Of a DNA stretch of 64,000 nt, positions 1-64,000 are shown piece after piece. The stretch is from the NCBI RefSeq assembly GCF_024435355.1, contig NZ_JAMJWG010000006.1, positions 124,001 to 188,000 of the forward strand, given 5' to 3'. Every line of letters begins with the position of its first letter. Positions within the stretch are counted from its first letter, which is position 1. The position numbers were made by a program, and so were the translations under genes. This DNA is from Streptomyces odontomachi (lineage in GTDB: Bacteria > Actinomycetota > Actinomycetes > Streptomycetales > Streptomycetaceae). The notes under the pieces were generated by a model. That model saw only the letters and a program-made list of their open reading frames with translations. It searched no databases and was not told the origin of the DNA.

Positions 1-249
1 CGCCTCCAGCCAGGCCAGCACGCTCTGCGGCGGGTTCGCGTCGTCCTTTCCGATGAGCGGTTCCAGCAGCGGCACGAGCACGTAGATAGTGGCGGCGCCC
101 GCCAACCACATGACGCTCCAGCCCGTGACCTTCACCAGCCCGTAGCAGATGAACGGGAACAGGGGAATGACCAGCCCCAGCAGCCACAGATAGCGCTTCG
201 GGTCACGCCACGTGACCTGCTCCTCTCCCGCCCCGATTGTCTGTGTCAT
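1..249 (-). CDS. alkB: alkane 1-monooxygenase (AlkB family), N-terminal part only
   Basis: The first 83 codons of a gene that runs off the left edge. The protein opens with a short polar tail, then WRDPKRYLWLLGL, two hydrophobic segments and a PLLEPLIG stretch followed by DDANPPQ. This order (DPKRYLW, membrane helices, IPLLDxLIGxDxxNPP) is typical of the N-terminus of AlkB, the integral-membrane di-iron enzyme that hydroxylates medium-chain n-alkanes at the terminal carbon. The iron-binding histidine motifs lie outside the window, so activity cannot be judged. The ATG is preceded by GAGGAG at good spacing. It is divergent from a TetR regulator, a common arrangement for alkane-hydroxylase genes and their repressor. 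No rubredoxin gene is visible because the 3' side is cut off. Confidence 0.8.
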   Translation of the reverse strand, partial: MTQTIGAGEEQVTWRDPKRYLWLLGLVIPLFPFICYGLVKVTGWSVMWLAGAATIYVLVPLLEPLIGKDDANPPQSVLAWLEA

Positions 250-282
250 GGACCGACTCCTCGCATAGAGCATGTTCGCGTC

Positions 283-323
283 CTACTGCCCAGCAGTTAG
301 ACAGTTTCCAGGTAGAGTGTCAA
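283..323 (-). promoter_or_regulatory. putative alkB promoter with overlapping imperfect palindrome
   Basis: On the minus strand TTGACA (323-318) is followed 18 bases later by TAACTG (299-294), an acceptable -35/-10 pair for alkB. The -10 region falls in one arm of the imperfect palindrome CTACTGC-CCA-GCAGTTAG (283-300). A dyad over the -10 between divergent alkB and tetR genes is where a TetR dimer would be expected to bind. The hexamers and dyad are visible; the regulatory role is inference. Confidence 0.4.
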
Positions 324-483
324 CGGATCCGACAAGATGAATACGCAGGAATCACGTACGAGTTACGGCATCCAGGGCCTTCGCGCTGCCCGCGCGGCGC
401 CCTCCGGACGGACCCGCCCGGCCAGCCCGACGGTCGGCCGCTGCCGCAGGAGCGGGTGAAACCAGGGCTAGAGTGGGGCGACG

Positions 484-1086
484 ATGACCAGATTCCGCGA
501 AAGCGTTCGCTCGCTGCTCCGGGAGCAGGTGCTGAACGCGGCCTTCGACCTCGTCGCGGCCGAGGGCTGGGGCCGGCTCCGGCTGGCCGCCGTGGCCCGT
601 ACCGCAGGCATCAGCCGGCAGACCCTCTACAACGAGTTCGGCTCCAAGGAGGCCATCGGCCGGGCCCTCGCCGAGCGGGAGGCCGAGCGCTTCCTCCTCG
701 GCATCCAGCAGGAACTCGACGCGCACCGGGACGACCTGGAGGCGGCGGCGGTGGCGGGCGTCGGCTACACGCTGCGGCAGGCCTCGGACAATCCCCTGAT
801 CAAGGCCGTGGTGACCAGCGCGGGCGGCGGCGAGGACGACCTCCTGCTGACCTATCTGACCACCCGCCCCGAACCGGTCTTCAACACGGCCACGGCCATG
901 CTCGACGCCTATGTGACGGAGGTCTGGCCGCAACTCGACGCGGAGTCCCGCGGCCTCGCCGTCGAGGCGGTCGTGCGGCTCACGGTCAGTCATATCGTGC
1001 AGCCGGGCACCTCACCCGAGGAGTCCGCCCGCCGGATAGCCCAGATCACCGCCCGTATCGCGCACGCCCCGCGCACAACCCGCTGA
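484..1086 (+). CDS. TetR family transcriptional regulator
   Basis: 200 aa, a usual TetR length. An N-terminal helix-turn-helix occupies roughly residues 18-60; RLAAVARTAGISRQTLYNEF (residues 37-56) is a textbook TetR recognition region. The C-terminal ~130 residues are the helical ligand-binding and dimerisation domain, too divergent to name an effector. It is divergent from alkB, so the simplest reading is a local repressor of alkB that responds to an alkane-related ligand. It is convergent with the GH3 gene downstream, with a GCGCACC/GGTGCGC hairpin between them. The ATG follows GGGGCGACG, a weak Shine-Dalgarno, and no better start lies nearby. Confidence 0.85.
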   Translation: MTRFRESVRSLLREQVLNAAFDLVAAEGWGRLRLAAVARTAGISRQTLYNEFGSKEAIGRALAEREAERFLLGIQQELDAHRDDLEAAAVAGVGYTLRQASDNPLIKAVVTSAGGGEDDLLLTYLTTRPEPVFNTATAMLDAYVTEVWPQLDAESRGLAVEAVVRLTVSHIVQPGTSPEESARRIAQITARIAHAPRTTR

Positions 1087-1138
1087 GCAGCCCGGCAGAC
1101 CGAGCAGCGACGCAGACCGAGCAGCCGGAAGACCCGGA

Positions 1139-1163
1139 GCGCACCCTCCCACCGGCGGTGCGC
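1139..1163. terminator. short hairpin between convergent genes
   Basis: Inverted repeat GCGCACC (1139-1145) and GGTGCGC (1157-1163) with an 11-base loop, between the 3' ends of the tetR and GH3 genes. It could stop transcription from both sides. There is no U-tract, as usual in Streptomyces. Confidence 0.45.
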
Positions 1164-1193
1164 CCCAGGCCCGTCACTGTTCGCAGCAGAACC

Positions 1194-3908
1194 TCAGTTC
1201 CAGTCGGTCAGCCCGGCACCGTACGGATAGAGCGGTTTCCCGTAGCCCGTCGGCACCGGCTGTCCCGCGTCGATCTTCGCCCGGATCTCGGCGCGTTCGG
1301 CGTCGCTGGCGCCGAGGTCGTAGGGCAGGTCCCAGCTCTCGTTGGCGTCGGCCTGGGTGTCGGAGCCGCCCGACTTCAGGATCTGGTCCATGCTCGCGGG
1401 CAGCTGCCAGGGCAGGTGTCCGTGCGGGGTGTAGTCCCCGAAGAGCAGGCCGGCCGTCGCCGGGCCGACCTCTTCGCCGCCGCGGTAGGTCACCACGATG
1501 GCGTCGGCGAGGCCGTTCCAGTCGCTGATGACGATGGGTCGGGGCAGGGTGAGCACCACGACCACCGGGATCCCCTGGTCCTTGAACTGCTGGATCAGGG
1601 CGCGCTGGTCGGCGGGCAGCTGGGGTTGGGTGTTCGGCCAGGCGGTGGCGTGCGTGTACGACGGTTCGCCCACGTTCACCACCGCCAGCTTGGGCGACGG
1701 CCCGGTGTCCTGGTAGACGTTGACGCCCGCCTGGGCGGCCCTGGCCTTGATGGCGTCCAGCATGTCCAGCGAGCCGTAGTTCGGGTGGAAGTAGCTGGAC
1801 CAGATGCAGCAGGCGGCGCCGTCGGTGGCACGGTCGCCGGTGACCACGATGTTGTCGCCCGAGGACAGCTTCACCGGCAGCACGCCGTCGTTCTTCAGCA
1901 GGGTGTCGGACTCGCGTGCCGCCTTGTTCGCCAGCGCGACGTAGGACGGCTGGTGGAACCGGTAGGCGCCGTTCACCGGGTCGCCGTAGGGGTGCTCGAA
2001 GACGCCCAGTTCGAACTTGAGCGTGAGGATCCGGCGCACCGCGTCGTCGATCCGGGCCTGCGGCACCTGTGCCTCGAAGTCCGCCATGGAGAAGTCGGCG
2101 GATCCCGGGTCGGCGCCACCCATCACGTCGGAGCCGGCGTTGGCGGCGTTGATCCAGGCGCTGGAGGGCAGCCAGTCCGTGGTGATCAGGCCGGTGTAGC
2201 CCAGGTTGTCGCGTAGATAGGCGAGGATCTTGGCGCTGTCCCCGGCGCCGGGGCCGCCCGGGTCCAGGTAGGAGCTGCCCGCGTAGCCCGGCATGATGTT
2301 CACCGCACCGGCCTCCATCGCGGCCCTGAACGGGATCATGTGGTACTTGATCGTCACCCCGTCGTAGACGATGCCGGCCTCGCCGCCCGCGCCCTCACCG
2401 GGCCAGTGCTTGACGGTGGCGAGCACGGAGGACGGGTTGAGCTCCGGGCCGCCCTGCAACCCGGCGACCAGCGCCCGCAGCTGGGCCGCGGCCACGTCGG
2501 CGTTCTCGCCTCCGCCCTCCTGGATGCGGGGGTACAGGACCTTGGTGCCGACCTCGGCGAGCGGCGAGAGCGTGCCGCGCGCCCCGACCTCCAGCTCCTC
2601 CCGGCGCTGCATGTCGCCCAGCTGGTAGTCGAGCGGGTAGTCCTTGCCCGCGGCGAGGGTCGACTGCAAGGGGTACGTGGTCTGGTAGCCGGCGGTGGTG
2701 TCGCCCGCGGAGACGGGCGGGATGCCGAGCCGGGTGGCGGCCGTGGACAGCAGCACGTCGTGCAGGTCGGCGGGTTGCGCGGGGCCGAAGTGCCAGCCGG
2801 ACATCGGGTACGACTGGACGTTGTAGAACATCTGGTACGCCTTCTCCTGCGGCGTCATCCTGCCGAGGAGGTCGTTCACCCGGGTGTCGACGGGCAGCCG
2901 CCAGTTCTCGTACGGCTCGACGGAACCGTTCTTGTCCAGGTCGCGGGCGCCGTCCACGATCGACACACCGTCGTCGACCTGCTCGACGTCCGGCAGGTAG
3001 ACGCCGAACGTGCGGATCTTCGAGGTGGTCTGCTGCCCGGAACCGGACACCGCGACCACGAACCACCGGTACGTCCACCGGTCGGAGATGTCCCAGCTCG
3101 GCGTGTAGTCGGTGCCGGTGGTCTCGGCGACCTTGGTGTACAGGTCGAGCAGGTTGCCGGCGGCGGTGAAGTCGTAGTCGGTACGGCTGACGTTCAGCCA
3201 CACCTCGTAGTGGGCGGTGCCGGACACCGCCGCCCAGGACAGCTTCGGCCGGCGGGTGTCGGTGACGAGGGCGTGGTCGGCGGGCGCCGTCAGTTCGAAC
3301 TGGCCGGTGGTCGCCGGTGCCTTGGTGGGCCCGGAGAGCAGCGGCGGGGTGGCGGCGGAGTCGTCCACGGTCCCGTAGACCTGGAACTCCCACAGCGAGT
3401 AGCCGTACCCGGTGGCCCGTGCGGTGCCGGTGAACCTGACGTACCGGCCCTTGCCGGTGATGTCGAGCTGCTCGACGCCGCCCTTGCCCGCGGTGGTGGT
3501 GTGGATCGTGGACCACGTCGTGCCGTCGTCCGAGACGTCGATGTGGTAGCCGGTGGCGTACGCGGCCTCCCAGTTCAGCACGAGGCCGCTGATGTTGGCG
3601 GGGCCGCCGAGGTCCACCTGGAGCCACTGGTCGTCGCTGAACTCGCTGGACCACCGGGTGTCGGTACGCCCGTCCAGCGCCGCGGCCGGTGCATTGCCGC
3701 CCTCGTAGGACGACGCGGTGACCTGCTTGTACGCGGAGATGACGGTGCCGGAGGGGGCGGCTGCGGACCCGGCGTCGAGGGGGTGCACCGGGGCCGCTGT
3801 GGCGGGTGCGCCGGCCAGGCCGGCGAGTGCCAGCACCGCAGCGACGGCCACCGCGAAGGCCGGTCTGCACCTCCCGGCGGTGCGCAACAGTCGGGACAAC
3901 GGGCTCAT
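1194..3908 (-). CDS. secreted glycoside hydrolase family 3 enzyme with N-terminal discoidin (F5/8C) domain
   Basis: 904 aa. Residues 1-39 form a Sec signal (basic start, long Ala/Val/Leu core, AxA before the mature end). Residues ~55-180 are an F5/8 type C/CBM32 domain (ALDGRTDTRWSSEF, WLQVDLG, RYVRFTG). An Ig/Fn3-like segment (~190-300) follows. From ~335 the GH3 catalytic domains begin: VNDLLGRMTPQEKAYQM, the KH pair (K500-H501 in ATVKHWPGEG), and GLITTDW with D578 at the position of the GH3 nucleophile. The C-terminal alpha/beta sandwich contains TLLKNDGVLPVK. GH3 members are exo-acting beta-glucosidases, xylosidases or arabinofuranosidases; the substrate cannot be read here. The product is extracellular. 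A promoter and a LacI-type palindrome lie upstream. The next gene, divergent, is a GH2 enzyme. Confidence 0.88.
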   Translation of the reverse strand: MSPLSRLLRTAGRCRPAFAVAVAAVLALAGLAGAPATAAPVHPLDAGSAAAPSGTVISAYKQVTASSYEGGNAPAAALDGRTDTRWSSEFSDDQWLQVDLGGPANISGLVLNWEAAYATGYHIDVSDDGTTWSTIHTTTAGKGGVEQLDITGKGRYVRFTGTARATGYGYSLWEFQVYGTVDDSAATPPLLSGPTKAPATTGQFELTAPADHALVTDTRRPKLSWAAVSGTAHYEVWLNVSRTDYDFTAAGNLLDLYTKVAETTGTDYTPSWDISDRWTYRWFVVAVSGSGQQTTSKIRTFGVYLPDVEQVDDGVSIVDGARDLDKNGSVEPYENWRLPVDTRVNDLLGRMTPQEKAYQMFYNVQSYPMSGWHFGPAQPADLHDVLLSTAATRLGIPPVSAGDTTAGYQTTYPLQSTLAAGKDYPLDYQLGDMQRREELEVGARGTLSPLAEVGTKVLYPRIQEGGGENADVAAAQLRALVAGLQGGPELNPSSVLATVKHWPGEGAGGEAGIVYDGVTIKYHMIPFRAAMEAGAVNIMPGYAGSSYLDPGGPGAGDSAKILAYLRDNLGYTGLITTDWLPSSAWINAANAGSDVMGGADPGSADFSMADFEAQVPQARIDDAVRRILTLKFELGVFEHPYGDPVNGAYRFHQPSYVALANKAARESDTLLKNDGVLPVKLSSGDNIVVTGDRATDGAACCIWSSYFHPNYGSLDMLDAIKARAAQAGVNVYQDTGPSPKLAVVNVGEPSYTHATAWPNTQPQLPADQRALIQQFKDQGIPVVVVLTLPRPIVISDWNGLADAIVVTYRGGEEVGPATAGLLFGDYTPHGHLPWQLPASMDQILKSGGSDTQADANESWDLPYDLGASDAERAEIRAKIDAGQPVPTGYGKPLYPYGAGLTDWN

Positions 3909-4092
3909 CTGCGACTCCCTGGAGGGTGATGTCCCCGAGCGTCGTCACCCGCCCCGGTTCGACGTTCGACGGTGGGCGACGGCGCCGCGCGGACGGCGTG
4001 GGGGTGGTCCGGGCCGTGGTGCGGGGCGGTCCGGGGAGAGAGCGGTGGGGTTCGCAGGGGTTCCGGGGCGTCCCGGGAGTCCCGGAACGCCC

Positions 4093-4108
4093 CGGAGAGC
4101 GCTCTCCG
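4093..4108. promoter_or_regulatory. LacI-type operator upstream of the GH3 gene
   Basis: A perfect 16-bp palindrome, CGGAGAGCGCTCTCCG, with the central CG typical of LacI-family operators. It lies about 8 bases past the putative -10 of the GH3 promoter, so it would cover the transcription start. It is 185 bases upstream of the GH3 start codon. Its core GAGAGCGCTCTC is close to, but not the same as, the CebR box TGGGAGCGCTCCCA known in Streptomyces. Confidence 0.6.
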
Positions 4109-4115
4109 AGAGGAG

Positions 4116-4144
4116 AGCGTCGTCCACGACCGGGGCACTGTCAA
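4116..4144 (-). promoter_or_regulatory. putative promoter of the GH3 gene
   Basis: On the minus strand TTGACA (4144-4139), 17 bases, then GACGCT (4121-4116). The -35 is consensus and the -10 differs from TAnnnT at one key base. The LacI-type palindrome 4093-4108 sits immediately downstream, which supports this as the regulated promoter. Confidence 0.5.
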
Positions 4145-4371
4145 GAGCGGGGGCGGCCACTTCCGGCATGCCGGGCGACGCCGGACGGCGCCGGGCACGG
4201 CCACGGACGACCGACGGACGACCGTTTGACGGACTCCCCTTCAGCGCCCGCCTTCCCTAACCCTCAGGTCAGCGCCCCTCGGGTCGCCGTCGCCCGCACG
4301 GCACCCTCTGACGGCGGCGCTTGGACGACCGGCCACGCCAACATCCGTACTCCGTCGCGCTGTCGGGCGTC

Positions 4372-4400
4372 TGGACAGAGCCAGGGAGGCGTGCTGTCAT
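4372..4400 (+). promoter_or_regulatory. putative promoter of the GH2 gene
   Basis: TGGACA (4372-4377), 17-base spacer, TGTCAT (4395-4400). Both hexamers are imperfect. The position, 14 bases before the 12-bp palindrome and about 80 bases before the chosen start codon, fits a repressible promoter. The rest of the GH3-GH2 interval (3909-4480) holds only the two promoters and two operators, with no supportable gene. Confidence 0.35.
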
Positions 4401-4413
4401 GCCAACGGCTCTT

Positions 4414-4425
4414 TACAACGTTGTA
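4414..4425. promoter_or_regulatory. LacI-type operator upstream of the GH2 gene
   Basis: Perfect 12-bp palindrome TACAACGTTGTA with central CG, the half-site style of many LacI/GalR repressors. It lies 56-67 bases before the GH2 start, just after the putative -10. Its half-site differs from that of the GH3 operator, so a different repressor is likely. No LacI gene is present in the window. Confidence 0.6.
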
Positions 4426-4480
4426 CAGAACGGTACGACGAACAGTGGAGCCCGCCCCCGCTCCTGTGCCCGGAGGTACT

Positions 4481-7126
4481 GTGCAGCCATCATCCCCACC
4501 CCTGAGACGCCGTCTGCGCTCCTGGACGACGGCGCTCTTCACCGCGTTCGCCCTCACCGCCGCCCCGCTCGCCGTCCCCGCGGTCGGCGCGACGGCGGCC
4601 GGCGACTCCACCCCTGTTCCCGCGGCCCACGGCCTCAAGGGCGAGTACTACACGCAGACCGCCCCCGGTGCCTTCGACTTCGGCACCCTGAAGGCCACCG
4701 CCTTCGACCCCTCGCTCGACCTGCCCGACCTGGAGCCGAGGCTGACGGCCCGTACCGGCCAGGCCGACGACGACAGCGTCCGCTGGACCGGCGGCATCAC
4801 CCCCACCACCACCGGTGATCACGTCTTCTCCGTCTCGGCGGACAACGGCTTCCGGCTCTGGATCGACGACAAGCTGGTCATCGACCACTGGGTCGACGAC
4901 TGGGACAGCGAGCAGACCTCCGCGCCGATCCGGCTCGAGGCCGGCCACGCCTACCCCATCAAGATGGAGTACTTCGAGCACCAGGGTGGCTCGAACATGC
5001 ACCTGAGGTGGACCCCGCCGGGCGGCACGAAGCAGGCCGTGCCGCAGTCCGCCTTCACCCTGCCGGACGGCTTCGAATACGACGGCCCGACCGAGGTGGC
5101 GGTGCAGCCGGACGGCCGCACCCTCACCCTGGACTTCGCCCAGCCGATGGCCGCCCCGCCGGCCGGGCTCGACGACCATCTCAGCATCGTGGTCGGCGGC
5201 TCGGTCTGGCCGCGCGGCACCACCACCCTCGACCCGGCCGACCCCCGGCGGCTCGTGGTCCCGCTGGACGAGCCGGTCGTGGGCGGCCACGGCGGCTCCG
5301 CCGACGTCCGCTACGACGGCGACGGCGGGTTGGGCGACGCCACCGGCAAGGCCGTCGCCGACTTCTGGACCAGCGGGGCCATCCACTCCACCTACCAGCT
5401 GAAGACCCGGTGGGCCGACGACGTCAGCGACACGAACGCCCACCCCGAGTACCCCCGCCCGCAGCTGACCCGCAGCGCCTGGCAGAACCTCAACGGGTCC
5501 TGGCAGTTCGCGGGGGCCACGGCGGGCGAGCAGCCGCCGTTCGGCAAGGACCTCGACGAGCGGATCCGGGTGCCGTATCCGGTCGAGTCGCAGCTGTCCG
5601 GTCTGGAGCGGCACGAGGACCGCATGTGGTACCGCCGCACCTTCACCGTGCCGGACGGCTGGCGGGTCGGCCACGGCAAGCGGCTCCAGCTGAACTTCGA
5701 CGCCGTCGACTGGCAGGCCACCGTGTACGTCAACGGCCGGCAGGTCGCCGTGCACAAGGGCGGCTACGACCGGTTCGGCGTCGACGTCACCGACGCGTTG
5801 CAGAGCACCGGGCCGCAGGAGCTGGTGGTCGGCGTGTACGACCCGACCGACGCGTCGGACGGCGAGGACCCGCCGATGGGCAAGCAGCGCCTGGACCCGA
5901 GCGGCATCTGGTACACCCCGAGCTCCGGGATCTGGCAGACGGTGTGGATGGAGCCGGTCGCCGCGGACCACGCCGAGGCCGTCACGACCACGCCCGACCT
6001 GGCCGACGACACCGTCGCGGTGACGCCACGCGGGGTACCGGACGGGCTGCCCGTCACCGCCGTCGCCTACGACGGCGGTCGCGAGGTGGGCCGGGCCGCC
6101 GGCACCACCGGCACCGCGCTGTCCGTGCCGGTACCGCACCCCCACCTGTGGACCCCCGACGACCCGCACCTGTACGACCTGAAGGTCACCATCGGCCAGG
6201 GTGCCGGGGCCGATCGGGTGGGCAGCTACTTCGGCATGCGCTCCATCGGCGTGAAGACCGTCGACGGCACGCGGCGCACCGTGCTCAACGGCAAGCCGGT
6301 GTTCATGATGGCCACCCTCGACCAGGGCTTCTGGCCGGACGGCCTGCACACCGCGCCCACCGACGAGGCGCTCGCCTACGACCTGAAGGTGCACAAGGAA
6401 CTCGGCTACAACGCGGTCCGCAAGCACATCAAGGTGGAGCCGGACCGCTGGTACTACTGGGCGGACCGACTCGGCCTGATGGTGTGGCAGGACATGCCCG
6501 CGATGGACAACACGGTGAACCCGTCGCCGGCCGCCCGCGCCGAGTACGAGGACGAGCTGGCCCGGATGATCCACCAGCACGACAGCCATCCGTCGGTGGT
6601 CATGTGGGTCACCTTCAACGAGGGCTGGGGCCAGTACGACCAGGCCCGCATCGCCGACCTGGCGGGGCAGCTCGACCCGACCCGCCTGGTGAACAACATG
6701 AGCGGCCTGAACTGCTGCGGTGCGCAGGACGGCGGCAACGGCGACATCGCCGACGCGCACGGCTACCCGAGTCCGCTGCTGCCGGCGCCGGACGGCCGGC
6801 GGGCGCTGGTGAGCGGCGAGTACGGCGGCCTCGGGCTGGCCGTGCCGGGCCACTCCTTCCCGGTGCAGCAGACGTACGTCTCGGTGGACCCGGAGAAGTA
6901 CACCGACGAGTACCTGGCGCGCCTGAAGGAGGTCGAGCAGCTGGCCGCCTGCCACGGCAGCAACGGTGCCGTCTACACCCAGATCAGCGATGTGGAGGGC
7001 GAGCTCAACGGCCTGATGACCTATGACCGCAGCGTCCTCAAACCCGATGCCAAGCGGCTCAGGGACGCCCAGCGGGCGCTGATCGAGGGCGCCGAGGCCG
7101 GCACGCTGAGCTGCGACACGGCCTGA
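4481..7126 (+). CDS. secreted PA14-containing glycoside hydrolase family 2 enzyme (beta-galactosidase-like)
   Basis: 881 aa from a GTG preceded by GGAGG at a short 4-base spacing. This start places an arginine-rich N-region and hydrophobic core (RRRLRSWTTALFTAFALTA) at the N-terminus as a signal peptide; the frame stays open upstream, but that part is not protein-like. Residues ~45-190 form a PA14 domain (HGLKGEYYT, GDHVFSVSADNGFRLWIDD), a sugar-binding beta-barrel. The GH2 sugar-binding, Ig-like and TIM-barrel domains follow. In VTFNEGWGQ, E714 is the expected acid/base, and in LVSGEYGGLG, E780 is the expected nucleophile. Both are intact, so the enzyme should be active. GH2 covers beta-galactosidase, beta-mannosidase and beta-glucuronidase; the exact activity is unresolved. 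A 16-bp-stem terminator follows and a GH127 gene comes next. Confidence 0.87.
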   Translation: MQPSSPPLRRRLRSWTTALFTAFALTAAPLAVPAVGATAAGDSTPVPAAHGLKGEYYTQTAPGAFDFGTLKATAFDPSLDLPDLEPRLTARTGQADDDSVRWTGGITPTTTGDHVFSVSADNGFRLWIDDKLVIDHWVDDWDSEQTSAPIRLEAGHAYPIKMEYFEHQGGSNMHLRWTPPGGTKQAVPQSAFTLPDGFEYDGPTEVAVQPDGRTLTLDFAQPMAAPPAGLDDHLSIVVGGSVWPRGTTTLDPADPRRLVVPLDEPVVGGHGGSADVRYDGDGGLGDATGKAVADFWTSGAIHSTYQLKTRWADDVSDTNAHPEYPRPQLTRSAWQNLNGSWQFAGATAGEQPPFGKDLDERIRVPYPVESQLSGLERHEDRMWYRRTFTVPDGWRVGHGKRLQLNFDAVDWQATVYVNGRQVAVHKGGYDRFGVDVTDALQSTGPQELVVGVYDPTDASDGEDPPMGKQRLDPSGIWYTPSSGIWQTVWMEPVAADHAEAVTTTPDLADDTVAVTPRGVPDGLPVTAVAYDGGREVGRAAGTTGTALSVPVPHPHLWTPDDPHLYDLKVTIGQGAGADRVGSYFGMRSIGVKTVDGTRRTVLNGKPVFMMATLDQGFWPDGLHTAPTDEALAYDLKVHKELGYNAVRKHIKVEPDRWYYWADRLGLMVWQDMPAMDNTVNPSPAARAEYEDELARMIHQHDSHPSVVMWVTFNEGWGQYDQARIADLAGQLDPTRLVNNMSGLNCCGAQDGGNGDIADAHGYPSPLLPAPDGRRALVSGEYGGLGLAVPGHSFPVQQTYVSVDPEKYTDEYLARLKEVEQLAACHGSNGAVYTQISDVEGELNGLMTYDRSVLKPDAKRLRDAQRALIEGAEAGTLSCDTA

Positions 7127-7135
7127 TCCACCGTC

Positions 7136-7179
7136 CGGTACGCCGTGGCGCTCCGCACCCGGGGCGCCACGGCGTACCG
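7136..7179. terminator. strong terminator hairpin after the GH2 gene
   Basis: Perfect 16-bp stem: CGGTACGCCGTGGCGC (7136-7151) pairs with GCGCCACGGCGTACCG (7164-7179) around a 12-base loop, starting 10 bases after the GH2 stop. There is no U-run. It separates GH2 from the GH127 gene, which would then need its own promoter or depend on readthrough. Confidence 0.8.
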
Positions 7180-7259
7180 CACCTCCGGGCGCCGTGGCGC
7201 GCCGGCGGCCCGCCCGGGACCGTGCTCCTCCCCCACTCCCCGGCCGAAAGGCATCTGCC

Positions 7260-9677
7260 ATGTCCTTCACCCGACGCCGCTTCCTGACCACCGGTGCCCT
7301 CACCGCGGGCGCCGCCGCGCTGGCCTGCACCGCTGGGCCGGCCGCCGCCGCGTCCCGCCGGACCGCCGCGGTGACGCCCGCGGCCTTCACCCGGCTGCCG
7401 CCGGGCAGCATCACGGCGCGCGGCTGGCTCGCCGGCCAGCTGCGGCTCCAGCTCGACGGGCTGTGCGGGCGCTACGAACAGGCCTCCCACTTCCTCGACT
7501 TCGGCGCCACCGGGTGGGTGCACCCCGAGAACACCGGCTGGGAGGAGGTCCCGTACTGGCTGCGCGGATACGTTCCGCTGGCGATCGCCACCGGCGACGC
7601 GGACGCCCTCGCGAACGCCCGCCGCTGGATCGACGCGATCCTGGCCACCCAGCAGTCGGACGGCTTCTTCGGTCCCACCGCGCTGCGCACCCAGCTGAAC
7701 GGCGGCCCGGACTTCTGGCCGTACCTGCCTCTGCTGATGGCGCTGCGGACGCACCTGGAGTACACCGAGCACACCGGCGCGGGCGACGACCGCATCGTTC
7801 CCTTCATGACGCGTTTCCTGCGCTACATGAACGCGCAGGGCACGGGCGCGTTCGACGCCAGCTGGGTCTCGTACCGCTGGGGCGACGGTCTTGACATCGT
7901 CCGCTGGCTGTACGACCGCAGCGGCGAGGACTTCCTGCTGGAGCTGGCCGGGAAGATGCACACCGGCGGCGTGGACTGGACCGCGGACACCCTGCCCACC
8001 CCGCACAACGTGAACATCGCGCAGGGCTTCCGCGAGCCCGCCCAGTACGCGCAGTTCAACGGGTCCGCCGAGCTGACCCGGGCCACGTACCGGACGTATG
8101 ACGCGGTGCGCGGGGCGTACGGGCAGTTCCCGGGCGGTGGCTTCGCCGGCGACGAGAACGTGCGGCCCGGCTTCGGCGATCCCCGGCAGGGCTTCGAGAC
8201 GTGCGGCATCGTCGAGTTCATGGCCAGCCACGAGCTGCTCACCCGGATCACCGGGGACCCGGTGTGGGCCGACCGGTGCGAGGAGCTGGCCTTCAACATG
8301 CTGCCCGCCGCGCTCGACCCGCAGGGCACCGGCACGCACTACATCACCAGCGCCAACAGCATCGACCTGGACGACGCGGTGAAGACCGAGGGCCAGTTCC
8401 AGAACGGCTTCGCCATGCAGTCCTACCAGCCCGGCGTCGACCAGTACCGCTGCTGCCCGCACAACTACGGCATGGGATGGCCGTACTTCGCCGAGGAGTT
8501 GTGGCTGGCCACCCCGGACGGGGGCCTGGCGGCGGCGCTGTACGCGGCGAGCGAGGTACGGGCCGAGGTGGCGGGCGGCACGGCCGTGACGATCACCGAG
8601 GACACCGACTACCCCTTCGACGAGACGATCACCCTGACCGTGTCCGTCCCGAACCCGGTGGCGTTCCCCCTGAGCCTGCGCGTGCCGGGCTGGTGCCAGG
8701 GCCCCGAGGTCACGGTCGCCGGTGCCCCGGTGACGGCGCAGGACGGTCCCTCGTTCGTCCGGATCGCACGCACCTGGTCCGACGGTGACGTGGTGCGCAT
8801 CCGCCTGCCGCAACGCACCGCGGTGCGCACCTGGGCCGCGCAGTCCGGCGCGGTCAGCGTCGACCACGGACCGCTCGGCTATGCCCTGCGGATCGGCGAG
8901 AACTACGTCCGGTACGCCGGCGACGACGCCTTCCCGCAGTACGAGGTGCATGCCACGACCCCGTGGAACTACGCCATCGACCAGGACCCCGGCCTCTCGT
9001 TCAGCCGGGCCGGCGGACCGCTCGCCGACAACCCCTTCACGCACGACGGCACCCCGGTCCAGATCACCGCCCGGGCTCGCCGGCTGGCCGAGTGGGTCGC
9101 CGACGACGAGCATGTCGTGGCCCCGCTCCAGGCCAGCCCGGCTCTCAGTACCGCGCCCGTCGAGACGGTCACCCTGGTGCCGATGGGCGCCGCCCGGCTG
9201 CGCATCACCACCTTCCCGACCGCGGCGTCCGACGGCACCCCGTGGACACCCGAGCCGCCCTTCCGCCGGATCCGCAACAAGAACAGCGGCAAGGTGCTGG
9301 CCGTCGACGGCATGTCCACCGCCAACAGCGCCCGGGTGGTGCAGTTCGACAACACGCCCACCGGCGACCACGCCTGGCAGCTCGTCGACCGCGGCGACGG
9401 CTGGTACCTGATCCGCAACGGCCACAGCGGCAAGGTGCTCGGCGTCGACGGCATGTCCACCGCCAACAGCGCGATCGTCGTGCAGTACGAGGACAACGGC
9501 ACCGCCGACCACCTCTGGCAGCTGGTCGAGGACACCCAGAACGGCGGCTGGTACCGGATCCGCAACAAGAACAGCGGCAAGGTACTGGGCGTCGACGGCA
9601 TGTCGACGCAGAACAGCGCCCAGGTGGTCCAGTTCGACGACAACGGCACGGCAGACCACCTGTGGCAGCTGCTCTGA
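7260..9677 (+). CDS. Tat-exported GH127-type beta-L-arabinofuranosidase with C-terminal ricin-type repeats
   Basis: 805 aa. The N-terminus has a twin-arginine motif (TRRRFLTTG) and an Ala-rich core, so the folded, metal-containing enzyme probably leaves by the Tat route. The catalytic part (~40-660) is a DUF1680/GH127 (alpha/alpha)6 barrel. All four residues that bind zinc or act as nucleophile in the Bifidobacterium enzyme HypBA1 have counterparts: E313-x-C315 in GFETCGIVEF and the pair C398-C399 in YRCCPHN, where the first Cys is the expected nucleophile. Residues ~670-805 carry three ricin-type lectin repeats, each with GKVLxVDGMST and ending WQL. GH127 enzymes release beta-linked L-arabinofuranose from hydroxyproline-rich glycoproteins and related glycans. 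The ATG at 7260 follows GAAAGG. Confidence 0.88.
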   Translation: MSFTRRRFLTTGALTAGAAALACTAGPAAAASRRTAAVTPAAFTRLPPGSITARGWLAGQLRLQLDGLCGRYEQASHFLDFGATGWVHPENTGWEEVPYWLRGYVPLAIATGDADALANARRWIDAILATQQSDGFFGPTALRTQLNGGPDFWPYLPLLMALRTHLEYTEHTGAGDDRIVPFMTRFLRYMNAQGTGAFDASWVSYRWGDGLDIVRWLYDRSGEDFLLELAGKMHTGGVDWTADTLPTPHNVNIAQGFREPAQYAQFNGSAELTRATYRTYDAVRGAYGQFPGGGFAGDENVRPGFGDPRQGFETCGIVEFMASHELLTRITGDPVWADRCEELAFNMLPAALDPQGTGTHYITSANSIDLDDAVKTEGQFQNGFAMQSYQPGVDQYRCCPHNYGMGWPYFAEELWLATPDGGLAAALYAASEVRAEVAGGTAVTITEDTDYPFDETITLTVSVPNPVAFPLSLRVPGWCQGPEVTVAGAPVTAQDGPSFVRIARTWSDGDVVRIRLPQRTAVRTWAAQSGAVSVDHGPLGYALRIGENYVRYAGDDAFPQYEVHATTPWNYAIDQDPGLSFSRAGGPLADNPFTHDGTPVQITARARRLAEWVADDEHVVAPLQASPALSTAPVETVTLVPMGAARLRITTFPTAASDGTPWTPEPPFRRIRNKNSGKVLAVDGMSTANSARVVQFDNTPTGDHAWQLVDRGDGWYLIRNGHSGKVLGVDGMSTANSAIVVQYEDNGTADHLWQLVEDTQNGGWYRIRNKNSGKVLGVDGMSTQNSAQVVQFDDNGTADHLWQLL

Positions 9678-9726
9678 CCGCTGCCACCCCGCGCGAGACC
9701 CGGAACCGAGACCCGGAACCGAGAGC

Positions 9727-9771
9727 CGCGCCACGCCCGCCGCCCCGCACCCGGAGCGGCGGCGTGGCGCG
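9727..9771. terminator. terminator hairpin between GH127 and lectin genes
   Basis: CGCGCCACGC...CGCCGC (9727-9743) pairs with GCGGCGGCGTGGCGCG (9756-9771) with one bulged C and a 12-base loop. It lies between convergent genes and probably ends both transcripts. Just before it, GAGACCCGGAACC is repeated in tandem (two copies plus a partial one). Confidence 0.7.
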
Positions 9772-9785
9772 CCGGCCCGCTGATC

Positions 9786-10271
9786 TCAGGGACCGACCTC
9801 GGCCGGGTACCAGCGCTGGTCGTCGTGCAGGTACTCCGGGTCGCAGGTGACCTGGCGCAGCTCGGTCGGGCTCTCGGCGGCGACGCACAGCCCCGTCGCC
9901 CGGTTGACCAGCAGCGAGCCGCCGACCCATCCCTGGGTGTCGTCGTAGGTGCAGGCCGCGGTGGTGACGCCGCCGTCGGCGGCACCGGTCAGGCACTCGC
10001 CGGTGGCCTTGTTCTGCATGGCGAAGACCGCGCCCACCGAGCCCGGTTCGCCTTCCAGCGTCGGGCTGTTCCAGCGCTGGTTCGGGGTGCCGTCGCACTC
10101 GCCGAGGAACGCCCGGCCGGCGTCGTCGCCGGCCAGGCAGTACCCCTCATAGGCGCCGTTCCACCACTCGCCCGGTGTCACGCTCGCCGCGGCGGGTCCT
10201 GCCCCGGCCAGCAGGCCCCCCACCACCGCGGCGAGCAGGGCCGCTGCCCCACGTCCACGTGCTGCACGCAC
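9786..10271 (-). CDS. small secreted ricin-type beta-trefoil lectin-like protein
   Basis: 161 aa from a GTG with GAGGGAG eight bases upstream. Residues 1-29 form a Sec signal ending AAAS. The remainder matches a single ricin B-type beta-trefoil: repeated WN/QRW elements (NQRWNSP, DDQRWYP), GYCLAGDD, GECLTG and GLCVAAE, and paired cysteines likely to form disulphides. There is no catalytic domain. A free carbohydrate-binding protein next to a GH127 enzyme with its own ricin repeats suggests binding to the same glycan, though the ligand is unknown. It is divergent from hypF. Confidence 0.75.
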   Translation of the reverse strand: MRAARGRGAAALLAAVVGGLLAGAGPAAASVTPGEWWNGAYEGYCLAGDDAGRAFLGECDGTPNQRWNSPTLEGEPGSVGAVFAMQNKATGECLTGAADGGVTTAACTYDDTQGWVGGSLLVNRATGLCVAAESPTELRQVTCDPEYLHDDQRWYPAEVGP

Positions 10272-10543
10272 AGTCGTCTCCCTCGTTCGTTACACCGCTG
10301 ACGGCCCGTCCGACGGCGGCCGAGGCGACCGTAGCCAGCCCGGGCACCCCGGCCCGGGCCGTTCCTGGGGGCGGTAAGCGATCCGTAAGGCCTTCCAGGT
10401 GGTGCGTGAGCCGGGCACGGCGGCACGCGGGAGGGAATGCCACGTCGCGGGCGTTCCAGCGCCATATCCTGATCCCTCCATTCACCCGTATATATCTACT
10501 CGAATCGGGATTGTCTCCCGGGCTTGGGAGGAGGGCGCGAGGC

Positions 10544-13003
10544 ATGGCTGCGGACCAGGTGCCCGACGGACACGGCGGCCTGACCGCGCACCGGCTGCGG
10601 TACCGGGTCCGGGTCGGCGGTGTCGTGCAGGGGGTCGGGTTCCGGCCGTTCGTCTATGCGCTGGCGCACGGCCTGGGTCTTGCCGGGTGGGTCGGCAACA
10701 CGGGTGACGGGGTGTCGGTCGAGGTCGAGGGCGCGCCGGACGCGCTGGAGGAGTTCGTCCGGCGCATCGCCGTGGACGCGCCGCCGCTGGCGGACGTGGC
10801 GGAGGTGAGCGCGGAACGCATCGCACCGGTCGCCGGCACCGGGTTCACCATCGTGACCTCGCAGGGCGGCGGGGGCCGCACGATGGTGCCGCCCGACATC
10901 GCGACCTGTGCCGACTGCCTGGCGGAGCTGCACGACCCGACCGACCGGCGCTCTCGTCACCCCTTCATCAGCTGCACCAACTGCGGTCCGCGCTTCACCA
11001 TCATCCGTTCCCTGCCCTACGACCGGCCCGCCACGACCATGGCCGAGCTGCCGTTGTGCGCCACCTGCGCCGCCGAGTACGCGGACCCGGCCGACCGGCG
11101 CTTCCACGCGCAGACGGTGGCGTGCCCGCGGTGCGGCCCCACCCTGGCGCTGTCACGTGCCGAGGCGCCGGACGAGACCGGTGCGGCCGCGCTCGCCGGG
11201 GCGCGCCGGCTGCTGGCCGAGGGGGCGGTCGTCGCGGTGAAGGGCCTCGGCGGCTACCACCTGGCCTGCGACGCACGCGACGAGACGGTGGTGGCCGCGC
11301 TGCGCAAGCGCAAGGACCGCGGTGACAAACCGTTCGCCGTCATGGCCGCGAGCCTGGCCGTGGCCGAGGCGATCGCGGTCGTCTCCCCCGCCGAGCGGCG
11401 GCTGCTCTGCGCCGTCCAACGACCCGTCGTGCTGCTCCGTGCCCGCGGCGACGCATCCGGCGCACCGGCGCCCTCGGTGGCACCGGGCCATCCGGACATC
11501 GGGGTGATGCTGCCGTACACCCCGCTGCACCATCTGCTGTTCGGGCTGCCGGGCGATCCGGCGGGCCCGTCCCTGCTGGTGATGACCAGCGGCAACCTCG
11601 CCGGGGAACCGATCGTCACCGACGACGCCGCGGCCCGCACCCGGTTGGCGTCGCTCGCGGACGCCTGGCTCTGGTCCGACCGGCCGATCCGGGTGCCGTG
11701 CGACGACTCGGTGGTACGCGTCGCGGACGGCGACGTGCTGCCGGTGCGCAGGTCCCGGGGGTATGCGCCGCTGCCGATCGCGCTGCCGATGTTGGTTCGC
11801 CCGGCGCTGGCCGTGGGCGGCGACCTGAAGAACACCTGCTGCGTCGCCGAGGACGGCTACGCCTGGCTGTCGGCGCACGTCGGCGACATGGACGACCTCG
11901 CGACCCGGCGCGCCTTCGAGACGGCGGCCGACCACCTCGGCGCGCTCTGCGGGGTCCGCCCAGAGCTGGTGGTCGCCGACGAGCACCCCGGCTACCGCAG
12001 TACGGCGTGGGCACGCCGGAACCCGGCCGGGCTGCCGGTGGCCACCGTGCAGCACCATCATGCGCACATCGCCTCCGCCATGGCCGAGCACGGCCACACC
12101 GGCGCCACCCGGGTCATCGGCTTCGCCTTCGACGGCACCGGATACGGCCGCGACGGTGCCGTGTGGGGCGGCGAGGCGCTGCTGGCAGACTACGCCGGGT
12201 TCGAGCGCGCCGCCCAGCTGCGCTACGTGCCCCTGCCGGGCGGTGACGCCGGGGTGCGCAACCCGTGCCGGATGGCCCTGTCGCACCTGCGGGCGGCCGG
12301 TGTGCCCTGGGATGCGCGCCTGCCGTGCGTGGCGGCCTGCTCCGACGCGGAGCGCGCCGTGCTGGCCCGCCAGCTGGACACCGGTCTGCGCTGCACGCCC
12401 ACGTCCAGCATGGGCCGGCTCTTCGACGCACTGTCGTCGCTGGCCGGCGTCTGCCACCGCGTCAGATACGAGGCGGAGGCCGCGATGCGGTTCGAGGAGC
12501 TGGCCCGGGACGCGATCGACGGCTGCTCGGGCCGGTATGCGTTCGCGCTGGTCCGCGGTGACGGTGGCCGCTCGGGTCGGGGCCTGCCCGCGGCGGGGGG
12601 TAGGGAACGGCAGGCGGCGTGGTCGAGCGGCCTGCGCGAGGCGGACGGCGAGCCGGCGCGGGCGGGCCGGTGCGCCGCGCTGCTGGCCGACCCGGCGCCG
12701 GTGATCGCAGCGGCGGCCTCCGACGTGCTGCACGGCGCCGCTCCACGGGACGTGGCGGCCCGCTTCCACCTGGCCGTCGTCGATCTGGTGGTGACCCTTG
12801 CGGTGCGGCTGCGCGAGCGCACCGGGCTGTCGGAAGTCGCCCTCTCCGGCGGCGTGTTCCTGAACGTCCTGCTGACCACCCTGTGCACGGACCGGCTGCG
12901 CGACCACGGTTTCCGGGTGCTGCGCCACCGCCGGGTACCACCGAGCGACGCGGGTCTCGCCCTGGGGCAGGTGGCGGTGGGGGCGCGGCAGGTCGGGCCG
13001 TAG
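10544..13003 (+). CDS. hypF: carbamoyltransferase HypF ([NiFe]-hydrogenase maturation)
   Basis: 819 aa, a little longer than most HypF. Domains in order: acylphosphatase (RVGGVVQGVGFRPFVYALA, ~20-110); two zinc fingers of C-x2-C-x18-C-x2-C type (CADC...CTNC and CATC...CPRC, ~123-200); a YrdC-like nucleotide-binding domain (~220-410, KGLGGYHLACDA, KRKDRGDKPFAVM); and a Kae1-like domain with the metal motif HHHAH and GFAFDGTGYG. HypF makes the carbamoyl thiocarboxylate on HypE from carbamoyl phosphate and ATP for the cyanide ligands of [NiFe]-hydrogenase. No other hyp or hydrogenase gene is in the window. The ATG at 10544 follows GGAGGAGGGCGCGAGGC. About 60 low-conservation residues near 680-740 may be an insertion. 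Confidence 0.93.
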   Translation: MAADQVPDGHGGLTAHRLRYRVRVGGVVQGVGFRPFVYALAHGLGLAGWVGNTGDGVSVEVEGAPDALEEFVRRIAVDAPPLADVAEVSAERIAPVAGTGFTIVTSQGGGGRTMVPPDIATCADCLAELHDPTDRRSRHPFISCTNCGPRFTIIRSLPYDRPATTMAELPLCATCAAEYADPADRRFHAQTVACPRCGPTLALSRAEAPDETGAAALAGARRLLAEGAVVAVKGLGGYHLACDARDETVVAALRKRKDRGDKPFAVMAASLAVAEAIAVVSPAERRLLCAVQRPVVLLRARGDASGAPAPSVAPGHPDIGVMLPYTPLHHLLFGLPGDPAGPSLLVMTSGNLAGEPIVTDDAAARTRLASLADAWLWSDRPIRVPCDDSVVRVADGDVLPVRRSRGYAPLPIALPMLVRPALAVGGDLKNTCCVAEDGYAWLSAHVGDMDDLATRRAFETAADHLGALCGVRPELVVADEHPGYRSTAWARRNPAGLPVATVQHHHAHIASAMAEHGHTGATRVIGFAFDGTGYGRDGAVWGGEALLADYAGFERAAQLRYVPLPGGDAGVRNPCRMALSHLRAAGVPWDARLPCVAACSDAERAVLARQLDTGLRCTPTSSMGRLFDALSSLAGVCHRVRYEAEAAMRFEELARDAIDGCSGRYAFALVRGDGGRSGRGLPAAGGRERQAAWSSGLREADGEPARAGRCAALLADPAPVIAAAASDVLHGAAPRDVAARFHLAVVDLVVTLAVRLRERTGLSEVALSGGVFLNVLLTTLCTDRLRDHGFRVLRHRRVPPSDAGLALGQVAVGARQVGP

Positions 13004-13056
13004 CCACGGCGCAGCACGCCCGTGCCGGGCAGCAGATCATGCCGGTGCCGGACTGC

Positions 13057-13281
13057 TCACGCCGGTGCCGCCCACACGTCCGGGCCGCCGCCGCGCCACT
13101 CGACCAGGCCGGCGCCGTGCCGCAGCGCGTCGTCGTCCAGGTCCTCCAAGCCGGCGCGGCGCAGGAACTCCACCAGGTCTCCCAAGCCGTAGGCGAGGCC
13201 CACGCTCTCCCCGTCCACACGCACCCGCCGGCCGCCGCTCGTCGACGGCGCCTCCACGATCACCCGGGCCACTTCAGCCAT
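13057..13281 (-). CDS. small acidic protein of unknown function
   Basis: 74 aa; no family recognised. It reads as a compact folded domain: a short beta-like start (ARVIVEAP), a GRRVRVDGESVGLAYGLGDLVEFLRRAGLE core with one amphipathic helix, and a conserved-looking tail WRGGGPDVW. GGAGGT is almost adjacent to the ATG, so the GTG three codons later may be the true start. It is convergent with hypF, 53 bases away. No function is proposed. Confidence 0.5.
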   Translation of the reverse strand: MAEVARVIVEAPSTSGGRRVRVDGESVGLAYGLGDLVEFLRRAGLEDLDDDALRHGAGLVEWRGGGPDVWAAPA

Positions 13282-13398
13282 ACCTCCAGCATCACCCGGC
13301 CCACGCCCGTCCGCACCCGGTGGTCCGCCGGATCGCCGAGCGGGCGGCCGTACAGGGCCTTCTTCGGGCCGTGGGCCTTTTGTCGTCATGGACGCGCG

Positions 13399-13428
13399 TT
13401 GACACACAGGGGTGGGCTCGTACATATT
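13399..13428 (+). promoter_or_regulatory. promoter of the leader ORF and peptide ABC operon
   Basis: Consensus TTGACA (13399-13404), 18-base spacer, CATATT (13423-13428) inside an unusually AT-rich run, TACATATTTTTGCG. The ATG at 13436 begins 7 bases after the -10, where transcription would start, so the message would be leaderless. Confidence 0.65.
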
Positions 13429-13435
13429 TTTGCGT

Positions 13436-13528
13436 ATGTTTTTCAGCCAGGCTCTGGAGCGCGCCGCGATCGTCACCGCTCTCATCGGTGTGAGCGCGCT
13501 CAGCGTGGCCGACATCCACTGTCGCTGA
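13436..13528 (+). CDS. leaderless 30-codon leader peptide ORF
   Basis: A 30-codon ORF whose ATG coincides with the expected +1 of a strong promoter, so no ribosome-binding site is needed. The peptide is mildly hydrophobic in the middle (IVTALIGVSALS) and ends ADIHCR; the only cysteine is the next-to-last codon. The stop is followed by two hairpins that share one arm (13550-13579) and then the peptide ABC operon 235 bases on. Cysteine-containing leaderless leader ORFs that control downstream operons by attenuation are known in actinobacteria. A regulatory leader is inferred from size, position and architecture. No protein function is expected. Confidence 0.6.
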   Translation: MFFSQALERAAIVTALIGVSALSVADIHCR

Positions 13529-13549
13529 GCCGGCCCCGCCCCACGGCCC

Positions 13550-13579
13550 CGGCGGCTGTTCCGCCGCGCCCTGAGGCGG
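13550..13579 (+). promoter_or_regulatory. mutually exclusive hairpins (candidate attenuator)
   Basis: CGGCGG (13550-13555) can pair with CCGCCG (13561-13566) around the loop CTGTT. The same CCGCC (13561-13565) can instead pair with GGCGG at 13575-13579. The two structures cannot coexist. They start 22 bases after the leader ORF stop, within reach of a ribosome stalled near its last codons. The pairings are seen; the attenuation role is inferred. Confidence 0.45.
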
Positions 13580-13762
13580 CCCTTCCAGGCCGGTGACCCA
13601 CCGCCCGCAAGGCCGTCGCAACCCCACCGTGGCCGACCGGACGCTTGTGCACGGCCGGACCTGCGAGGACACTCCTCCTCCGTCCCTCCCCCATCCCCAC
13701 CCGTCCGCCACCGCCCGGCACCCACCCCCGGTCCGGTGGCCGGCACCTGTCGAGAGGCCCCC

Positions 13763-15478
13763 ATGCGCCCACCGTCCCGCACCGCCGCCCGCCGTCTCGC
13801 GGCCGCATCCGTCGCCCTCGCCCTGGCCTCGGTCGCGGTCGGCTGCGCAGGGCCGAAGAGCCATGACGACGGTGCCGGCGGGACACCGCACAAGGGCGGC
13901 ACGCTCTCCGTCCTGAACGCCGTGCCGCAGACCAACTTCGACCCGGCGCGGCAGTACACCTCGGGCGGTGGCAACGTGCCCTCGCTGGTCTTCCGCACCC
14001 TGACCACCCGTAACCGCGAGAACGGCGCCGCCGGCACCAAGGTGGTGCCCGACCTGGCCACGGACCTCGGGACCCCGAGCAAGAACGCGACGGTGTGGAA
14101 GTACACCCTGAAGAAGGGTCTGAAGTACGAGAACGGCAAGCCGATCACCAGTGCCGACATCAAGTACGGCATCGAGCGGTCGTTCGCCGCCGAGCTCTCC
14201 GGCGGGGCCCCCTACCTGCGGGACTGGCTCGTCGGCGGGGCCGACTACCCCGGCCCCTACAAGGACAAGAAGGGGCTCGACTCCATCGAGACGCCCACGG
14301 CGCGGACCATCGTCTTCCACCTGAACAAGCCCGAGGGCGAGTTCCCCTTCCTGGCCACCCAGACGCAGTTCACTCCGGTGCCCCAGGGCGAGGACGACGG
14401 TACGAAGTACGAGAACCACCCGGTCTCCTCGGGCCCGTACCGGGTGGTCAAGAACGAGAACGACGGCGAGCACCTCGTCCTCGAACGGAACCGGTACTGG
14501 TCCGCCGAGACCGACGTCGAGCGCAAGGCGTACCCGGACCGCATCGACGTCCGCTCCGGCCTGGACTCCTCGGTGATCAACCAGCGCCTCCAGGCCGGCC
14601 AGGGCGCGGACGCCGCCGCCGTCACCACCGACACCAACCTCGGGCCGGCCGAGCTGGCCAAGGTCAGCAGCGACCCGAAGCTCGCCGACCGGGTCGGCAC
14701 CGGGCACTTCGGCTACACCAACTACCTGGCGTTCAACCCGAAGGTGAAGCCGTTCGACGACCCGAGGGTGCGGCAGGCCGTCGCCTACGCCGTGGACCGC
14801 TCCTCGGTGGTCAACGCGGCCGGTGGGTCCTCGCTGGCCACCCCGGCGACGACGTTCCTGCCGGACCAGAAGGCCTTCGGCTACACGCCGTACGACCCGT
14901 TCCCCGCCGGCTCCGCCGGGAACCCGGCCAAGGCCAAGGCGCTGCTGAAGCAGGCCGGGTACGCGCACGGGCTCACCATCACCCTGACGCACTCGAACTC
15001 CAATGACTTCGAGACCAGCCCGGAGATCGCGACCGCCCTCCAGGACGCGCTCAAGAAGGCCGGCATCACGGTGAAGCTCAAGGGCCTGGAGTACAACGAC
15101 TACTCGGACACCGTGAAGGACGTGAAGTCGGAACCGGGCCTCTTCCTCGCCCACTGGGGCGCCGACTGGCCCTCCGGCGGCCCCTTCCTGGCCCCGATCT
15201 TCGACGGCCGCCAGATCGTCAGGGGCGGCGCCAACTTCAACAGCGGGCAGCTGAACGACCCGGCCGTCAACAAGGAGATCGACGCGATCAACAAGATGAC
15301 GGACCTGACCGCCGCCGCGCAGCGCTGGGGCGCCCTCGACGAGCGGATCGGCAAGCAGGCCCTGGTGGTGCCGCTCTTCCACCCCGTCTACAAGCGGCTG
15401 TTCGGCAAGGACGTCAGGAACGTCGTGATCAGCGACTGGACCGGCGTTCTCGATGTCTCGCAGACGGCGGTCAAGTAG
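13763..15478 (+). CDS. peptide/opine-type ABC transporter substrate-binding lipoprotein (SBP_bac_5 family)
   Basis: 571 aa. A lipoprotein signal with lipobox AVGC puts the lipidated Cys at residue 28. The mature protein has the family-5 signature KGGTLSVLNAVPQTNFDPARQY and, further on, VWKYTLKKGLKYENGKPITSADIKYGIERS, as in DppA/OppA proteins (usual length 500-600 aa). It captures oligopeptides or related solutes at the outer membrane face for the DppC/DppB/ATPase genes that follow in the same direction. The ATG at 13763 has only GAGAGG upstream; an in-frame ATG nine codons earlier would lengthen the N-region without need. The ligand cannot be predicted. Confidence 0.88.
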   Translation: MRPPSRTAARRLAAASVALALASVAVGCAGPKSHDDGAGGTPHKGGTLSVLNAVPQTNFDPARQYTSGGGNVPSLVFRTLTTRNRENGAAGTKVVPDLATDLGTPSKNATVWKYTLKKGLKYENGKPITSADIKYGIERSFAAELSGGAPYLRDWLVGGADYPGPYKDKKGLDSIETPTARTIVFHLNKPEGEFPFLATQTQFTPVPQGEDDGTKYENHPVSSGPYRVVKNENDGEHLVLERNRYWSAETDVERKAYPDRIDVRSGLDSSVINQRLQAGQGADAAAVTTDTNLGPAELAKVSSDPKLADRVGTGHFGYTNYLAFNPKVKPFDDPRVRQAVAYAVDRSSVVNAAGGSSLATPATTFLPDQKAFGYTPYDPFPAGSAGNPAKAKALLKQAGYAHGLTITLTHSNSNDFETSPEIATALQDALKKAGITVKLKGLEYNDYSDTVKDVKSEPGLFLAHWGADWPSGGPFLAPIFDGRQIVRGGANFNSGQLNDPAVNKEIDAINKMTDLTAAAQRWGALDERIGKQALVVPLFHPVYKRLFGKDVRNVVISDWTGVLDVSQTAVK

Positions 15479-15568
15479 TGCGGGACAGCGGAAACGGACA
15501 GGTCCGACGGGCCGCGGGCGTGCGGTCCTTCGGACACCCGGGAGTACCGGCGAAGGGACGCCGACGCC

Positions 15569-16555
15569 ATGAGTGAGGCCCTGCTGCCGCAGGCCGACCC
15601 GGAGCCGGCACAGCCGGTCGGCTCCGGGGCGCGCCGCTTCTGGCAACGGCTGCGGGCGCAGCCCGCCACCCTGGTCGCGGGTGCGATCGTCGTCCTGCTC
15701 GTCCTCATCGCGCTGGCCGCGCCGCTGCTCACCGCGCTTGAGGGGCAGGACCCGACCACGTACCACCCCCAGCTGGTCGACTCGGCCCGGGGCGGGGTGC
15801 CCGTCGGCGGGCTCGGCGGGATCAGCGGCGAGCACTGGCTCGGCGTCGAACCGCAGACCGGCCGTGATCTGTTCGCCCGGCTGGTGTACGGGGCGCGCGT
15901 CTCCCTCGGGGTCGCGCTCGGCGCCACCTGCGTGCAGATCCTGATCGGGCTGGTCGTCGGGATCGGCGCGGGGCTCGGTGGGCAGTGGCTGGACCAGGTG
16001 CTCAGCCGGCTCACCGACATCTTCGTCGCGCTGCCGTTCATGATCATGGCACTGGCGGTGCTGGCCGTGGTACCGACCAGCCTGCCCCGGCCGGTGCTGG
16101 TGGCGCTCATCGTCGGAGTGGTCGCCTGGGGCTCGGTGGCGAGGATCGTGCGGGCGCAGACCATGACCCTCAAGGAGCTGGACCATGTCGCCGCGGCCCG
16201 GCTCAGCGGCTGGCGCACCTGGCAGATCGCCCGCCGCGAGCTGCTGCCCGCGCTCGCCTCGCCGGTCATCACCTACGGGGCGCTGTTGATCCCGGTGAAC
16301 ATCACCGTGGAGGCCGCCCTGTCGTTCCTCGGGGTCGGCGTCAAACCGCCCACCCCCTCCTGGGGGCAGATGATCACGGCATCGGACGTGTGGTACCAGG
16401 CCGCGCCGCAGTACCTGCTGTACCCGGCCGGGGCGCTGTTCGTCACCGTGCTGGCGATGACGGTCCTGGGCGACGGGGTGCGCACCGCGCTCGATCCGCG
16501 CGCCGCCTCCCGGCTGCGCATCGGCACCGGGCGCAAGCGGGAGGGCCGGGCATGA
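15569..16555 (+). CDS. ABC transporter permease, DppC-type
   Basis: 328 aa with a cytoplasmic N-tail, a first membrane helix (LVAGAIVVLLVLIALAAPLL), a large external loop with HWLGVEPQTGRDLFARLVYGARVSL (the OppC/DppC hallmark), then five more helices. The inner-membrane EAA-like loop contains ELDHVAAARLSGWRTWQIARRELLPAL, the contact site for the ATPase. Here the DppC-type gene precedes the DppB-type gene, the reverse of the common dppABCDF order. It ends in an ATGA overlap with the next permease gene, implying translational coupling. Confidence 0.88.
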   Translation: MSEALLPQADPEPAQPVGSGARRFWQRLRAQPATLVAGAIVVLLVLIALAAPLLTALEGQDPTTYHPQLVDSARGGVPVGGLGGISGEHWLGVEPQTGRDLFARLVYGARVSLGVALGATCVQILIGLVVGIGAGLGGQWLDQVLSRLTDIFVALPFMIMALAVLAVVPTSLPRPVLVALIVGVVAWGSVARIVRAQTMTLKELDHVAAARLSGWRTWQIARRELLPALASPVITYGALLIPVNITVEAALSFLGVGVKPPTPSWGQMITASDVWYQAAPQYLLYPAGALFVTVLAMTVLGDGVRTALDPRAASRLRIGTGRKREGRA

Positions 16556-17628
16556 ATCCCTCACCCGCCCTCCGCGAAGACGCGGTCAAGCGCCGTCCCG
16601 GGGATGCGCTGCTGCGCCGGACACCCGCCCTGCGGGGCCTCGGGAGCTTCGTGCTGCGCCGGGTGGTCGGCGCCGTCGCGACCCTGCTGGCCATCACCGT
16701 GATCGTCTACGCGGTGTTCTACATCGTGCCGGGCGACGTCGCCCAGATCACCTGCGGCCCGCGCTGCTCGCCCGCCCAGGTCCACCAGGTCGCCACCCAA
16801 CTCCACCTGGACGAGCCGGTGTACGAGCGGTACTGGGAGTTCCTGCGCGGCATCGTCGCGGGCCGGGACTTCTCCACCGGTACCGCCACCGAGCACTGCG
16901 GGGCGCCCTGCCTGGGCCTTTCGTACCGCAGCGACCGGCAGGTCACGGACCTGATCCTCAGCAAGCTTCCGGTGACCGGGTCGCTGGCCCTGGGGGCCAT
17001 GGTGATGTGGCTGCTGCTCGGTGTCGGCACCGGGCTGCTCTCCGCGTGGCGGCGCGGGCGGATCACCGAGCGGGTGCTGACCTGGCTCACCCTCGCCGGC
17101 ACCGCCACCCCCGTCTTCGTGATCGGCCTGCTGCTGATGATCGTCGTCTGTGGCCAGTTGCAGTGGCTGCCGTTCCCGCAGTACGTGCCCTTCACCGAGG
17201 ACCCGCAGCAGTGGGCCTGGAACCTGCTGCTGCCCTGGCTGTCCCTCGCGCTGATCGAGGCCGCCAAGTACGCACGGGTGACCCGGGCGGCGATCCTGGA
17301 GACGCTCGCCGAGGACCATGTGCGCACCTTCCGCGCCTACGGCATCGCCGAGCGGTCGGTGCTCGGCCGCCATGCGCTGCGCGGCGCCGTCGCACCCGTG
17401 ATCGCGCTGACCGCCAACGACTTCGGGTCGATGTTCGGCGGGGCGGTGCTCACGGAGACCCTGTTCGGGCTGCCGGGCCTGGGCCGGGCGCTGGTCGAGG
17501 CGGTCGATGTGGTCGACCTGCCCGTGGTGGTCGGGATGGTGCTCGTCACCGGCTTCTTCGTGGTGCTGGCCAACACCGTCGCCGATGTGTTGCACGCGGT
17601 GGCCGACCGGCGGGTGGTGCTGGCATGA
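16552..17628 (+). CDS. ABC transporter permease, DppB-type
   Basis: 358 aa. The first helix follows VLRRVVGAVATLLAITVIVY and ends FYIVPGD, typical of DppB/OppB proteins; five further helices follow, with an EAA-like loop (EDHVRTFRAYGIAERSVLGRHAL). Two Cys-containing stretches (ITCGPRCSP and TEHCGAPC) lie in the external loop, where DppB proteins often have fewer cysteines, so a disulphide is possible. Both ends use ATGA overlaps, at 16552 with the upstream permease and at 17625 with the ATPase, so the genes form one tightly coupled unit. Confidence 0.88.
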   Translation: MNPSPALREDAVKRRPGDALLRRTPALRGLGSFVLRRVVGAVATLLAITVIVYAVFYIVPGDVAQITCGPRCSPAQVHQVATQLHLDEPVYERYWEFLRGIVAGRDFSTGTATEHCGAPCLGLSYRSDRQVTDLILSKLPVTGSLALGAMVMWLLLGVGTGLLSAWRRGRITERVLTWLTLAGTATPVFVIGLLLMIVVCGQLQWLPFPQYVPFTEDPQQWAWNLLLPWLSLALIEAAKYARVTRAAILETLAEDHVRTFRAYGIAERSVLGRHALRGAVAPVIALTANDFGSMFGGAVLTETLFGLPGLGRALVEAVDVVDLPVVVGMVLVTGFFVVLANTVADVLHAVADRRVVLA

Positions 17629-19208
17629 GCCTCGTTCAGGTAACCGGTCTGACCGTGGACTACGGCACCACGCGTGCCGTGGACGACCTCTCCTTCACGC
17701 TCCGCAAGGGCGCGGCGCTGGGTCTGGTCGGCGAGTCGGGCTCCGGCAAGAGCACCGTCGCCGCGGCCCTGCTCGGGCTGCACCGCGGCACCGGGACCCG
17801 GGTCACCGGCTCGGTCGAGGTGGCCGGCACCGATGTGCAGCAGGCCACGGACGAGGAGTTGCGCGCCCTGCGGGGCGCCCGGGCCGCGATGGTCTTCCAG
17901 GATCCGCTGTCGTCCCTGGACCCCTACTACGCGGTCGGCGACCAGATCGCCGAGGTGTACCGGGCGCACCACAAGACCGGGCGGCAGGCGGCGCGCGCCC
18001 GGGCCGTGCGGGTGCTCGACCAGGTCGGGATCGCCGACGCCGCGCGCCGGGCGCGGATGCGGCCGCACGAGTTCAGCGGCGGGATGCGCCAGCGGGCCCT
18101 GATCGCGATGGCCATGGCCCTCGAACCGGACCTGCTCGTCGCCGACGAGCCGACCACCGCGCTGGACGTCACCGTCCAGGCGCAGATCCTCGACCTGCTG
18201 CACGGCCTGCGCGAGGAGACCGGGATGGGTCTGCTGCTCGTTACGCACGACGTGGGGGTGGCGGCGGAGAGCGTCGACGACGTGCTGGTGATGCGGGGCG
18301 GGCGGGTGGTCGAACGCGGCCCCGTCGCCACGGTGCTGGGCTCCCCCGTCCAGCCGTACACCCGCGAGCTGCTCGGCTCGGTGCCGCGCGTGGACGCACC
18401 CGTGCCGCCGCGCGCCCCGGTCACCGGCGACGTGCTGCTCACCGCCACCGGTTTGCGCCGCGAGTTCGGTCGGGGGCGGCGCGCGGTCACCGCGGTGGAC
18501 GGGGTGTCCCTCACCCTGCACACGGGCGAGACGCTGGGCGTGGTCGGGGAGAGCGGCAGCGGCAAGACCACGCTCGGGCGGCTGCTGGTCGGCCTGCTGG
18601 AGCCGACCGGCGGCACCCTGCGCTACGACGGCAGGCGTCCACGGGTGCAGATGGTGTTCCAGGATCCCGTCGCCTCGCTCAACCCGCGGCGCAGCATCGG
18701 CGAAGCGGTGGCCGATCCGCTGCGGGCCCGGGGCGAGCGCGACGGGGCCCGGCTGCGTGCCCGGGTCGGCGAGCTGCTGGAGCGGGTCGGGCTCGACCCG
18801 GCGCACTACGACCGCTATCCGCACGAGTTCAGCGGCGGGCAGCGGCAGCGCGTCGGGATCGCCCGCGCCCTCGCCCCCCAGCCCGACCTGGTGGTCTGCG
18901 ACGAGCCGGTCTCCTCGCTGGACGTCACCACACAGGCCCAGGTGATCGCGCTGCTCGCCGAGGTCCAGCGGGAGTTCGGGATCGCCCTGGTCTTCATCGC
19001 GCACGACCTCGCCGTGGTGCGCCAGGTCAGCGACCGGGTGGCGGTCATGCGGCAGGGTCGCCTCGTGGAGGTCGGCGAGGTGGCCGAGGTGTACGGGAAG
19101 CCGCGCGATCCGTACACCCGCCGGCTGTTGGCCGCCGTGCCCGCGCTCGATCCGGTCGCCGCCGCCGAGCGGCGCACCGCCCGCCGGGCGCTGACCGCGG
19201 CACCGTGA
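17625..19208 (+). CDS. fused double ABC ATPase (DppD-DppF type)
   Basis: 527 aa carrying two complete ATPase domains in one chain. Domain 1: Walker A GESGSGKST (~residue 40), signature FSGGMRQRA, Walker B LLVADEPTTALD. Domain 2: Walker A GESGSGKTT (~310), signature FSGGQRQRVG, Walker B LVVCDEPVSSLD. Each ends with the C-terminal region seen in oligopeptide transporter ATPases (PVQPYTRELLGSVP and PRDPYTRRLLAAVP). It replaces the usual separate DppD and DppF subunits and powers the importer encoded just upstream. The start overlaps the preceding stop (ATGA). A strong hairpin 16 bases after the stop ends the operon. Confidence 0.92.
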   Translation: MSLVQVTGLTVDYGTTRAVDDLSFTLRKGAALGLVGESGSGKSTVAAALLGLHRGTGTRVTGSVEVAGTDVQQATDEELRALRGARAAMVFQDPLSSLDPYYAVGDQIAEVYRAHHKTGRQAARARAVRVLDQVGIADAARRARMRPHEFSGGMRQRALIAMAMALEPDLLVADEPTTALDVTVQAQILDLLHGLREETGMGLLLVTHDVGVAAESVDDVLVMRGGRVVERGPVATVLGSPVQPYTRELLGSVPRVDAPVPPRAPVTGDVLLTATGLRREFGRGRRAVTAVDGVSLTLHTGETLGVVGESGSGKTTLGRLLVGLLEPTGGTLRYDGRRPRVQMVFQDPVASLNPRRSIGEAVADPLRARGERDGARLRARVGELLERVGLDPAHYDRYPHEFSGGQRQRVGIARALAPQPDLVVCDEPVSSLDVTTQAQVIALLAEVQREFGIALVFIAHDLAVVRQVSDRVAVMRQGRLVEVGEVAEVYGKPRDPYTRRLLAAVPALDPVAAAERRTARRALTAAP

Positions 19209-19224
19209 GCGTGCGGTGACGTGC

Positions 19225-19262
19225 CCGGGGCGCCGGACGGTCAAGGCCGTCGGGCGCCCCGG
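19225..19262. terminator. terminator hairpin of the peptide ABC operon
   Basis: CCGGGGCGCC-GGACGG (19225-19240) pairs with CCGTC-GGGCGCCCCGG (19247-19262) around TCAAGG, with one small internal irregularity. It is very GC-rich and has no U-tract. It lies between the ATPase gene and the convergent PP2C gene and probably serves both. Confidence 0.75.
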
Positions 19263-19303
19263 ACGTGCTCCCGGAGCAACGGGCCCACCTGAGCCCCCGA
19301 CCG

Positions 19304-20518
19304 TCAGGCGTGCGGCCCCGGCCACTCGCACAGCAGCACCGTGGCGTCGTCCTCCAGGAATCCGTCGTGGTGGTCGACGAAGGAGTGGACGAAGCGGCGC
19401 ACGGTCTCCGGGACGGACACACCGTAGGCATGGTGCTGGGCGAGCGAGTCGATCAGGCGGGCCAGGCCGTACTGGCAGGCGTCCGGGCGACGTGCCTCGA
19501 TGATGCCGTCCGTGTAGAGGGCGACCCGGTCACCCGGTTCGAGCCGGGCGTGGCAGACGGTCGCCGCCGGGGCGCCCAGGCCGATGCCCAGCGGGAAGGC
19601 GGGCCGGCACGGCAGCCGGATCCCCTCTCCGCCGCGCAGCAACAGCACCGGGTGGTGCCCGAAGTTGGCCCAGCTGAGCACCCCGGAGCGGGTGTCGAGC
19701 GAGGCCAGCGCCGCGGTGGCGAAGCGCTCGCCGTCGAACTGGCCGACCAGTTCCCGGTCGATCGCGAGGCCGGCCTCGGCGATCCCGGCCCCGCGGTGCC
19801 GGGCACTGCGTGCGGCCGCCAGGGCCAGGGCGGCGACCTGGCCGGCGGCGGTGTCATGCCCCATGGCGTCGAAGATCGACAGATGGACCAGGGCGCCGTC
19901 GATCGCGTAGTCGTAGGCGTCACCGCTGATCTGGTACGAGGGCTCCAGCGTCGCGGCGATGACCACACGGGAGTCCCGGTAGGTGCGCGGCGGCATCAGC
20001 TGCCACTGCGCCTCGGCGGCGACGTTCATGGGGCTGGTGCGGTTCGCCCGGGCGTAGCCGTCGCTGTGGCCGCGCTTGCTGACGATGGCCAGGGCCACCA
20101 GCGCGGCCAGGTGCCGGGCGTCCTCGCGGGCCCCGGCTCCGCTTTCCGTGCTGGTCATCCGCATCAGTCCGACTCGGTCGAGACCGTCGAACATCGGCAC
20201 CCAGTAGCCGAACCCGAGCGGCGACGGCGCGTAGTCGGGCAGCACGTTGCCGCTCTGGTACGCCCGGCCGGGAAGGGTGCCCTCGATCGGCAGGACCTCC
20301 GGGACGGAAGCGGGGGTGGAGCCGCCCGGCAGCAGATGCAGCCCCCGGCGCTCCACATCGCCGACGTACAGGCGGACCTCGGCGAAGCCCGCGTTCTTGG
20401 CGTGCTCGGCCACCGTGTCCGCCAGATCGTCCAGTGCCGTGACGCCGACGACGTCCAGCAGCCCCGTCAGCATCCTCTGGACACCGCCGTCCCGTTCACT
20501 CACCTCAGCACGTCCCAT
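19304..20518 (-). CDS. GAF domain-containing PP2C/SpoIIE-type serine phosphatase
   Basis: 404 aa. Residues ~15-150 are a GAF-like sensor (LRLYVGDVERR, GLHLLPGG, YWVPMFDGLDRVGLMRM). Residues ~180-398 are a SpoIIE/RsbU-type PP2C domain with the metal-binding aspartates GDAYDY and FDAMGHDTAAG and the distal VALYTDGIIEAR and DDATVLLCEW. Such proteins dephosphorylate anti-anti-sigma factors and so release sigma-B-type factors; Streptomyces has dozens. There is no anti-sigma kinase domain and no partner gene nearby, so the target is unknown. Two starts are possible: ATG 20518, or an in-frame GTG five codons later. It is divergent from the MMPL gene. Confidence 0.85.
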   Translation of the reverse strand: MGRAEVSERDGGVQRMLTGLLDVVGVTALDDLADTVAEHAKNAGFAEVRLYVGDVERRGLHLLPGGSTPASVPEVLPIEGTLPGRAYQSGNVLPDYAPSPLGFGYWVPMFDGLDRVGLMRMTSTESGAGAREDARHLAALVALAIVSKRGHSDGYARANRTSPMNVAAEAQWQLMPPRTYRDSRVVIAATLEPSYQISGDAYDYAIDGALVHLSIFDAMGHDTAAGQVAALALAAARSARHRGAGIAEAGLAIDRELVGQFDGERFATAALASLDTRSGVLSWANFGHHPVLLLRGGEGIRLPCRPAFPLGIGLGAPAATVCHARLEPGDRVALYTDGIIEARRPDACQYGLARLIDSLAQHHAYGVSVPETVRRFVHSFVDHHDGFLEDDATVLLCEWPGPHA

Positions 20519-20982
20519 GTTGCGCGTCCAGCGTGAATCGGTTGATTCCAGTGTGCAACGGGCCGCGGGTGGGCGCAGGAGATGCCGGGGTTACCTTGAG
20601 TGACTGGGAACTGCGAGGGGTGCGCGCGGTGCGGGAGGGGGCGCGGGGCCCGGTATGCAGGGGGCGCAGGACAACAGAGCGGCGCCACAACGATGTGCTC
20701 AGGCTCGCCGCGTGATGTCCGCGTCGGCCACCCCGACTGGTCTGCTTTTCCGGCTGGGGGTCCGGGGGTCGTCCCCCGGAAAAATGGAGTATGCAGGAGG
20801 CAACGCGCCGCACCGCGGCGTGCAGAGGGGGAGCCGGCCGGTCTTGCCGGACGGCAGGTAAGTTACTATACGCAGCCGCACACAACCACATCGACCGGTG
20901 GCGATTCCGGTCTGGGTCACCGATGCCGGGCCTTCTCTCCCCAGGGCGGCGGTGATCCTCCTGCCTTGGAGGAAAATCCGAA
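20519..20982. other. intergenic region upstream of the MMPL exporter
   Basis: 464 bases without a supportable gene. It contains an 8-bp-stem hairpin, TCCGGGGG-tcgt-CCCCCGGA (20761-20780), followed by AAAAAT, of a kind scattered between Streptomyces genes. It also has a weak promoter candidate for the MMPL gene, TTGCCG (20844-20849), 17 bases, TATACG (20867-20872), and a small palindrome GTAAGTTAC (20858-20866) inside that spacer which could be an operator. Confidence 0.4.
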
Positions 20983-23472
20983 ATGTTCCAGCGCATGGGA
21001 AGCGCTGTCGTCCGGCATCCGATCTGGACGATCGTGGCCTGGGTGATCGCGGCGGTCGCGATCGTCGCCACGGCTCCGACCCTGCCGTCGAGCAGTGACC
21101 AGAGCAGCTTCCTCCCCAAGAGTTACGAGTCCATCCAGGCAGCCGGCGTCCAGTCGAAGGCGTTCCCGGGCGCCTTCACCCCGGCCGCAATCGCGTTGTA
21201 CCAGCGCACCGACGGCGGCAAGCTGACCAAGACCGACCTCAGCGACATCGCCCGTATCACTTCCGAGCTGGGCAAGAAGCACATCGACCAGGTGCAGAAG
21301 GTCATCCCCGGCCAGCCGTCCAAGGACGGCAAGTACGACACCACTCTGGTCCAGATGGACAACAAGAAGGCCGGTCAGCCCGAGCAGAACGAGGCGGCGA
21401 AAACCCTCCGCGAGGATCTGAAGGACCTGGCCAAGGGCACCGACCTGGACGTCAAGCTCGGTGGCGCCGCGGCCCAGGCGTTGGACCAGGAGGACTCCTC
21501 CAAGCGTGGTCAGGCGCTGATCGGCATCGGCACCTTCGGCATCATCCTGATCACGCTGCTGATCATCTTCCGAGCGCCGCTCCTGGCCGTGCTGCCCCTG
21601 ATCCTGATCGGCGTGGTGTCCGCGATCGCCAACGGGCTGATCGCCTACGCCACCAAGCTGTTCGACCTCGAGGCCAACAGCTCGGTGTCCTCGATACTGA
21701 TCGTGGTCCTGTTCGGCGTGGGCACCGACTACTTCCTCTTCCTCATGTTCCGCTACCGCGAGCGGTTGCGCGCCGGTGACGAACCCAAGCAGGCCATGGT
21801 GGAAGCGGTCGCCCGGGTCGGTGAGGCCATCGCGTCGGCCGCCGGTGCGGTCATCATCGCCTTCCTCGCACTGATCCTGTCCACCCTCGGCTTCCTCAAG
21901 CAGATGGGCCCGGCGCTGGCCATCGCGGTGGCCGCCACCCTGATCGCCGGCCTGACGCTGATTCCGGCCGTGGTCTCGCTGATCGGCCCGAAGATCTTCT
22001 GGCCGTCCAAGAGCTGGCAGCGCGAGCCGGAGAACGCCCGTTTCGCAGCGCTCGGCCGTGGCGTGCAGCGTCGCCCGGCGCTCACCACCATCATCTCGGG
22101 AGCCATCCTGGCGGCGCTGGCGTTCGGCGTCACCGAGTACAAGGCCACCTTCGACCTCGCCTCGGGCTCCATGCCCGACACCAAGGAGTCGATGGTCGTC
22201 CAGAACCAGATGGAGAAGGCGTACTCCGCCGGCGCCGCATCACCCACCGACGTCTACCTGACCAGCACCAACGGCAAGCCGCTCGACAAGAACGCGCTGG
22301 GCGCCTACGCGAAGCAGCTCGGCGCGGTGGACGGTGTCGCCGACGCCCTCCCGCCGCGGTACAGCAAGGACGGCGCCACCGCGGACTTCACCCTCACCCT
22401 CAAGTACGGTGCCGCCACCGACAAGGCGCTCGACGTGGTGAGCGAGGTGCGCGACGTCGCGCACTCCGACGCCCCGCCCGGGACAAAGGCCCTGGTCGGC
22501 GGCATGTCCTCGATCTACAAGGACGTCGACACCGCGGTCAACCACGACTACAAGACCGTCTTCCCCGTCGCCGCGGTACTGATCATGCTCATCCTGGGCC
22601 TGCTGCTCCGCAGCATCGTCGCGCCCTGGTACCTGATCGCCTCGGTCGGCCTCGGATTCGGCGCCACCCTCGGCGCCACCGTGCTGGTCTTCCAGAAGAT
22701 CCAGGGCCACTCGGGGCTGATGTTCATGCTCCCGGTGATCATGTACTTGTTCGTGGTCGCGATCGGCACCGACTACAACATCCTCATGATCGCCCGACTC
22801 CGCGAGGAGGCACGCGAGGGCCTGGACCCGCGCGCCGCCGCCGGAATGGCGCTGCGGCACGCCGGGCCGACCGTGGCAGCGGCCGGATTCATCCTGGCGG
22901 CGACGTTCGCCACGATGCTGCTGGCCGGCAACTCGCTGCTCTCGGAGATGGGCTTCGCGGTCTCCTTCGGCATCGCGATCGCCGCCTTCGTGATGTCGAT
23001 GTTCTTCACGCCGAGCCTCACCGCGCTGATCGGCCATGCGGCATGGTGGCCGGGGCACGGGGACAGGGCCAGGGAGACGGGACCGGTCACGGCGCCCGCC
23101 GCACCCACCGGCCCCTACGAGCCCGCGCTCGTCCCCGGCAACGGCCAGGCCGGCTACGCCCAGGAGGCCCAGGGCTACCCGCAGCAGGGTTACAACCAGC
23201 AGGGCTACCCCCAGCAGCAGTACCAGCAGGGCTACCCGCAGCAGGGACACGGCCAGCAGGGCTACCCGCAACAACAGGGACACCCCCAGCAGGGTCACCC
23301 GCAACAGCAGTACGGCCAGCAGGGCTACCCCCAGAACCCCCAGCAGAACCCCCAGGGGTACCCCCAGCAGAACGCCCAGCCGGGCTACAACCCGCAGGGC
23401 AACCCCCAGGGGTATGACGCCCAGGGCAACCCGCAGGGGCACAACCCGCAAGGGTGGGGCCCGCAGGGCTAG
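20983..23472 (+). CDS. MMPL/RND family membrane exporter with Gln/Pro/Gly/Tyr-rich cytoplasmic tail
   Basis: 829 aa. RND topology in two halves: TM1 at ~8-30 (HPIWTIVAWVIAAVAIVAT), an external domain, then a five-helix bundle with GVGTDYFLFLMFRYRE, and a repeat of the same plan with AIGTDYNILMIARLREE. The GTDY motifs carry the aspartate-tyrosine pair needed for proton coupling. The family exports lipids, lipopeptides or other hydrophobic products. The last ~105 residues are low-complexity, made of GYPQQ/GHPQQ/NPQ repeats after the final helix, so probably cytosolic and disordered. The ATG is preceded by GGAGG at 10 bases. No TetR partner is adjacent; the divergent neighbour is the PP2C phosphatase. 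Confidence 0.88.
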   Translation: MFQRMGSAVVRHPIWTIVAWVIAAVAIVATAPTLPSSSDQSSFLPKSYESIQAAGVQSKAFPGAFTPAAIALYQRTDGGKLTKTDLSDIARITSELGKKHIDQVQKVIPGQPSKDGKYDTTLVQMDNKKAGQPEQNEAAKTLREDLKDLAKGTDLDVKLGGAAAQALDQEDSSKRGQALIGIGTFGIILITLLIIFRAPLLAVLPLILIGVVSAIANGLIAYATKLFDLEANSSVSSILIVVLFGVGTDYFLFLMFRYRERLRAGDEPKQAMVEAVARVGEAIASAAGAVIIAFLALILSTLGFLKQMGPALAIAVAATLIAGLTLIPAVVSLIGPKIFWPSKSWQREPENARFAALGRGVQRRPALTTIISGAILAALAFGVTEYKATFDLASGSMPDTKESMVVQNQMEKAYSAGAASPTDVYLTSTNGKPLDKNALGAYAKQLGAVDGVADALPPRYSKDGATADFTLTLKYGAATDKALDVVSEVRDVAHSDAPPGTKALVGGMSSIYKDVDTAVNHDYKTVFPVAAVLIMLILGLLLRSIVAPWYLIASVGLGFGATLGATVLVFQKIQGHSGLMFMLPVIMYLFVVAIGTDYNILMIARLREEAREGLDPRAAAGMALRHAGPTVAAAGFILAATFATMLLAGNSLLSEMGFAVSFGIAIAAFVMSMFFTPSLTALIGHAAWWPGHGDRARETGPVTAPAAPTGPYEPALVPGNGQAGYAQEAQGYPQQGYNQQGYPQQQYQQGYPQQGHGQQGYPQQQGHPQQGHPQQQYGQQGYPQNPQQNPQGYPQQNAQPGYNPQGNPQGYDAQGNPQGHNPQGWGPQG

Positions 23473-23555
23473 CAGTACACGAGTGGGGCGCGCCGGAGCA
23501 GGGCGCGCTGTGCAGGACGACCGGCCACCCGCGGCACGGAAGGGTGACCACGGCC

Positions 23556-23588
23556 GAGGCGGGCGATCCCGAGTGGATCGCCCGCCTC
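23556..23588. terminator. terminator hairpin after the MMPL gene
   Basis: Perfect 13-bp stem GAGGCGGGCGATC (23556-23568) and GATCGCCCGCCTC (23576-23588), 7-base loop, 84 bases after the stop. The rest of the interval up to the amidase gene (to 23779) is clearly AT-richer around 23650-23735 and should contain the amidase promoter, but no convincing hexamer pair stood out. Confidence 0.75.
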
Positions 23589-23779
23589 TCGTCGTTCGTC
23601 GGGGCCGTCGCGCGCGCCCGGCCATCTCCCCCGCGATCGGAAAGCGGCAACGGAGCGACAAGGATTGGCACAAACTTTCATCTGACCCCTGTTCGAAGAT
23701 GATTGATTGGCAGTAAGTTTCAATTTCAGTCCCACAGACAGAAGTTGTCCTCCCCACCCCCCACCCTGCGGGAGCACGC

Positions 23780-24442
23780 ATGTCGTTCTTCGAGCACTCC
23801 GGAATGGGCCGTCGCAGATTCCTCACCTCGGCCGCCGCGCTCAGCCTCGGAACCGGAGCCGTGATCCTCGGTTCCACTCCGGCACGGGCCGTCCAAGCCG
23901 CCCCCACCATCTACGACACCACGGCGTGGAACGCCCGGCCACCGTCCTCAGCAGTCAGCCTGGCCGGCAACGACCCCAACAAGATCGTGGTGCACCACAC
24001 CGCGTTCGACAACACTCCGGACACCGGCCAGTCCGGCTCCTTCGCCATAGCCAAGGAGATCCAGGACCTGCACATGGACACGAACGGCTGGATCGACTCC
24101 GGCCAGCACTTCACCATCAGCCGCACCGGCTACATCATGGAGGGCCGCCACCGCAGCCTGGAACGCCTCCGCGCGGGCAGCGACATGGTCGTGGGCGCCC
24201 ACACCGTCGGCCAGAACAGCCAGGGCATCGGCATAGAGAACAACGGCACCTACATCACCGAGGCCCCGCCGCAGGTCCTCTACACGAGCCTGGTCGGCAT
24301 GTGCGCGTACATCTGCACCCAGTACGGGCTCAACCCGAACGAGATCTACGGGCACCGGGACTTCAACGACACCGAGTGCCCGGGTGACACCTTCTACGCG
24401 ATGCTGCCGCAGCTGCGCAGCGACGTCGCCGCCGCGATGTAG
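23780..24442 (+). CDS. Tat-exported N-acetylmuramoyl-L-alanine amidase (amidase_2/PGRP fold)
   Basis: 220 aa. The twin-arginine signal GRRRFLTSAA is followed by an Ala-rich core, with cleavage near ARA (residues 35-37). The mature part is a peptidoglycan-recognition/T7-lysozyme-type amidase. Zinc ligands are visible as H72 or H73 in VVHHTAFD, H192 in YGHRDFND and C200 in TECPGD. The fold also shows SGQHFTISRTGYIMEGR and GIGIENNGTY. It should cleave the bond between muramic acid and the stem peptide. A Tat rather than Sec signal on a cell-wall amidase is a Streptomyces habit. It is convergent with the GH127-type gene. Confidence 0.88.
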   Translation: MSFFEHSGMGRRRFLTSAAALSLGTGAVILGSTPARAVQAAPTIYDTTAWNARPPSSAVSLAGNDPNKIVVHHTAFDNTPDTGQSGSFAIAKEIQDLHMDTNGWIDSGQHFTISRTGYIMEGRHRSLERLRAGSDMVVGAHTVGQNSQGIGIENNGTYITEAPPQVLYTSLVGMCAYICTQYGLNPNEIYGHRDFNDTECPGDTFYAMLPQLRSDVAAAM

Positions 24443-24466
24443 CAGGGCTGCGCCCGTAGGCACGGT

Positions 24467-24510
24467 GCCGGGGCCCCGGCCGCCCGTGGCGGGCGTGCCG
24501 GGGCCCCGGC
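24467..24510. terminator. bidirectional terminator built from a duplicated palindrome
   Basis: The 14-bp perfect palindrome GCCGGGGCCCCGGC occurs twice (24467-24480 and 24497-24510), with CGCCCG-tgg-CGGGCG between. The copies can fold alone or with each other. The block lies between convergent genes and should end both transcripts. Confidence 0.65.
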
Positions 24511-24519
24511 GGTCCCGGG

Positions 24520-26445
24520 TCAGTCGATCGACCAGTAGACGTTGTAGTGCTGGTGGTGCGTGCGGGCGATGGGCGCGAGGGTCATGCCGTTGCCGTCGGC
24601 GGTCGCCGTGAACGACATCGGCGCGTCGGCCGTCTTGCGCACCGAGCCGGTGGTGAGGGCGGGCATCCGCGAGGAGCCGGAGCTCCCGTAGGCGCCGGCC
24701 AGCACCACGGGCCCGTACAGCACCGCCGCCACGTTGGAGGCGTCCGGCGTGGACTCGATCGTCGTCTGCATCGGCAGGGAGACCTGCACGGTGTCGCCGG
24801 TCTGCCAGGTGCGGTCCAGGGTCAGCCAGCTACCGGCGGCCGGGGTGTCCGGGAGCTGCTGGCCGTTGAGCGTGGCCCGCGCGCCCTTCGCCCATCCGGG
24901 GATGCGCACCGAAAGCTGGTGTGCGGCGCCGCCCGCGGTGACCGTGAGGGTGGTGCCGGCCTCGTCGGGGAACCCGTTGGTCTGCCGCCAGGTGATGCCC
25001 TGTTCCTGCCAGTGCACCTCCGAGGGGATGAACAGGTTCACCAGCAGGCTCTGGGCGTCGTGGGTGTAGATGGTGTCGGCGAACTTCGCCTGGGTCTCCA
25101 TGCCCGAGCCGTGGTCGCAGGAGAAGTTGTCGTAGTCGGTGGAGTACTGGTTCGCGTCCGAGCCCATGAAGGAGGGCTGCTGCTTGAACGCGCCGGGGAT
25201 GAGGCCGGTGTAGTAGATGTTGAAGCCGTGCGAGGAGTTCGGGTCCTGCTCGCCGAGCATCTGGTTGAACAGGGTGCGCTCGTAGTAGTCGAGCAGGTCG
25301 GTGCGGGACGGGTCGTGGAAGTGCAGCAGCCGGGTGAGCTTGAGCATGTTGTAGCTGTTGCAGTTCTCGCAGGTGCCGTTGGACAGCTGGGAGGCGATGG
25401 CGTCCGGCGCGTGGAAGACCTCGCCGTTGCTGTTGCCGCCGATCACGTAGGTGTGGTGGTCGGTGACGATCTGCCAGAAGTTGCTGCCGATCGTGCGGTA
25501 GCTGTCGTCCAGACCCTCCTCCCACTGCCGGATCGCGCCGACCATCTTGGGGATCTGGGTGTTGGCGTGCAGCCCGTTGAGCCGGTCCTCGTTCCTGGCC
25601 AGCGGGTCGAAGACGACGGCGTGGCGGAAGCGCTCCGACACGTCGAGCCACCGGCTGTCCCCGGTGAGGGAGTGCAGGTCGGCCAGTACGTCGGCCATGC
25701 CGCCGAACTCCGTCTGCAACACGTTCTGCATCGTCGCGTAGGACAGGTTCGCGGTGCGCGTGTCCACCCAGGCGGCCTGGTTCAACACCACGTCCAGGGC
25801 TTGGTCGTTGCCGGCCGAGCGGTACTGCTCGACGAGGCCGGCCATGATCTTGTGGATGGTGTAGTACGGCGCCCAGACCCCGGATCCGGCCTCGAGCCGG
25901 TCGAAGAAGTTCTCCGGGTACGCCGAGAGGTAGCCCTTGCCGAATCCGGCCTGCGGGGAGCGCGCCTGGCAGTCGGCGAGCGCGGCGACCAGTTGGTCGC
26001 CCTTGGCCTGGAGCGCACCGTCCCCCGTGTTGGCGTACGCCAGGGCGAGCCCGGACATCAGATGCCCGGTGCTGTGGCCGCGCAGTTCCGTGTCCGGCGA
26101 CTCCCATCCACCGCACGGCTGGGCCGAGCTGGACACACCCACGTTGCGGCGGAAGGTGTACAGCAGCCGGTCGATGTCGACGTATCGCAGGTAGGCCGAG
26201 TTGCGCGCCTGGTTGTCCTTGAAGGCGCTGGACAGCAGGGTGACCGCGGTGAGGGGGAAGGGCTGCACGGTGGACGCCGCCCGCGGTGTCCCACCGCTGC
26301 CGGCCGCGCCGGCGCGCGCCGTGCCGGAATGTGCCGTCCCGTGTGTCCCGGGTGCCGCTGTGGCGCGGGTGGCGCCTGTTGCGAGCAATGCCGCGGTGCC
26401 GCCCGCCGCCGCCAGGAAGTGCCGTCTGTGCAGTGATCCACTCAT
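24520..26445 (-). CDS. Tat-exported GH127/GH146-type enzyme (DUF1680) with altered zinc site
   Basis: 641 aa from the ATG at 26445 (GGAAGG upstream). The N-terminus has a twin-arginine-like HRRHFLAAAGG and an Ala-rich core. The barrel carries the family signatures GHSTGHLMSGLALAYANTGD and GTCENCNSYNMLKLTRLL. E360-N-C362 match the E-x-C zinc ligands of GH127. The usual Cys-Cys pair is FSC443-D444-HGSGME here: the nucleophile Cys appears kept, but the second zinc-binding Cys is an Asp. The enzyme may still be an arabinofuranosidase or may define another activity. There is no lectin domain, unlike the window's other GH127. The 5' leader is long and repetitive. The neighbour, transcribed the other way, is a sugar ABC operon. 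Confidence 0.82.
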   Translation of the reverse strand: MSGSLHRRHFLAAAGGTAALLATGATRATAAPGTHGTAHSGTARAGAAGSGGTPRAASTVQPFPLTAVTLLSSAFKDNQARNSAYLRYVDIDRLLYTFRRNVGVSSSAQPCGGWESPDTELRGHSTGHLMSGLALAYANTGDGALQAKGDQLVAALADCQARSPQAGFGKGYLSAYPENFFDRLEAGSGVWAPYYTIHKIMAGLVEQYRSAGNDQALDVVLNQAAWVDTRTANLSYATMQNVLQTEFGGMADVLADLHSLTGDSRWLDVSERFRHAVVFDPLARNEDRLNGLHANTQIPKMVGAIRQWEEGLDDSYRTIGSNFWQIVTDHHTYVIGGNSNGEVFHAPDAIASQLSNGTCENCNSYNMLKLTRLLHFHDPSRTDLLDYYERTLFNQMLGEQDPNSSHGFNIYYTGLIPGAFKQQPSFMGSDANQYSTDYDNFSCDHGSGMETQAKFADTIYTHDAQSLLVNLFIPSEVHWQEQGITWRQTNGFPDEAGTTLTVTAGGAAHQLSVRIPGWAKGARATLNGQQLPDTPAAGSWLTLDRTWQTGDTVQVSLPMQTTIESTPDASNVAAVLYGPVVLAGAYGSSGSSRMPALTTGSVRKTADAPMSFTATADGNGMTLAPIARTHHQHYNVYWSID

Positions 26446-26808
26446 GTCGAACCTTCCGTGTGCCGTGAGCCCCCGGGGGCCAGGACGGCCCGCCTCTCCT
26501 GAGGTGCGGGGGGCTTCGGTGCGTTCGATGCGCCCCGTAGGGTCGGTGTGTTCCGTGCGTGGGACGTGCTGGGTGCGCTCGTCGCGTGCTGCGGGTCTGC
26601 TGCGCTTCGTGCGCTCGACGCGCTCCGTGTGCGCTTGATGCTCTCCGTGCGCTTGATGTGCTCCGAGCGCCCGGAACGTGGTGCGCTGGGCGTGGCATGC
26701 CGTCGGGCGCCCAGGACGACCTTCCGGGTACGCGGCGCACGACAGGGCCCGAAGCACGCGATGGGCCCGATGTGCATGTGCTCGATGCGCGTGGGTCCAT
26801 CCGACCCC

Positions 26809-26830
26809 ATCGTTCGAGATACCGAACGAT
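26809..26830. promoter_or_regulatory. perfect inverted repeat, probable operator
   Basis: ATCGTTCG (26809-26816) and CGAACGAT (26823-26830) with a 6-base spacer AGATAC. The GTTCG/CGAAC arms are the type bound by several IclR- and GntR-like regulators. It lies 364 bases upstream of the GH127-type start and 402 bases upstream of the sugar ABC operon, so either could be the target. It is oriented opposite to the actinobacterial SOS box. Confidence 0.45.
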
Positions 26831-26939
26831 GTGCGATATACGGTGCGTGCCCTCACGGTAGCCGAAGCCCCGGCCCCCTGTTAATGGACACGACAACTTC
26901 GGGTCGCCCGACGGCGCAGTTGGCGGTTTCGAATCCAGT

Positions 26940-26949
26940 GAAGCGCTTC
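26940..26949. promoter_or_regulatory. LacI-type operator 1 of the sugar ABC operon
   Basis: Perfect palindrome GAAGCGCTTC in the context TGAAGCGCTTCGA, identical over at least 12 bases to operator 3 at 27145. It lies about 155 bases upstream of the promoter, a distance that would permit repression by looping. Confidence 0.55.
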
Positions 26950-27095
26950 GACCATGACACCGCGCGGCCGGCACCCCAACCGACCCAGCGCCGCCACCAG
27001 CGGTACCGTTCGGAACACCGTCCGGCGGATCCGAGGGCACCCGACTCCCGCCCAGCCACTCGGCACTCACCCGCCGAGAAATCTCGCCACGAGCC

Positions 27096-27124
27096 TTGTC
27101 GCTATGGAAGCGCTCCCATACCCT
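27096..27124 (+). promoter_or_regulatory. promoter of the sugar ABC operon with operator in its spacer
   Basis: TTGTCG (27096-27101), 17 bases, TACCCT (27119-27124). The spacer contains TGGAAGCGCTCCCA (27105-27118), one base away from the CebR box TGGGAGCGCTCCCA. A LacI-type dimer here would directly block RNA polymerase. Confidence 0.7.
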
Positions 27125-27144
27125 CTGCCCTGTCTGACCTGATT

Positions 27145-27154
27145 GAAGCGCTTC
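27145..27154. promoter_or_regulatory. LacI-type operator 3 of the sugar ABC operon
   Basis: GAAGCGCTTC inside the wider symmetrical context ATTGAAGCGCTTCGACAAT, about 20 bases past the -10. With operators 1 and 2 it gives three central-CG palindromes around one promoter. Confidence 0.6.
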
Positions 27155-27231
27155 GACAATCGGTTCGACAGTGGTTCCTGCTCGTCCAAGTCCCGTTCCC
27201 GCCCAGCGCATTGCACGAAGGGTTGCCGCAC

Positions 27232-28908
27232 ATGACGCCGAACTCGACCTCGTCCCCAGGCGGCCTCGGCCGGCGAAGGTTCCTCGCCTCCACCGCCGCG
27301 ACCGCCGCCGCGGTAGTGGGCGGGCTGCCGCTGCTCACCTCGTGCGGGGGCTCGGCCGACGGCGGCAAGGAGGGCACCACCTCCGCGAAGGACGCCGACA
27401 AGCTCGTCCCGACGTTCGTCGCGCAGCACGGGGTGAACCCCGACGTCCCCTCCAAGAACGGTTCGGTGGCCGGGTACACGGGCAAGGTCGATCTCGCGGC
27501 GCTGACCACGTCGGTCCCGAAGAAGCTCGGTACCGGGGAACCCATCAAGATCATGTCGCCGTTGTGGGGCACCGCGCCGAAGCCGGACTGCGCCTACTAC
27601 AAGGCGGTGGACGCGGCCGCCGGCACCAAGGTCACCTGGCAGAACCAGGACGGCAACACCTACGGCGAGAAGCTCGGCGCCATCCTGGCCTCCAGCTCCA
27701 TACCGGACATGGTGGTGGTGCCCGGCTGGGAGCTGGTCGGCAAGATCTCGAACGCGGTCACCGCGAAGTTCATGGACCTGGGCCCGTACCTGGCCGGCGA
27801 CAAGGTCAAGAAGTACCCCAACCTGGCCGCGATCCCGTCCGACTCCTGGCGGATGAGCATCTTCGGCGGTGCGCTGCGCGGCATCCCGATGCCCTCGGCC
27901 AGCTCCACCTTCATCGTGCCGTTCTACCGCAAGGACATCTTCGACAAGAAGGGGTACGAGGTCCCCACGTCGGCGGACGAGTTCCTGTCCTGGGCCAAGG
28001 AGGCGACCAACGCCAAGGCCAAGGTGTACGCCTGCGACGACATGACCTGGACGGCCTTCAACGTCTACGGCGTTCGGCCCTCCGGCACGCTCGGCTGGAA
28101 CCTGGCGGACGGCAAGCTGACCTACCGCATCGAGCGGCCCGAGTACCTCGAGGCGCTGGAATGGTCCCGCAAGCTGTACGCGGCCGGCGTGGTGCACCCC
28201 GACGCCAAGGCCCAGTCCGGCCAGCCTGAGAACCGGTTCACCGCCGGTCAGGTCCTGGTCTACAACAACGACTTCTCGCACTGGTACGTCAGGACCGCGG
28301 AGCAGGCCCAGTCCAACCCCGACTTCGTCATCGACGGCATGGACATCTTCGGTGCCGACGGCGGCGACCCCACCCTCTGGGCCGGCCAGCCCGCCACCAT
28401 CTGGTCGTGCATCCGCAAGGGCGCCTCCAAGGCGGTCGTCGAGAACGCGCTGGCCGCCGCGAACTTCGCCGCCGCCCCCTACGGCACCAAGGAGCGGATG
28501 CTGGTCGACTACGGCGTCGAGGGCACCCACTACACGGTGAAGAAGGGCGTTCCGGTCAAGAACGACCGGGGCAACTCCGAGGTGGTCAACGCCTGGGTGA
28601 TGCTGGCCGCGCCCGCGCCCTATGTCGCGCACCCGGACTTCCCCGAAGTCGCCAGGAAGCAGGCGGAGTGGGAGCAGCGGATGGGCGCCTTCGCCAAGAA
28701 GCCGTCCACGTACGGCATGAACATCGTCGAGCCGTCCCGGTACGCCAACCTCTCCAGCCAGTTCGAGCAGCTGGAGAAGGACTACGTGCGCGGCAACAAG
28801 AAGATGTCCGACATCCAGGACGCCATCGCCACGTGGAAGTCGTCCGGCGGCGAGAAGCTGCGCGACTGGTACAAGAAGCTCCTCGACGAGAACGGCAGCG
28901 GCAACTGA
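27232..28908 (+). CDS. sugar ABC transporter substrate-binding lipoprotein (LplA-like)
   Basis: 558 aa. The N-terminus combines a twin-arginine motif (GRRRFLAST) with lipobox LTSC, so the lipidated Cys is residue 38. The mature protein is a long family-1-type extracellular solute-binding protein of the LplA group, with segments such as YGEKLGAILASSSIPDMVVV and LDLGPYL-like residues near the hinge. LplA-type proteins bind oligosaccharides and work with LplB/LplC permeases, which follow directly. No ATPase gene is in the operon; Streptomyces sugar transporters usually share the MsiK ATPase encoded elsewhere. GAAGGG precedes the ATG at 27232. TGATG links it to the next gene. Confidence 0.86.
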   Translation: MTPNSTSSPGGLGRRRFLASTAATAAAVVGGLPLLTSCGGSADGGKEGTTSAKDADKLVPTFVAQHGVNPDVPSKNGSVAGYTGKVDLAALTTSVPKKLGTGEPIKIMSPLWGTAPKPDCAYYKAVDAAAGTKVTWQNQDGNTYGEKLGAILASSSIPDMVVVPGWELVGKISNAVTAKFMDLGPYLAGDKVKKYPNLAAIPSDSWRMSIFGGALRGIPMPSASSTFIVPFYRKDIFDKKGYEVPTSADEFLSWAKEATNAKAKVYACDDMTWTAFNVYGVRPSGTLGWNLADGKLTYRIERPEYLEALEWSRKLYAAGVVHPDAKAQSGQPENRFTAGQVLVYNNDFSHWYVRTAEQAQSNPDFVIDGMDIFGADGGDPTLWAGQPATIWSCIRKGASKAVVENALAAANFAAAPYGTKERMLVDYGVEGTHYTVKKGVPVKNDRGNSEVVNAWVMLAAPAPYVAHPDFPEVARKQAEWEQRMGAFAKKPSTYGMNIVEPSRYANLSSQFEQLEKDYVRGNKKMSDIQDAIATWKSSGGEKLRDWYKKLLDENGSGN

Positions 28909-30053
28909 TGTCCCTCGCAACGGGCCGCCCCTCCGAGGGGGAGGAGACGCCGCCGGGCCGGGCCGGCGCTCCGCTCCCCGCGGACGGCGGCACTGAGCGA
29001 GCCACGCCGCCCGCCGACGTCCTGGCGGACGGCGTGGCCGCCGGCACGGTGGCGGACGGGGCGGCCGCCGGCGCCGGCGCCGCGGGGCGGACCGCGGCGC
29101 GTGCCGGCGCCAAGCGGCGTTCCGGCAGGATCCCCTGGCGGGTCCGGCTGCGCCGGGACCGTGCGCTCATCCTCATGACGCTGCCCGCCCTCGCGCTGCT
29201 CCTCCTCTTCAACTACATCCCGCTGCTGGGCAACGTGGTCGCGTTCCAGGACTACGACCCGTACATCTCCAGCAACGGCATCACGGCGATCTTCCACAGC
29301 CCCTGGGTGGGCGTCGAGCAGTTCTCCCGAATGTTCGACGACCCGTTGTTCTGGAGCGCGGCGAAGAACACCGTCGTGCTGTTCGTGCTGCAACTGGTGC
29401 TGTTCTTCCCGGTCCCGGTCGCCCTCGCGCTGCTCATCAACAGCGTGGTGCGCCCCCGGGTCCGTGCCGTCGCCCAGGCCGTCATGTACCTGCCGCACTT
29501 CTTCTCCTGGGTACTGGTCGTCACCGTCTTCCAGCAGATCTTCGGCGGCGCCGGCATCATCGCCCAGGTCCTCCAGGACCACGGAGTGCAGGGCTTCGAC
29601 CTGATGACGAACGCCGGGCTGTTCAAGTACCTGGTCACCGCGCAGGCGGTGTGGAAGGACGCGGGCTGGGGGATCATCGTCTTCCTCGCCGCGCTCGCCT
29701 CCGTCAGCACCGATCTGTACGAGGCGGCCGCCATGGACGGCGCGGGCCGGTGGCGCCGCATGTGGCATGTGACGCTGCCCGCGCTGCGCCCGGTGATCGC
29801 GCTGCTGCTGGTGCTGCGGGTGGGTGACGCGCTCAGCGTCGGCTTCGAGCAGTTCCTGTTGCAGCGCAACGCGGTCGGCGCGGGCGCCAGCGAGGTCCTC
29901 GACACCTATGTGTGGAACGTCGGCATCCAGCACGGCGACTTCAGCTACGCGGCAGCGGTCGGCCTGGTCAAGGGAGTCATCGGAGTCTGTCTCGTGCTGG
30001 GCGCGAACAAGTTCGCGCACCTGCTCGGCGAGCAGGGGGTGTACCAGAAGTGA
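28908..30053 (+). CDS. sugar ABC transporter permease, LplB/MalF-type
   Basis: 381 aa. The first ~75 residues are an unusually long, Ala/Gly/Pro-rich cytoplasmic extension with no recognised domain. Then come six membrane helices, beginning LILMTLPALALLLLFNYIPL, with the EAA loop YEAAAMDGAGRWRRMWHVTLPALRP that contacts the ATPase. The LplB-type opening (LLLFNYIPLLGNVVAFQDY) supports the oligosaccharide importer assignment. The ATG overlaps the upstream stop (TGATG) and the gene ends in a GTGA overlap, so all three transporter genes are translationally coupled. Confidence 0.88.
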   Translation: MSLATGRPSEGEETPPGRAGAPLPADGGTERATPPADVLADGVAAGTVADGAAAGAGAAGRTAARAGAKRRSGRIPWRVRLRRDRALILMTLPALALLLLFNYIPLLGNVVAFQDYDPYISSNGITAIFHSPWVGVEQFSRMFDDPLFWSAAKNTVVLFVLQLVLFFPVPVALALLINSVVRPRVRAVAQAVMYLPHFFSWVLVVTVFQQIFGGAGIIAQVLQDHGVQGFDLMTNAGLFKYLVTAQAVWKDAGWGIIVFLAALASVSTDLYEAAAMDGAGRWRRMWHVTLPALRPVIALLLVLRVGDALSVGFEQFLLQRNAVGAGASEVLDTYVWNVGIQHGDFSYAAAVGLVKGVIGVCLVLGANKFAHLLGEQGVYQK

Positions 30054-30976
30054 GTCTCAACACGCAGCTCATCCGGAGCCTCAAGGCCCCGGCGCGCCCC
30101 GTGTGGGAGGAGCCGCCGAGCAGGACCGGGCTGACCACCAAGGGTGGCTTCCTCCTGCTGTGCTGCCTCGGCGTGCTGGCTCCCCTGTGGATCGTGATCG
30201 TCACCAGCCTCTCCCCCAAGCCGGTGATCGACCGGGTCGGCGGGCTCGTGGTGATCCCGCAGGGCATCACCTTCGTCAACTACACCGAACTGCTCAGCGG
30301 CGGCCAGGTCAGCCGGGCGATCCTGGTCTCGCTGGGGGTCACCTTCTTCGGCACGCTGTTCTCCATGGTGGTGTCGGTCCTGGCGGCCTACGGGCTGTCC
30401 CGGACGGGCAGTCTGGGCCATCGGTTCCTGCTGATGGCGCTGATGGCGACCATGTTCTTCGGTGCCGGCCTGATCCCGACCTACCTGCTGGTGCAGTCGC
30501 TCGGGCTCACCGACACCTATCTGTCGCTGATCCTGCCGAGCGCGGTGAGCGTCTTCAACATCCTGGTGCTGCGGTCCTTCTTCATGGGGATCTCGCCGGA
30601 ACTCACCGAGTCGGCCCGCATCGACGGCGCCGGCGATCTGCGCATCCTGCTGACGATCGTCATGCCGCTGTCGCGCGCGGTGCTCGCCGTCATCTCGTTG
30701 TTCTACGCGGTGGGGTACTGGAGCGCATGGTTCAACGCCTCCATCTACCTCACCGACCAGCAGATGCTGCCGTTGCAGAACGTGCTCATCCAGCTGGTCC
30801 AGAAGAACACCGAGGCGCCGACCGGACTCCAGCAGGCGGTGCGTTCCGGCCAGCTCTCCTCCCTCGGACTACAGATGGCCGTGATGGTCCTCGCCCTGAT
30901 CCCGGTGGGGATCGCCTCGCCCCTCGTGCAGAAGCACTTCAAGAAGGGCATGCTCACGGGCGCCGTGAAGGGGTGA
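30050..30976 (+). CDS. sugar ABC transporter permease, LplC/MalG-type
   Basis: 308 aa from a GTG that overlaps the preceding TGA. Six helices; the EAA loop reads ELTESARIDGAGDLRILLTIVMPLSRAVL, diagnostic of MalG-type subunits. It pairs with the LplB-type permease to form the membrane channel. A GH42 beta-galactosidase follows 109 bases later in the same direction with no terminator between, so galactosides or galacto-oligosaccharides are the likely cargo. Confidence 0.88.
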   Translation: MSLNTQLIRSLKAPARPVWEEPPSRTGLTTKGGFLLLCCLGVLAPLWIVIVTSLSPKPVIDRVGGLVVIPQGITFVNYTELLSGGQVSRAILVSLGVTFFGTLFSMVVSVLAAYGLSRTGSLGHRFLLMALMATMFFGAGLIPTYLLVQSLGLTDTYLSLILPSAVSVFNILVLRSFFMGISPELTESARIDGAGDLRILLTIVMPLSRAVLAVISLFYAVGYWSAWFNASIYLTDQQMLPLQNVLIQLVQKNTEAPTGLQQAVRSGQLSSLGLQMAVMVLALIPVGIASPLVQKHFKKGMLTGAVKG

Positions 30977-31085
30977 ACCGGGACCGGCCGGGCGGCGGGC
31001 ACGGGCCCGTGTGCCCGGCCCACGCCCGCCGCCCGACCCGCTTCCCCGCCACCGTTGGCCCCCAAATCCCAAGGAAGCCACCTTC

Positions 31086-33086
31086 GTGATCACCCCCGAC
31101 GGCCGCATCCTCTTCGGCGGCGACTACAACCCCGAGCAGTGGCCCGAGGAGGTGTGGGCGGACGACGTCCGCCTCATGAAGGCCGCCGGGGTCAACTCCG
31201 TCACCCTCGGCGTGTTCTCCTGGGCGAAGCTCGAACCGCGCCCGGGCGCCCGTGACTTCGGCTGGCTCGACCGCCTGATGGACCTGATGCACGAGCACGG
31301 CATCGGCGTCGTCCTCGCCACCCCGACCGCGTCCCCGCCGCCGTGGCTGGGCCGGCTGCACCCGGAGACGCTGCCCCGTGACGAGCACGGGCAGATCGTG
31401 TGGTGGGGCGCCCGCCAGCAGTTCTCCCACTCCAGCCTGGTCTACCGGCGCTACGCGGCGGCGATCACCGAGGACCTCGCCGTGCGCTACGGCCACCACC
31501 CGGCCCTGCGCATGTGGCACATCAACAACGAGTACTGCACCTTCGACTACGGCGACGAGGCGGCGCGCGCCTTCCGGGTCTGGCTCAGGGAACGCTACGG
31601 CTGTCTCGACGCCCTCAACGAGGCCTGGGGCACGGCCTTCTGGAGCCAGCGCGTGGACTGCTGGGACGAGGTGATCCCGCCGCGCCGCGCCCAGTACCTG
31701 AAGAACCCCACGCAGTTGCTCGACTTCCGCCGCTTCACCTCGGACGCGCTCATGGAGTGCTACCTCGCCGAACGCGACCTGGTCCGCCGCCACACGCCCG
31801 GCGTCATCCCGGTCACGACGAACTTCATGCCGCTGTGGATCGGCCAGGACGCCTGGGCGTGGTCGGCGCAGGAGGACGTCGTCTCGGTGGACAGCTATCC
31901 GGACCCGCGCGATCCGCTCGGCGGCCAGTACAACGCGATGATCGCCGATCTGACGCGCGGCCAGGCCGGCGGCCCGTGGCTGCTGATGGAGCAGGCGGCC
32001 GGCCCGGTGAACTTCCGCGGCGTCAACCATCCCAAGCCCCCGGGTCTGGGCCGGTTGTGGACCTTCCAGGCCGTGGCGCACGGCGCCGACGGTGTCTGCT
32101 ACTTCCAGTGGCGGCAGTCCCGGCAGGGCGCGGAGAAGTTCCATTCGGGGATGGTGGGCCACGCGGGTGAGGAGGGCCGCACCTTCCAGGAGATCAAGCG
32201 GATCGGCCGCGAGCTGCCCGCCCTGGGCGGCACCGTGCCGGGCACGCACACCTCGGCGGACATCGCCGTCCTGCACGACTGGCACTCCTGGTGGGCGAGT
32301 GGCCAGGACGGCCGGCCCTCGTCCCTGGTCCGCCACGAGGACGTGCTGCGGTCCTGGCACCGCGCCCTGTGGGAGGCCAAGCTGCCCGTCGACTTCGCGC
32401 ACCCCGAGCACGACCTGGCGGCGTACCGGATGGTCGCCGTGCCGCAGCTGTACCTGCTGACGGACGCCGCCCTGGACAACCTCGTGTCCTATGTACGGTC
32501 CGGTGGCACCCTGGTCTGCGGTTTCTTCACCGGGATCGTGGACGGGGACGACCGCATCAGGCCCGGCGGCATGGACGCACGGCTGAGGGAGCTGCTCGGG
32601 ATCCGCACCGTGCACGAGTGGTGGCCGCTCGAAGCCGAGGACACCGTCGACTGCGTGCGCTTCCGCGGCACGCTGTGGTCGGAGGAGCTCACCGCGGCCG
32701 AGGACGCCACGGTGGTGACCGCGTACCGCGGCGGCGAGCTCGACGGCCTCCCGGCCGTGCTGCGCCGGGGCAGCGCCTGGTATCTGTCCACGCTGCCCGA
32801 ACCGGAGGCCCTGAGCGCCCTGCTGGCCGGAGCGGCCGCCGAAGCCGGTGTGCGCCCCCCGGTCGCCGAGCTGCCCGCCGGGGTGGAGGCGGTACGCCGC
32901 GGCACCGTGCTGTTCCTGCTCAACCACGGCCGCCGACCGGCCGACGTCACCCTGCCCACCGGCACCCACCGCGACCTGCTGACCGGCGAGGTCGCCACGG
33001 ACTCCGTCCGCCTGGAGAGGTACGGCGTGGCCGCACTGGTTCCGCACGGCACGGGCACGGGGAGCGGCGCCGCGCAGCACGTGTGA
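31086..33086 (+). CDS. glycoside hydrolase family 42 beta-galactosidase (cytoplasmic)
   Basis: 666 aa, the usual GH42 length, from a GTG with GGAAG upstream; there is no signal peptide. The protein opens with ILFGGDYNPEQWPEEVWADD, the GH42 hallmark. E149 in HINNEYCTFDYG is the expected acid/base and E302 in LLMEQAAGPVN the expected nucleophile. The trimerisation domain (~390-600) and a small C-terminal beta domain follow. GH42 enzymes cleave terminal beta-galactose from short oligosaccharides, often products of galactan or arabinogalactan breakdown. As the last gene of a LacI-controlled importer operon it would act on the sugars that the transporter brings in. Confidence 0.92.
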   Translation: MITPDGRILFGGDYNPEQWPEEVWADDVRLMKAAGVNSVTLGVFSWAKLEPRPGARDFGWLDRLMDLMHEHGIGVVLATPTASPPPWLGRLHPETLPRDEHGQIVWWGARQQFSHSSLVYRRYAAAITEDLAVRYGHHPALRMWHINNEYCTFDYGDEAARAFRVWLRERYGCLDALNEAWGTAFWSQRVDCWDEVIPPRRAQYLKNPTQLLDFRRFTSDALMECYLAERDLVRRHTPGVIPVTTNFMPLWIGQDAWAWSAQEDVVSVDSYPDPRDPLGGQYNAMIADLTRGQAGGPWLLMEQAAGPVNFRGVNHPKPPGLGRLWTFQAVAHGADGVCYFQWRQSRQGAEKFHSGMVGHAGEEGRTFQEIKRIGRELPALGGTVPGTHTSADIAVLHDWHSWWASGQDGRPSSLVRHEDVLRSWHRALWEAKLPVDFAHPEHDLAAYRMVAVPQLYLLTDAALDNLVSYVRSGGTLVCGFFTGIVDGDDRIRPGGMDARLRELLGIRTVHEWWPLEAEDTVDCVRFRGTLWSEELTAAEDATVVTAYRGGELDGLPAVLRRGSAWYLSTLPEPEALSALLAGAAAEAGVRPPVAELPAGVEAVRRGTVLFLLNHGRRPADVTLPTGTHRDLLTGEVATDSVRLERYGVAALVPHGTGTGSGAAQHV

Positions 33087-33131
33087 GCCCGCCCGGAGCG
33101 TCGTCGCACGTGGCCCACCTCGCGCGGCGGG

Positions 33132-34037
33132 TCATCTCTCCAGGGCCGCCCGGGCCACCGCAAGGGCCTGTTCGGCGTAGCCGCGGCCGAACAGCACCGC
33201 ATGCACCAGCAGGGGAAAGAGCTGGTGCAGCCCCATGCGGTCCGCCCAGCCGGCAGCCAGCGGTGCCCTCTCCTGATAGCCCGCCAGCACGCGCTCCAGG
33301 TGCGGGCAGCCGAACAGGTGGAGCATGGCCAGATCGGTCTCACGGTGCCCGCCGTGCGCGGCCGGGTCGATCAGCCACGCCTGCCCGTCGGCGCCCCAGA
33401 GCACGTTCCCGTTCCACAGATCGCCGTGCAGCCGGGCGGGCGGCTCCGCGGGGCCGGCGAGCTCCGGCAGCCGCGCCATGGCACGTTCGACCACCGCCGC
33501 CTCGGCATGCTCCAGCGTGCCGTCGTCGACCGCTCGGGCCAGGTACGGCAGCACCCGGTGCGCCGCGTACCAGTGCGGCCAGTCGGCGCCGGGGGTGTTG
33601 CGCATCGGGGCGCGTCCGATGTACGCGTCCGCGGGACCGCCGGGTGGCGGCGCGCCGAAGGCGGGCGCGCCCGCGGCGTGCAGGGCGGCCAGGGCACGGC
33701 CGAAGCGGACCGCGGCGGCCCCGGTCGGCCGGCCGGCGGGGACCCGGTCGGTCACCAGCCGGTGCCGGTCGTGACCGTGCACGGCGGGCACCGGGACCGT
33801 GCCGGCCGCGGCCAGCCAGCGCAGCCCCGCCGCCTCGGCCCGGATCGCGCCGGGCGTGTCGTCGTGCTTGACCATGACCACCTGCCCGCCGGCGAGGGTG
33901 ACTTCGGCGAGCGCGCCGGTGAGCCGGCGTTCCCCGGTCACTCGACGCCCGGTGAGCCGGGCCGCCGCGGTGCCCGGGCCGCTGCCGCAGGCCGCCCCCG
34001 GGTCGTCGCCGCCCGGGCCCGCCGGGGAGCCGCTCAT
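33132..34037 (-). CDS. fructosamine kinase family protein
   Basis: 301 aa. It has the fructosamine-3-kinase/ketosamine kinase fold, a small aminoglycoside-phosphotransferase relative. Seen: an N-lobe lysine in GGQVVMVKHDD, the catalytic loop HGDLWNGNVLW, and the metal-binding LIDPAAHGGHRETDLAMLHLFG. The family phosphorylates sugars attached to protein amines (Amadori products), which makes them unstable and removes glycation; some members are housekeeping repair enzymes. The ATG at 34037 lacks a good Shine-Dalgarno, and no in-frame start just upstream is better. It is convergent with the GH42 gene. Confidence 0.85.
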   Translation of the reverse strand: MSGSPAGPGGDDPGAACGSGPGTAAARLTGRRVTGERRLTGALAEVTLAGGQVVMVKHDDTPGAIRAEAAGLRWLAAAGTVPVPAVHGHDRHRLVTDRVPAGRPTGAAAVRFGRALAALHAAGAPAFGAPPPGGPADAYIGRAPMRNTPGADWPHWYAAHRVLPYLARAVDDGTLEHAEAAVVERAMARLPELAGPAEPPARLHGDLWNGNVLWGADGQAWLIDPAAHGGHRETDLAMLHLFGCPHLERVLAGYQERAPLAAGWADRMGLHQLFPLLVHAVLFGRGYAEQALAVARAALER

Positions 34038-34405
34038 GCGCCCGGGTGCGCCGTCGCGGCGGCGCGTGTCTCGGATGCCGTGTCCTCGCTCACCGTCAGC
34101 ACCTCGTCCCGTCCTCCGGATGGTCGGCGTCGGCCGGCGTTCTGTCGGGCCGCCGTCGTCGTACGCACCGACCCGCGGAGCGTCGTGCGCGGCGGTCGGC
34201 GAGCCGCGGAGCAGGATACGCGGGGTGGGGTCGACGGCGAGCACGCATGGCCGCGGGAACGCCAGGAGCCGCTGCGGCGGTGGCGCCACGACCGCGAGGC
34301 GGTGCTCCCGATCCGGGGGCGGGCGCCCTAGCCTGGCCCGGGGGACACGACACAGCACCCTGCGCAGCGCCGTGCCGGCGCCGGGCAGGGCGGCCGGACG
34401 GTGAG
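34038..34405. other. divergent intergenic region
   Basis: 368 GC-rich bases between the fructosamine kinase and the monooxygenase-like gene. I see no supportable gene, RNA or clear hexamer pair here. Confidence 0.4.
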
Positions 34406-34975
34406 ATGAACGAGCAGGTGCAGCGCGCGCCCAGGCCCGTGACGACCGTCTTCACCTGGGAGGTCAGGCCGGGTGAGGACGCCGCCTTCGAACGGTGGGC
34501 GCACGGGTTGCAGGCCGACGCGGAGACGTTCCCCGGCAACCAGGGCGTCACCTGGTTGCGCCCCGAGGGTGGCAGCCGCCGCTACCACGCGGTGGTGCGC
34601 TGGTCCGGTCCGGACAGCCTGGACCGGTGGATGGCCTCGCCCGAACGGGCGGCACGGTACGAGCAGGTGAGTGCCTTCGGCCGGACGGCCCATCCGCAGC
34701 TGACCACCACCGGTCTGGAGACCTGGTTCAACATCCCCCGGATGGTGACGAGGCCGCCGGCCCGCTGGAAGATGTCGCTGGTCACCCTGGTGGCGGTCTA
34801 TCCGTTCGCGCTGTTGTACAACGAGGTGTTCGCGCGGTACTTCGAGACCTGGCAGCCCGCCGAAGCCACCGTGATCTTCCCCGTGTTCCTGTCGCCGCTG
34901 CTCACCTACGCCATCATGCCGGGGCTGAGCCGCGTCCTGCGGCGCTGGCTGTACGGCGAGCAGGCCGCGGAGTGA
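34406..34975 (+). CDS. antibiotic biosynthesis monooxygenase (ABM)-like domain fused to two membrane helices
   Basis: 189 aa. Residues ~10-105 form a ferredoxin-like ABM domain (TTVFTWEVRPGEDAAFERWAHGL, NQGVTWLRPEGG, YHAVVRWSGPDSLDRWMASPERA). Residues ~125-175 are two hydrophobic helices (MSLVTLVAVYPFALLYNEVF and ATVIFPVFLSPLLTYAIM). This is the layout of the DUF/ABM membrane proteins of actinobacteria and proteobacteria, whose reaction is unknown. ABM domains often act on quinones or as dimeric cofactor-less oxygenases. It stands alone in its direction before a strong promoter, so it is probably monocistronic. Confidence 0.7.
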   Translation: MNEQVQRAPRPVTTVFTWEVRPGEDAAFERWAHGLQADAETFPGNQGVTWLRPEGGSRRYHAVVRWSGPDSLDRWMASPERAARYEQVSAFGRTAHPQLTTTGLETWFNIPRMVTRPPARWKMSLVTLVAVYPFALLYNEVFARYFETWQPAEATVIFPVFLSPLLTYAIMPGLSRVLRRWLYGEQAAE

Positions 34976-35102
34976 GGCTGCGTCGGACCTCGCGGGTCGG
35001 ACACGGATGTCGCCCTCGTTCGGTTCGACGGCGAAGGGCCCAGGAAGGGGACGAGGGGTAGCAGAACGGCCACTATCCGATCGGGTACTGTCCGATCGTC
35101 AG

Positions 35103-35114
35103 ATTGTTGACAAT
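35103..35114. promoter_or_regulatory. GntR-type operator overlapping the -35 of the amide operon
   Basis: ATTGT-TG-ACAAT, a 12-bp dyad of the TTGTnnACAA type recognised by FadR-subfamily GntR regulators. It includes the TTGACA -35 box, so binding would block transcription of the transporter/amidase operon. Two copies of TCCGATCG lie 10-30 bases upstream. No GntR gene is in the window. Confidence 0.5.
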
Positions 35115-35136
35115 TTTCCCGTGAAAAGGCTACGTT
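35107..35136 (+). promoter_or_regulatory. promoter of the MFS-acetamidase operon
   Basis: Consensus TTGACA (35107-35112), 18 bases, TACGTT (35131-35136), in an AT-rich pocket. It lies 50 bases before the MFS start codon. Confidence 0.7.
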
Positions 35137-35186
35137 CCCTGCCGCCCCTGACGGAGCAACTCTGTTGATGACAGCGAGGTCCTGGC

Positions 35187-36551
35187 ATGGGAACCGCACG
35201 GCTGCTCGACGACTCCCCCATCACCGCGTTCCACGTCAAAGCCTGTTGCTACACCGTCGGAGGCTTCATCTGCGACGGGTACATCCTCGGCTCCATCGGG
35301 CTTGCGCTGCCGCAGATCAAAACGGAGATGGGGCTCGGCTCGACCTGGGAGGGCCTGCTCGGCGCCTCGGCGCTGATCGGCATCTTCGCCGGATCAGTCG
35401 TCTTCGGACCGATCACGGACCGGGTCGGCCGGAAGAAGATGCTCCTGGGCGACCTCGTCCTCTTCGTGATCGCGTCCGTCCTGCAACTCTTCGTGGCCGG
35501 CCCGGTCGCGCTGTTCGCGCTGCGCTTCTTACTGGGCGTCGCCATCGGCGCCGACTACGCCATCGCCCCCACGCTGCTGACGGAATTCGCGCCGCGGCGC
35601 TACCGCGGGCGGCTGCTCTCCAGTCTCAACGCCACCTTCACGGTCGGATTCGTCGCCTCGTACGGCATCGGCATCCTGCTCGACGGCCGTCTCGGGGACG
35701 ACGCCTGGCGCTGGCTGCTCGCCAGCAGCGCGATACCCGGCCTCCTCACCCTGCTGCTACGGCTCGGCACCCCGGAGTCCCCGCGCTGGCTGGTCAGCAA
35801 GGGCCGGGCCGACGAGGCGCGCAGCATCGTCGACCGCTACTTCGGTCCCGAGTACGCCCTGGAGGAGGCGCCGCCGAAGGAGCAGCGCACCCGGTACCGG
35901 GAGGTGTTCTCCCGGCGCTACCGTGGACGCACCTTCTTCGCCGGCATGTTCTGGCTCTGCCAGGTGTTCCCCTACTTCGGGATCGGCACGTTCCTGCCCA
36001 GGATCGTGGACGCGTTCGGCATCGAGAACGGCTCGCTCGGGGAGGTCCTGTTCAACCTGCTGCTCCTGGCCGGCGCGGTGGCAGGCTGGTTCGTGATGGA
36101 CGCGATCAGCCGCAGGTCGTTCGTCATCTGGTCGTTCGTCATCGTCGGCAGCGCCCTGCTCGTGCTCGGCCTCGACCCCTCACTGCCCGCCCCGGTGCTC
36201 ATCCCGGTCTTCCTCGTCGTGGCGTTCGTCATCTCCGCCGCCGCCGACCTGGAGAGCGTCTACCCGTCGGAGATCTTCCCGACCGAGGTGCGCGCGTCCG
36301 GCACCGGGCTCGCCGCGGGGATCAGCCGCGTCGGTGCGGCGTTGAGCACGTTCGTGCTGCCGTCCGTGCTCGACGGTCTGGGGATCGGCCCGACGATGCT
36401 CATCCTCGCCGCCGTCGTCTTCCTCGGCGTAGTGATCTCGGTCCCGCTGGCCCCGGAGACCCGGCATGTCGCCCTGCACGAGGCCTCCCGCGAGGCCCAA
36501 CCCGAGGACCGCGGCGCCGAAGCGCAGCCGGCGGCCACCGCACGGGGCTGA
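35187..36551 (+). CDS. MFS transporter of the sugar/metabolite porter type
   Basis: 454 aa with 12 predicted helices. The loop 2-3 motif GPITDRVGRKKM, PESPRWLVSKGR after helix 6 and SEIFPTEVRASGTG in the second half mark the sugar-porter/aromatic-acid branch of the superfamily. The next two genes are a small membrane protein and an acetamidase/formamidase, so the cargo is plausibly an amide or a short-chain nitrogen compound (inference). A TTA codon at 35529-35531 makes full translation depend on the bldA tRNA, tying the operon to development. The C-terminal ~25 residues are Glu/Ala-rich and cytoplasmic. Confidence 0.85.
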   Translation: MGTARLLDDSPITAFHVKACCYTVGGFICDGYILGSIGLALPQIKTEMGLGSTWEGLLGASALIGIFAGSVVFGPITDRVGRKKMLLGDLVLFVIASVLQLFVAGPVALFALRFLLGVAIGADYAIAPTLLTEFAPRRYRGRLLSSLNATFTVGFVASYGIGILLDGRLGDDAWRWLLASSAIPGLLTLLLRLGTPESPRWLVSKGRADEARSIVDRYFGPEYALEEAPPKEQRTRYREVFSRRYRGRTFFAGMFWLCQVFPYFGIGTFLPRIVDAFGIENGSLGEVLFNLLLLAGAVAGWFVMDAISRRSFVIWSFVIVGSALLVLGLDPSLPAPVLIPVFLVVAFVISAAADLESVYPSEIFPTEVRASGTGLAAGISRVGAALSTFVLPSVLDGLGIGPTMLILAAVVFLGVVISVPLAPETRHVALHEASREAQPEDRGAEAQPAATARG

Positions 36552-36555
36552 CGCC

Positions 36556-36604
<49 letters not shown>

Positions 36605-36651
36605 GCGGTGACGTCCGCCTCCCTCCGCCGGGTGCGGCACCTCGGAGCCGG

Positions 36652-36792
36652 GTGCTGTGGAACGTGGACGACCGGGCCCGGATCGGCGACGTCGCCTGGC
36701 TCGTCATCGGCGCCTGGCTCGTCATCGGCGCCTGCGTCCTGCTGTACTACCGCCGCAGCGGCCGTGGCACCGATCTGGAACTGGAGAACTGA
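36652..36792 (+). CDS. 46-aa single-helix membrane protein
   Basis: 46 aa from GTG with GGAG five bases upstream. A short polar N-terminus (LWNVDDRARIGD) precedes one helix containing the repeat AWLVIGAWLVIGA, then YYRRSGRGTDLELEN. The helix is lengthened by an exact 18-bp tandem duplication (36694-36711 and 36712-36729) that adds six residues. TGATG overlaps the acetamidase start, so the two are coupled. Small helices of this kind often accompany transporters as accessory subunits; the role here is inferred from position. Confidence 0.6.
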   Translation: MLWNVDDRARIGDVAWLVIGAWLVIGACVLLYYRRSGRGTDLELEN

Positions 36793-37706
36793 TGCATCTG
36801 CAAGCAACCTCCGTGCACCACGTGTGGGACCGTTCGATCGCCCCGGTGCTCACCCTGGCCCCCGGCGACACGATCACCGTGCAGACCCTGGAGTCCAGCG
36901 GCGGACAGCTCACCCGCGACTCGACGGCCGTCGACGTCTCCGCCCTGGACTTCGGCCGGGTCAATCCGGTGACCGGCCCGATCCGGGTCGAGGGTGCGCA
37001 GCCGGGCGACGCGCTGGTGATCGACATCCTGGAGACGTCCGTCGCCGACTGGGGCTGGACCGCCTGCATCCCCGGCTTCGGGCTGCTCGCCGACGACTTC
37101 CCCGACGCCCACCTGCGGATCGTCTCCATCGACGGCGACCGCGCCGAGCTGCTGCCCGGCCTCGCCGTGCCGGTGCTGCCGATGGTCGGCACCATCGGGG
37201 TGGCCGTGCCGGAGCCGGGCGAGCACTCGCTGGTGCCGCCGCGCCGCTGGGGCGGCAACATGGACATCCGCCAGGTGGGTCCTGGTGCCCGGCTCAGGCT
37301 TCCGGTGGGCGTCGAGGGTGCGCTGCTCTCGCTGGGCGACGTGCACGCGGCGATGGGCGACGGTGAGGTCTGCGGGACCGGCGTGGAGACCTCGGCGACC
37401 GTCGCCCTGCGGGTCGACCTGGAACGGGGCGCGGCACCCCGCACCCCGGTACTGGAAACCGCCCCGGCCACCCGCCGCACCGGTGCCGCCCTGGCCACCA
37501 CGGGGATCGGCCCGGACCTGATGGCCGCGGCCAAGGAGGCCACCCGCGCCCTGGTCGACGAGGTCGCACGGCGCACCGGAGTGGATCCGGTCGACGCCTA
37601 CCTGCTCGTCAGCATCGCCGGCGACCTGGCGATCTCCGAGGTGGTGGACGTACCGAACTGGGTGGTCAGCGCCCATCTGGACCGGGCCCTGCTGGCCGGC
37701 CTCTGA
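36792..37706 (+). CDS. acetamidase/formamidase family protein
   Basis: 304 aa, near the family length. Recognised by the beta-sheet signatures WDRSIAPVLTLAPGDTITVQTLE, GPIRVEGAQPGDALVIDIL, WGGNMDIRQVGPG and the conserved GDVHAAMGDGEVCGTGVE. The family hydrolyses formamide, acetamide or related short amides to ammonia and the acid. It is encoded with an MFS transporter and a small membrane protein under one promoter, suggesting uptake and deamidation of an amide as a nitrogen source. The start overlaps the preceding stop. GATGCCC repeats follow its stop. Confidence 0.88.
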   Translation: MHLQATSVHHVWDRSIAPVLTLAPGDTITVQTLESSGGQLTRDSTAVDVSALDFGRVNPVTGPIRVEGAQPGDALVIDILETSVADWGWTACIPGFGLLADDFPDAHLRIVSIDGDRAELLPGLAVPVLPMVGTIGVAVPEPGEHSLVPPRRWGGNMDIRQVGPGARLRLPVGVEGALLSLGDVHAAMGDGEVCGTGVETSATVALRVDLERGAAPRTPVLETAPATRRTGAALATTGIGPDLMAAAKEATRALVDEVARRTGVDPVDAYLLVSIAGDLAISEVVDVPNWVVSAHLDRALLAGL

Positions 37707-37713
37707 CCGTCCT

Positions 37714-37740
37714 CGATGCCCGATGCCCGATGCCCGGTGT
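37714..37740. repeat. 7-bp tandem repeat (CGATGCC type) after the acetamidase gene
   Basis: Three close copies of CGATGCC followed by decayed copies (CGGTGTC, CGGTGCC). A second 7-base tandem tract flanking the same operon, 1.1 kb from the GGTCAGC tract. Confidence 0.7.
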
Positions 37741-37789
37741 CCGGTGCCCCGTGCCAGCATGGCGCGGGCGCCGGGCACGAGGCCGACGG

Positions 37790-38881
37790 CTACCCGCGGA
37801 TGCGGTGCACCGGAACCGGATACCCGGGGCGGAACGCGGTCGGCGCGGACTGCGGGGTGCTGGCACACCCCGCCGCGCTGTCCGCGGCGCGGACGGCGTC
37901 CCGCACCGCCTGTTCGAGGACGGCCGGATCGCACACCACCCGGGCGTTGAACTGGACGTCCGCGGTGCGCACGGGCTCGGTCTGGGCGACGGTGGCGACC
38001 GGGGCCGCGCCGGCAGTGACCACGCTGAGCTTGGTCAACTCCGTTCCGGAGCGCACGCTGACCTTGGCGTGCCCGACCAGCCAGCCCGCGGCGGCAGCAC
38101 GCTCCGACAGGTACTGGAGGGCGGTGGCGGCCCACCGGTGCGGCACGAAGCCCGGCTCGCCGACTGCGTGGAAGCCCTGGTTGAGCCAGGCCAGTTCGGC
38201 CTCGGCATGGGCGTAACGGTCGTAGTCGATCTCCAGGACCGTCCCCGAGCCGGTGCCGTCCCACCAGGCGTCCACCAGGTCGGCCATTCCTTCGGCGGTG
38301 GCCGCCGAGTAGGGCAGGACGCGAGCCGTCGGATGGCGCCGGGCGAGCCGCGCGACCAGCTCCTCGCGCTTCCCCGCCGGTAAGGTGTCCGACTTGTTCA
38401 GGGCGATGACGTCGGCCTCTTCCAGTTGCTTCCCGAAGAGGTAGGAGAGGTCGGACTCGGTGTCCTCCAGCGGGAGGGCGCTGGCGAGGGCCTGATACCG
38501 GTCCGGCTCGACCACGGTGGTCAGCGGGGCCACCGCGAACCGGTCCCCGTAGTACTTCTTCAGCGGATTCACGACGGTGGCCTGCACATCCGTACAGCTG
38601 CCGACGGACTCGGCGAGGATCGTGTCGGCGCCCTGATCGTCCACCAAGGTGCGGGCGACGTCCACGAGGTCGTCGAACCGGCAGCAGAAGCACCCGCCGG
38701 TGACCTCGCCCACCCGGTCGACACTGGACTTCACCAGGCGCGTGTCCACCAGGTCGGTGCCCTGGTCGTTGGTGATGACGGCCACCCGGCGGCCACGCAG
38801 TTGAAGGTGGCGGGCTGCCGCCAGCAGCGTGGTGGTCTTGCCGGCGCCGAGAAACCCGCTGAGGCCGATGAACCGTATCAC
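37790..38881 (-). CDS. CobW/COG0523 family GTPase (metallochaperone-like)
   Basis: 363 aa from GTG at 38881 with GGGAGG eight bases upstream. Walker A GFLGAGKTT, the metal-binding GGCFCC motif (C64, C66, C67), and the GTP-specificity motif ALNKSD are all present. COG0523 proteins deliver zinc, cobalt or other metals to enzymes, powered by GTP. The C-terminal half is divergent and carries an HAxxS-like region (VGHAKVSVRSG). The target metal and client are unknown. It is divergent from a MerR-type regulator; the two may be linked, but no Zur box was identified between them. Confidence 0.85.
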   Translation of the reverse strand: MIRFIGLSGFLGAGKTTTLLAAARHLQLRGRRVAVITNDQGTDLVDTRLVKSSVDRVGEVTGGCFCCRFDDLVDVARTLVDDQGADTILAESVGSCTDVQATVVNPLKKYYGDRFAVAPLTTVVEPDRYQALASALPLEDTESDLSYLFGKQLEEADVIALNKSDTLPAGKREELVARLARRHPTARVLPYSAATAEGMADLVDAWWDGTGSGTVLEIDYDRYAHAEAELAWLNQGFHAVGEPGFVPHRWAATALQYLSERAAAAGWLVGHAKVSVRSGTELTKLSVVTAGAAPVATVAQTEPVRTADVQFNARVVCDPAVLEQAVRDAVRAADSAAGCASTPQSAPTAFRPGYPVPVHRIRG

Positions 38882-38981
38882 CGCGTGTCCCTCCCCGTTG
38901 CGCACCAAAAGCACGCGCCTGCGCGGAGCCGCCGAGCTGCGGATCCCTGCACGGAGCGGGCTTCTCCCGCAAAGCGCTCCG

Positions 38982-39010
38982 ACGCTACGGGCCCGGGTGA
39001 AGAGGGTCAA
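38982..39010 (-). promoter_or_regulatory. putative promoter of the CobW-type gene
   Basis: On the minus strand TTGACC (39010-39005), 17 bases, TAGCGT (38987-38982): five of six at -35 and a good TAnnnT at -10. About 100 bases of leader precede the GTG. Confidence 0.55.
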
Positions 39011-39114
39011 GAGCCTTCCCCTGCCGCTCGTTGGCGTTGTCGTCGGTGCTGTTCAGCCCCCGCGCCGTCGCCGCCGCCTTGGACATGTCCGGCCTGCTGC
39101 GCCTTAATGGCGAC

Positions 39115-39603
39115 ATGAAGTCGAGCGCCCCCGACAGCACCACGACGACGGCCACAGCGATGACCACGACGACGATGACCATCGGTGCCGTGGCCGACCG
39201 TTTCGGTCTGGCCACCCACGTCCTGCGGCACTGGGAGACGATGGACCTGTTGCGCCCCGGCCGGGACGCGGGGGGCCGTCGCCGTTACGACGCCGACGAC
39301 CTCACCCGCGTGGCGCTGATCCTTCAGGCGAAGGACGCCGGCCTCGCGCTGGACACCATCCGGGCCCTGGCCGCCGCCGCGGCGGACCCCACCACCCGTC
39401 GGGACATCCTGCGCCGCGAGGCCGCGGCACTGCGTTCCAGGATCGCGGCCGCCCAGACCTCCCTGGAGTTGCTGGAAGGCGCCCTGGGCTGTGCGCACGA
39501 CGACCTCACGCGGTGCCCGAACTACCGGCGGATGGTGGCCCAACGCCTCGGGACCCCGTCTCGAACCGTCTCCCCGGGCTGCGCGTCAGAGCCGCCGCAC
39601 TGA
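39115..39603 (+). CDS. MerR family transcriptional regulator
   Basis: 162 aa from ATG 39115. A Thr-rich lead-in (STTTTATAMTTTT) comes before the winged helix MTIGAVADRFGLATHVLRHWE, so an internal ATG at 39178 may be the real start. The wing reads GGRRRYDADDL. A coiled region (~90-125) follows, and GCAHDDLTRCPNYRR near the C-terminus has two cysteines that could bind metal or thiol. A palindrome GGACATGTCC lies 25 bases upstream of the first ATG. MerR regulators untwist promoters in response to metals, drugs or oxidants; the signal here is unknown. It is divergent from the CobW gene. Confidence 0.8.
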   Translation: MKSSAPDSTTTTATAMTTTTMTIGAVADRFGLATHVLRHWETMDLLRPGRDAGGRRRYDADDLTRVALILQAKDAGLALDTIRALAAAAADPTTRRDILRREAAALRSRIAAAQTSLELLEGALGCAHDDLTRCPNYRRMVAQRLGTPSRTVSPGCASEPPH

Positions 39604-39671
39604 AGCCGCCGATGGCAGATCCCTTCATCCCTTATGAATGCACGGCCTCCGGAGACCGACTTCTCGGTCGG

Positions 39672-39701
39672 GTGACAGTCCCCGGGAGCGGGTGCTAGTG
39701 T
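39672..39701 (+). promoter_or_regulatory. promoter of the glycosyltransferase island, leaderless
   Basis: GTGACA (39672-39677), 18 bases, TAGTGT (39696-39701). The ATG at 39709 lies 7 bases past the -10 and there is no Shine-Dalgarno, so the first gene is probably translated from a leaderless mRNA. Confidence 0.65.
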
Positions 39702-39708
39702 CCACGAA

Positions 39709-40854
39709 ATGCGGATTGGGATTGACGCCTATGTAAGCGGATCAGCTCGCCTCGGTGGATTCACCCACTACATTTCCCGGCTCGTTGAATACCTTGCAAA
39801 AGGAGAGGACGAGCTCCTTGTCTACGTGCCGACCGGACAGATCGCCGACGTGGTGATCGAGTCGAGTCCAACCTGCACCGTGCGGCGGCTCCCCTTCGAG
39901 TTATCCGATTATCCGGACCGTTCGGTCAGAGATTTTCGATGGCATCAAGAGGTACTGAATTCCGCCCTGTACGAGGATGCACCCGACGTAATCCTCGGGA
40001 CGAGTTTCTTCCTCCCCCTCGACTGGCCGGGCGCCAAAGTCGTCACCGTTCACGATCTGGTTTTCGAGCGGCATCCAGAATTCTTCACCGAGGTGAATCT
40101 CGCCCTCTACAAGGAGTGGGGGCGGCGCGCGGCCGAGCATGCGGACGCGGTGATCTGCGTGTCCCAGGCGACGGCGTCGGACGTTGCGGAACTCTGGGGA
40201 ATCACGGACAAGCCCGTCGCCGTGACCCTGTTGGGAAGTTCACTGCGCACGACGCCCACGGACATCGAGGTCTCCCGCGAAGTCGTGCGGGAACAGCTCG
40301 GGGTGACAGGTGCCTACCTCCTCAACGTGGGCGCCACCCACCCGCGTAAGAACCTGCGCGGTGTCCTGGACGTCTACACCGCCCTCCCGAAGGCCGTCCG
40401 GGAATCCACCGGGCTGGTGTTGATGAACGCCGACTTCCCTCCCGTGTGGTCCACGCTCCGCGAATACGGCGTCCAGGAGGACGTGACCGTCACCGACTGG
40501 CTCCCCAACGAGGTCGTCCCGCACGTCTACAACGCGGCGGCCCTGCTGCTGCACCCGGCCCACAGAGAAGGCTTCGGTCTCCCCGTCCTGGACGCCATGA
40601 CCTGCGGAACACCCGTGGTCGGATCCGATCGCCCCGCCGTTCCGGAAATCGCCGGGGACGCCGCGCTCCTGCACGATCCCGCCGACACGGACGCCATGGC
40701 CAAGAGCGTCCTGCGGCTGCTCGACGACGACCGGCTCAGCGCCGAGCTCGGGGCTGCGGGCCGGCGCAGAAGCGGGCAGTTCAGCTGGGAAGGGCTCGCG
40801 GCCTCGACCCGTGCCGTGCTCGCCGAAGCCGTCACCAACCGGGCGGCCTCATGA
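39709..40854 (+). CDS. glycosyltransferase family 4
   Basis: 381 aa, GT-B fold. N-domain MRIGIDAYVSG, then VTVHDLVFERHP and VICVSQATASDV. C-domain with the donor-binding LNVGATHPRKNLRGVL and the GT4 signature HREGFGLPVLDAMTCGTPVV, followed by PEIAGDAALLHDP. It transfers a sugar from a nucleotide donor to an unknown acceptor in the cytoplasm. The first ~500 bases are markedly AT-richer than the surroundings and include the TTA codon 39901-39903, pointing to bldA dependence and likely foreign origin. It is coupled by ATGA to a PIG-L type deacetylase gene; a two-step glycosylate-then-deacetylate route is possible. Confidence 0.85.
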   Translation: MRIGIDAYVSGSARLGGFTHYISRLVEYLAKGEDELLVYVPTGQIADVVIESSPTCTVRRLPFELSDYPDRSVRDFRWHQEVLNSALYEDAPDVILGTSFFLPLDWPGAKVVTVHDLVFERHPEFFTEVNLALYKEWGRRAAEHADAVICVSQATASDVAELWGITDKPVAVTLLGSSLRTTPTDIEVSREVVREQLGVTGAYLLNVGATHPRKNLRGVLDVYTALPKAVRESTGLVLMNADFPPVWSTLREYGVQEDVTVTDWLPNEVVPHVYNAAALLLHPAHREGFGLPVLDAMTCGTPVVGSDRPAVPEIAGDAALLHDPADTDAMAKSVLRLLDDDRLSAELGAAGRRRSGQFSWEGLAASTRAVLAEAVTNRAAS

Positions 40855-41666
40855 CCTCCGCACGACCGACGGCACCGACACGCGTGCTGGCCGTCTCACC
40901 GCATCTCGACGACGCCGTCCTGTCGTACGGTGCGCGACTGCACCAACTTGCCCGAAGCGGTGCCGAGGTCGTCGTGCTGACCGTGTTCGCGGGTGTGCCG
41001 GGCCCCCCGTACTCCGCTACCGCGCACGTTTACCACGACACGTGGGGGGTGAGCGGCAATCCCGTTCCGATGCGCATCGACGAAGACGCGAAGGCCCTGC
41101 GCGAACTGGGTCTGACACCGCGCCACGCCGACTTCCTGGACGCCATCTACCGGACCCTCCCGAACGGCCGTTGGCTGGTCGACGATCCCTCACGGTCGGT
41201 CAGCAGCCAGGCCCTCGAGGTCGAGGAACCCGACCTGATGGCATCGGTCGCGCAGCACATCAGGGAATTCTCCACGCGTTTCCGCCCTGCCGCGGTGTAC
41301 ACCTGCGCGGCGATCGGCAGGCATGTCGACCACTGGAGAACGCGCGACGCCACCGTCAAGGCGCTGCTGGGGACCGACATCCCACTGAGGTTCTGGGAGG
41401 ACCTGCCCTACCGGGGGAAGACGACGCGGATGCCGCCGCTGCCGGCCGGCACGTCCTTCACGGGCCACCTCGTCGAGCCGGTCGACCCGCAGGACCGGGA
41501 CGCGAAGTTCCGAGCCCTGCTGCACTACGAGTCGCAGCTCGCGCTCCTCGGACACGAGAGTGAGCCGCTGCCCGAGCGCCTCGAGCGGTACGCCCGGGAG
41601 CGCTCCGAAACGGCGTACAACGAAGCCACCTGGGGGCTGGCGACGACGGGCGGAGCCACGCGATGA
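40851..41666 (+). CDS. PIG-L (LmbE) family deacetylase
   Basis: 271 aa. Zinc-binding SPHLDDAVLSYG near the N-terminus (H and DD) and GRHVDHWRTRDA further on are the LmbE/PIG-L pattern. Members remove N-acetyl from GlcNAc-containing precursors (mycothiol, GPI, teicoplanin-type antibiotics). Following a GT4 gene with an ATGA overlap, the natural guess is deacetylation of an N-acetylated sugar just attached by it. It has no signal peptide. It differs from MshB in length and local sequence, so mycothiol biosynthesis is not implied. Confidence 0.83.
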   Translation: MTSARPTAPTRVLAVSPHLDDAVLSYGARLHQLARSGAEVVVLTVFAGVPGPPYSATAHVYHDTWGVSGNPVPMRIDEDAKALRELGLTPRHADFLDAIYRTLPNGRWLVDDPSRSVSSQALEVEEPDLMASVAQHIREFSTRFRPAAVYTCAAIGRHVDHWRTRDATVKALLGTDIPLRFWEDLPYRGKTTRMPPLPAGTSFTGHLVEPVDPQDRDAKFRALLHYESQLALLGHESEPLPERLERYARERSETAYNEATWGLATTGGATR

Positions 41667-41688
41667 ACCCTTCCCTCGGGCACCCGGC

Positions 41689-42927
41689 ATGAAGGCCGGC
41701 ACGCTGGCCCTGGTGGTGCGGGACGCCGAGTACCGCAAGTACCTCGTCTGCTTCCTGCTCCTGGGCACGACCACGTCGTCCGCCGTTCCGCTGCTGTCCC
41801 TGTTCCTCAGCTCGCACCTGCACGCCGACAACCGGACCGTCGGGCTGTTCGCGGTCTCCACGGTCGCGGGAGCCGTGGTGAGCCTGAGCACCGGGTGGCT
41901 GTCGGACCGCGTCGCCTCCCGCACGAAGCTCCTGCGTCGCTCCATGGTGTGGCTCGCGGCGGGCTGGGTCCTGCTCTCCTTCACGGGGAGGATCTGGGAG
42001 GCGTTCGCCATCAACATGGTGTTCTTCTCGGTCCTGGGGACGGTCAGCGCCCAGTTCTTCGCCAGCCTTGCGGAGACCCTGGACGAGAAGAACTCCACCG
42101 CCCGCGCCACCATCACCGCGACGATCAGGGGCGGCTACGCGCTGGGCTACGTCGTCGGGCCGCTCGTGGGGACGGCGGTGTCGTCGGCCTACGGGCTGCG
42201 GACCGCGTTCGTCCTGTCCGCCGGCCTGTACCTCTGCTGCGCGGCGCTCTCGCTCACGCTCACGGACGCCCGGCGCACCGTGCCGGCCAAGCCGAAGGCG
42301 TCCCTGCGCAGCCTGCCGGCGGCCGGGCTCAGCGTGCTGCTGTTCGTCGCCGGAACCGCCCTGGTGCTCAGCGGAGACGGCCTCAAGTCCGTCTACCTGC
42401 CGCTGTACGTGACCGGTGACCTCGGCGGCTCCCTGGTCACCTTCGGAAGCCTGCTGTCGGTCTCCGCGGTGTGCGAGGTCGTGGTGATGCCGCTGGTCGG
42501 GGCCCTGAGCGATCGGTTCGGGATCCATCGGATCGTCACCGCCGGAATCGCGGTGGGCGTGGTGGACTTCGCGATCCTGGCGCTGAGCGGTCAGATGTGG
42601 AACCTGTACGTGGTGCAGGTCGTCCACGTCATCGTGCTGTCCGTCACCCTCGGGCTCGGGCCCACGTTCTTGCAGCAGTTCAGCACCCTGGGCACCGGTA
42701 CGGCGACGTCGGTGTTCTTCGCCGGGCAGTCCCTGTCGCGCATCGTCGCCGGCGCCACCGGGGCGCTGGGGGTCGGCGTGCTCGGGCTGCCCGGGATCTT
42801 CTGGGTTCCGGCGGCGTTCTTCCTCGTGGTGACGGTCGGCCTGGTACTCGGCGGAGGCGGCCGCGGTGCGGAGCCGGTGGAACCCGGCGACGCGGAGGAC
42901 ATGGCGTCGTCCCGCGCTTCGTCGTGA
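41689..42927 (+). CDS. MFS exporter, sugar-efflux-transporter-like
   Basis: 412 aa, 12 helices, short loops (TGWLSDRVASRTKLLRRSM in loop 2-3, ARATITATIRGGYALGYVVGPLVG in the middle of the first half). The overall pattern resembles the SET family of sugar efflux transporters, though drug exporters look similar. It starts 22 bases after the deacetylase stop, on a weak ribosome site. Position suggests export of the product made by the preceding GT4/deacetylase pair. It is convergent with the next gene. Confidence 0.8.
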   Translation: MKAGTLALVVRDAEYRKYLVCFLLLGTTTSSAVPLLSLFLSSHLHADNRTVGLFAVSTVAGAVVSLSTGWLSDRVASRTKLLRRSMVWLAAGWVLLSFTGRIWEAFAINMVFFSVLGTVSAQFFASLAETLDEKNSTARATITATIRGGYALGYVVGPLVGTAVSSAYGLRTAFVLSAGLYLCCAALSLTLTDARRTVPAKPKASLRSLPAAGLSVLLFVAGTALVLSGDGLKSVYLPLYVTGDLGGSLVTFGSLLSVSAVCEVVVMPLVGALSDRFGIHRIVTAGIAVGVVDFAILALSGQMWNLYVVQVVHVIVLSVTLGLGPTFLQQFSTLGTGTATSVFFAGQSLSRIVAGATGALGVGVLGLPGIFWVPAAFFLVVTVGLVLGGGGRGAEPVEPGDAEDMASSRASS

Positions 42928-42955
42928 CGCGGCGCGCTGTCGCGAACGGAAGACG

Positions 42956-44032
42956 TCAGCTCCGGCGGCTGCGCTCCAGGGCGTCGTCGATCAGCGGCCC
43001 GCCGATGTCGGTCAGCAACGCGACGTCCGGCCCGGTCAGGCCCCTGCGGAACGAGCCGGGCAGGAGGCTCCGCAGGGCGACCGCGGCCACCGAACCTTCG
43101 CAGCTGCGCGGCAGGGCGCCGGGGCCGGCGAGCACACCCGCGCAGAACGCGGCCAGCCATGCCTCCCGCAGGTCCGAGGACGAGGCGACCACCCGGCCGC
43201 CCTCGTCGACGAGGGGTTTCACCGGGGGCGGCAGCACATCGTCGTATCCGCGCCCCTCCAGCCACTCCGCCGCGTGGAGCGTCTTCCAGCTCCCGTCCGG
43301 AAGACCCACGTCGACGACGGCGCGCCGGTTGTCGGGTATGACGTACGGCAGTGCCGGCGGCCGGGCGAGCAGACCGTCCAAGTCGGTGTGATCGGTGATG
43401 TCGTCCCGGAAGCACGCCGCACGTCGGATGCCCTTCGCGGCGGACTTCGCCAGCAGGCTGGGGCTGCCGAGGGCGTCATGCTGCACCAGGCTCGCGGTCA
43501 GCGCCTCCACCGGGATGCCGCGCCGGCGCAGGAAGCTGCTGAGCAGGGTCGAGTCCCCGAGGTCCGCGTCCGCCATGTGCGCGTTCAGATAGGCACCCGC
43601 CTCGCGGGCCAGGCCCGTGGGAAGGATGAGCGCCGGTGCCGGGACGAACGACTCCTCGATGAGGAACCGGCGCCTTCCGGTCAGGGCGGCGACCCGTGCG
43701 GTGGCGCCGACCCGGTTCGCCCACCCGGCGTACAGGGACAGACAGCACATCGGCGCCGAGCGCACCTCATCGGCGAGCGCGGACGTGAATTCCCTGCTCG
43801 GATGCACATCGTCCTGGATCACCAGATGATGGGTGGCGTCCGAGGGCGCGGAGTTCCACGCCGCAGCCGCCGTGCGCACGGCGGTCGGCGGCCCGTCGGG
43901 TTCGGGGTCGACGACGATCCGGGGGGCCAGCTCGCCGAGCCGCTCGCACAGGTCGTCGGCCAGGTCCCGGCGTTGGGGATGCGTCATGATCGACACGGAG
44001 ATGTGAACACGCCCTGCTAATGGCGATCCCAT
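42956..44032 (-). CDS. glycosyltransferase-like protein of unknown specificity
   Basis: 358 aa. The start HISVSIMTHPQRRD and, ~60 residues on, HHLVIQDDVHPSREF resemble a GT-A core in which QDDV plays the role of the DxD metal motif. No closer family is recognised. The remainder is mixed alpha/beta with few hydrophobic stretches, so cytoplasmic. No better start than ATG 44032 is in frame. It faces the GT4/deacetylase/exporter operon tail to tail, 28 bases apart; the four genes probably form one glycosylation island. It could instead be a methyltransferase-like or processing protein. Confidence 0.5.
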   Translation of the reverse strand: MGSPLAGRVHISVSIMTHPQRRDLADDLCERLGELAPRIVVDPEPDGPPTAVRTAAAAWNSAPSDATHHLVIQDDVHPSREFTSALADEVRSAPMCCLSLYAGWANRVGATARVAALTGRRRFLIEESFVPAPALILPTGLAREAGAYLNAHMADADLGDSTLLSSFLRRRGIPVEALTASLVQHDALGSPSLLAKSAAKGIRRAACFRDDITDHTDLDGLLARPPALPYVIPDNRRAVVDVGLPDGSWKTLHAAEWLEGRGYDDVLPPPVKPLVDEGGRVVASSSDLREAWLAAFCAGVLAGPGALPRSCEGSVAAVALRSLLPGSFRRGLTGPDVALLTDIGGPLIDDALERSRRS

Positions 44033-44308
44033 GCGTACGGCTCCTGGCCCGGCCCCTGAAGGCGTGGTCGCGTGAACGGCACCCTAACAGCTGGTCGCAT
44101 TGAGTCAGCCGATGGTCACAGGGGCGACAACGCGGACCCTTTCACCACTCTCCGTCGTCCGGCCGTGGGCCGGTCCGCCTGAGCGTATGGGACGTGTCAA
44201 AACCGCCGGGCTCGCCGTAAGGCGGCCGTCAAGGACGGTGGGGACCCGGCTGAGCAGCGCGTTTCCTGGACGAGTCCGATCCTGTCCCGAACCTTTCAGG
44301 AGTTCACG

Positions 44309-44392
44309 ATGGCCGACGTGGCCTTCGCTGTGACCACCGTCGCGGTCTTCGCACTGGTGGTTCTCATCGCCAGGGGGGTGGCGAAGCTGTGA
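44309..44392 (+). CDS. 27-aa membrane peptide preceding kdpF
   Basis: 27 aa from ATG with AGGAG six bases upstream: one helix (FAVTTVAVFALVVLIARG) and a basic end VAKL. It overlaps kdpF by GTGA, so the two are coupled. KdpF itself is a single-helix stabilising subunit of the K+ pump. This extra ORF looks like a second KdpF-like peptide ahead of the classical one. The start, ribosome site and coupling make it credible despite its size. Confidence 0.6.
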   Translation: MADVAFAVTTVAVFALVVLIARGVAKL

Positions 44393-44496
44393 CCGCCGAG
44401 ACCGCATCCAATCTCGAGATGGGCGTCGGCCTCGTCGTGGCCGTCGGCCTGCTCGGCTACCTCGTCCTCGCCCTCGTCTTTCCCGAGAGGTTCTGA
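44389..44496 (+). CDS. kdpF: potassium-transporting ATPase subunit KdpF
   Basis: 35 aa from a GTG inside the GTGA overlap: a short polar start, the helix MGVGLVVAVGLLGYLVLALV and the typical KdpF end FPERF. It binds between KdpA and KdpB and steadies the complex. The next gene, kdpA, begins 8 bases after its stop. An internal ATG (MGVGLVV) would give a 25-aa form. Confidence 0.82.
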   Translation: MTAETASNLEMGVGLVVAVGLLGYLVLALVFPERF

Positions 44497-44504
44497 GCCG
44501 CGAC

Positions 44505-46166
44505 ATGAGCCCCGTACTTGCTGATGTGCTCCTCGTGATCGCGCTGATCGGCGCGCTCGTGCTGGTGCACCGTCCGCTTGGCGACTACATGGCCGCCGTC
44601 TTCCGGTCCGAGAAGCACCTGCGGATCGAGCGCTGGATCTACCGCTCGGTGGGTGCCGACCCCGACGTGCAGATGCGGTGGCCCGCGTACCTGCGTGGGG
44701 TGCTGGCCTTCTCCGCGGTCGGCGTGCTGTTCCTGTACCTGCTCCAGCGGGTCCAGGACAAGCTGCCGCTGTCCCTGGGTTTCCAGCCGATCGCTCCTGA
44801 CCAGGCGTTCAACACCGCCGCGTCGTTCGTGGCCAACACCAACTGGCAGTCGTACTCGGGCGAGGTGGCCATGGGCCACGTCGTGCAGACCGCCGGTCTC
44901 GCCGTGCAGAACTTCGTCTCCGCGGCCGTCGGCGTCGCGGTGGCCGTGGCGCTGATCCGTGGCTTCGCCCGGTCCCGCACGAGTGACCTGGGCAACTTCT
45001 GGGCGGACCTGGTGCGCTGCACCGTGCGCATCCTGGTACCGATCTCCGTGGTCGGTGCCGTGCTGCTGATCGCGGCGGGCGCGATCCAGAACTTCGGGGA
45101 CATCCACACGATCACCACGCTGACCGGCCAGAAGCAGGCGATCAGCCCCGGCGCTGTGGCGTCCCAGGAGGTCATCAAGGAGCTGGGCACCAACGGCGGC
45201 GGCTTCTTCAACGCCAACTCGGCCCATCCCTTCGAGAACCCCGACGGCTTCACCAACCTGCTGGAGATCTTCCTGATCCTGGTGATCCCGTTCTCGCTGC
45301 CGCGCACCTTCGGCAAGATGGTCGGCAACGTCCGGCAGGGGTACGCCATCATGGGCGCGATGGGGACCATCTGGGTCCTCGCCGTGGTGGCCGTGACCTG
45401 GCTCGAGTACGCCCACCCGGGCACCGCCGCACAGCTGGCGGGCGGCGCGCTGGAGGGCAAGGAGCAGCGGCTGGGCGAGGGCCCGTCCTCGCTGTTCGCG
45501 GTGTCGACCACGATGACGTCGACGGGTGCCGTGGACGCCTTCCACGACTCCTTCGGAGCACTGTCCGGCGGCATCCTGCTGCTGGGCATGATGCTGGGCG
45601 AGATCTCTCCCGGCGGCACCGGCTCGGGCCTCTACGGCATGCTGATCATGGCGATCATCGCGGTGTTCATCGCCGGTCTGATGGTCGGGCGGACGCCCGA
45701 GTACCTGGGCAAGAAGATCGGCTCCCGCGAGATCAAGCTGGCCGCCTGCTACCTCCTCATCACCCCGGCGCTGGTGCTGGTCGGCACCACGCTGGCGATG
45801 GCGCTGGGCAAGGGTGAGGCGTCGATGACGAACACGGGTGCGCACGGCTTCTCCGAGGTGCTGTACGCGTACACGTCGGCCAGCAACAACAACGGCTCCG
45901 CCTTCGCCGGGTTCGCCGCGAACACGCAGTACCACAACACCATGCTGGGCCTGTGCATGCTGCTGGGCCGCTTCCTGCCGATGGTGTTCGTCCTGGCCCT
46001 GGCCGGCTCGCTGGCCGCACAGCAGCCGACCCCTGTCTCCGCCGGCACCCTGCGGACGGAGAAGCCCCTGTTCACCGGCCTGTTGGTGGGCTCGATCCTC
46101 ATCGTCACCGGGCTGACGTTCTTCCCGGCCCTGGCGCTGGGTCCGCTCGCCGAGGGGCTGGCATGA
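44505..46166 (+). CDS. kdpA: potassium-transporting ATPase, K+-channel subunit KdpA
   Basis: 553 aa with ten membrane helices. The four selectivity-filter regions are visible, including [18 protein letters not shown] and [20 protein letters not shown], and further on TMTSTGAVD and [12 protein letters not shown]. KdpA is the K+-selecting subunit of the high-affinity KdpFABC pump induced by K+ limitation. It overlaps kdpB by four bases (ATGA). The length is close to the E. coli protein (557 aa). Confidence 0.95.
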
Positions 46167-48295
46167 CCACCGACATCGAGAAACCCGAGGACGTCATGTC
46201 CACCACCACCGCGACCCGGGCGCCGCACCAGGACGTCCCCACCGGCGGCCGGTCCGGCGAGAGCCGGGTCGGTGCCGGCCTGTTCGACCCGAAGCAGTTG
46301 ATCACGTCCGTGCCGGACGCCGTACGCAAACTCGATCCGCGGGTGATGGTCAAGTCGCCCGTGATGTTCGTGGTGTGGATCGGCTCCGTGCTGACCACGG
46401 CCTTCTCCTTCGAGGATCCCGGCGACTGGTTCGGCTGGACGATCAGCGCCTGGCTGTGGCTGACGGTCGTCTTCGCCAACCTGGCGGAGGCGGTCGCCGA
46501 GGGCCGCGGCAAGGCACAGGCCGACACCCTGCGCAAGGCGAAGACGGACACCGTCGCCCGGCGCCTCGTGGGCGAGCGCGAGGAGCGGGTGCCCGGCACC
46601 GAGCTGAACGTCGGCGACCTGGTCGTCTGCGAGGCGGGCGACGTCATCCCCGGTGACGGTGACGTCATCGAGGGGGTGGCGAGCGTCGACGAGTCGGCGA
46701 TCACCGGTGAGTCGGCGCCGGTCATCCGCGAGTCCGGTGGCGACCGGTCCGCGGTCACCGGCGGCACCAAGGTGCTCTCCGACCGCATCGTCGTCAAGAT
46801 CACCACAAGACCGGGCGAGACCTTCATCGACCGGATGATCCGCCTGGTCGAGGGCGCGGCACGGCAGAAGACGCCGAACGAGATCGCGCTGAACATCCTG
46901 CTGGCGTCCCTGACGATCGTCTTCCTGCTGGCGGTGGCGACCCTGCCGCCGTTCGCCGACTACGCGGACACGCATCTGACGATGGTCGTGCTGGTGGCGC
47001 TGCTGGTCTGTCTGATCCCCACCACGATCGGCGCGTTGCTGTCGGCGATCGGCATCGCGGGCATGGACCGGCTGGTGCAGCGCAATGTGCTGGCCATGTC
47101 GGGTCGTGCGGTCGAGGCCGCCGGCGACGTCTCCACGCTGCTCCTCGACAAGACCGGCACGATCACCCTGGGCAACCGGCAGGCGGCCGAGTTCGTGCCG
47201 GTGCGGGGAGGCACCGCTGCGGAGGTCGCGGACGCCGCCCAGCTGTCGTCGCTGGCCGACGAGACGCCCGAGGGCCGTTCCGTCGTCGTCCTGGCGAAGG
47301 AGCGGTACGGACTGCGGGAAAGGCACCAGGGCGAGCTGGCCGGCGCCCAGTGGGTCCCGTTCACCGCCCAGACCCGTATGTCGGGTGTGGACATGGACGG
47401 CAGGAGGATCCGCAAGGGTGCGACCGGCTCGGTCCTGACCTGGGTGCGGGAGCAGGGCGGCGCCCCGGCCGAGGACGCCGACCCGATCGCGAGCGGCATC
47501 TCACAGGCGGGCGGCACTCCCCTGCTGGTCGCCGTCAAGGACGACCGGGGCGCCCGCGTGGTGGGCGTCATCCACCTCAAGGACGTCGTCAAGGAGGGCA
47601 TGCGGGAACGCTTCGACGAGCTGCGCCGCATGGGCATCAGGACCGTCATGATCACCGGTGACAACCCGCTGACCGCGCAGGCGATCGCGGACGAGGCCGG
47701 CGTCGACGACTTCCTCGCCGAGGCGACTCCCGAGGACAAGATGGCGCTGATCAAGCGGGAGCAGGCCGGTGGCAAGCTCGTCGCGATGACCGGTGACGGC
47801 ACCAACGACGCCCCGGCCCTCGCACAGGCGGACGTCGGCGTGGCCATGAACACCGGTACCTCGGCCGCCAAAGAGGCCGGCAACATGGTCGACCTCGACT
47901 CCAACCCGACCAAGCTGATCGAGATCGTGGAGATCGGCAAGCAGTTGCTGATCACCCGCGGCGCCCTGACGACGTTCTCCATCGCCAACGACGTCGCCAA
48001 GTACTTCGCGATCATCCCGGCACTGTTCGCGGCCGTCTACCCAGGCCTGGACAAGCTGAACGTCATGGGCCTGTCCTCACCGGACTCCGCGATCCTGTCC
48101 GCGGTCGTCTTCAACGCGCTGATCATCATCGCGCTGGTGCCACTCGCCCTGCGGGGCGTGCGGTACCGGCCGGTGAGCGCGGACCGGATGCTCCGGCGCA
48201 ACCTCGGGATCTACGGCCTCGGCGGCCTGATCGCGCCCTTCATCGGCATCAAGATCATCGACCTGCTCATCTCGCTGATCCCCGGGATTGGGTGA
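46163..48295 (+). CDS. kdpB: potassium-transporting P-type ATPase subunit KdpB
   Basis: 710 aa, slightly longer than E. coli KdpB because of a ~45-residue N-tail; an in-frame ATG at codon 12 could be used. P-type hallmarks: [12 protein letters not shown] (A-domain TGES), D329 in DKTGTIT (phosphorylated Asp), [13 protein letters not shown], and [21 protein letters not shown]. It hydrolyses ATP to drive K+ uptake through KdpA. It has ATGA coupling to kdpA, and kdpC starts 6 bases after its stop. Confidence 0.95.
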
Positions 48296-48301
48296 AACGA
48301 C

Positions 48302-48913
48302 ATGGACTTCTCCGTGGCGAACACCGGACGCCTGCTCTGGGCCGCCCTGCGCATGCTGCTCGCGCTCACCGCCGTGACCGGTATCGCCTATCCCCTGCTG
48401 GTGACCGGCATCGGCCAGGTGGCCCTGCACGACCAGGCCAACGGTTCGGTGGTGAAGGTCGACGGCAAGGAGGTCGGGTCCCGGCTGATCGGCCAGAGCT
48501 GGAACGTGCCCGGCACCGACCGGCCGGACCCGCACTGGTTCCAGGGCCGCCCGTCCAACAGCGGGTACGACCCGCTGGCCACCGGTTCCAGCCAGCTCGG
48601 CGCCAGCGACCCCCGCCTCGTCAAGGCGGTCAAGGAGGCCAGGACGCAGGTCGCCGACTTCAACGGCGTGCCCGAGTCCGCGGTCCCCACGGACGCGGTC
48701 ACCGGCTCCGGCTCAGCCATCGACCCGGACATCTCACCGGCCTACGCCCACCTCCAGGTGCACCGGGTGGCCCAGGCGAACGGCCTGTCCGTCGCGCAGG
48801 TGCAGAAGCTGGTGAAGGAGCACACCCAGGGCCGTACGGCCGGCTTCATGGACCAGCAGCGGGTCAACGTCCTCGAGGTCAACGTGGCCCTCAAGGAACT
48901 GGTCCACCCCTGA
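48302..48913 (+). CDS. kdpC: potassium-transporting ATPase subunit KdpC
   Basis: 203 aa: one N-terminal helix (LLWAALRMLLALTAVTGIAYPLLVTGIGQV), then GSRLIGQSW, DPHWFQGRPSNSGYDPLATGSSQLGASDPRL and the C-terminal SPAYAHLQVHRVAQANGL and NVLEVNVALKEL, all KdpC landmarks. KdpC helps couple ATP use to transport. A strong hairpin follows. The sensor kinase/regulator pair kdpDE is not next to the operon in this window on either side. Confidence 0.93.
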   Translation: MDFSVANTGRLLWAALRMLLALTAVTGIAYPLLVTGIGQVALHDQANGSVVKVDGKEVGSRLIGQSWNVPGTDRPDPHWFQGRPSNSGYDPLATGSSQLGASDPRLVKAVKEARTQVADFNGVPESAVPTDAVTGSGSAIDPDISPAYAHLQVHRVAQANGLSVAQVQKLVKEHTQGRTAGFMDQQRVNVLEVNVALKELVHP

Positions 48914-48935
48914 TGGGCTTGGCGAACGGACAGCC

Positions 48936-48975
48936 GGGAGCCACCGGACCGGACACCGAAGGCCCGGTGGCTCCC
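48936..48975. terminator. terminator hairpin of the kdp operon
   Basis: Perfect 12-bp stem GGGAGCCACCGG (48936-48947) and CCGGTGGCTCCC (48964-48975), 16-base loop, 22 bases after kdpC. Confidence 0.8.
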
Positions 48976-49037
48976 GCCGCCGGCCCGCCGGTCCCGACCG
49001 ACCCCCGGAGTGGACGCGGCCCCGGCCGGACCTGCCG

Positions 49038-49093
49038 GCCACGGTCACGTCCTGGGTCCTGGGTCCCGCCGTCAGGCGGGGCGTGACCGTGGC
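49038..49093. terminator. second, nested terminator hairpin before the convergent transporter gene
   Basis: GCCACGGTCACG (49038-49049) pairs perfectly with CGTGACCGTGGC (49082-49093); inside the loop CCCGCC-gtca-GGCGGG forms another stem. It lies 18 bases past the 3' end of the leftward MHS transporter gene and would serve that gene, with the preceding hairpin serving kdp. Confidence 0.75.
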
Positions 49094-49110
49094 GGCACCG
49101 GCCGGGTTCG

Positions 49111-50484
49111 CTATGCCTTCTCGGGAGTTCCGCCGGAGGACGTGGCGGTGTCGGTGCCGGCGGGCCCGTCGTCCTCCTGAGGGAGCGTCATGAGGTGCGG
49201 CTTCGGCATCATCACGAGCGCGATCAGGGCGGCGACGCAGCAGCCCAGGATGTACCAGCTGATCCCGGTGCTGGAGCCGGTGTCCTCCAGGATGGCGGCG
49301 GCGATGAGCGGTGCCGGGCCTCCCGCGATGACGGAGGCCAGCTGGTAGCCGAGACCCGCGCCGCTGTAGCGGAGGTTCGCCTCGAAGCCCTCGGCGATCA
49401 GCGCCGCCTGCGGCCCGTACTGCATGTCGTGGAAGAACAGCGAGAGCACGATGGCCAGCAGCACCAGGCCGGAGTCGGCGGTGTCGAGCAGCGAGAAGTA
49501 GGGGAAGGCGAACGCCCCGACGCAGACGATGCCGGCGCCGTAGACCAGGCGACGGCCGACGAGGTCCGAGACGTACCCCCAGAAGGGGACGCCGACCAGT
49601 CCGATCGCCGCGGCCACCATGGTGTCGTCGAGCAGGTCCTGACGCGACAGGCCGACCTGCTCGGTGCCGTACGTGAGCACGAACGTGATGAAGAGGTAGA
49701 ACGGCGCCTGTTCCGAGAGGCGGACGAAGGCGGAGGTCAGCACCTCGCGTGGCTGCTCGCGCAGCACCTGGAGGACCGGCATGCGCACCACTGCACGGGT
49801 CCTCTTGACCTCGTCGAAGACCGGGCTCTCCATCACGCGCAACCGCACGTAGAGGCCGATGCCGACGAGCACGATGCTGGCGAGGAACGGGACCCGCCAG
49901 CCCCAGCTGTCGAAGTCGTCCCCGGCCGTGGAGTCCATGAGGTTGACCATGCCGGTCGAGGCGAGCAGGCCGAGTGGCACGCCCAGTTGCGGCCAGCTGG
50001 TCATGAATCCGCGACGGCGCCGCTCGCCCCATTCCATGGAGAGCAGGACCGATCCGCCCCACTCACCGCCCACGCCGATCCCCTGGATGATGCGCAGGAG
50101 CACGAGCAGCACCGGGGCGGCGATGCCGAGCGTCGAGTAGCCCGGCAGCAGGCCCATGAGGAAGGTGCTGATGCCCATCATGAGCAACGTGACCACCAGC
50201 GTCGCCTTGCGGCCGACACGGTCACCGATATGGCCGAAGATCGCGGCTCCCACGGGCCGCGCGGCGAACCCGACGGCCTGGGTGCCGAAGGACGCGAGAG
50301 CGCCGACGTACGGGGTGTGGCCGGGGAAGAAGAGGTCCGGGAAGACGAGGGCGGCGGCGGTGCCGTAGAGGAAGAAGTCGTACCACTCGATGGCCGTTCC
50401 CACCGTGCTGGCGATCACTGCGCGAGACCGCTGGCCGCGTTGCGGCGCGGCTGGGGGGACTTGTCTCGGGACACGGGTGGTCAT
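49111..50484 (-). CDS. MFS transporter, metabolite:H+ symporter (MHS/ProP-like) type
   Basis: 457 aa from ATG 50484 with GAGGAG upstream. The N-terminus RAVIASTVGTAIEWYDFFLYGTAA is diagnostic of the MHS branch (ProP, KgtP, ShiA, citrate carriers). Loop 2-3 reads GHIGDRVGRKATL, and RIIQGIGVGGEWGGSVLLSMEW is the family helix-4 motif. Cargo candidates are dicarboxylates, shikimate, proline or betaine; the sequence does not decide. The C-terminus is hydrophilic and acidic. Upstream, TTGACA (50566-50561) with a weak -10, GAACCT (50543-50538), may be its promoter. Confidence 0.87.
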   Translation of the reverse strand: MTTRVPRQVPPAAPQRGQRSRAVIASTVGTAIEWYDFFLYGTAAALVFPDLFFPGHTPYVGALASFGTQAVGFAARPVGAAIFGHIGDRVGRKATLVVTLLMMGISTFLMGLLPGYSTLGIAAPVLLVLLRIIQGIGVGGEWGGSVLLSMEWGERRRRGFMTSWPQLGVPLGLLASTGMVNLMDSTAGDDFDSWGWRVPFLASIVLVGIGLYVRLRVMESPVFDEVKRTRAVVRMPVLQVLREQPREVLTSAFVRLSEQAPFYLFITFVLTYGTEQVGLSRQDLLDDTMVAAAIGLVGVPFWGYVSDLVGRRLVYGAGIVCVGAFAFPYFSLLDTADSGLVLLAIVLSLFFHDMQYGPQAALIAEGFEANLRYSGAGLGYQLASVIAGGPAPLIAAAILEDTGSSTGISWYILGCCVAALIALVMMPKPHLMTLPQEDDGPAGTDTATSSGGTPEKA

Positions 50485-50654
50485 GACGGCTCCTCTGCTG
50501 GGCAGGCGGACCATTGATCCACAAATGGGTTTCCGAGAGGTTCGTGGTGCAACGGCCCGATGTCAAGGGAGTTGGCACGTTCCAAAACCGACTGATGTGC
50601 GTTTCGTTGTGGGGGGGGCGGGCCGTCGGGGAGCACGGAGGACGGCCGGGGGAA

Positions 50655-50927
50655 CTAGGCCCTGTCGTCAAACTCCCGTCTGCCCGGCGGCGTCATGCAC
50701 GCCCTCTCGCCGCACCGGGCACAAGCCCACGTACTCCCCCACTGCCTGAACGGCGTGGGAGGTGCCCCCATGCGTACGCGGACTCGCGCCCGGCACTCCC
50801 CCAAGCTCTTCGAGCAGGGGGGACCCCCAGAGGCACGCACTGGGGGTACCGCCCACGCCCTTCAGGCAGTGGGGGAGCCGCCGGGCCGCCCTTCGGGCAA
50901 CGACGGGAGTTTGACGACAGGACCTAG
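50655..50927. mobile_element. MITE-like non-autonomous element with CTAG target duplication
   Basis: A 265-bp element (50659-50923) bounded by near-perfect 22-bp terminal inverted repeats: the left begins GCCCTGTCGTCAAACTCCC and the right, read inward, GTCCTGTCGTCAAACTCCC; 21 of 22 bases match. It is flanked by CTAG on both sides (50655-50658, 50924-50927), a 4-bp duplication of IS5-type. There is no transposase ORF. Inside are a second pair of ~42-base arms (50734-50775 and 50835-50877) and a central hairpin with a GAGC stem around 50800-50825. The whole element could fold into a three-tier cruciform. Mobilisation in trans by a full-length IS is inferred. Confidence 0.82.
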
Positions 50928-51592
50928 GAGCGGCCCGACGCCTTCGACCGGGAGGTCAGGACGCCCACCTTGTCGATGCGGTGCTGGGGGTTGTCCTTGG
51001 CATCGCGCCAGAAGTTCCCGGCGGCGTTGTCCTCGAGCGTGGCGCAGGTGGACACCGTGATCATGGCTTTGGTGGGTTTCCGCCCGGGGAATCCGGGCAC
51101 CGCTGCGCGCTGTTCGGCCAGCGAGCGCGGCGAGCGGAAGTCGACCTTCCTGGTGTCGGTGATCGTGTACGTGTAGGTCGTGCCACCGGAGGTGATGTAG
51201 ACCTTCTCGCCGGCCTGCAACCTGGGGACCGCACGGAAGGGCCCGCCGGCGGACAGCCGGTGACCGGTGACGAGGTAGTTGCCGACGTCGCCCGGCCCGA
51301 CGCCCCCGCGGTTCCCGTAGGGAGCGGCAGCCAGTCCGCGGTCCTGGATCCTGGTGCCCGGCCAGTCGTCGGGGGTGCCCCGGTAGGGGATGACGCGGAG
51401 GTGCCGGATCCCGATGGCCGGGATCGTCATCCAGGCGGTGGCGATCCTGCGGTCGGCGCCGGAGCGGGCGGACGCTGCGGCGCCGGGGTGCGACGCGCCG
51501 GTGGTGATGCCGCCCGCGCTGCCGGGGAAGCCGAGGAGTACGGCCACCAGCACGCCCAGGACCGGGACCGTGGCAAGCCGGAAACGGATCAT
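50924..51592 (-). CDS. class E/F-type sortase, stop codon supplied at the MITE boundary
   Basis: 222 aa from ATG 51592 (GAGGGG upstream). One N-terminal membrane anchor (TVPVLGVLVAVLLGF) and a sortase beta-barrel: catalytic H111 in NYLVTGHRLS, C183 in ITVSTCATLED, R205 in DNPQHRIDKVGV. The length fits actinobacterial class E/F enzymes, which cleave LAxTG-like signals and attach proteins to peptidoglycan. No sorting-signal substrate is encoded nearby. The stop TAG is part of the CTAG duplicated by the adjacent MITE, so the last few residues (SRSKASGRS) may differ from the ancestral C-terminus; the catalytic core is complete. Confidence 0.85.
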   Translation of the reverse strand: MIRFRLATVPVLGVLVAVLLGFPGSAGGITTGASHPGAAASARSGADRRIATAWMTIPAIGIRHLRVIPYRGTPDDWPGTRIQDRGLAAAPYGNRGGVGPGDVGNYLVTGHRLSAGGPFRAVPRLQAGEKVYITSGGTTYTYTITDTRKVDFRSPRSLAEQRAAVPGFPGRKPTKAMITVSTCATLEDNAAGNFWRDAKDNPQHRIDKVGVLTSRSKASGRS

Positions 51593-51840
51593 GATGCTCC
51601 CCTCAGGATCGCCGGCGCAGGCTCGCGCTTGTCGCGCGGCGGGTACCAAGGGTGTGGTGATTCATCCCGGATATCCCCGGTAACGCGAATATTCGCATTC
51701 CGTTTCGCGGTCAGGGAGACGTCAGGGGCGCATCAGCGACCTCTGCCACTGTATTCATGTGACCGGCACGGGAAACCGAGCCGGGAACAGCGAAGGACAG
51801 AGAACGAGAGAAACAGCAGAAAACGGGGAACAGAAAACAA

Positions 51841-51939
51841 GGAGAGGTGCCCGGAGTGGTTTATCGGGGACCTTGGGCCTTTGGCCTCATGGGTCGGACC
51901 CTTCGCGGGTCTGCGCAGGTTCGAATCCTGCCCTCTCCG
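51841..51939 (+). tRNA. serine-type (class II) tRNA-like sequence with abnormal anticodon arm
   Basis: 99 bases. Perfect 7-bp acceptor (GGAGAGG 51841-51847 with CCTCTCC 51932-51938) and G at the discriminator position. D arm CCCG...CGGG with AGTGG in the loop. Long variable arm GACCC-ttcg-CGGGTC. Perfect T arm GCAGG-TTCGAAT-CCTGC (51915-51931). These are tRNA-Ser features. The anticodon arm fails: 51870-51895 folds as an extended helix (GACC/GGTC, then TG-GGCC/GGCC-CA) closed by a TTT triloop, with no 5-bp stem plus 7-base loop. No CCA is encoded. It may be a decayed tRNA, an attachment-site remnant or a tRNA mimic. It is preceded by ~70 purine-rich, A-rich bases (51770-51840). Confidence 0.55.
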
Positions 51940-51948
51940 CTCTTACGT

Positions 51949-52916
51949 TCAGACCAGTCGCCGGGACCAGTCCAGCAGCCAGGACGAGAATTCCGGCAGG
52001 GCGGCGAGGTGGCGCGCGGCGCGCTCCTCGGCGGCTGCCGGATCGAGCGAGCCGCCGGAATCCTCGCCGAGGCTTATCCGGAGCCGCTCGGCGCAGCGTG
52101 CCAGATGGACGCCGAGACGGCGGGCGAGCAGGAACTCGCTGCTCCTGATCTGCCCACCGCGCGCCTGGTAGGCGTCCAGGGCAGCGGCGATCCAGGCGGG
52201 GTCGGGCTCTTGGCCGCCCCCGGCGTGACGTGCGCCGTCGAAGACCGTAGCCGCCGTCTCCAGAGTGGCGCTGTCGGGGCCTGCGGTGTCCCAGTCGATC
52301 AGCACCGGGCCGCGCGCCGCGTCGATCAGGACGTTGTGCGGTACGACGTCACGGTGGGTGACGACGTGGTCGTCGACGGCGCGGTAGGCGGCGTCTATGC
52401 GTGCCGTGAGGTCGTCGATCAGTCCGCGGTGGCGGCGGAGGGCAGGAGCCCACGACCTGTCGCCTGCGTGTCCCGCGGCCAGCCAACGGTCCCACGCATC
52501 GGGCGGATTGACGCCGTACCACAGCCGCCAGAGGGAGTCGACGGTCCGTCGTCGGCAGCCCGAAGCACGTGCAGGTCGGCCAGGGTCGCGCCGAACCAGC
52601 GGGACAGCCCGTTCCCGCAGGGCTCCGCGTCCAACCATGCGTGGACGCGGACCACGCCATGGCCGTCACCGAGATCGGCGGCCAGCCCGAAGGCCGGGGT
52701 GACGGGTTCGACGGGGACGGACACGGGCAGGCCCGCCTCCGCCGCCCGCCGTTCGAAGGACATCGCGCGTTCCAGTTGGTCGCGCCACTCCCCGACGACG
52801 AGGCGTTTGACGAAGTACGGGTCCCGTCGTGTGTCGAGCCGCCACGTCTCGCTGCTGCCGTAGCGGAGGGGCACGAGTGGGCCGGTCGGCTCGGGAAGGC
52901 GGAAGGCGTGGGCGAC
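51949..52916 (-). pseudogene. aminoglycoside-phosphotransferase-family enzyme, frameshifted and lacking its start
   Basis: Two overlapping frames together encode one ~320-residue phosphotransferase. The upstream frame gives GPLVPLRYGSSETWRLD, FVKRLV and FGATLADLHVLRAADDG. From about 52550 the reading continues in another frame with SLWRLWYGVNPPDAW, the catalytic loop THRDVVPHNVLID (a Brenner-type HxDxxxxN) and LIDWDTAGP. A single missing base in the GACGACGGACC run would explain the shift; a sequencing error is not excluded. Upstream of codon GTC at 52916 there is no usable start, and the sequence turns into the antisense of a siderophore-synthetase fragment. Both faults make it a likely pseudogene. 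Confidence 0.75.
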
Positions 52917-52940
52917 CCCGCGGGCGTCGGGGGCTGGGGC

Positions 52941-53525
52941 TGCCTGGCGGCGTACGTCGACCACGGCGTCGTCCTCGAACCGCACTTGCAGAACGTGCTG
53001 GTGTGCGTCGGGGACGACGGGCTCCCCCGCCAGGTCCTCTTCCGTGACCTGGAAGGCACCAAGCTGCTCCCCGAACACCACGCGACCGCGCTGGCGAAGC
53101 TACCGCCGCAGGTCGCCGGCCCGCTCGGCTACGACGCCGAGCAGGCCTGGAACCGGCTGGCCTACTGCCTGTTCGTCAACAACATCGGTGACATGCTGGC
53201 CGCGCTCGCCGACCTGTCCCCCGGCACGGAGGGCGCGCTGTGGTCCGCGGTGCGCCGCACCGTGAGCGGGTACGCAACCCGCTACGGCCGCCACCCCCGG
53301 CTGGACGCACTGCTCGCGGGCGAGCCGCTGCCCGCCAAGGCCAACCTCCTCACCCGCTGGGGGCGTGCGGCCGACCGGCAGGCGACGTACGTGCCGCTGC
53401 CGTCGCCCCTGGCTCCCCCGCGCACCACGTCCGGTGGCACGGCACGGGGCGAGGCCGTGCCGCAGGTCGGCGCGCCGGTGCCCCGCCAGGGCAGCCAGGA
53501 CCTACCGAGCGGAGCCGCCCGATGA
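52941..53525 (+). pseudogene. 5'-truncated IucA/IucC-type (NIS) siderophore synthetase, C-terminal third only
   Basis: About 194 codons open in frame with no start of their own. The sequence matches the ferric-reductase-like C-terminal part of NIS synthetases: YVDHGVVLEPHLQNVLVC, LFRDLEGTKLLPEH, NRLAYCLFVNNIGDMLAALA and KANLLTRWGR. Full-length enzymes are ~550-600 aa and use ATP to join carboxylates to amines in siderophores such as aerobactin. The missing ~380 residues are replaced by the phosphotransferase gene on the other strand. The end overlaps the decarboxylase start (ATGA), the coupling of an intact siderophore operon that has lost its front. Confidence 0.82.
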
Positions 53526-54757
53526 CCGAGCCTGAGCCGCGCGTGCGGGAGTTCGTCCGTGCGCTGCCGGCCGACGCCCTGCCCGCCTACGTCTACGACC
53601 TGACCGCGCTGTCCGCCCATGCGGCGGCCGTCCGTGCGGCGCTGCCGCCGCACGTGGAGCTGTACTACGCGGCCAAGGCCAACCCGGAACCGCGGATCCT
53701 GGCCGCCCTGGCGCCGCACACCGACGGCTTCGAGGTCGCGTCCGGAGGCGAGCTCGCCCATGTGGCCAAGGCCGTTCCGGGGCATCCCCTCGCCTTCGGC
53801 GGACCGGGCAAGACCCCCACCGAGATCGCCGCCGCCCTCGACCGCGGAGTGCGCCGCTGCCATGTCGAGAGCCTGCACGAACTGCGCACCCTGGCGCACC
53901 TCGCGGCGCACCCGCCGCGGAGCGCACCGGCGCGTGCCAGGCCGGTGGGGGTCCTGCTGCGCTTCAACCTGGCCGTGCCCGGGGAACTCCTGTCGTCGGG
54001 GGCGCTGGCGATGGCCGGCCGGCCGGCACCGTTCGGGCTCGACCCCGCCGAAGCCGGCACGGCCGTGCGGATGCTCACCGACGGCTCCTGCCCGCAGCTG
54101 GAGCTCGTCGGTGTGCACGCCCACCTCGCCAGCGGCCTGGCCGCCACCGAACTGGCCGCCGTCGCCATGGCGGTGGCCGACTGGACGGCCGCTCTGGGGC
54201 GGCGGTACGGCGTCACGCTGCGGGAGGTCAACGTCGGCGGTGGCATGCGGGTCGACTACGCCGATCCCGCCGCCCGGTTCGACTGGGCCGGCTACGGGGC
54301 GGCCCTGGCCCGGGTCGCGCACGCCCATCCCGACGTGCTGCTGCGCGTCGAACCGGGGCGTGCGCTGACCGCGTACTGCGGCTGGTACGCCACGGAGGTG
54401 CTCGACGTGAAGCACAGCCACGGCGAGGAGTTCGCGGTCGTACGCGGCGGCACCCACCACCTGCGCACCCCCGCGACCCGGGGCCACGACCAGCCGTGCG
54501 CCGTGCTGCCGGTGGCCGACTGGCCGTACCCCTGGCCGCGTCCCGGGACGGGTGCAGGAGCGGTGACGTTCGCCGGGCAGCTGTGCACGCCGAAGGACGT
54601 GCTGGCGCGCGGGGTCCCGGTCGGCGGGGTGCGCGCCGGGGACCGCGTCGCCTTCGCGCTGGCCGGCGCCTACGCGTGGAACATCTCCCACCACGACTTC
54701 CTCATGCACCCGCACCCCACCGTGCACTTCATCGCCGAGGCGCGGGCACGGGCTTAG
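53522..54757 (+). CDS. type III PLP-dependent decarboxylase (siderophore-associated)
   Basis: 411 aa. Alanine-racemase-like TIM barrel of the DAP/ornithine decarboxylase family: K52 in YYAAKANPEPRIL is the PLP Schiff-base lysine, GGELAHVAKA and LEVNVGGGM-type glycine loop (NVGGGMRVDY) bind the phosphate, RVEPGRAL and QLCTPKDVLA lie near the active site. Such genes next to NIS synthetases make the diamine or amino-acid-derived building block of the siderophore. With its synthetase partner truncated, the enzyme may have no current pathway, or may serve one encoded elsewhere. The terminal codons are duplicated in an 18-bp repeat that ends in a second stop. Confidence 0.85.
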   Translation: MTEPEPRVREFVRALPADALPAYVYDLTALSAHAAAVRAALPPHVELYYAAKANPEPRILAALAPHTDGFEVASGGELAHVAKAVPGHPLAFGGPGKTPTEIAAALDRGVRRCHVESLHELRTLAHLAAHPPRSAPARARPVGVLLRFNLAVPGELLSSGALAMAGRPAPFGLDPAEAGTAVRMLTDGSCPQLELVGVHAHLASGLAATELAAVAMAVADWTAALGRRYGVTLREVNVGGGMRVDYADPAARFDWAGYGAALARVAHAHPDVLLRVEPGRALTAYCGWYATEVLDVKHSHGEEFAVVRGGTHHLRTPATRGHDQPCAVLPVADWPYPWPRPGTGAGAVTFAGQLCTPKDVLARGVPVGGVRAGDRVAFALAGAYAWNISHHDFLMHPHPTVHFIAEARARA

Positions 54758-54775
54758 GCGCGGGCACGGGCTTAG
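54740..54775. repeat. exact 18-bp tandem duplication across the decarboxylase stop
   Basis: GCGCGGGCACGGGCTTAG occurs twice in a row (54740-54757, 54758-54775). Each copy ends in TAG, so the protein is unaffected. Confidence 0.9.
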
Positions 54776-54821
54776 GCGCCGACACCGGCGCAGGCGAAGG
54801 CCCACGGCGGGGCCGTCCGCC

Positions 54822-55376
54822 TCAGCGGAAGTCGCATGCCTTCAGCTTGGCCATCCGGCCGTCCTCGTGGTGCCAGACCAGGCCCTCGTAGGGCCGGTCC
54901 AGCAGCCAGACACGCAGGCCGTCGAAGTCACGCGGCGCCGTCGCGCAGTCCTGCTGGACGGCGGGCGGGGCCCAGCCGTGCGGCATGAGCACGTGGCTCT
55001 CCCAACCGTCCGGATTCCGGTTGATCTTCGGACCGAGCAGCTCGTACGTGCCGGGCGCGGTGGCGTCGCCGCGGGCGACGGCCTCGGCGTGCAGCTTCGC
55101 GAAACCGGACTGGCCGACGGGCTCCCAGCCGACGGTCCTGCCGGTCACCTCGTCGGTCTCGACCGGAACGTATCCGGGCGGCGCCGTCTTGCCGGGTTTC
55201 ACCTCACGGCGCGCCCACCACGCGCCGGCGGCGTCGAGCATCACGCATGTGCCGTCCCATTTCCTGGTCGGCGTGCCTTCGCCCTGGAGCACCCAGGCAC
55301 AGCCAGGGGTGACGGTGGGCAGTACGCGGGAACGGTGCTCCGGATCCCGTACGAACAGGGTGGCAATCTTGCGCAT
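54822..55376 (-). CDS. RNA ligase family protein (minimal nucleotidyltransferase domain)
   Basis: 184 aa from ATG 55376 (GGAGA upstream). K39 in RKWDGTCVML is the KxDG motif I lysine that accepts AMP. E164 in YEGLVWHH is motif IV, and K177/K179 in MAKLKACDF is motif V. Between them, GTYELLGPKINRN resembles motif III/IIIa. This is the small RNA-ligase-1-like group of bacteria and phages: adenylation domain only, with no kinase, phosphatase or C-terminal specificity domain. It probably seals nicked RNA, perhaps tRNA, with ATP. It stands alone. The abnormal tRNA-like sequence is 3 kb away, but nothing shows a link. Confidence 0.75.
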   Translation of the reverse strand: MRKIATLFVRDPEHRSRVLPTVTPGCAWVLQGEGTPTRKWDGTCVMLDAAGAWWARREVKPGKTAPPGYVPVETDEVTGRTVGWEPVGQSGFAKLHAEAVARGDATAPGTYELLGPKINRNPDGWESHVLMPHGWAPPAVQQDCATAPRDFDGLRVWLLDRPYEGLVWHHEDGRMAKLKACDFR

Positions 55377-55564
55377 GTCGCTTCTCCCCCATGGCTGGAC
55401 ACCGGATCACCTGGTGTACCAGCGGCCGCGGGCGGCCGTCGCGCCAATTTCGACGGTCCCGTGCCCGCCCGAGGGGGGACGCCGCGGGCCGGACCGGGCC
55501 CCGCCACGGGGAGGACCTCGCGGGGCAGGGCACGAGAACGGTCCGGCCGGCAGCTTTCGAGGAC

Positions 55565-56971
55565 TCAGCCGCCGAGCTTGGCGTCGTACGCAGCGATCTG
55601 CTTGTCGGCGGTCTTCTCCGCGGCGGTCAGGGCCTGCTTGGGGTCCTTGCCCTGGAGCACGACCGCCTGGAGGGCGTTCTCGACGTCCTTGCGGACGGCG
55701 GGCATCTCGCCGACCGAGCAGCCCTGGGTGGCGTGCGTCAGCTTGGTGCCCTCAAGCTCCTTGATCGCGGTGGCGAACTGCGGCTGCTTCTTCACCCACT
55801 TCTTGTCGGCCGGGTCGTTCAGGGCCGCCTTGCTGATCGGGAAGTAGCCGGTCGAGGTGTGCCAGGTCACCTGGGACTCCTTGGCCGCCAGGAACTTCGT
55901 CAGCTCCCACGCCGCACGCTCCTTGGCGGAGTCCTTGCCCCGCACCACCCACAGCGAGGCGCCGCCGATGATCGGGCCGCCGGGGTCGGAGGCGTTGACC
56001 TTGGGGAAGTTGCCGACGGCCACCTTGAAGGGGTTCTTCGCGGTCGCCGCGCCCTGGATGAAGCCACCGAGGGAGCCGGTGGACTCCAGGGCCATCGCCA
56101 CGGTGCCGGAGGAGAACGCCGCGTCACCGTTGTCGGTGTTGCTGTCCAGCTTCATCGCCAGGCCGTCGTCGACCATCTTCCGCCACCAGGTCAGCAGCTT
56201 GACGTTGGTGTCGGTGGCGAGGGTGGCCTTGGAGGCGCGCCCGGTGCGGCCGTTGTCGGCGTTGCACAGGGTCTTCTCGGCGATGGCGTCCCACTGCTCG
56301 AAGAACCAGCCGTAGAGCGTCGCGCCGAAGCCGTAGCGGACCGTCTCGCCCGAGGTCTTCTTGATCTTCTCGGCGGCGGTCCTGATCTCGTCGAGCGTCG
56401 TCGGCGGCTTGTCCGGGTCGAGGCCGGCCTTCTCGAACGCCTCGCGGTTGATGTAGAGCAGCGGCATCGAGGTGTTGAACGGCATCGAGTACAGCTTGTC
56501 GTCGACGGTGTAGTAACCGGCGATGTTCGGCTGGATGTCGGACGCTTTGGTGCCGTCGGTGTCGAGGAACGACTGTATGGGGACGACCGTCTTGGAGTCG
56601 ATCATGTACCGGGTGCCGACGTCGTACATCTGCATCAGGTTCGGGCGCTGCTGGGACGAGGCGTTCTTGTAGGAGGCCAGTGCGGTGTCGTACTGGCCCT
56701 TGTAGCTCAGGGTGACCTTGATCTTGCCCTTGTGCTGCTGGTTGAACGAGTCCACCAGCTTCTTGAGGGTGTCGCCGTTGACGCCGCTCATGGCGTGCCA
56801 GAACGAGACGTCGACCTCTCCCTTGCCCTTGAGCGCGTCCGCGCCGGGCGCCGTGGTGGCGCCGGAGTCGTCCGAGTCGGACGAGTTCGCGGCGGACGAG
56901 CACCCGGCTGCCATGGCCGTGGTGAGGGCGAGTGCGAGCGCGCAGGCGCTGCGGCGGAGCTTGTTCCGCAC
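55565..56971 (-). CDS. sugar/glycerol-phosphate-type ABC transporter substrate-binding lipoprotein (UgpB-like)
   Basis: 468 aa from a GTG (GGAAGG seven bases upstream). Lipobox MAAGC gives lipidated C24, followed by a Ser/Asp-rich linker. The mature part is a family-1 solute-binding protein of the UgpB branch: GEVDVSFWHAMSGVNGDTLKKLVDSFNQQ, SMPFNTSMPLLYINREAFEKAGLDP and GPIIGGASLWVV are characteristic. UgpB binds sn-glycerol 3-phosphate and phosphodiesters, while related proteins bind sugars; the ligand is open. It is the last gene of a three-gene operon on the minus strand, with both permeases upstream and no ATPase, so a shared ATPase is needed. Confidence 0.85.
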   Translation of the reverse strand: MRNKLRRSACALALALTTAMAAGCSSAANSSDSDDSGATTAPGADALKGKGEVDVSFWHAMSGVNGDTLKKLVDSFNQQHKGKIKVTLSYKGQYDTALASYKNASSQQRPNLMQMYDVGTRYMIDSKTVVPIQSFLDTDGTKASDIQPNIAGYYTVDDKLYSMPFNTSMPLLYINREAFEKAGLDPDKPPTTLDEIRTAAEKIKKTSGETVRYGFGATLYGWFFEQWDAIAEKTLCNADNGRTGRASKATLATDTNVKLLTWWRKMVDDGLAMKLDSNTDNGDAAFSSGTVAMALESTGSLGGFIQGAATAKNPFKVAVGNFPKVNASDPGGPIIGGASLWVVRGKDSAKERAAWELTKFLAAKESQVTWHTSTGYFPISKAALNDPADKKWVKKQPQFATAIKELEGTKLTHATQGCSVGEMPAVRKDVENALQAVVLQGKDPKQALTAAEKTADKQIAAYDAKLGG

Positions 56972-57010
56972 GGTGTTTCCTTCCTCGAAATGATCAAGCA
57001 TGGGTGGGGA

Positions 57011-57937
57011 TCACTTCACGGCTCCCGCCATGAAGCCGCGTACGAGCCACCGCTGGCCGAAGATCACCAGCAGCAGCGTGGGGAGCAACGTGAGGGTGAC
57101 CCCGGCGAGGACGAGCGCGTGCTGGGTCCCGCTTCCGTCGGCCTTCAGAGCGAACACCGCCGTCTGGAGCGTGTTCATGGAGTTGTTGGACGAGGAGATG
57201 ATCAGTGGCCAGAAGTACATGTTCCAGCCCTGGAGGAACGACCAGACCGCGAGCGCGGTGAGCGACGGACGCACCGACGGCAACACGATCTGCCAGAGGA
57301 ACCGCAGATGGCCGCAGCCATCGATCAGGGACGCCTGCCGCAGTTCGGTGGGGAACTGCTTGAACGCCTGCCGCATCAGGAACACGCCGAACCCGTTGGC
57401 CAGGAAGGGCAGGACCAGGCTCCAGCGGTTGTTCTCCAGGCCCAGACTGCGGACGAACAGCACGTTCGGCACGACGATCGACTCGTACGGCACCATGATC
57501 GTGGCCAGGAACAGCCAGAAGATCGGCTTTTGCAGCGGCATCCGCACGAACACCAGCGCGTAGGCGGCCAGGCACGAGGTCGCCAGGTGCGCCAGCATGA
57601 TCACCAGGCCCACGAACAGCGAGTTGAACAGCGCGGGCATCAGCGGCACGACCGTCTGCCGCAGTGCCGCGCTGTAGTTGCCGAACGAGTAGTGACCGCT
57701 CAGCAGCGCCGGCGGCTGCCGCACCAGTTGCCCCTCGGGCAGCAGACCGCCGATGACGGTGAGCAGCACCGGGAACAGCAGCACCGCCGCGGCCAGCACC
57801 AGCCACACGTAGGTGAAGGTGCTCACCGTGGTGCTCGGCCGGCTCAGTGACTTGGGAGGACGGCGGCGCCCGGTGCGCGTGCGGGCCGGGGGTGCAGCGG
57901 CTCCGGAAGGGGCCCGTTGTTCGATCGCCTGGCTCAC
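57011..57937 (-). CDS. ABC transporter permease, UgpE/MalG-type
   Basis: 308 aa from a GTG in a GTGA overlap with the upstream permease. About 35 cytoplasmic residues (Ala/Pro/Arg-rich), then six helices starting FTYVWLVLAAAVLLFPVLLTVIGGL. The EAA loop reads PTELRQASLIDGCGHLRFLWQIVLPSVRPS. The C-terminus WLVRGFMAGAVK is typical of UgpE-like proteins. It forms the channel with the adjacent UgpA-type subunit. Confidence 0.87.
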   Translation of the reverse strand: MSQAIEQRAPSGAAAPPARTRTGRRRPPKSLSRPSTTVSTFTYVWLVLAAAVLLFPVLLTVIGGLLPEGQLVRQPPALLSGHYSFGNYSAALRQTVVPLMPALFNSLFVGLVIMLAHLATSCLAAYALVFVRMPLQKPIFWLFLATIMVPYESIVVPNVLFVRSLGLENNRWSLVLPFLANGFGVFLMRQAFKQFPTELRQASLIDGCGHLRFLWQIVLPSVRPSLTALAVWSFLQGWNMYFWPLIISSSNNSMNTLQTAVFALKADGSGTQHALVLAGVTLTLLPTLLLVIFGQRWLVRGFMAGAVK

Positions 57938-58935
57938 CGGTAGTGCACCCGCCTTTCGACGACGCCGAATTGGATCGCCGCCAGCACGATGCCGACGACC
58001 AGCAGGACCAGGCCCTGCGCGCTGGCCAGTCCGTAGTCGTTGCTCCCGTGCTCGAAGGCGTTGTGGAAGATCGAGAACACCAGGGTCGTGGTGCTCTCGT
58101 TGGGTCCGCCGTCGGTCATGACCTGGACCTGCCCGAGTGCCTGGAGGGCGTTGAGCGTGGTGGTGACCACGACGAAGAACACGCTGGGCGAGATCATCGG
58201 CAGCACCACGCTGAAGAAGTTCCGCAGCCCGGTGGCCCCGTCGATCTTCGCGGCCTCCAGTACCTCCTCGTCGATACCGGCCAGGCCGGCTCCCAACACC
58301 AGCAGATTGAATCCGGCCACCACCCAGGTGGTCGCCCAGGCCACCGTGATCAGCGCCCACCGCGAGTCGGTGGTCCAGCCGGGCGCGGTCACCCCGAACA
58401 TCCTGAGCAGCCAGTTCACCGGCGACAGGGAGGGATCGAGCATCAGCAGCCACACCACGCTCGCGGCCGACGCCGAGTAGGCGAACGGCAGCGTGAACAG
58501 CGTCCTGAACACCCGCATCCCCGGCAGGCGTTGCGCCATCGGCACCGCGAGCACCATCGGCAGGGCCACCCCGACCACCACGACGAACACCGTGAACACC
58601 AGCGTGTGCAGCAGAACCGTGCCGAACTCCGAGGTGAACAGGGCGGAGAAGTTGGCCCCGCCCACCGAGCGCGAGGGGTTGCCGTTGATGTCGGTCCCGC
58701 GGGTGGACAGGAAGATCGCCTGGAACAGCGGGAAGACCACGAAGGTTCCCAGTCCGGCCAGCGCGGGTATGCAGAACAAGGCGCCCAACAGGGCTTCGCG
58801 CAGCGGGAAGCGGCCCGGTCGAGCTGATGGCCCGGACTCCGGCTCAGGCGTCGCCGGTCGATCGGAATCGATCGTAGAAGACGTCACACCGCGGGGCCTT
58901 GAACGCGCTTGGTGACCGTCACCCCTCTTGATCAT
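57934..58935 (-). CDS. ABC transporter permease, UgpA/MalF-type, probably leaderless
   Basis: 333 aa from ATG 58935. Six helices follow a ~45-residue polar N-tail, starting LGALFCIPALAGLGTFVVFPLFQAIFLS. The EAA loop is DEEVLEAAKIDGATGLRNFFSVVLPMISPS. A TAATAT -10 (58948-58943) ends 7 bases before this ATG and there is no Shine-Dalgarno, which points to a leaderless transcript starting at the ATG; an internal GTG would be an alternative. It is the first gene of the operon and is coupled to the second permease. Confidence 0.83.
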   Translation of the reverse strand: MIKRGDGHQARSRPRGVTSSTIDSDRPATPEPESGPSARPGRFPLREALLGALFCIPALAGLGTFVVFPLFQAIFLSTRGTDINGNPSRSVGGANFSALFTSEFGTVLLHTLVFTVFVVVVGVALPMVLAVPMAQRLPGMRVFRTLFTLPFAYSASAASVVWLLMLDPSLSPVNWLLRMFGVTAPGWTTDSRWALITVAWATTWVVAGFNLLVLGAGLAGIDEEVLEAAKIDGATGLRNFFSVVLPMISPSVFFVVVTTTLNALQALGQVQVMTDGGPNESTTTLVFSIFHNAFEHGSNDYGLASAQGLVLLVVGIVLAAIQFGVVERRVHYR

Positions 58936-58942
58936 GGCGGGC

Positions 58943-58999
58943 ATATTAATGGCGAGTAGCGGGCCGGGAACATCGTTGTGTTCGCATCGTTGTGCGATG
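58943..58999 (-). promoter_or_regulatory. promoter and operator-like dyad of the UgpA-type operon
   Basis: A -10 TAATAT (58948-58943) with a poor -35 (GTTCCC at 58971-58966). Just upstream the decamer CATCGTTGTG occurs twice (58971-58980, 58985-58994), and CATCG-ttgtg-CGATG (58985-58999) is a perfect 5+5 inverted repeat. A weak -35 next to a dyad at about -50 could mean an activator site, or a LacI-type repressor site. Confidence 0.45.
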
Positions 59000-59147
59000 T
59001 GCATGACACCGTGCGGCGGTGTCCGACGAAGACCCGCCCGGAATGCAGCTCGCCGTGCCGCACCGGCTCCGCACGGTAGTTACCGGGGGCTACGCGGCGC
59101 GGACGGCCGGCCGTTCGGCGTCGCGGCCGGCTCGTCCTGCACCGGCG

Positions 59148-59693
59148 TCAGTGCGAGGGCGACCGCAGGCCGTAGCGGCGTACCACGTCGTCCATCCAGT
59201 CCGGCGTGCCGTAGGTCAGCCCGTACTTCTGTGCCAGCTCGTCGAATTCGGGCAGCGCGTGAAGGGGTCCCGCACTCTGGCCCGCCGTACCGCCGGAGTG
59301 CGCGACGAGCAGTTCGCCCAGTTCCCGGAAGTAGTTCTCGAATCCGCCCGGCGTGATGACCTCGACGATGCGCCCGGGCCGGTCCCCGGCGTTCCACATG
59401 GCGTGCATCTGGCCGCGCGGTTTGGTGATGTAGCCACCGGGCCCGAGGACCACCTCGCTGTCGTCGGAGCGGAAGCCGATCTCCCCTTCGAGCACGATCG
59501 AGTGCTCGTCCTCACGGGTGTGCCGGTGCGCCGCGGTGATGGTGCCGACCTCGAAGGGGTGCTCGACGATCGCCACCTCTCCCCCGTTGGTCCGGCTGGA
59601 CAGCTTGAACACGGCCCCGAACCCCGGCAGCGGCACGGTGTCACCCTCCCCGGGTGACACCACCGTGACTCCGATGCGGTCCTCGTCGGTCAT
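59148..59693 (-). CDS. cupin domain protein
   Basis: 181 aa from ATG 59693 (GGAGGT upstream). Single double-stranded beta-helix with the metal-binding pattern HRHTREDEHSIVLEGEIG (motif 1: HxH...E) and GGYITKPRGQMHAMWNAGD (motif 2, with the last His in MHAMWN). Such cupins include quercetin-dioxygenase-like and isomerase-like enzymes. It follows the glutamine-synthetase-like gene in the same direction, 74 bases away, so it probably belongs to the Rieske/GS operon and may cleave or rearrange an intermediate. Confidence 0.78.
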   Translation of the reverse strand: MTDEDRIGVTVVSPGEGDTVPLPGFGAVFKLSSRTNGGEVAIVEHPFEVGTITAAHRHTREDEHSIVLEGEIGFRSDDSEVVLGPGGYITKPRGQMHAMWNAGDRPGRIVEVITPGGFENYFRELGELLVAHSGGTAGQSAGPLHALPEFDELAQKYGLTYGTPDWMDDVVRRYGLRSPSH

Positions 59694-59767
59694 CGCACCC
59701 ACCTCCGTAAAATCATGACATTGCGCCAGCAATCATCCCATAAGATGCCGTCAGGCCGTGATCATCC

Positions 59768-61210
59768 TCAGTAGAGGTCGAAGTACTCGCGCTGCTCCCA
59801 GTCGGTGACCGCGCGCTCGAAGCGGGCGATCTCGGCGCGCTTGATGGCCGTGTAGTACGCGACGAACTGCGCGCCCATCGCCTTGGTCAGACCGCTGTCC
59901 GCCGCCAGCGAGTCCACGGCCTCCCGCAGGTTGGCGGGCAGCCGCCCGGCCTCGGTGGTGTACGGGTCGTCGGCCGACGGGGGCAGCGGCAGGGCGGCGT
60001 CGACGCCCTCGAGGCCGGAGTGCAGCTGGGAGGCCATGTACAGGTAGGGATTGGCAGCGGACTCGCCGATCCGGTTCTCCAGGTGGGTGCTGCCGTCGTC
60101 GGCCGAGCCGACCACCCGGATCATCGCGCCCCGGTTGTCGTGCCCCCAGGCGATCCGGTCGGGAGCCATGGAGTACGGCTGGAACCTCTTGTAACCGTTG
60201 ATCGTCGGGTTCGCGAACGCGCACGCCGCCCGCGCGTGCGCCAGCTGACCCGCTATGAAGTGCCGTCCCACCGGAGCGATCGGGCCCTCGCCGTCCGCGG
60301 GGACGAACGCGTTGCGGTCGGCGTCCGCACCGGTGCGGAGCAGGCTCTGGTGCAGGTGCCAGCCGCTCGACTTGCTCTCCGCCAGCTGCGGGCGGCACAT
60401 GAACGTGGCGTGGTATCCGGTGCGCCGCGCCAGCTGCTTGATGGTGCTGCGCAGCAGCACCATGGCATCCGCCGAACCGATGCCGGTGGCCGGATCGAGC
60501 GTGACCTCCAGCTGGTTGGCACCGTACTCGACCTCGATGCTGCGCAGCTCGATCCCCATCCGGTCCAGCGCCTCGCGGATCCGCCGGGTGACGGGCTCGA
60601 CCTCGTCGCCGCGGTCCTCGGCGAGCAGTTGGTTGCCCTGGTTGACCGGTTCGACCGGTGTCGGATGCACGCATCTGCCGATGCCGTCGGCGTTCGGGAC
60701 GTGCTCCGCCCGCCGGTACAGGTGGAACTCGATCTCCAGGCCCGTCTGGTAGTCGTAGCCGGCGGCCGCGGCACGGTCCAGGGCCGTGCGGAACACCCCG
60801 CGGCTGCAGAACGGCACCTGCTCCCCGTTCTTCAGGCGCAGGTCGCACAGGATGCGGCCGGTCCCCTCCGCCCACGGCACGTCATGGAAGGTGGCCGGGT
60901 CCGGGACCATCACCAGGTCGGCGGCGCCGGCCATCTCGGCGACACCGAGGCCGCCGTCCGCGTTGAAGGCCGCGAAGACGGTGGTGCCGGAGGTGTCCTT
61001 CGACAGCAGCGTCGACACGCAGGTCATGCCGCTGCGGAACACGGCCGCCAGGCCGCTCGCCGGGATCGTCTTGCCGCGCAGCAGCCCGTGCTGGTCCACG
61101 AACGACACCCGCACGGACCGCAGGCCCGCCTCGTCGACACGGGCCAGGACCGCGCGGGCCGCCTCCTGCTGTGCCTCGCTCCACAGGCCGAACTTCTCGA
61201 TGAATCCCAT
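59768..61210 (-). CDS. glutamine synthetase family enzyme (gamma-glutamyl-amine ligase-like)
   Basis: 480 aa. The GS core is intact: GLEIEFHLYRR (metal glutamates), EVEYGANQLEVTLDP, KSSGWHLHQSL (metal His), FANPTINGYKRFQP, the arginine-bearing WGHDNRGAMIRV and the catalytic ENRIGESAANPYLYMA. The N-terminus (SVRVSFVDQHGLLRGKTIP) is that of the GlnA-like enzymes that glutamylate polyamines, ethanolamine or anilines, not of the ammonia-assimilating GlnA. It starts 10 bases after the Rieske gene stop. Beside a Rieske oxygenase this recalls the first step of aniline breakdown, where the amine is capped with glutamate before ring attack. Confidence 0.87.
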   Translation of the reverse strand: MGFIEKFGLWSEAQQEAARAVLARVDEAGLRSVRVSFVDQHGLLRGKTIPASGLAAVFRSGMTCVSTLLSKDTSGTTVFAAFNADGGLGVAEMAGAADLVMVPDPATFHDVPWAEGTGRILCDLRLKNGEQVPFCSRGVFRTALDRAAAAGYDYQTGLEIEFHLYRRAEHVPNADGIGRCVHPTPVEPVNQGNQLLAEDRGDEVEPVTRRIREALDRMGIELRSIEVEYGANQLEVTLDPATGIGSADAMVLLRSTIKQLARRTGYHATFMCRPQLAESKSSGWHLHQSLLRTGADADRNAFVPADGEGPIAPVGRHFIAGQLAHARAACAFANPTINGYKRFQPYSMAPDRIAWGHDNRGAMIRVVGSADDGSTHLENRIGESAANPYLYMASQLHSGLEGVDAALPLPPSADDPYTTEAGRLPANLREAVDSLAADSGLTKAMGAQFVAYYTAIKRAEIARFERAVTDWEQREYFDLY

Positions 61211-61220
61211 GCCGCCCGCC

Positions 61221-62642
61221 TCAGCCGTCCGAGAGGTCGTAGGCGTCCGGCGACGCGGAGCGGTCGGGCTCGACCGGTGTCCCGGGCACGCCGGCCGGCC
61301 CGGTCGCCAGCGCGGCCTGGAGGCCGGACGCCCACGGGCTCGCCTTGCGCAGGTCGGCGATGGACCGCGCCCAGTACTCCTCCCACTGCCCGGTGGGCCC
61401 GATGCCGTCCATCGGGATGGGGCCGCGGCTCTCCACGTCCGCGGTGTCCCTGAGCAGCGTGGCCGGGCTGCCGCCTTCGGCCACGGTGTCGATCGCCTGG
61501 AGGGCCATCCGCCGGTAGGTGACGATCGCCCGGTCGGACCGGCTCAGGTGCTCGCGGGTACGGTCGTGGATGCGGCCCTGCCCCTCCACCGCCATCTGGT
61601 CGTGGACGTTGATGTCGGGGCCGAGCCCGGTGTACGTCAGGGTGCGCTGCTCCTCCGGGTCGAAGCGGTAGTTGTTGGCGCGGTTCCGCACCGGCTTGTA
61701 GTCCGGCAGGGTGACGCCCTCCAGGCGCTGGGCCCGCATGACCTCCTTGTCCACCGGCTCGTCGAGGCTGGTGAACATCGCGTACCAGTAGCAGGACACG
61801 TCGTCGATCGGTACGTGCCACTGCGTGATCGCCATCGTGGCGCTCAGCGGGATCGTGATGCCGTGCGGGAAGACCTGGTGCGTGATCCGGACGTGCGTGG
61901 ACGTGCCGTCGAGGCCGTCCTTGTCGAGCGTGCGCAGGGCCACGATCCGCTGGCCGTACTCGGTGCGCGCGTTGCGGATGTCGGGCCGGCCGTACTCACG
62001 GAGGATCCTGGTCATCGGCAGGTCGGTGCCGAGGGAGGCGCCCCGGAACTGCCTGCCGTAAGCGGCACCGGTGTCCTCGTCCTGTTCGAAGCGGTGCAGG
62101 TAGGAGGCGTGCGCGGGGTCGATGCCGACCTCCAGCGCCTGGAGCCAGTTGCAGTCCAGGTAGCCCTTGAAGGCGAAGGTGTACGGCTCGGGGGCGATGA
62201 AGCAGTCGAGCGCGGGCAGGCTCGGTGCGGGCCCGTCGCCGAGGAACGCCCACACGATCCCGTTGCACTCCCGTACCGGGTACGCACGGATCCGCACCTT
62301 CGACTTGAGCCGGCCGTCCGGCGGTTCGGCGGGGGTGTCCAGGCAGGAGCCGCCGGCGTCGAAGAGCCAGCCGTGGAAGTAGCAGCGCAACCCGCCGTCC
62401 TCCAGGCGGCCCAGGGACAGATCGGCACTGCGGTGCGCGCAGCGGCGGCCGACGAGGCCGAGCGTCCCGTCGTCGTTGCGGAACAGCACCAGGTCCTCCC
62501 CCAGGACCCGGACCGGGACGACGGGGCGTGGCGTCTGGAGTTCCTCCGACAGCGCCACCGGCTGCCAGTACAGGCGCATCCAGGCACCGCCGGGGGTGCC
62601 GGGACCGGTCTCGGTGATCTTCCGGTTGTCCTCCGCGCGCAT
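61221..62642 (-). CDS. Rieske-type non-heme iron oxygenase, alpha subunit
   Basis: 473 aa from ATG 62642 (GGGGAGGG upstream). The Rieske cluster ligands are C68-x-H70 (CAHR) and C87-x2-H90 (CYFH). The mononuclear iron site has D175, H178 and H183 in GIDPAHASYLH. The architecture is that of the phthalate/ring-hydroxylating group with a long catalytic domain. It adds oxygen to an aromatic or similar substrate with electrons from a ferredoxin reductase, which is not encoded here. It is the first gene of the operon and divergent from an IclR regulator; the perfect dyad 62682-62700 sits 40 bases upstream of the start. Confidence 0.88.
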   Translation of the reverse strand: MRAEDNRKITETGPGTPGGAWMRLYWQPVALSEELQTPRPVVPVRVLGEDLVLFRNDDGTLGLVGRRCAHRSADLSLGRLEDGGLRCYFHGWLFDAGGSCLDTPAEPPDGRLKSKVRIRAYPVRECNGIVWAFLGDGPAPSLPALDCFIAPEPYTFAFKGYLDCNWLQALEVGIDPAHASYLHRFEQDEDTGAAYGRQFRGASLGTDLPMTRILREYGRPDIRNARTEYGQRIVALRTLDKDGLDGTSTHVRITHQVFPHGITIPLSATMAITQWHVPIDDVSCYWYAMFTSLDEPVDKEVMRAQRLEGVTLPDYKPVRNRANNYRFDPEEQRTLTYTGLGPDINVHDQMAVEGQGRIHDRTREHLSRSDRAIVTYRRMALQAIDTVAEGGSPATLLRDTADVESRGPIPMDGIGPTGQWEEYWARSIADLRKASPWASGLQAALATGPAGVPGTPVEPDRSASPDAYDLSDG

Positions 62643-62681
62643 GACAGCCCTCCCCTGAGATCTCTCCAGGTAGCCCAGAGT

Positions 62682-62700
62682 GAGTTCGATTAGCGAACTC
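62682..62700. promoter_or_regulatory. IclR-type operator between the Rieske gene and the iclR gene
   Basis: Perfect dyad GAGTTCG-attag-CGAACTC. The motif GTTCGATTA recurs inverted as TAATCGAAC at 62792-62800, 11 bases before the GTG of the IclR gene. One site near each divergent promoter suggests control of the catabolic operon plus autoregulation. IclR-family regulators commonly bind GTTCG/CGAAC-like dyads. Confidence 0.6.
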
Positions 62701-62810
62701 TTGACTCCAATATGAGCACTGTAGGCAGCCGTGATCGTCCGCCACAAGGCCTCGAACACGCCACTGCTATATTCCAGGGCACTGTGTGCGTTAATCGAAC
62801 GGAGCTGGGT

Positions 62811-63608
62811 GTGGCGAAGCTCAACGCGCGGGACGAGGAACGGCGGGCCGCACGCGAGGTGGCGGGCAGCAACCGGGCGGACTACTCCGAAGCGCTCGAA
62901 CGCGGTCTGCTCGTCCTGACCGCCTTCGAGCGCGCCGAGGAACGGCTCACGCAGGCGCAGGTGGCCCGCAAGCTCGAGCTCCCCCGTGCGACCGTGCGTC
63001 GCGCCCTGCTCACCCTGGCCCACCTCGGCTACGTGGTTCCGGAGGACCGGGCCTACCGGCTCGGCCCCAAGGTCCTCACGCTCGCCTCGGCCTACCTGAC
63101 CACGAATCCGGTGAGCCAGGTGGTGCAGCCGGTGTGCGACCGGCTGGCCGAGGAGTTCCAGGCCTCGTGCACCGTCGCGGTACTCGACGGCGCGGCGGCC
63201 GTGATGATCGCCCGGGCGCTGCCGCGGCACGCACTCCCGCTCGGCCAGGGCATCGGCTTCCAGGTGCCCGCCGCCCGATCCGCCCTGGGCCTCGCCCTGT
63301 TGAGCGGCCTCGACGAGGAACGCCGCCACCACCACCTGGTGGCACATGCAGGACTCGACGACGGGGCGGTGGCGGCACTGGAGACGAGGATCGCCGCGGC
63401 GGCGGAGGCAGGCCACGCGTATGTCGCCGACGACGTGGAGGCCGGCTTCCACTCTCTCGCGGTACCCCTGCGCCGCTGGGACGGCACCGTGGTCGCGGCC
63501 CTGAACATGGGCACCGGTGTGGAGCGGATACCCGCGGCGCAGATGCACGAGCGGGTTCTGCCGGTGCTGCGGGAGACCGCCGCCGCGCTCCAGCCCCAGC
63601 TCGTCTGA
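62811..63608 (+). CDS. IclR family transcriptional regulator
   Basis: 265 aa from GTG 62811 with GGAG six bases upstream; the frame stays open 33 codons further to an ATG at 62712, but that stretch overlaps the putative operators. Winged HTH ~30-90 (LTQAQVARKLELPRATVRRALLTLAHLGYV). C-terminal effector domain ~100-260 with ALPRHALPLGQGIGFQVPAARSALGLALLSGL and DVEAGFHSLAVPLR, as in PcaR/PobR-type aromatic-catabolism regulators. It probably senses a substrate or intermediate of the divergent Rieske/GS/cupin operon. A 7-bp hairpin follows its stop. Confidence 0.87.
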   Translation: MAKLNARDEERRAAREVAGSNRADYSEALERGLLVLTAFERAEERLTQAQVARKLELPRATVRRALLTLAHLGYVVPEDRAYRLGPKVLTLASAYLTTNPVSQVVQPVCDRLAEEFQASCTVAVLDGAAAVMIARALPRHALPLGQGIGFQVPAARSALGLALLSGLDEERRHHHLVAHAGLDDGAVAALETRIAAAAEAGHAYVADDVEAGFHSLAVPLRRWDGTVVAALNMGTGVERIPAAQMHERVLPVLRETAAALQPQLV

Positions 63609-63626
63609 GGCCCGGTTCCGGGCGAT

Positions 63627-63644
63627 GGCCGCGGGATCGCGGCC
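63627..63644. terminator. terminator hairpin after the IclR gene
   Basis: GGCCGCG (63627-63633) and CGCGGCC (63638-63644) with loop GGAT, 18 bases after the stop. Confidence 0.6.
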
Positions 63645-63760
63645 CCCGAACGGGAGTCAGCCGCGATGTCACAGGTGGCTCGTAGCGTTGCGGAAGCCGC
63701 GGCACGTGGCGATGTGAAGCCTCCTCCTGATCGGGACCGTACACATGTCGATTGGCCTAG

Positions 63761-64000
63761 GCACGGGCCGCGTACCTGATCGTCCACCAGGCGGGCGACC
63801 CCGCCCTCCTCGCGGAGGCCCGGCAGCGAGCCGGCATGGAGACACCCGCCGAACACGGCTACCGCCTCGCGCAGGAGGGCAACCGTGCCGCGGCGGCGGC
63901 GGAGTTGCGGCGGGCCTACGAACCCCATTCCGTTCCCGTCGACTTCGGCCTGGCGCTGTACGCCGGGGACTTCGACGCGGCGGAGGCAGCGCTGGGGCGG
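63761..64000 (+). other. partial ORF at the right edge, possibly 5'-truncated
   Basis: A high-coding-quality open frame from an in-frame TAG at 63758-63760 to the end of the window. The residues (HQAGDPALLAEARQRAGM, LAQEGNRAAAAAELRRAY, GLALYAGDFDAAEAALGR) look like helical, TPR-like repeats. The only ATG is at 63836, mid-domain by appearance and without a Shine-Dalgarno, so the front of the gene may be lost; CCTAGG sits right at the break. No family is recognised, and the rest lies outside the window. Confidence 0.4.

What the first reader, a model, noticed from the sequence alone, without database searches (positions are those of the whole stretch)
51841..51939. Serine-type tRNA-like sequence whose anticodon arm is replaced by a long hairpin with a TTT triloop
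Acceptor stem, D arm, long variable arm, T arm and G73 are all perfect, which is unusual for a decayed tRNA. The anticodon arm alone is abnormal: a ~10-bp interrupted helix with a triloop. Selection seems to have kept everything seryl-tRNA synthetase or EF-Tu would recognise while losing decoding. Options are a tRNA mimic with a non-ribosomal role (for example donating Ser), a tRNA disrupted by an integration event, or a recent pseudogene.
Basis: partly seen in the sequence, partly recalled or inferred. Interest (0 to 1): 0.7.

Follow-up and report, generated by a model that had tools for sequence, protein, structure and literature searches.

The report
Anticodon-less serine tRNA for antibiotic synthesis
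This gene belongs to a family of serine-type transfer RNAs whose anticodon arm is a plain hairpin, so they should not be able to read codons; they occur with, and seem to be controlled with, genes for azoxy antibiotics that take serine from a tRNA, which suggests a private serine carrier kept apart from protein synthesis.

Summary
The element at 51841-51939 is one of 7 copies in its own Streptomyces-type genome and belongs to a family with strong hits in 51 of 392 sampled genomes of the genus, up to 15 copies (17 in a Kitasatospora relative), and in other actinobacterial families. Acceptor, D and T arms are nearly invariant; the anticodon arm varies in sequence but stays a hairpin (loop 3-5 nt in 144 of 152 sequences), so there is no anticodon. 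All 51 genomes also carry a gene for a VlmA-type (Ser-tRNA-dependent) transferase; at 55 of 64 named loci with a copy it lies just upstream of, and divergent from, vlmA. Most copies have a SARP-type repeat promoter shared with the azoxy (valanimycin-type) cluster; the window copy has it at 51710-51752. Best explanation: a dedicated, non-decoding seryl-tRNA that feeds VlmA during azoxy antibiotic synthesis and cannot enter translation. A 2014 review called the diversion of Ser-tRNA from translation unknown; this is a testable answer. Expression, charging and use by VlmA are inferred, not shown. I saw no earlier report in the open-access library searched.

The parts
51841..51939 (+). anticodon-less seryl-tRNA-like gene (7-bp acceptor stem to G73; CCA not encoded)
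   Evidence: (86.8 bits with model R1)
51869..51895 (+). hairpin that replaces the anticodon arm (11 bp with bulges, UUU triloop)
   Evidence: MFE structure; family-wide pair counts
51896..51912 (+). long variable arm, 6 bp, expected main SerRS recognition element
   Evidence: role of the variable arm from PMC9976931 (passages)
51710..51736 (+). three direct repeats GTCAG-N6-GTCAG-N6-ATCAG with 11-bp period, SARP-box type
   Evidence: exact match, one of 9 exact sites in the own genome; binding not tested
51747..51752 (+). CACTGT, -10-like hexamer; starts 8 bp after the third heptamer (51732-51738)
   Evidence: sequence; spacing rule from PMC10936776 (passages)
51753..51840 (+). presumed start site and 5' leader, the leader to be removed by RNase P (inferred)
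   Evidence: inference from promoter position; no transcript data

Best explanation
It is a dedicated amino-acid donor tRNA for antibiotic synthesis. A SARP activator turns on the azoxy gene cluster and the dispersed copies of this RNA together. The RNA keeps what SerRS reads (long variable arm, G1-C72, G2-C71, G73), is charged with serine by the cluster SerRS (VlmL type) or the housekeeping SerRS, and hands the serine to a VlmA-type transferase, which esterifies a hydroxylamine on the way to the azoxy bond. Because a closed hairpin replaces the anticodon, the charged RNA cannot decode, so serine on it is reserved for the pathway. The A51-U63 pair in the T stem may also weaken EF-Tu binding. 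Shown: structure, conservation, covariation, co-occurrence, position, shared promoter motif. Inferred: expression, SARP binding, serylation, use by VlmA, exclusion from ribosome and EF-Tu. The window copy is a dispersed extra copy; the own genome's cluster lies on another contig (C29).
For: (1) Co-occurrence: strong tRNA-like hits (E < 1e-9) in 51 of 392 genus genomes; all 51 are among the 82 genomes with a VlmA-like gene; hypergeometric log10 P = -42, not corrected for relatedness. Cluster-type SerRS: 25 genomes by score (690 bits or more), all 25 in the tRNA-like set, and two more (G038, G362) called cluster type because they lie about 6 kb from vlmA. (2) Position: 80 VlmA loci, the best 80 of 251 found with a query made from tRNA-like-bearing clusters; 64 have a tRNA-like within the flanks held, up to 10 kb, in 55 of the 64 on the opposite strand within about 0.6 kb upstream of vlmA (hand count). 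Of the other 16, 10 genomes carry strong copies elsewhere. (3) VlmA tree of 103 rows: in one clade 79 of 85 rows have the tRNA-like (69 in the fetched stretch, 10 elsewhere); in the sister clade 0 of 18 have it in the fetched stretch, and 17 of 18 genomes have none at all. (4) Structure: 152 distinct sequences, all with two hairpins in the arm region, first loop 3-5 nt in 144; the helix in place of the anticodon arm has changes on both sides at 7 of 8 pairs. (5) Regulation: three SARP-type boxes at 100 and two at 29 of 141 first or solo copies; in ten chosen tRNA-like-bearing genomes 59 of 68 exact box sites lie at a tRNA-like (30) or within 40 kb of vlmA (29). VlmI sites with three heptamers are reported upstream of vlmJ and vlmA-vlmH (PMC10972967, passages). 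(6) Chemistry: VlmA transfers Ser from Ser-tRNA (PMC11705231; PMC12945691; passages); serine identity is independent of the anticodon (PMC9976931, passages). (7) The valanimycin-type cluster of a genome with a contig of 8,783,278 bp (Kitasatospora setae by recalled length) carries two identical tandem copies next to vlmJ/vlmK/SARP/vlmL homologues.
Against: No transcript, charging or knock-out data. Six VlmA loci of the positive clade have no copy in their stretch and no strong copy in their genome (L124 lies at a contig edge, and L158's genome has one 52-bit hit at a contig edge), so the RNA is not strictly required. 24 of the 51 positive genomes show no cluster SerRS by the test (only 4 candidates per genome scored), so it is not one fixed SerRS-RNA pair. 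The strict box pattern is absent at 12 of 141 first or solo copies and at the two copies of the K. setae valanimycin-type cluster. Ten genomes without tRNA-likes still have 31 exact box sites, 0 to 8 each. The number of pair types is no higher than in shuffles. Reviews I saw record no special tRNA for VlmL/VlmA; the primary papers were not held. Why there are many dispersed copies is not explained. A serine hydroxymethyltransferase gene under the same motif is seen only in the own genome, at 0 of 80 named loci.
Confidence: 0.85

Rival explanations
1. A regulatory RNA of the azoxy regulon: the tRNA-like senses serine or SerRS activity, or titrates SerRS or a modifying enzyme, and is not itself the donor.
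For: SARP-type promoter motif and many dispersed copies; a pseudo-tRNA with a regulatory role exists in Bacillus cereus (PMC3399842, passages).
Against: The parts that SerRS and a transferase would touch are kept: acceptor, D and T arms are the most conserved, and the partner genes are a Ser-tRNA-using transferase and a SerRS. T-box sensing uses the anticodon (PMC4052509, passage), which is absent.
Confidence: 0.08
2. A DNA-level element: attachment site or mobile cassette that copies a tRNA-Ser 3' end, with no RNA function.
For: Dispersed copies, in some genomes in the chromosome arms (14 of 14 chromosomal copies of G399 lie within about 0.75 Mb of an end); tRNA genes are common integration sites (general knowledge; also the abstract of PMC3399842).
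Against: Compensatory changes in stems, a promoter motif of their own and 51 of 51 coupling to vlmA point to an RNA role; none of the shared neighbour families that I annotated is an integrase (singletons were not annotated). In G388 the copies lie at 2.6-6.7 Mb of a 10.8-Mb chromosome.
Confidence: 0.03
3. A recent pseudogene or a tRNA-Ser broken by insertion.
For: ARAGORN assigns a meaningless anticodon.
Against: At least 152 distinct sequences with conserved fold, present in Streptomycetaceae, Micromonosporaceae, Streptosporangiaceae and Pseudonocardiaceae; no tRNA-Ser near the sortase gene in the four relatives that share it (a weak test); the own genome has four ordinary tRNA-Ser (GCU, UGA, CGA, GGA) elsewhere.
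Confidence: 0.02
4. A decoding tRNA whose anticodon loop is restored by splicing or that reads a four-base codon.
For: ARAGORN reads various 2-4 nt 'anticodons' in the loops.
Against: Loop size and sequence are not conserved between copies of one genome; the arm is closed by pairing in all 152 sequences; the two long CM hits contain runs of N, that is assembly gaps, not introns.
Confidence: 0.02

Closest known systems
Valanimycin-type azoxy biosynthesis (VlmA/VlmL/VlmJ/VlmK/VlmO/VlmB/VlmH/VlmR, SARP VlmI)
   Same: Cluster genes are homologous by family and the chemistry uses Ser-tRNA; SARP sites with three heptamers are reported for vlmJ and vlmA-vlmH (PMC10972967, PMC11705231, PMC4052509: passages).
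   Different: The passages I saw describe Ser-tRNA without naming a special tRNA, and one calls its diversion from translation unknown (PMC4052509). A dedicated anticodon-less tRNA gene is in none of them.
Staphylococcus aureus non-proteinogenic tRNA-Gly (peptidoglycan bridge donor)
   Same: Donor tRNA set aside for a non-ribosomal transferase; A51-U63 replaces the strong EF-Tu pair G51-C63 in both (PMC4052509, passage; here 151 of 152 sequences have A51, against G51-C63 in the four tRNA-Ser found in the own genome, read).
   Different: The staphylococcal isoacceptors change G18G19 and also pair 49-65; that they keep an anticodon loop is recalled. Here G18G19 and G49 stay and a hairpin replaces the anticodon arm; other pathway, SARP-type promoter, many copies.
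Bacillus cereus tRNA-Other (pseudo-tRNA)
   Same: tRNA-like RNA outside translation, linked to antibiotic resistance (PMC3399842, passages).
   Different: Has a Trp anticodon and is poorly charged, with Lys in vitro; no link to azoxy genes known to me.
tmRNA and tRNA-Sec (recalled)
   Same: tmRNA is an alanylated tRNA-like without an anticodon; tRNA-Sec has a long variable arm and is charged by SerRS; Rfam's nearest tRNA model is tRNA-Sec.
   Different: No mRNA part, normal 7/5 acceptor-T geometry, score far below the tRNA-Sec cut-off, no decoding.

Membership tests
Canonical decoding tRNA-Ser | 7-nt anticodon loop with a serine anticodon | tested here: not met
   closed hairpin, loop 3-5 nt in 144 of 152 sequences; 1 of 152 has a 7-nt loop in the MFE fold (not examined further)
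Canonical decoding tRNA-Ser | cloverleaf with 7-bp acceptor, D arm, long variable arm, 5-bp T arm, G73 | tested here: met
tRNA-Sec (RF01852) | reaches the Rfam gathering score | tested here: not met
   26.7 bits against 47
SerRS substrate | serine identity set: long variable arm, G1-C72, G2-C71, G73 | tested here: met
   (sequence only; the collection required G73 and a paired acceptor stem); identity set from PMC9976931, passages; charging not tested
VlmA-type (azoxy) biosynthetic system component | found with a vlmA-like gene in the same genome | tested here: met
   51 of 51
VlmA-type (azoxy) biosynthetic system component | under the same SARP control as the cluster | tested here: inconclusive
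   motif shared, binding and expression not tested; strict motif missing at some copies, among them the two of the K. setae valanimycin-type cluster
VlmA-type (azoxy) biosynthetic system component | charged form is the serine donor for VlmA | not testable with these tools
   needs an in vitro assay
S. aureus-type non-proteinogenic tRNA | weak EF-Tu T-stem pairs (A49-U65, A51-U63) and altered G18G19 | tested here: inconclusive
   A51 in 151 of 152; position 49 is G and G18G19 are kept

The most novel reading that the evidence does not exclude
Streptomycetes and relatives run an insulated second serine-tRNA system: a cluster SerRS with a diverged tRNA-binding arm, up to 15-17 genome-dispersed anticodon-free tRNAs and a transferase, co-activated by one SARP, so that antibiotic synthesis draws on a serine pool that translation cannot touch. 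It would be a class of tRNA whose only job is natural-product chemistry, and a ready-made orthogonal SerRS/tRNA/transferase set.
Probability: 0.45. Interest if true: 0.95.

Novelty: new variant of a known kind. Interest (0 to 1): 0.88.

Why it matters
Several antibiotic pathways, cell-wall and lipid enzymes take amino acids from aminoacyl-tRNA, and how they compete with EF-Tu and the ribosome is a standing question; for valanimycin a 2014 review states that the mechanism of diversion is unknown (PMC4052509, passage). A tRNA that has lost its anticodon and carries the pathway's promoter motif is a direct and testable answer. It also gives a sequence marker for a large clade of VlmA clusters, explains the nonsensical ARAGORN calls seen at these loci, offers a possible orthogonal seryl-tRNA system, and bears on heterologous expression: moving a gene cluster without its dispersed tRNA copies may limit yield.

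Tried and rejected
Rejected readings: pseudogene, broken tRNA, intron-bearing or frameshift tRNA, attachment site (see rivals). The two 187-191 nt CM hits (L133, L167) looked like intron-bearing copies but contain N-run assembly gaps. An ARAGORN 'tRNA-Pro' near the second VlmA of G303 (L266:14584-14666) does not show the family's T loop on reading the sequence. Weak R1 hits: the five of 46-48 bits that I checked were ordinary tRNA-Tyr, one of 48.6 bits is the tRNA-Ser(GGA) of the own genome; weaker hits between 1e-5 and 1e-7 (for example G047, G105, G184), those of 50-56 bits, and three of 64-66 bits in G457 and G485 were not followed up. An Ala-type counterpart beside VlmA genes of the sister clade was looked for in 18 sister-clade stretches plus 2 others: ARAGORN found only one tRNA-Val and the L266 call. 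My first SerRS comparison had a housekeeping row in the wrong frame and was redone: N-terminal arm 39% identity between cluster type (13 rows) and housekeeping SerRS (6 rows) against 65% in the core (housekeeping among themselves 80/87%, cluster type 57/78%). A serine hydroxymethyltransferase as part of the regulon was seen once, in the own genome, and at 0 of 80 named loci, so it is not relied on.

Limits and dropped rows. One search scored at most 10 candidates per genome, so copy numbers from it are minima. One search matched 58 genomes; I took 25 with 690 bits or more as cluster type and added G038 and G362 (630 and 621 bits) because of their place beside vlmA; the other matches, 635-675 bits (G271 highest), I took as housekeeping without a further test. 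The 80 named loci are the best 80 of 251 and so are biased towards the query's clade. For the tree six duplicate rows were left out (L040, L045, L056, L059, L267, L268), and the 18 sister-clade rows are those I chose to fetch from the lower-scoring matches. The 152 sequences were collected by a pattern that requires a paired acceptor stem, a T loop and G73, so their invariance there is partly by construction, and one ordinary tRNA-Ser caught by the pattern was removed; the CM alignment A4 does not require it but leans to the model. In one search two of the 12 'no box' copies (L196) are in fact tandem followers. Pair types in the structure counts are not above shuffles (167 of 500 and 81 of 500 shuffles as high). 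The reversed-pattern control gave 0-2 sites per genome; the ten genomes without tRNA-likes had 31 true sites in all, some of them in low-complexity repeats (G007, G065) or, in G015, five within about 36 kb.

Full report
What is there. Acceptor stem, D arm, long variable arm and T arm are perfect, G73 is present, CCA is not encoded, and an 11-bp interrupted hairpin with a UUU loop replaces the anticodon arm. It folds 3.3 standard deviations better than shuffled sequence. Annotation tools miss or misread it: ARAGORN calls a shifted tRNA-Met and Rfam gives nothing at the gathering score.

It is a family. The own genome holds six more copies: three identical tandem copies on contig C43, one on C29, one on C1 and one on C54. 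An alignment of 42 sequences gave covariance model R1. In 392 genomes sampled from the genus, 51 have a best hit below E 1e-9 (weakest 2.9e-11); the next best hit of any genome is 1.6e-7. Copy number reaches 15 in G399, the genome of S. griseofuscus DSM 40191, and 17 in G485 of the Kitasatospora set, two of these at 64 bits. In that set 9 of 70 genomes have hits below 1e-9, and G457 one at 4.3e-9. Copies also occur in Micromonospora, Salinispora, Microbispora, Streptantibioticus and Actinacidiphila and Actinokineospora.

What is conserved and what is not. In 152 distinct sequences the acceptor, D and T arms hardly change (partly by construction of the collection). The anticodon arm differs even between copies of one genome, yet all 152 arm regions fold into exactly two hairpins; the first has 6-11 bp in 149 and a loop of 3-5 nt in 144. 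On the MAFFT alignment 7 of 8 pairs of this helix show changes on both sides, with 77.6% of its cells paired; the whole structure has a covariation score of 0.193 against 0.117 for shuffles, 0 of 500 as high. On a model-fitted alignment of 86 distinct rows the figures are 7 of 8, 83.9%, 0.163 against 0.093 and 0 of 500. The count of pair types is not above shuffles (167 and 81 of 500 as high). Shuffles do not correct for relatedness; sliding the partners by one column, which keeps it, drops paired cells from 91-93% to 54-59%. So pairing of this arm, not its sequence, seems to be under selection, and no anticodon is kept. The four tRNA-Ser that I found in the own genome have G51-C63 in the T stem; the tRNA-likes have A51 in 151 of 152, a substitution that a review links to weak EF-Tu binding in staphylococcal non-proteinogenic tRNA-Gly (PMC4052509, passages).

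Who its neighbours are. Clustering of predicted proteins from 39 loci, the window included, showed that some copies lie in one shared gene cluster while others are dispersed. Pfam and NCBIfam identify shared genes as LPG_synthase_C transferase (VlmA type), SerRS (VlmL type), DAGK-like kinase (VlmJ type), MmgE/PrpD (VlmK type), AurF-like diiron enzyme (VlmB type), a protein with a weak DUF4260 match in one of three members tried (E 0.023; VlmO type), acyl-CoA-dehydrogenase-like oxygenase (VlmH type), flavin reductase (VlmR type), SARP, ketosynthase, aminotransferase, aldehyde dehydrogenase, desaturase and transporter. The Vlm roles follow PMC9379638 and PMC11705231 (passages); that VlmH has the acyl-CoA-dehydrogenase fold is recalled. 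In the own genome the cluster is on C29, with one tRNA-like about 0.12 kb from, and divergent to, the VlmA-type gene. The window copy is a dispersed one, between a sortase gene and an APH-like gene.

Co-occurrence. All 51 tRNA-like genomes are among the 82 of 392 that have a VlmA-like gene. The 31 VlmA genomes without it mostly carry a more distant VlmA: a tree of 103 VlmA rows puts 79 tRNA-like-bearing rows and 6 without in one clade, and 18 rows without a copy in their stretch in the sister clade; of those 18 genomes only G303 has a copy at all, beside its other VlmA. The basal split has moderate support (86/88), the inner branch of 83 rows 100/99, and the root is the midpoint. Cluster-type SerRS genes were called in 27 genomes, 25 by score and 2 by place, all 27 with tRNA-likes. 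A named scan kept the best 80 of 251 VlmA loci; 64 have a tRNA-like in the held flanks, and of the other 16, 10 genomes have strong copies elsewhere and 6 do not.

One regulon. Upstream of the copies is a promoter with direct repeats GTCAG-N6-GTCAG-N6-RTCAG: three boxes at 100, two at 29 and none by the strict pattern at 12 of 141 first or solo copies; several of the 12 show TCTCAG variants on reading. SARP activators bind direct repeats spaced 11 bp with the last 8 bp from the -10 element (PMC10936776, passages), and VlmI sites with three heptamers are reported at vlmJ and vlmA-vlmH (PMC10972967, passages). The window copy has the exact three boxes at 51710-51736 and a -10-like CACTGT 8 bp after the third heptamer. 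A scan with one mismatch allowed finds 17 sites in the own genome, one in the reversed-pattern control, and all five tRNA-like loci are among the 17. In ten chosen genomes with tRNA-likes 59 of 68 exact sites lie at a tRNA-like or within 40 kb of vlmA (orientation ignored, one of the 59 is opposite). Ten genomes without tRNA-likes have 31 such sites, so the motif alone is not specific. A SARP gene homologue lies in 54 of 80 named loci.

How it most likely works. Serine identity rests mainly on the variable arm and does not depend on the anticodon (PMC9976931, passages), so a tRNA-Ser could lose its anticodon and still be charged. VlmA transfers serine from Ser-tRNA to a hydroxylamine (PMC11705231, PMC12945691, passages). 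I infer that this RNA is the private donor: made with the pathway, charged by VlmL-type or housekeeping SerRS, used by VlmA, and unable to decode. The valanimycin-type cluster in a genome with an 8,783,278-bp contig (Kitasatospora setae by recalled length) has two identical copies beside vlmJ/vlmK/SARP/vlmL homologues, with vlmA/vlmH/vlmO/vlmB homologues about 16 kb away; the strict box pattern is not found at these two copies. A second cluster there has five tandem copies next to vlmA with an exact three-box site. The N-terminal tRNA-binding arm of the cluster SerRS is less like the housekeeping enzyme (39% identity) than the core is (65%), which fits, but does not prove, a changed tRNA preference.

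What is known. My ten searches of the open-access library listed no report of such a tRNA; I saw listings, cut short, and passages of PMC9379638, PMC12945691, PMC6662830, PMC11705231, PMC4052509, PMC10972967, PMC10936776, PMC9976931 and PMC3399842. Most subscription papers and all preprints are outside the library, and the primary valanimycin papers that I tried were not held. A 2014 review says that the way Ser-tRNA is directed from translation into valanimycin is unknown (PMC4052509, passage). The azodyrecin paper finds no aminoacyl-tRNA synthetase in its cluster and suggests that the cellular Ala-tRNA pool is used (PMC9379638, passage). The kind of system (donor tRNA outside translation) is known; a donor without an anticodon, tied to a natural product and sharing its promoter motif, is a new variant as far as I could search.

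Open points. Expression, charging and use by VlmA are not shown. It is unclear why some strains keep ten or more dispersed copies, in chromosome arms in G399 but not in G388. Six VlmA loci of the same clade lack the RNA, so ordinary tRNA-Ser can probably stand in.

Noticed in passing
L029, L031, L032, L033 (about positions 1495-1575, minus strand): In four other genomes of the genus a tRNA of about 75 nt has an 8-nt anticodon loop CUCUGAUC that ARAGORN reads as a four-base anticodon 'ctga'. It nearly shares the T-arm sequence with the present family but is otherwise different.
   Followed up: no
window 51949-53081, minus strand: Two overlapping reading frames (51949-52638 and 52419-53081) each match a different part of the APH phosphotransferase family, which looks like a frame-disrupted or misassembled gene.
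   Followed up: partly
L325:2024-3550 (own genome contig C34): A serine hydroxymethyltransferase gene followed by a tryptophanyl-tRNA synthetase gene lies just downstream of an exact three-box SARP-type site; possibly serine supply. No such gene in the 80 named loci.
   Followed up: partly
own genome C29:238621-238647 (L324): Another exact three-box site away from any tRNA-like copy, next to an AraC-type regulator gene and about 0.9 kb before an MFS transporter gene.
   Followed up: partly
L406 (G475:C4:7004449-7006921): A row of tRNA-like copies spaced about 265 bp apart, at least five of them each with its own three-box site: amplification of promoter plus gene as one unit, unlike tandem copies of other strains that share one promoter.
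   Followed up: no
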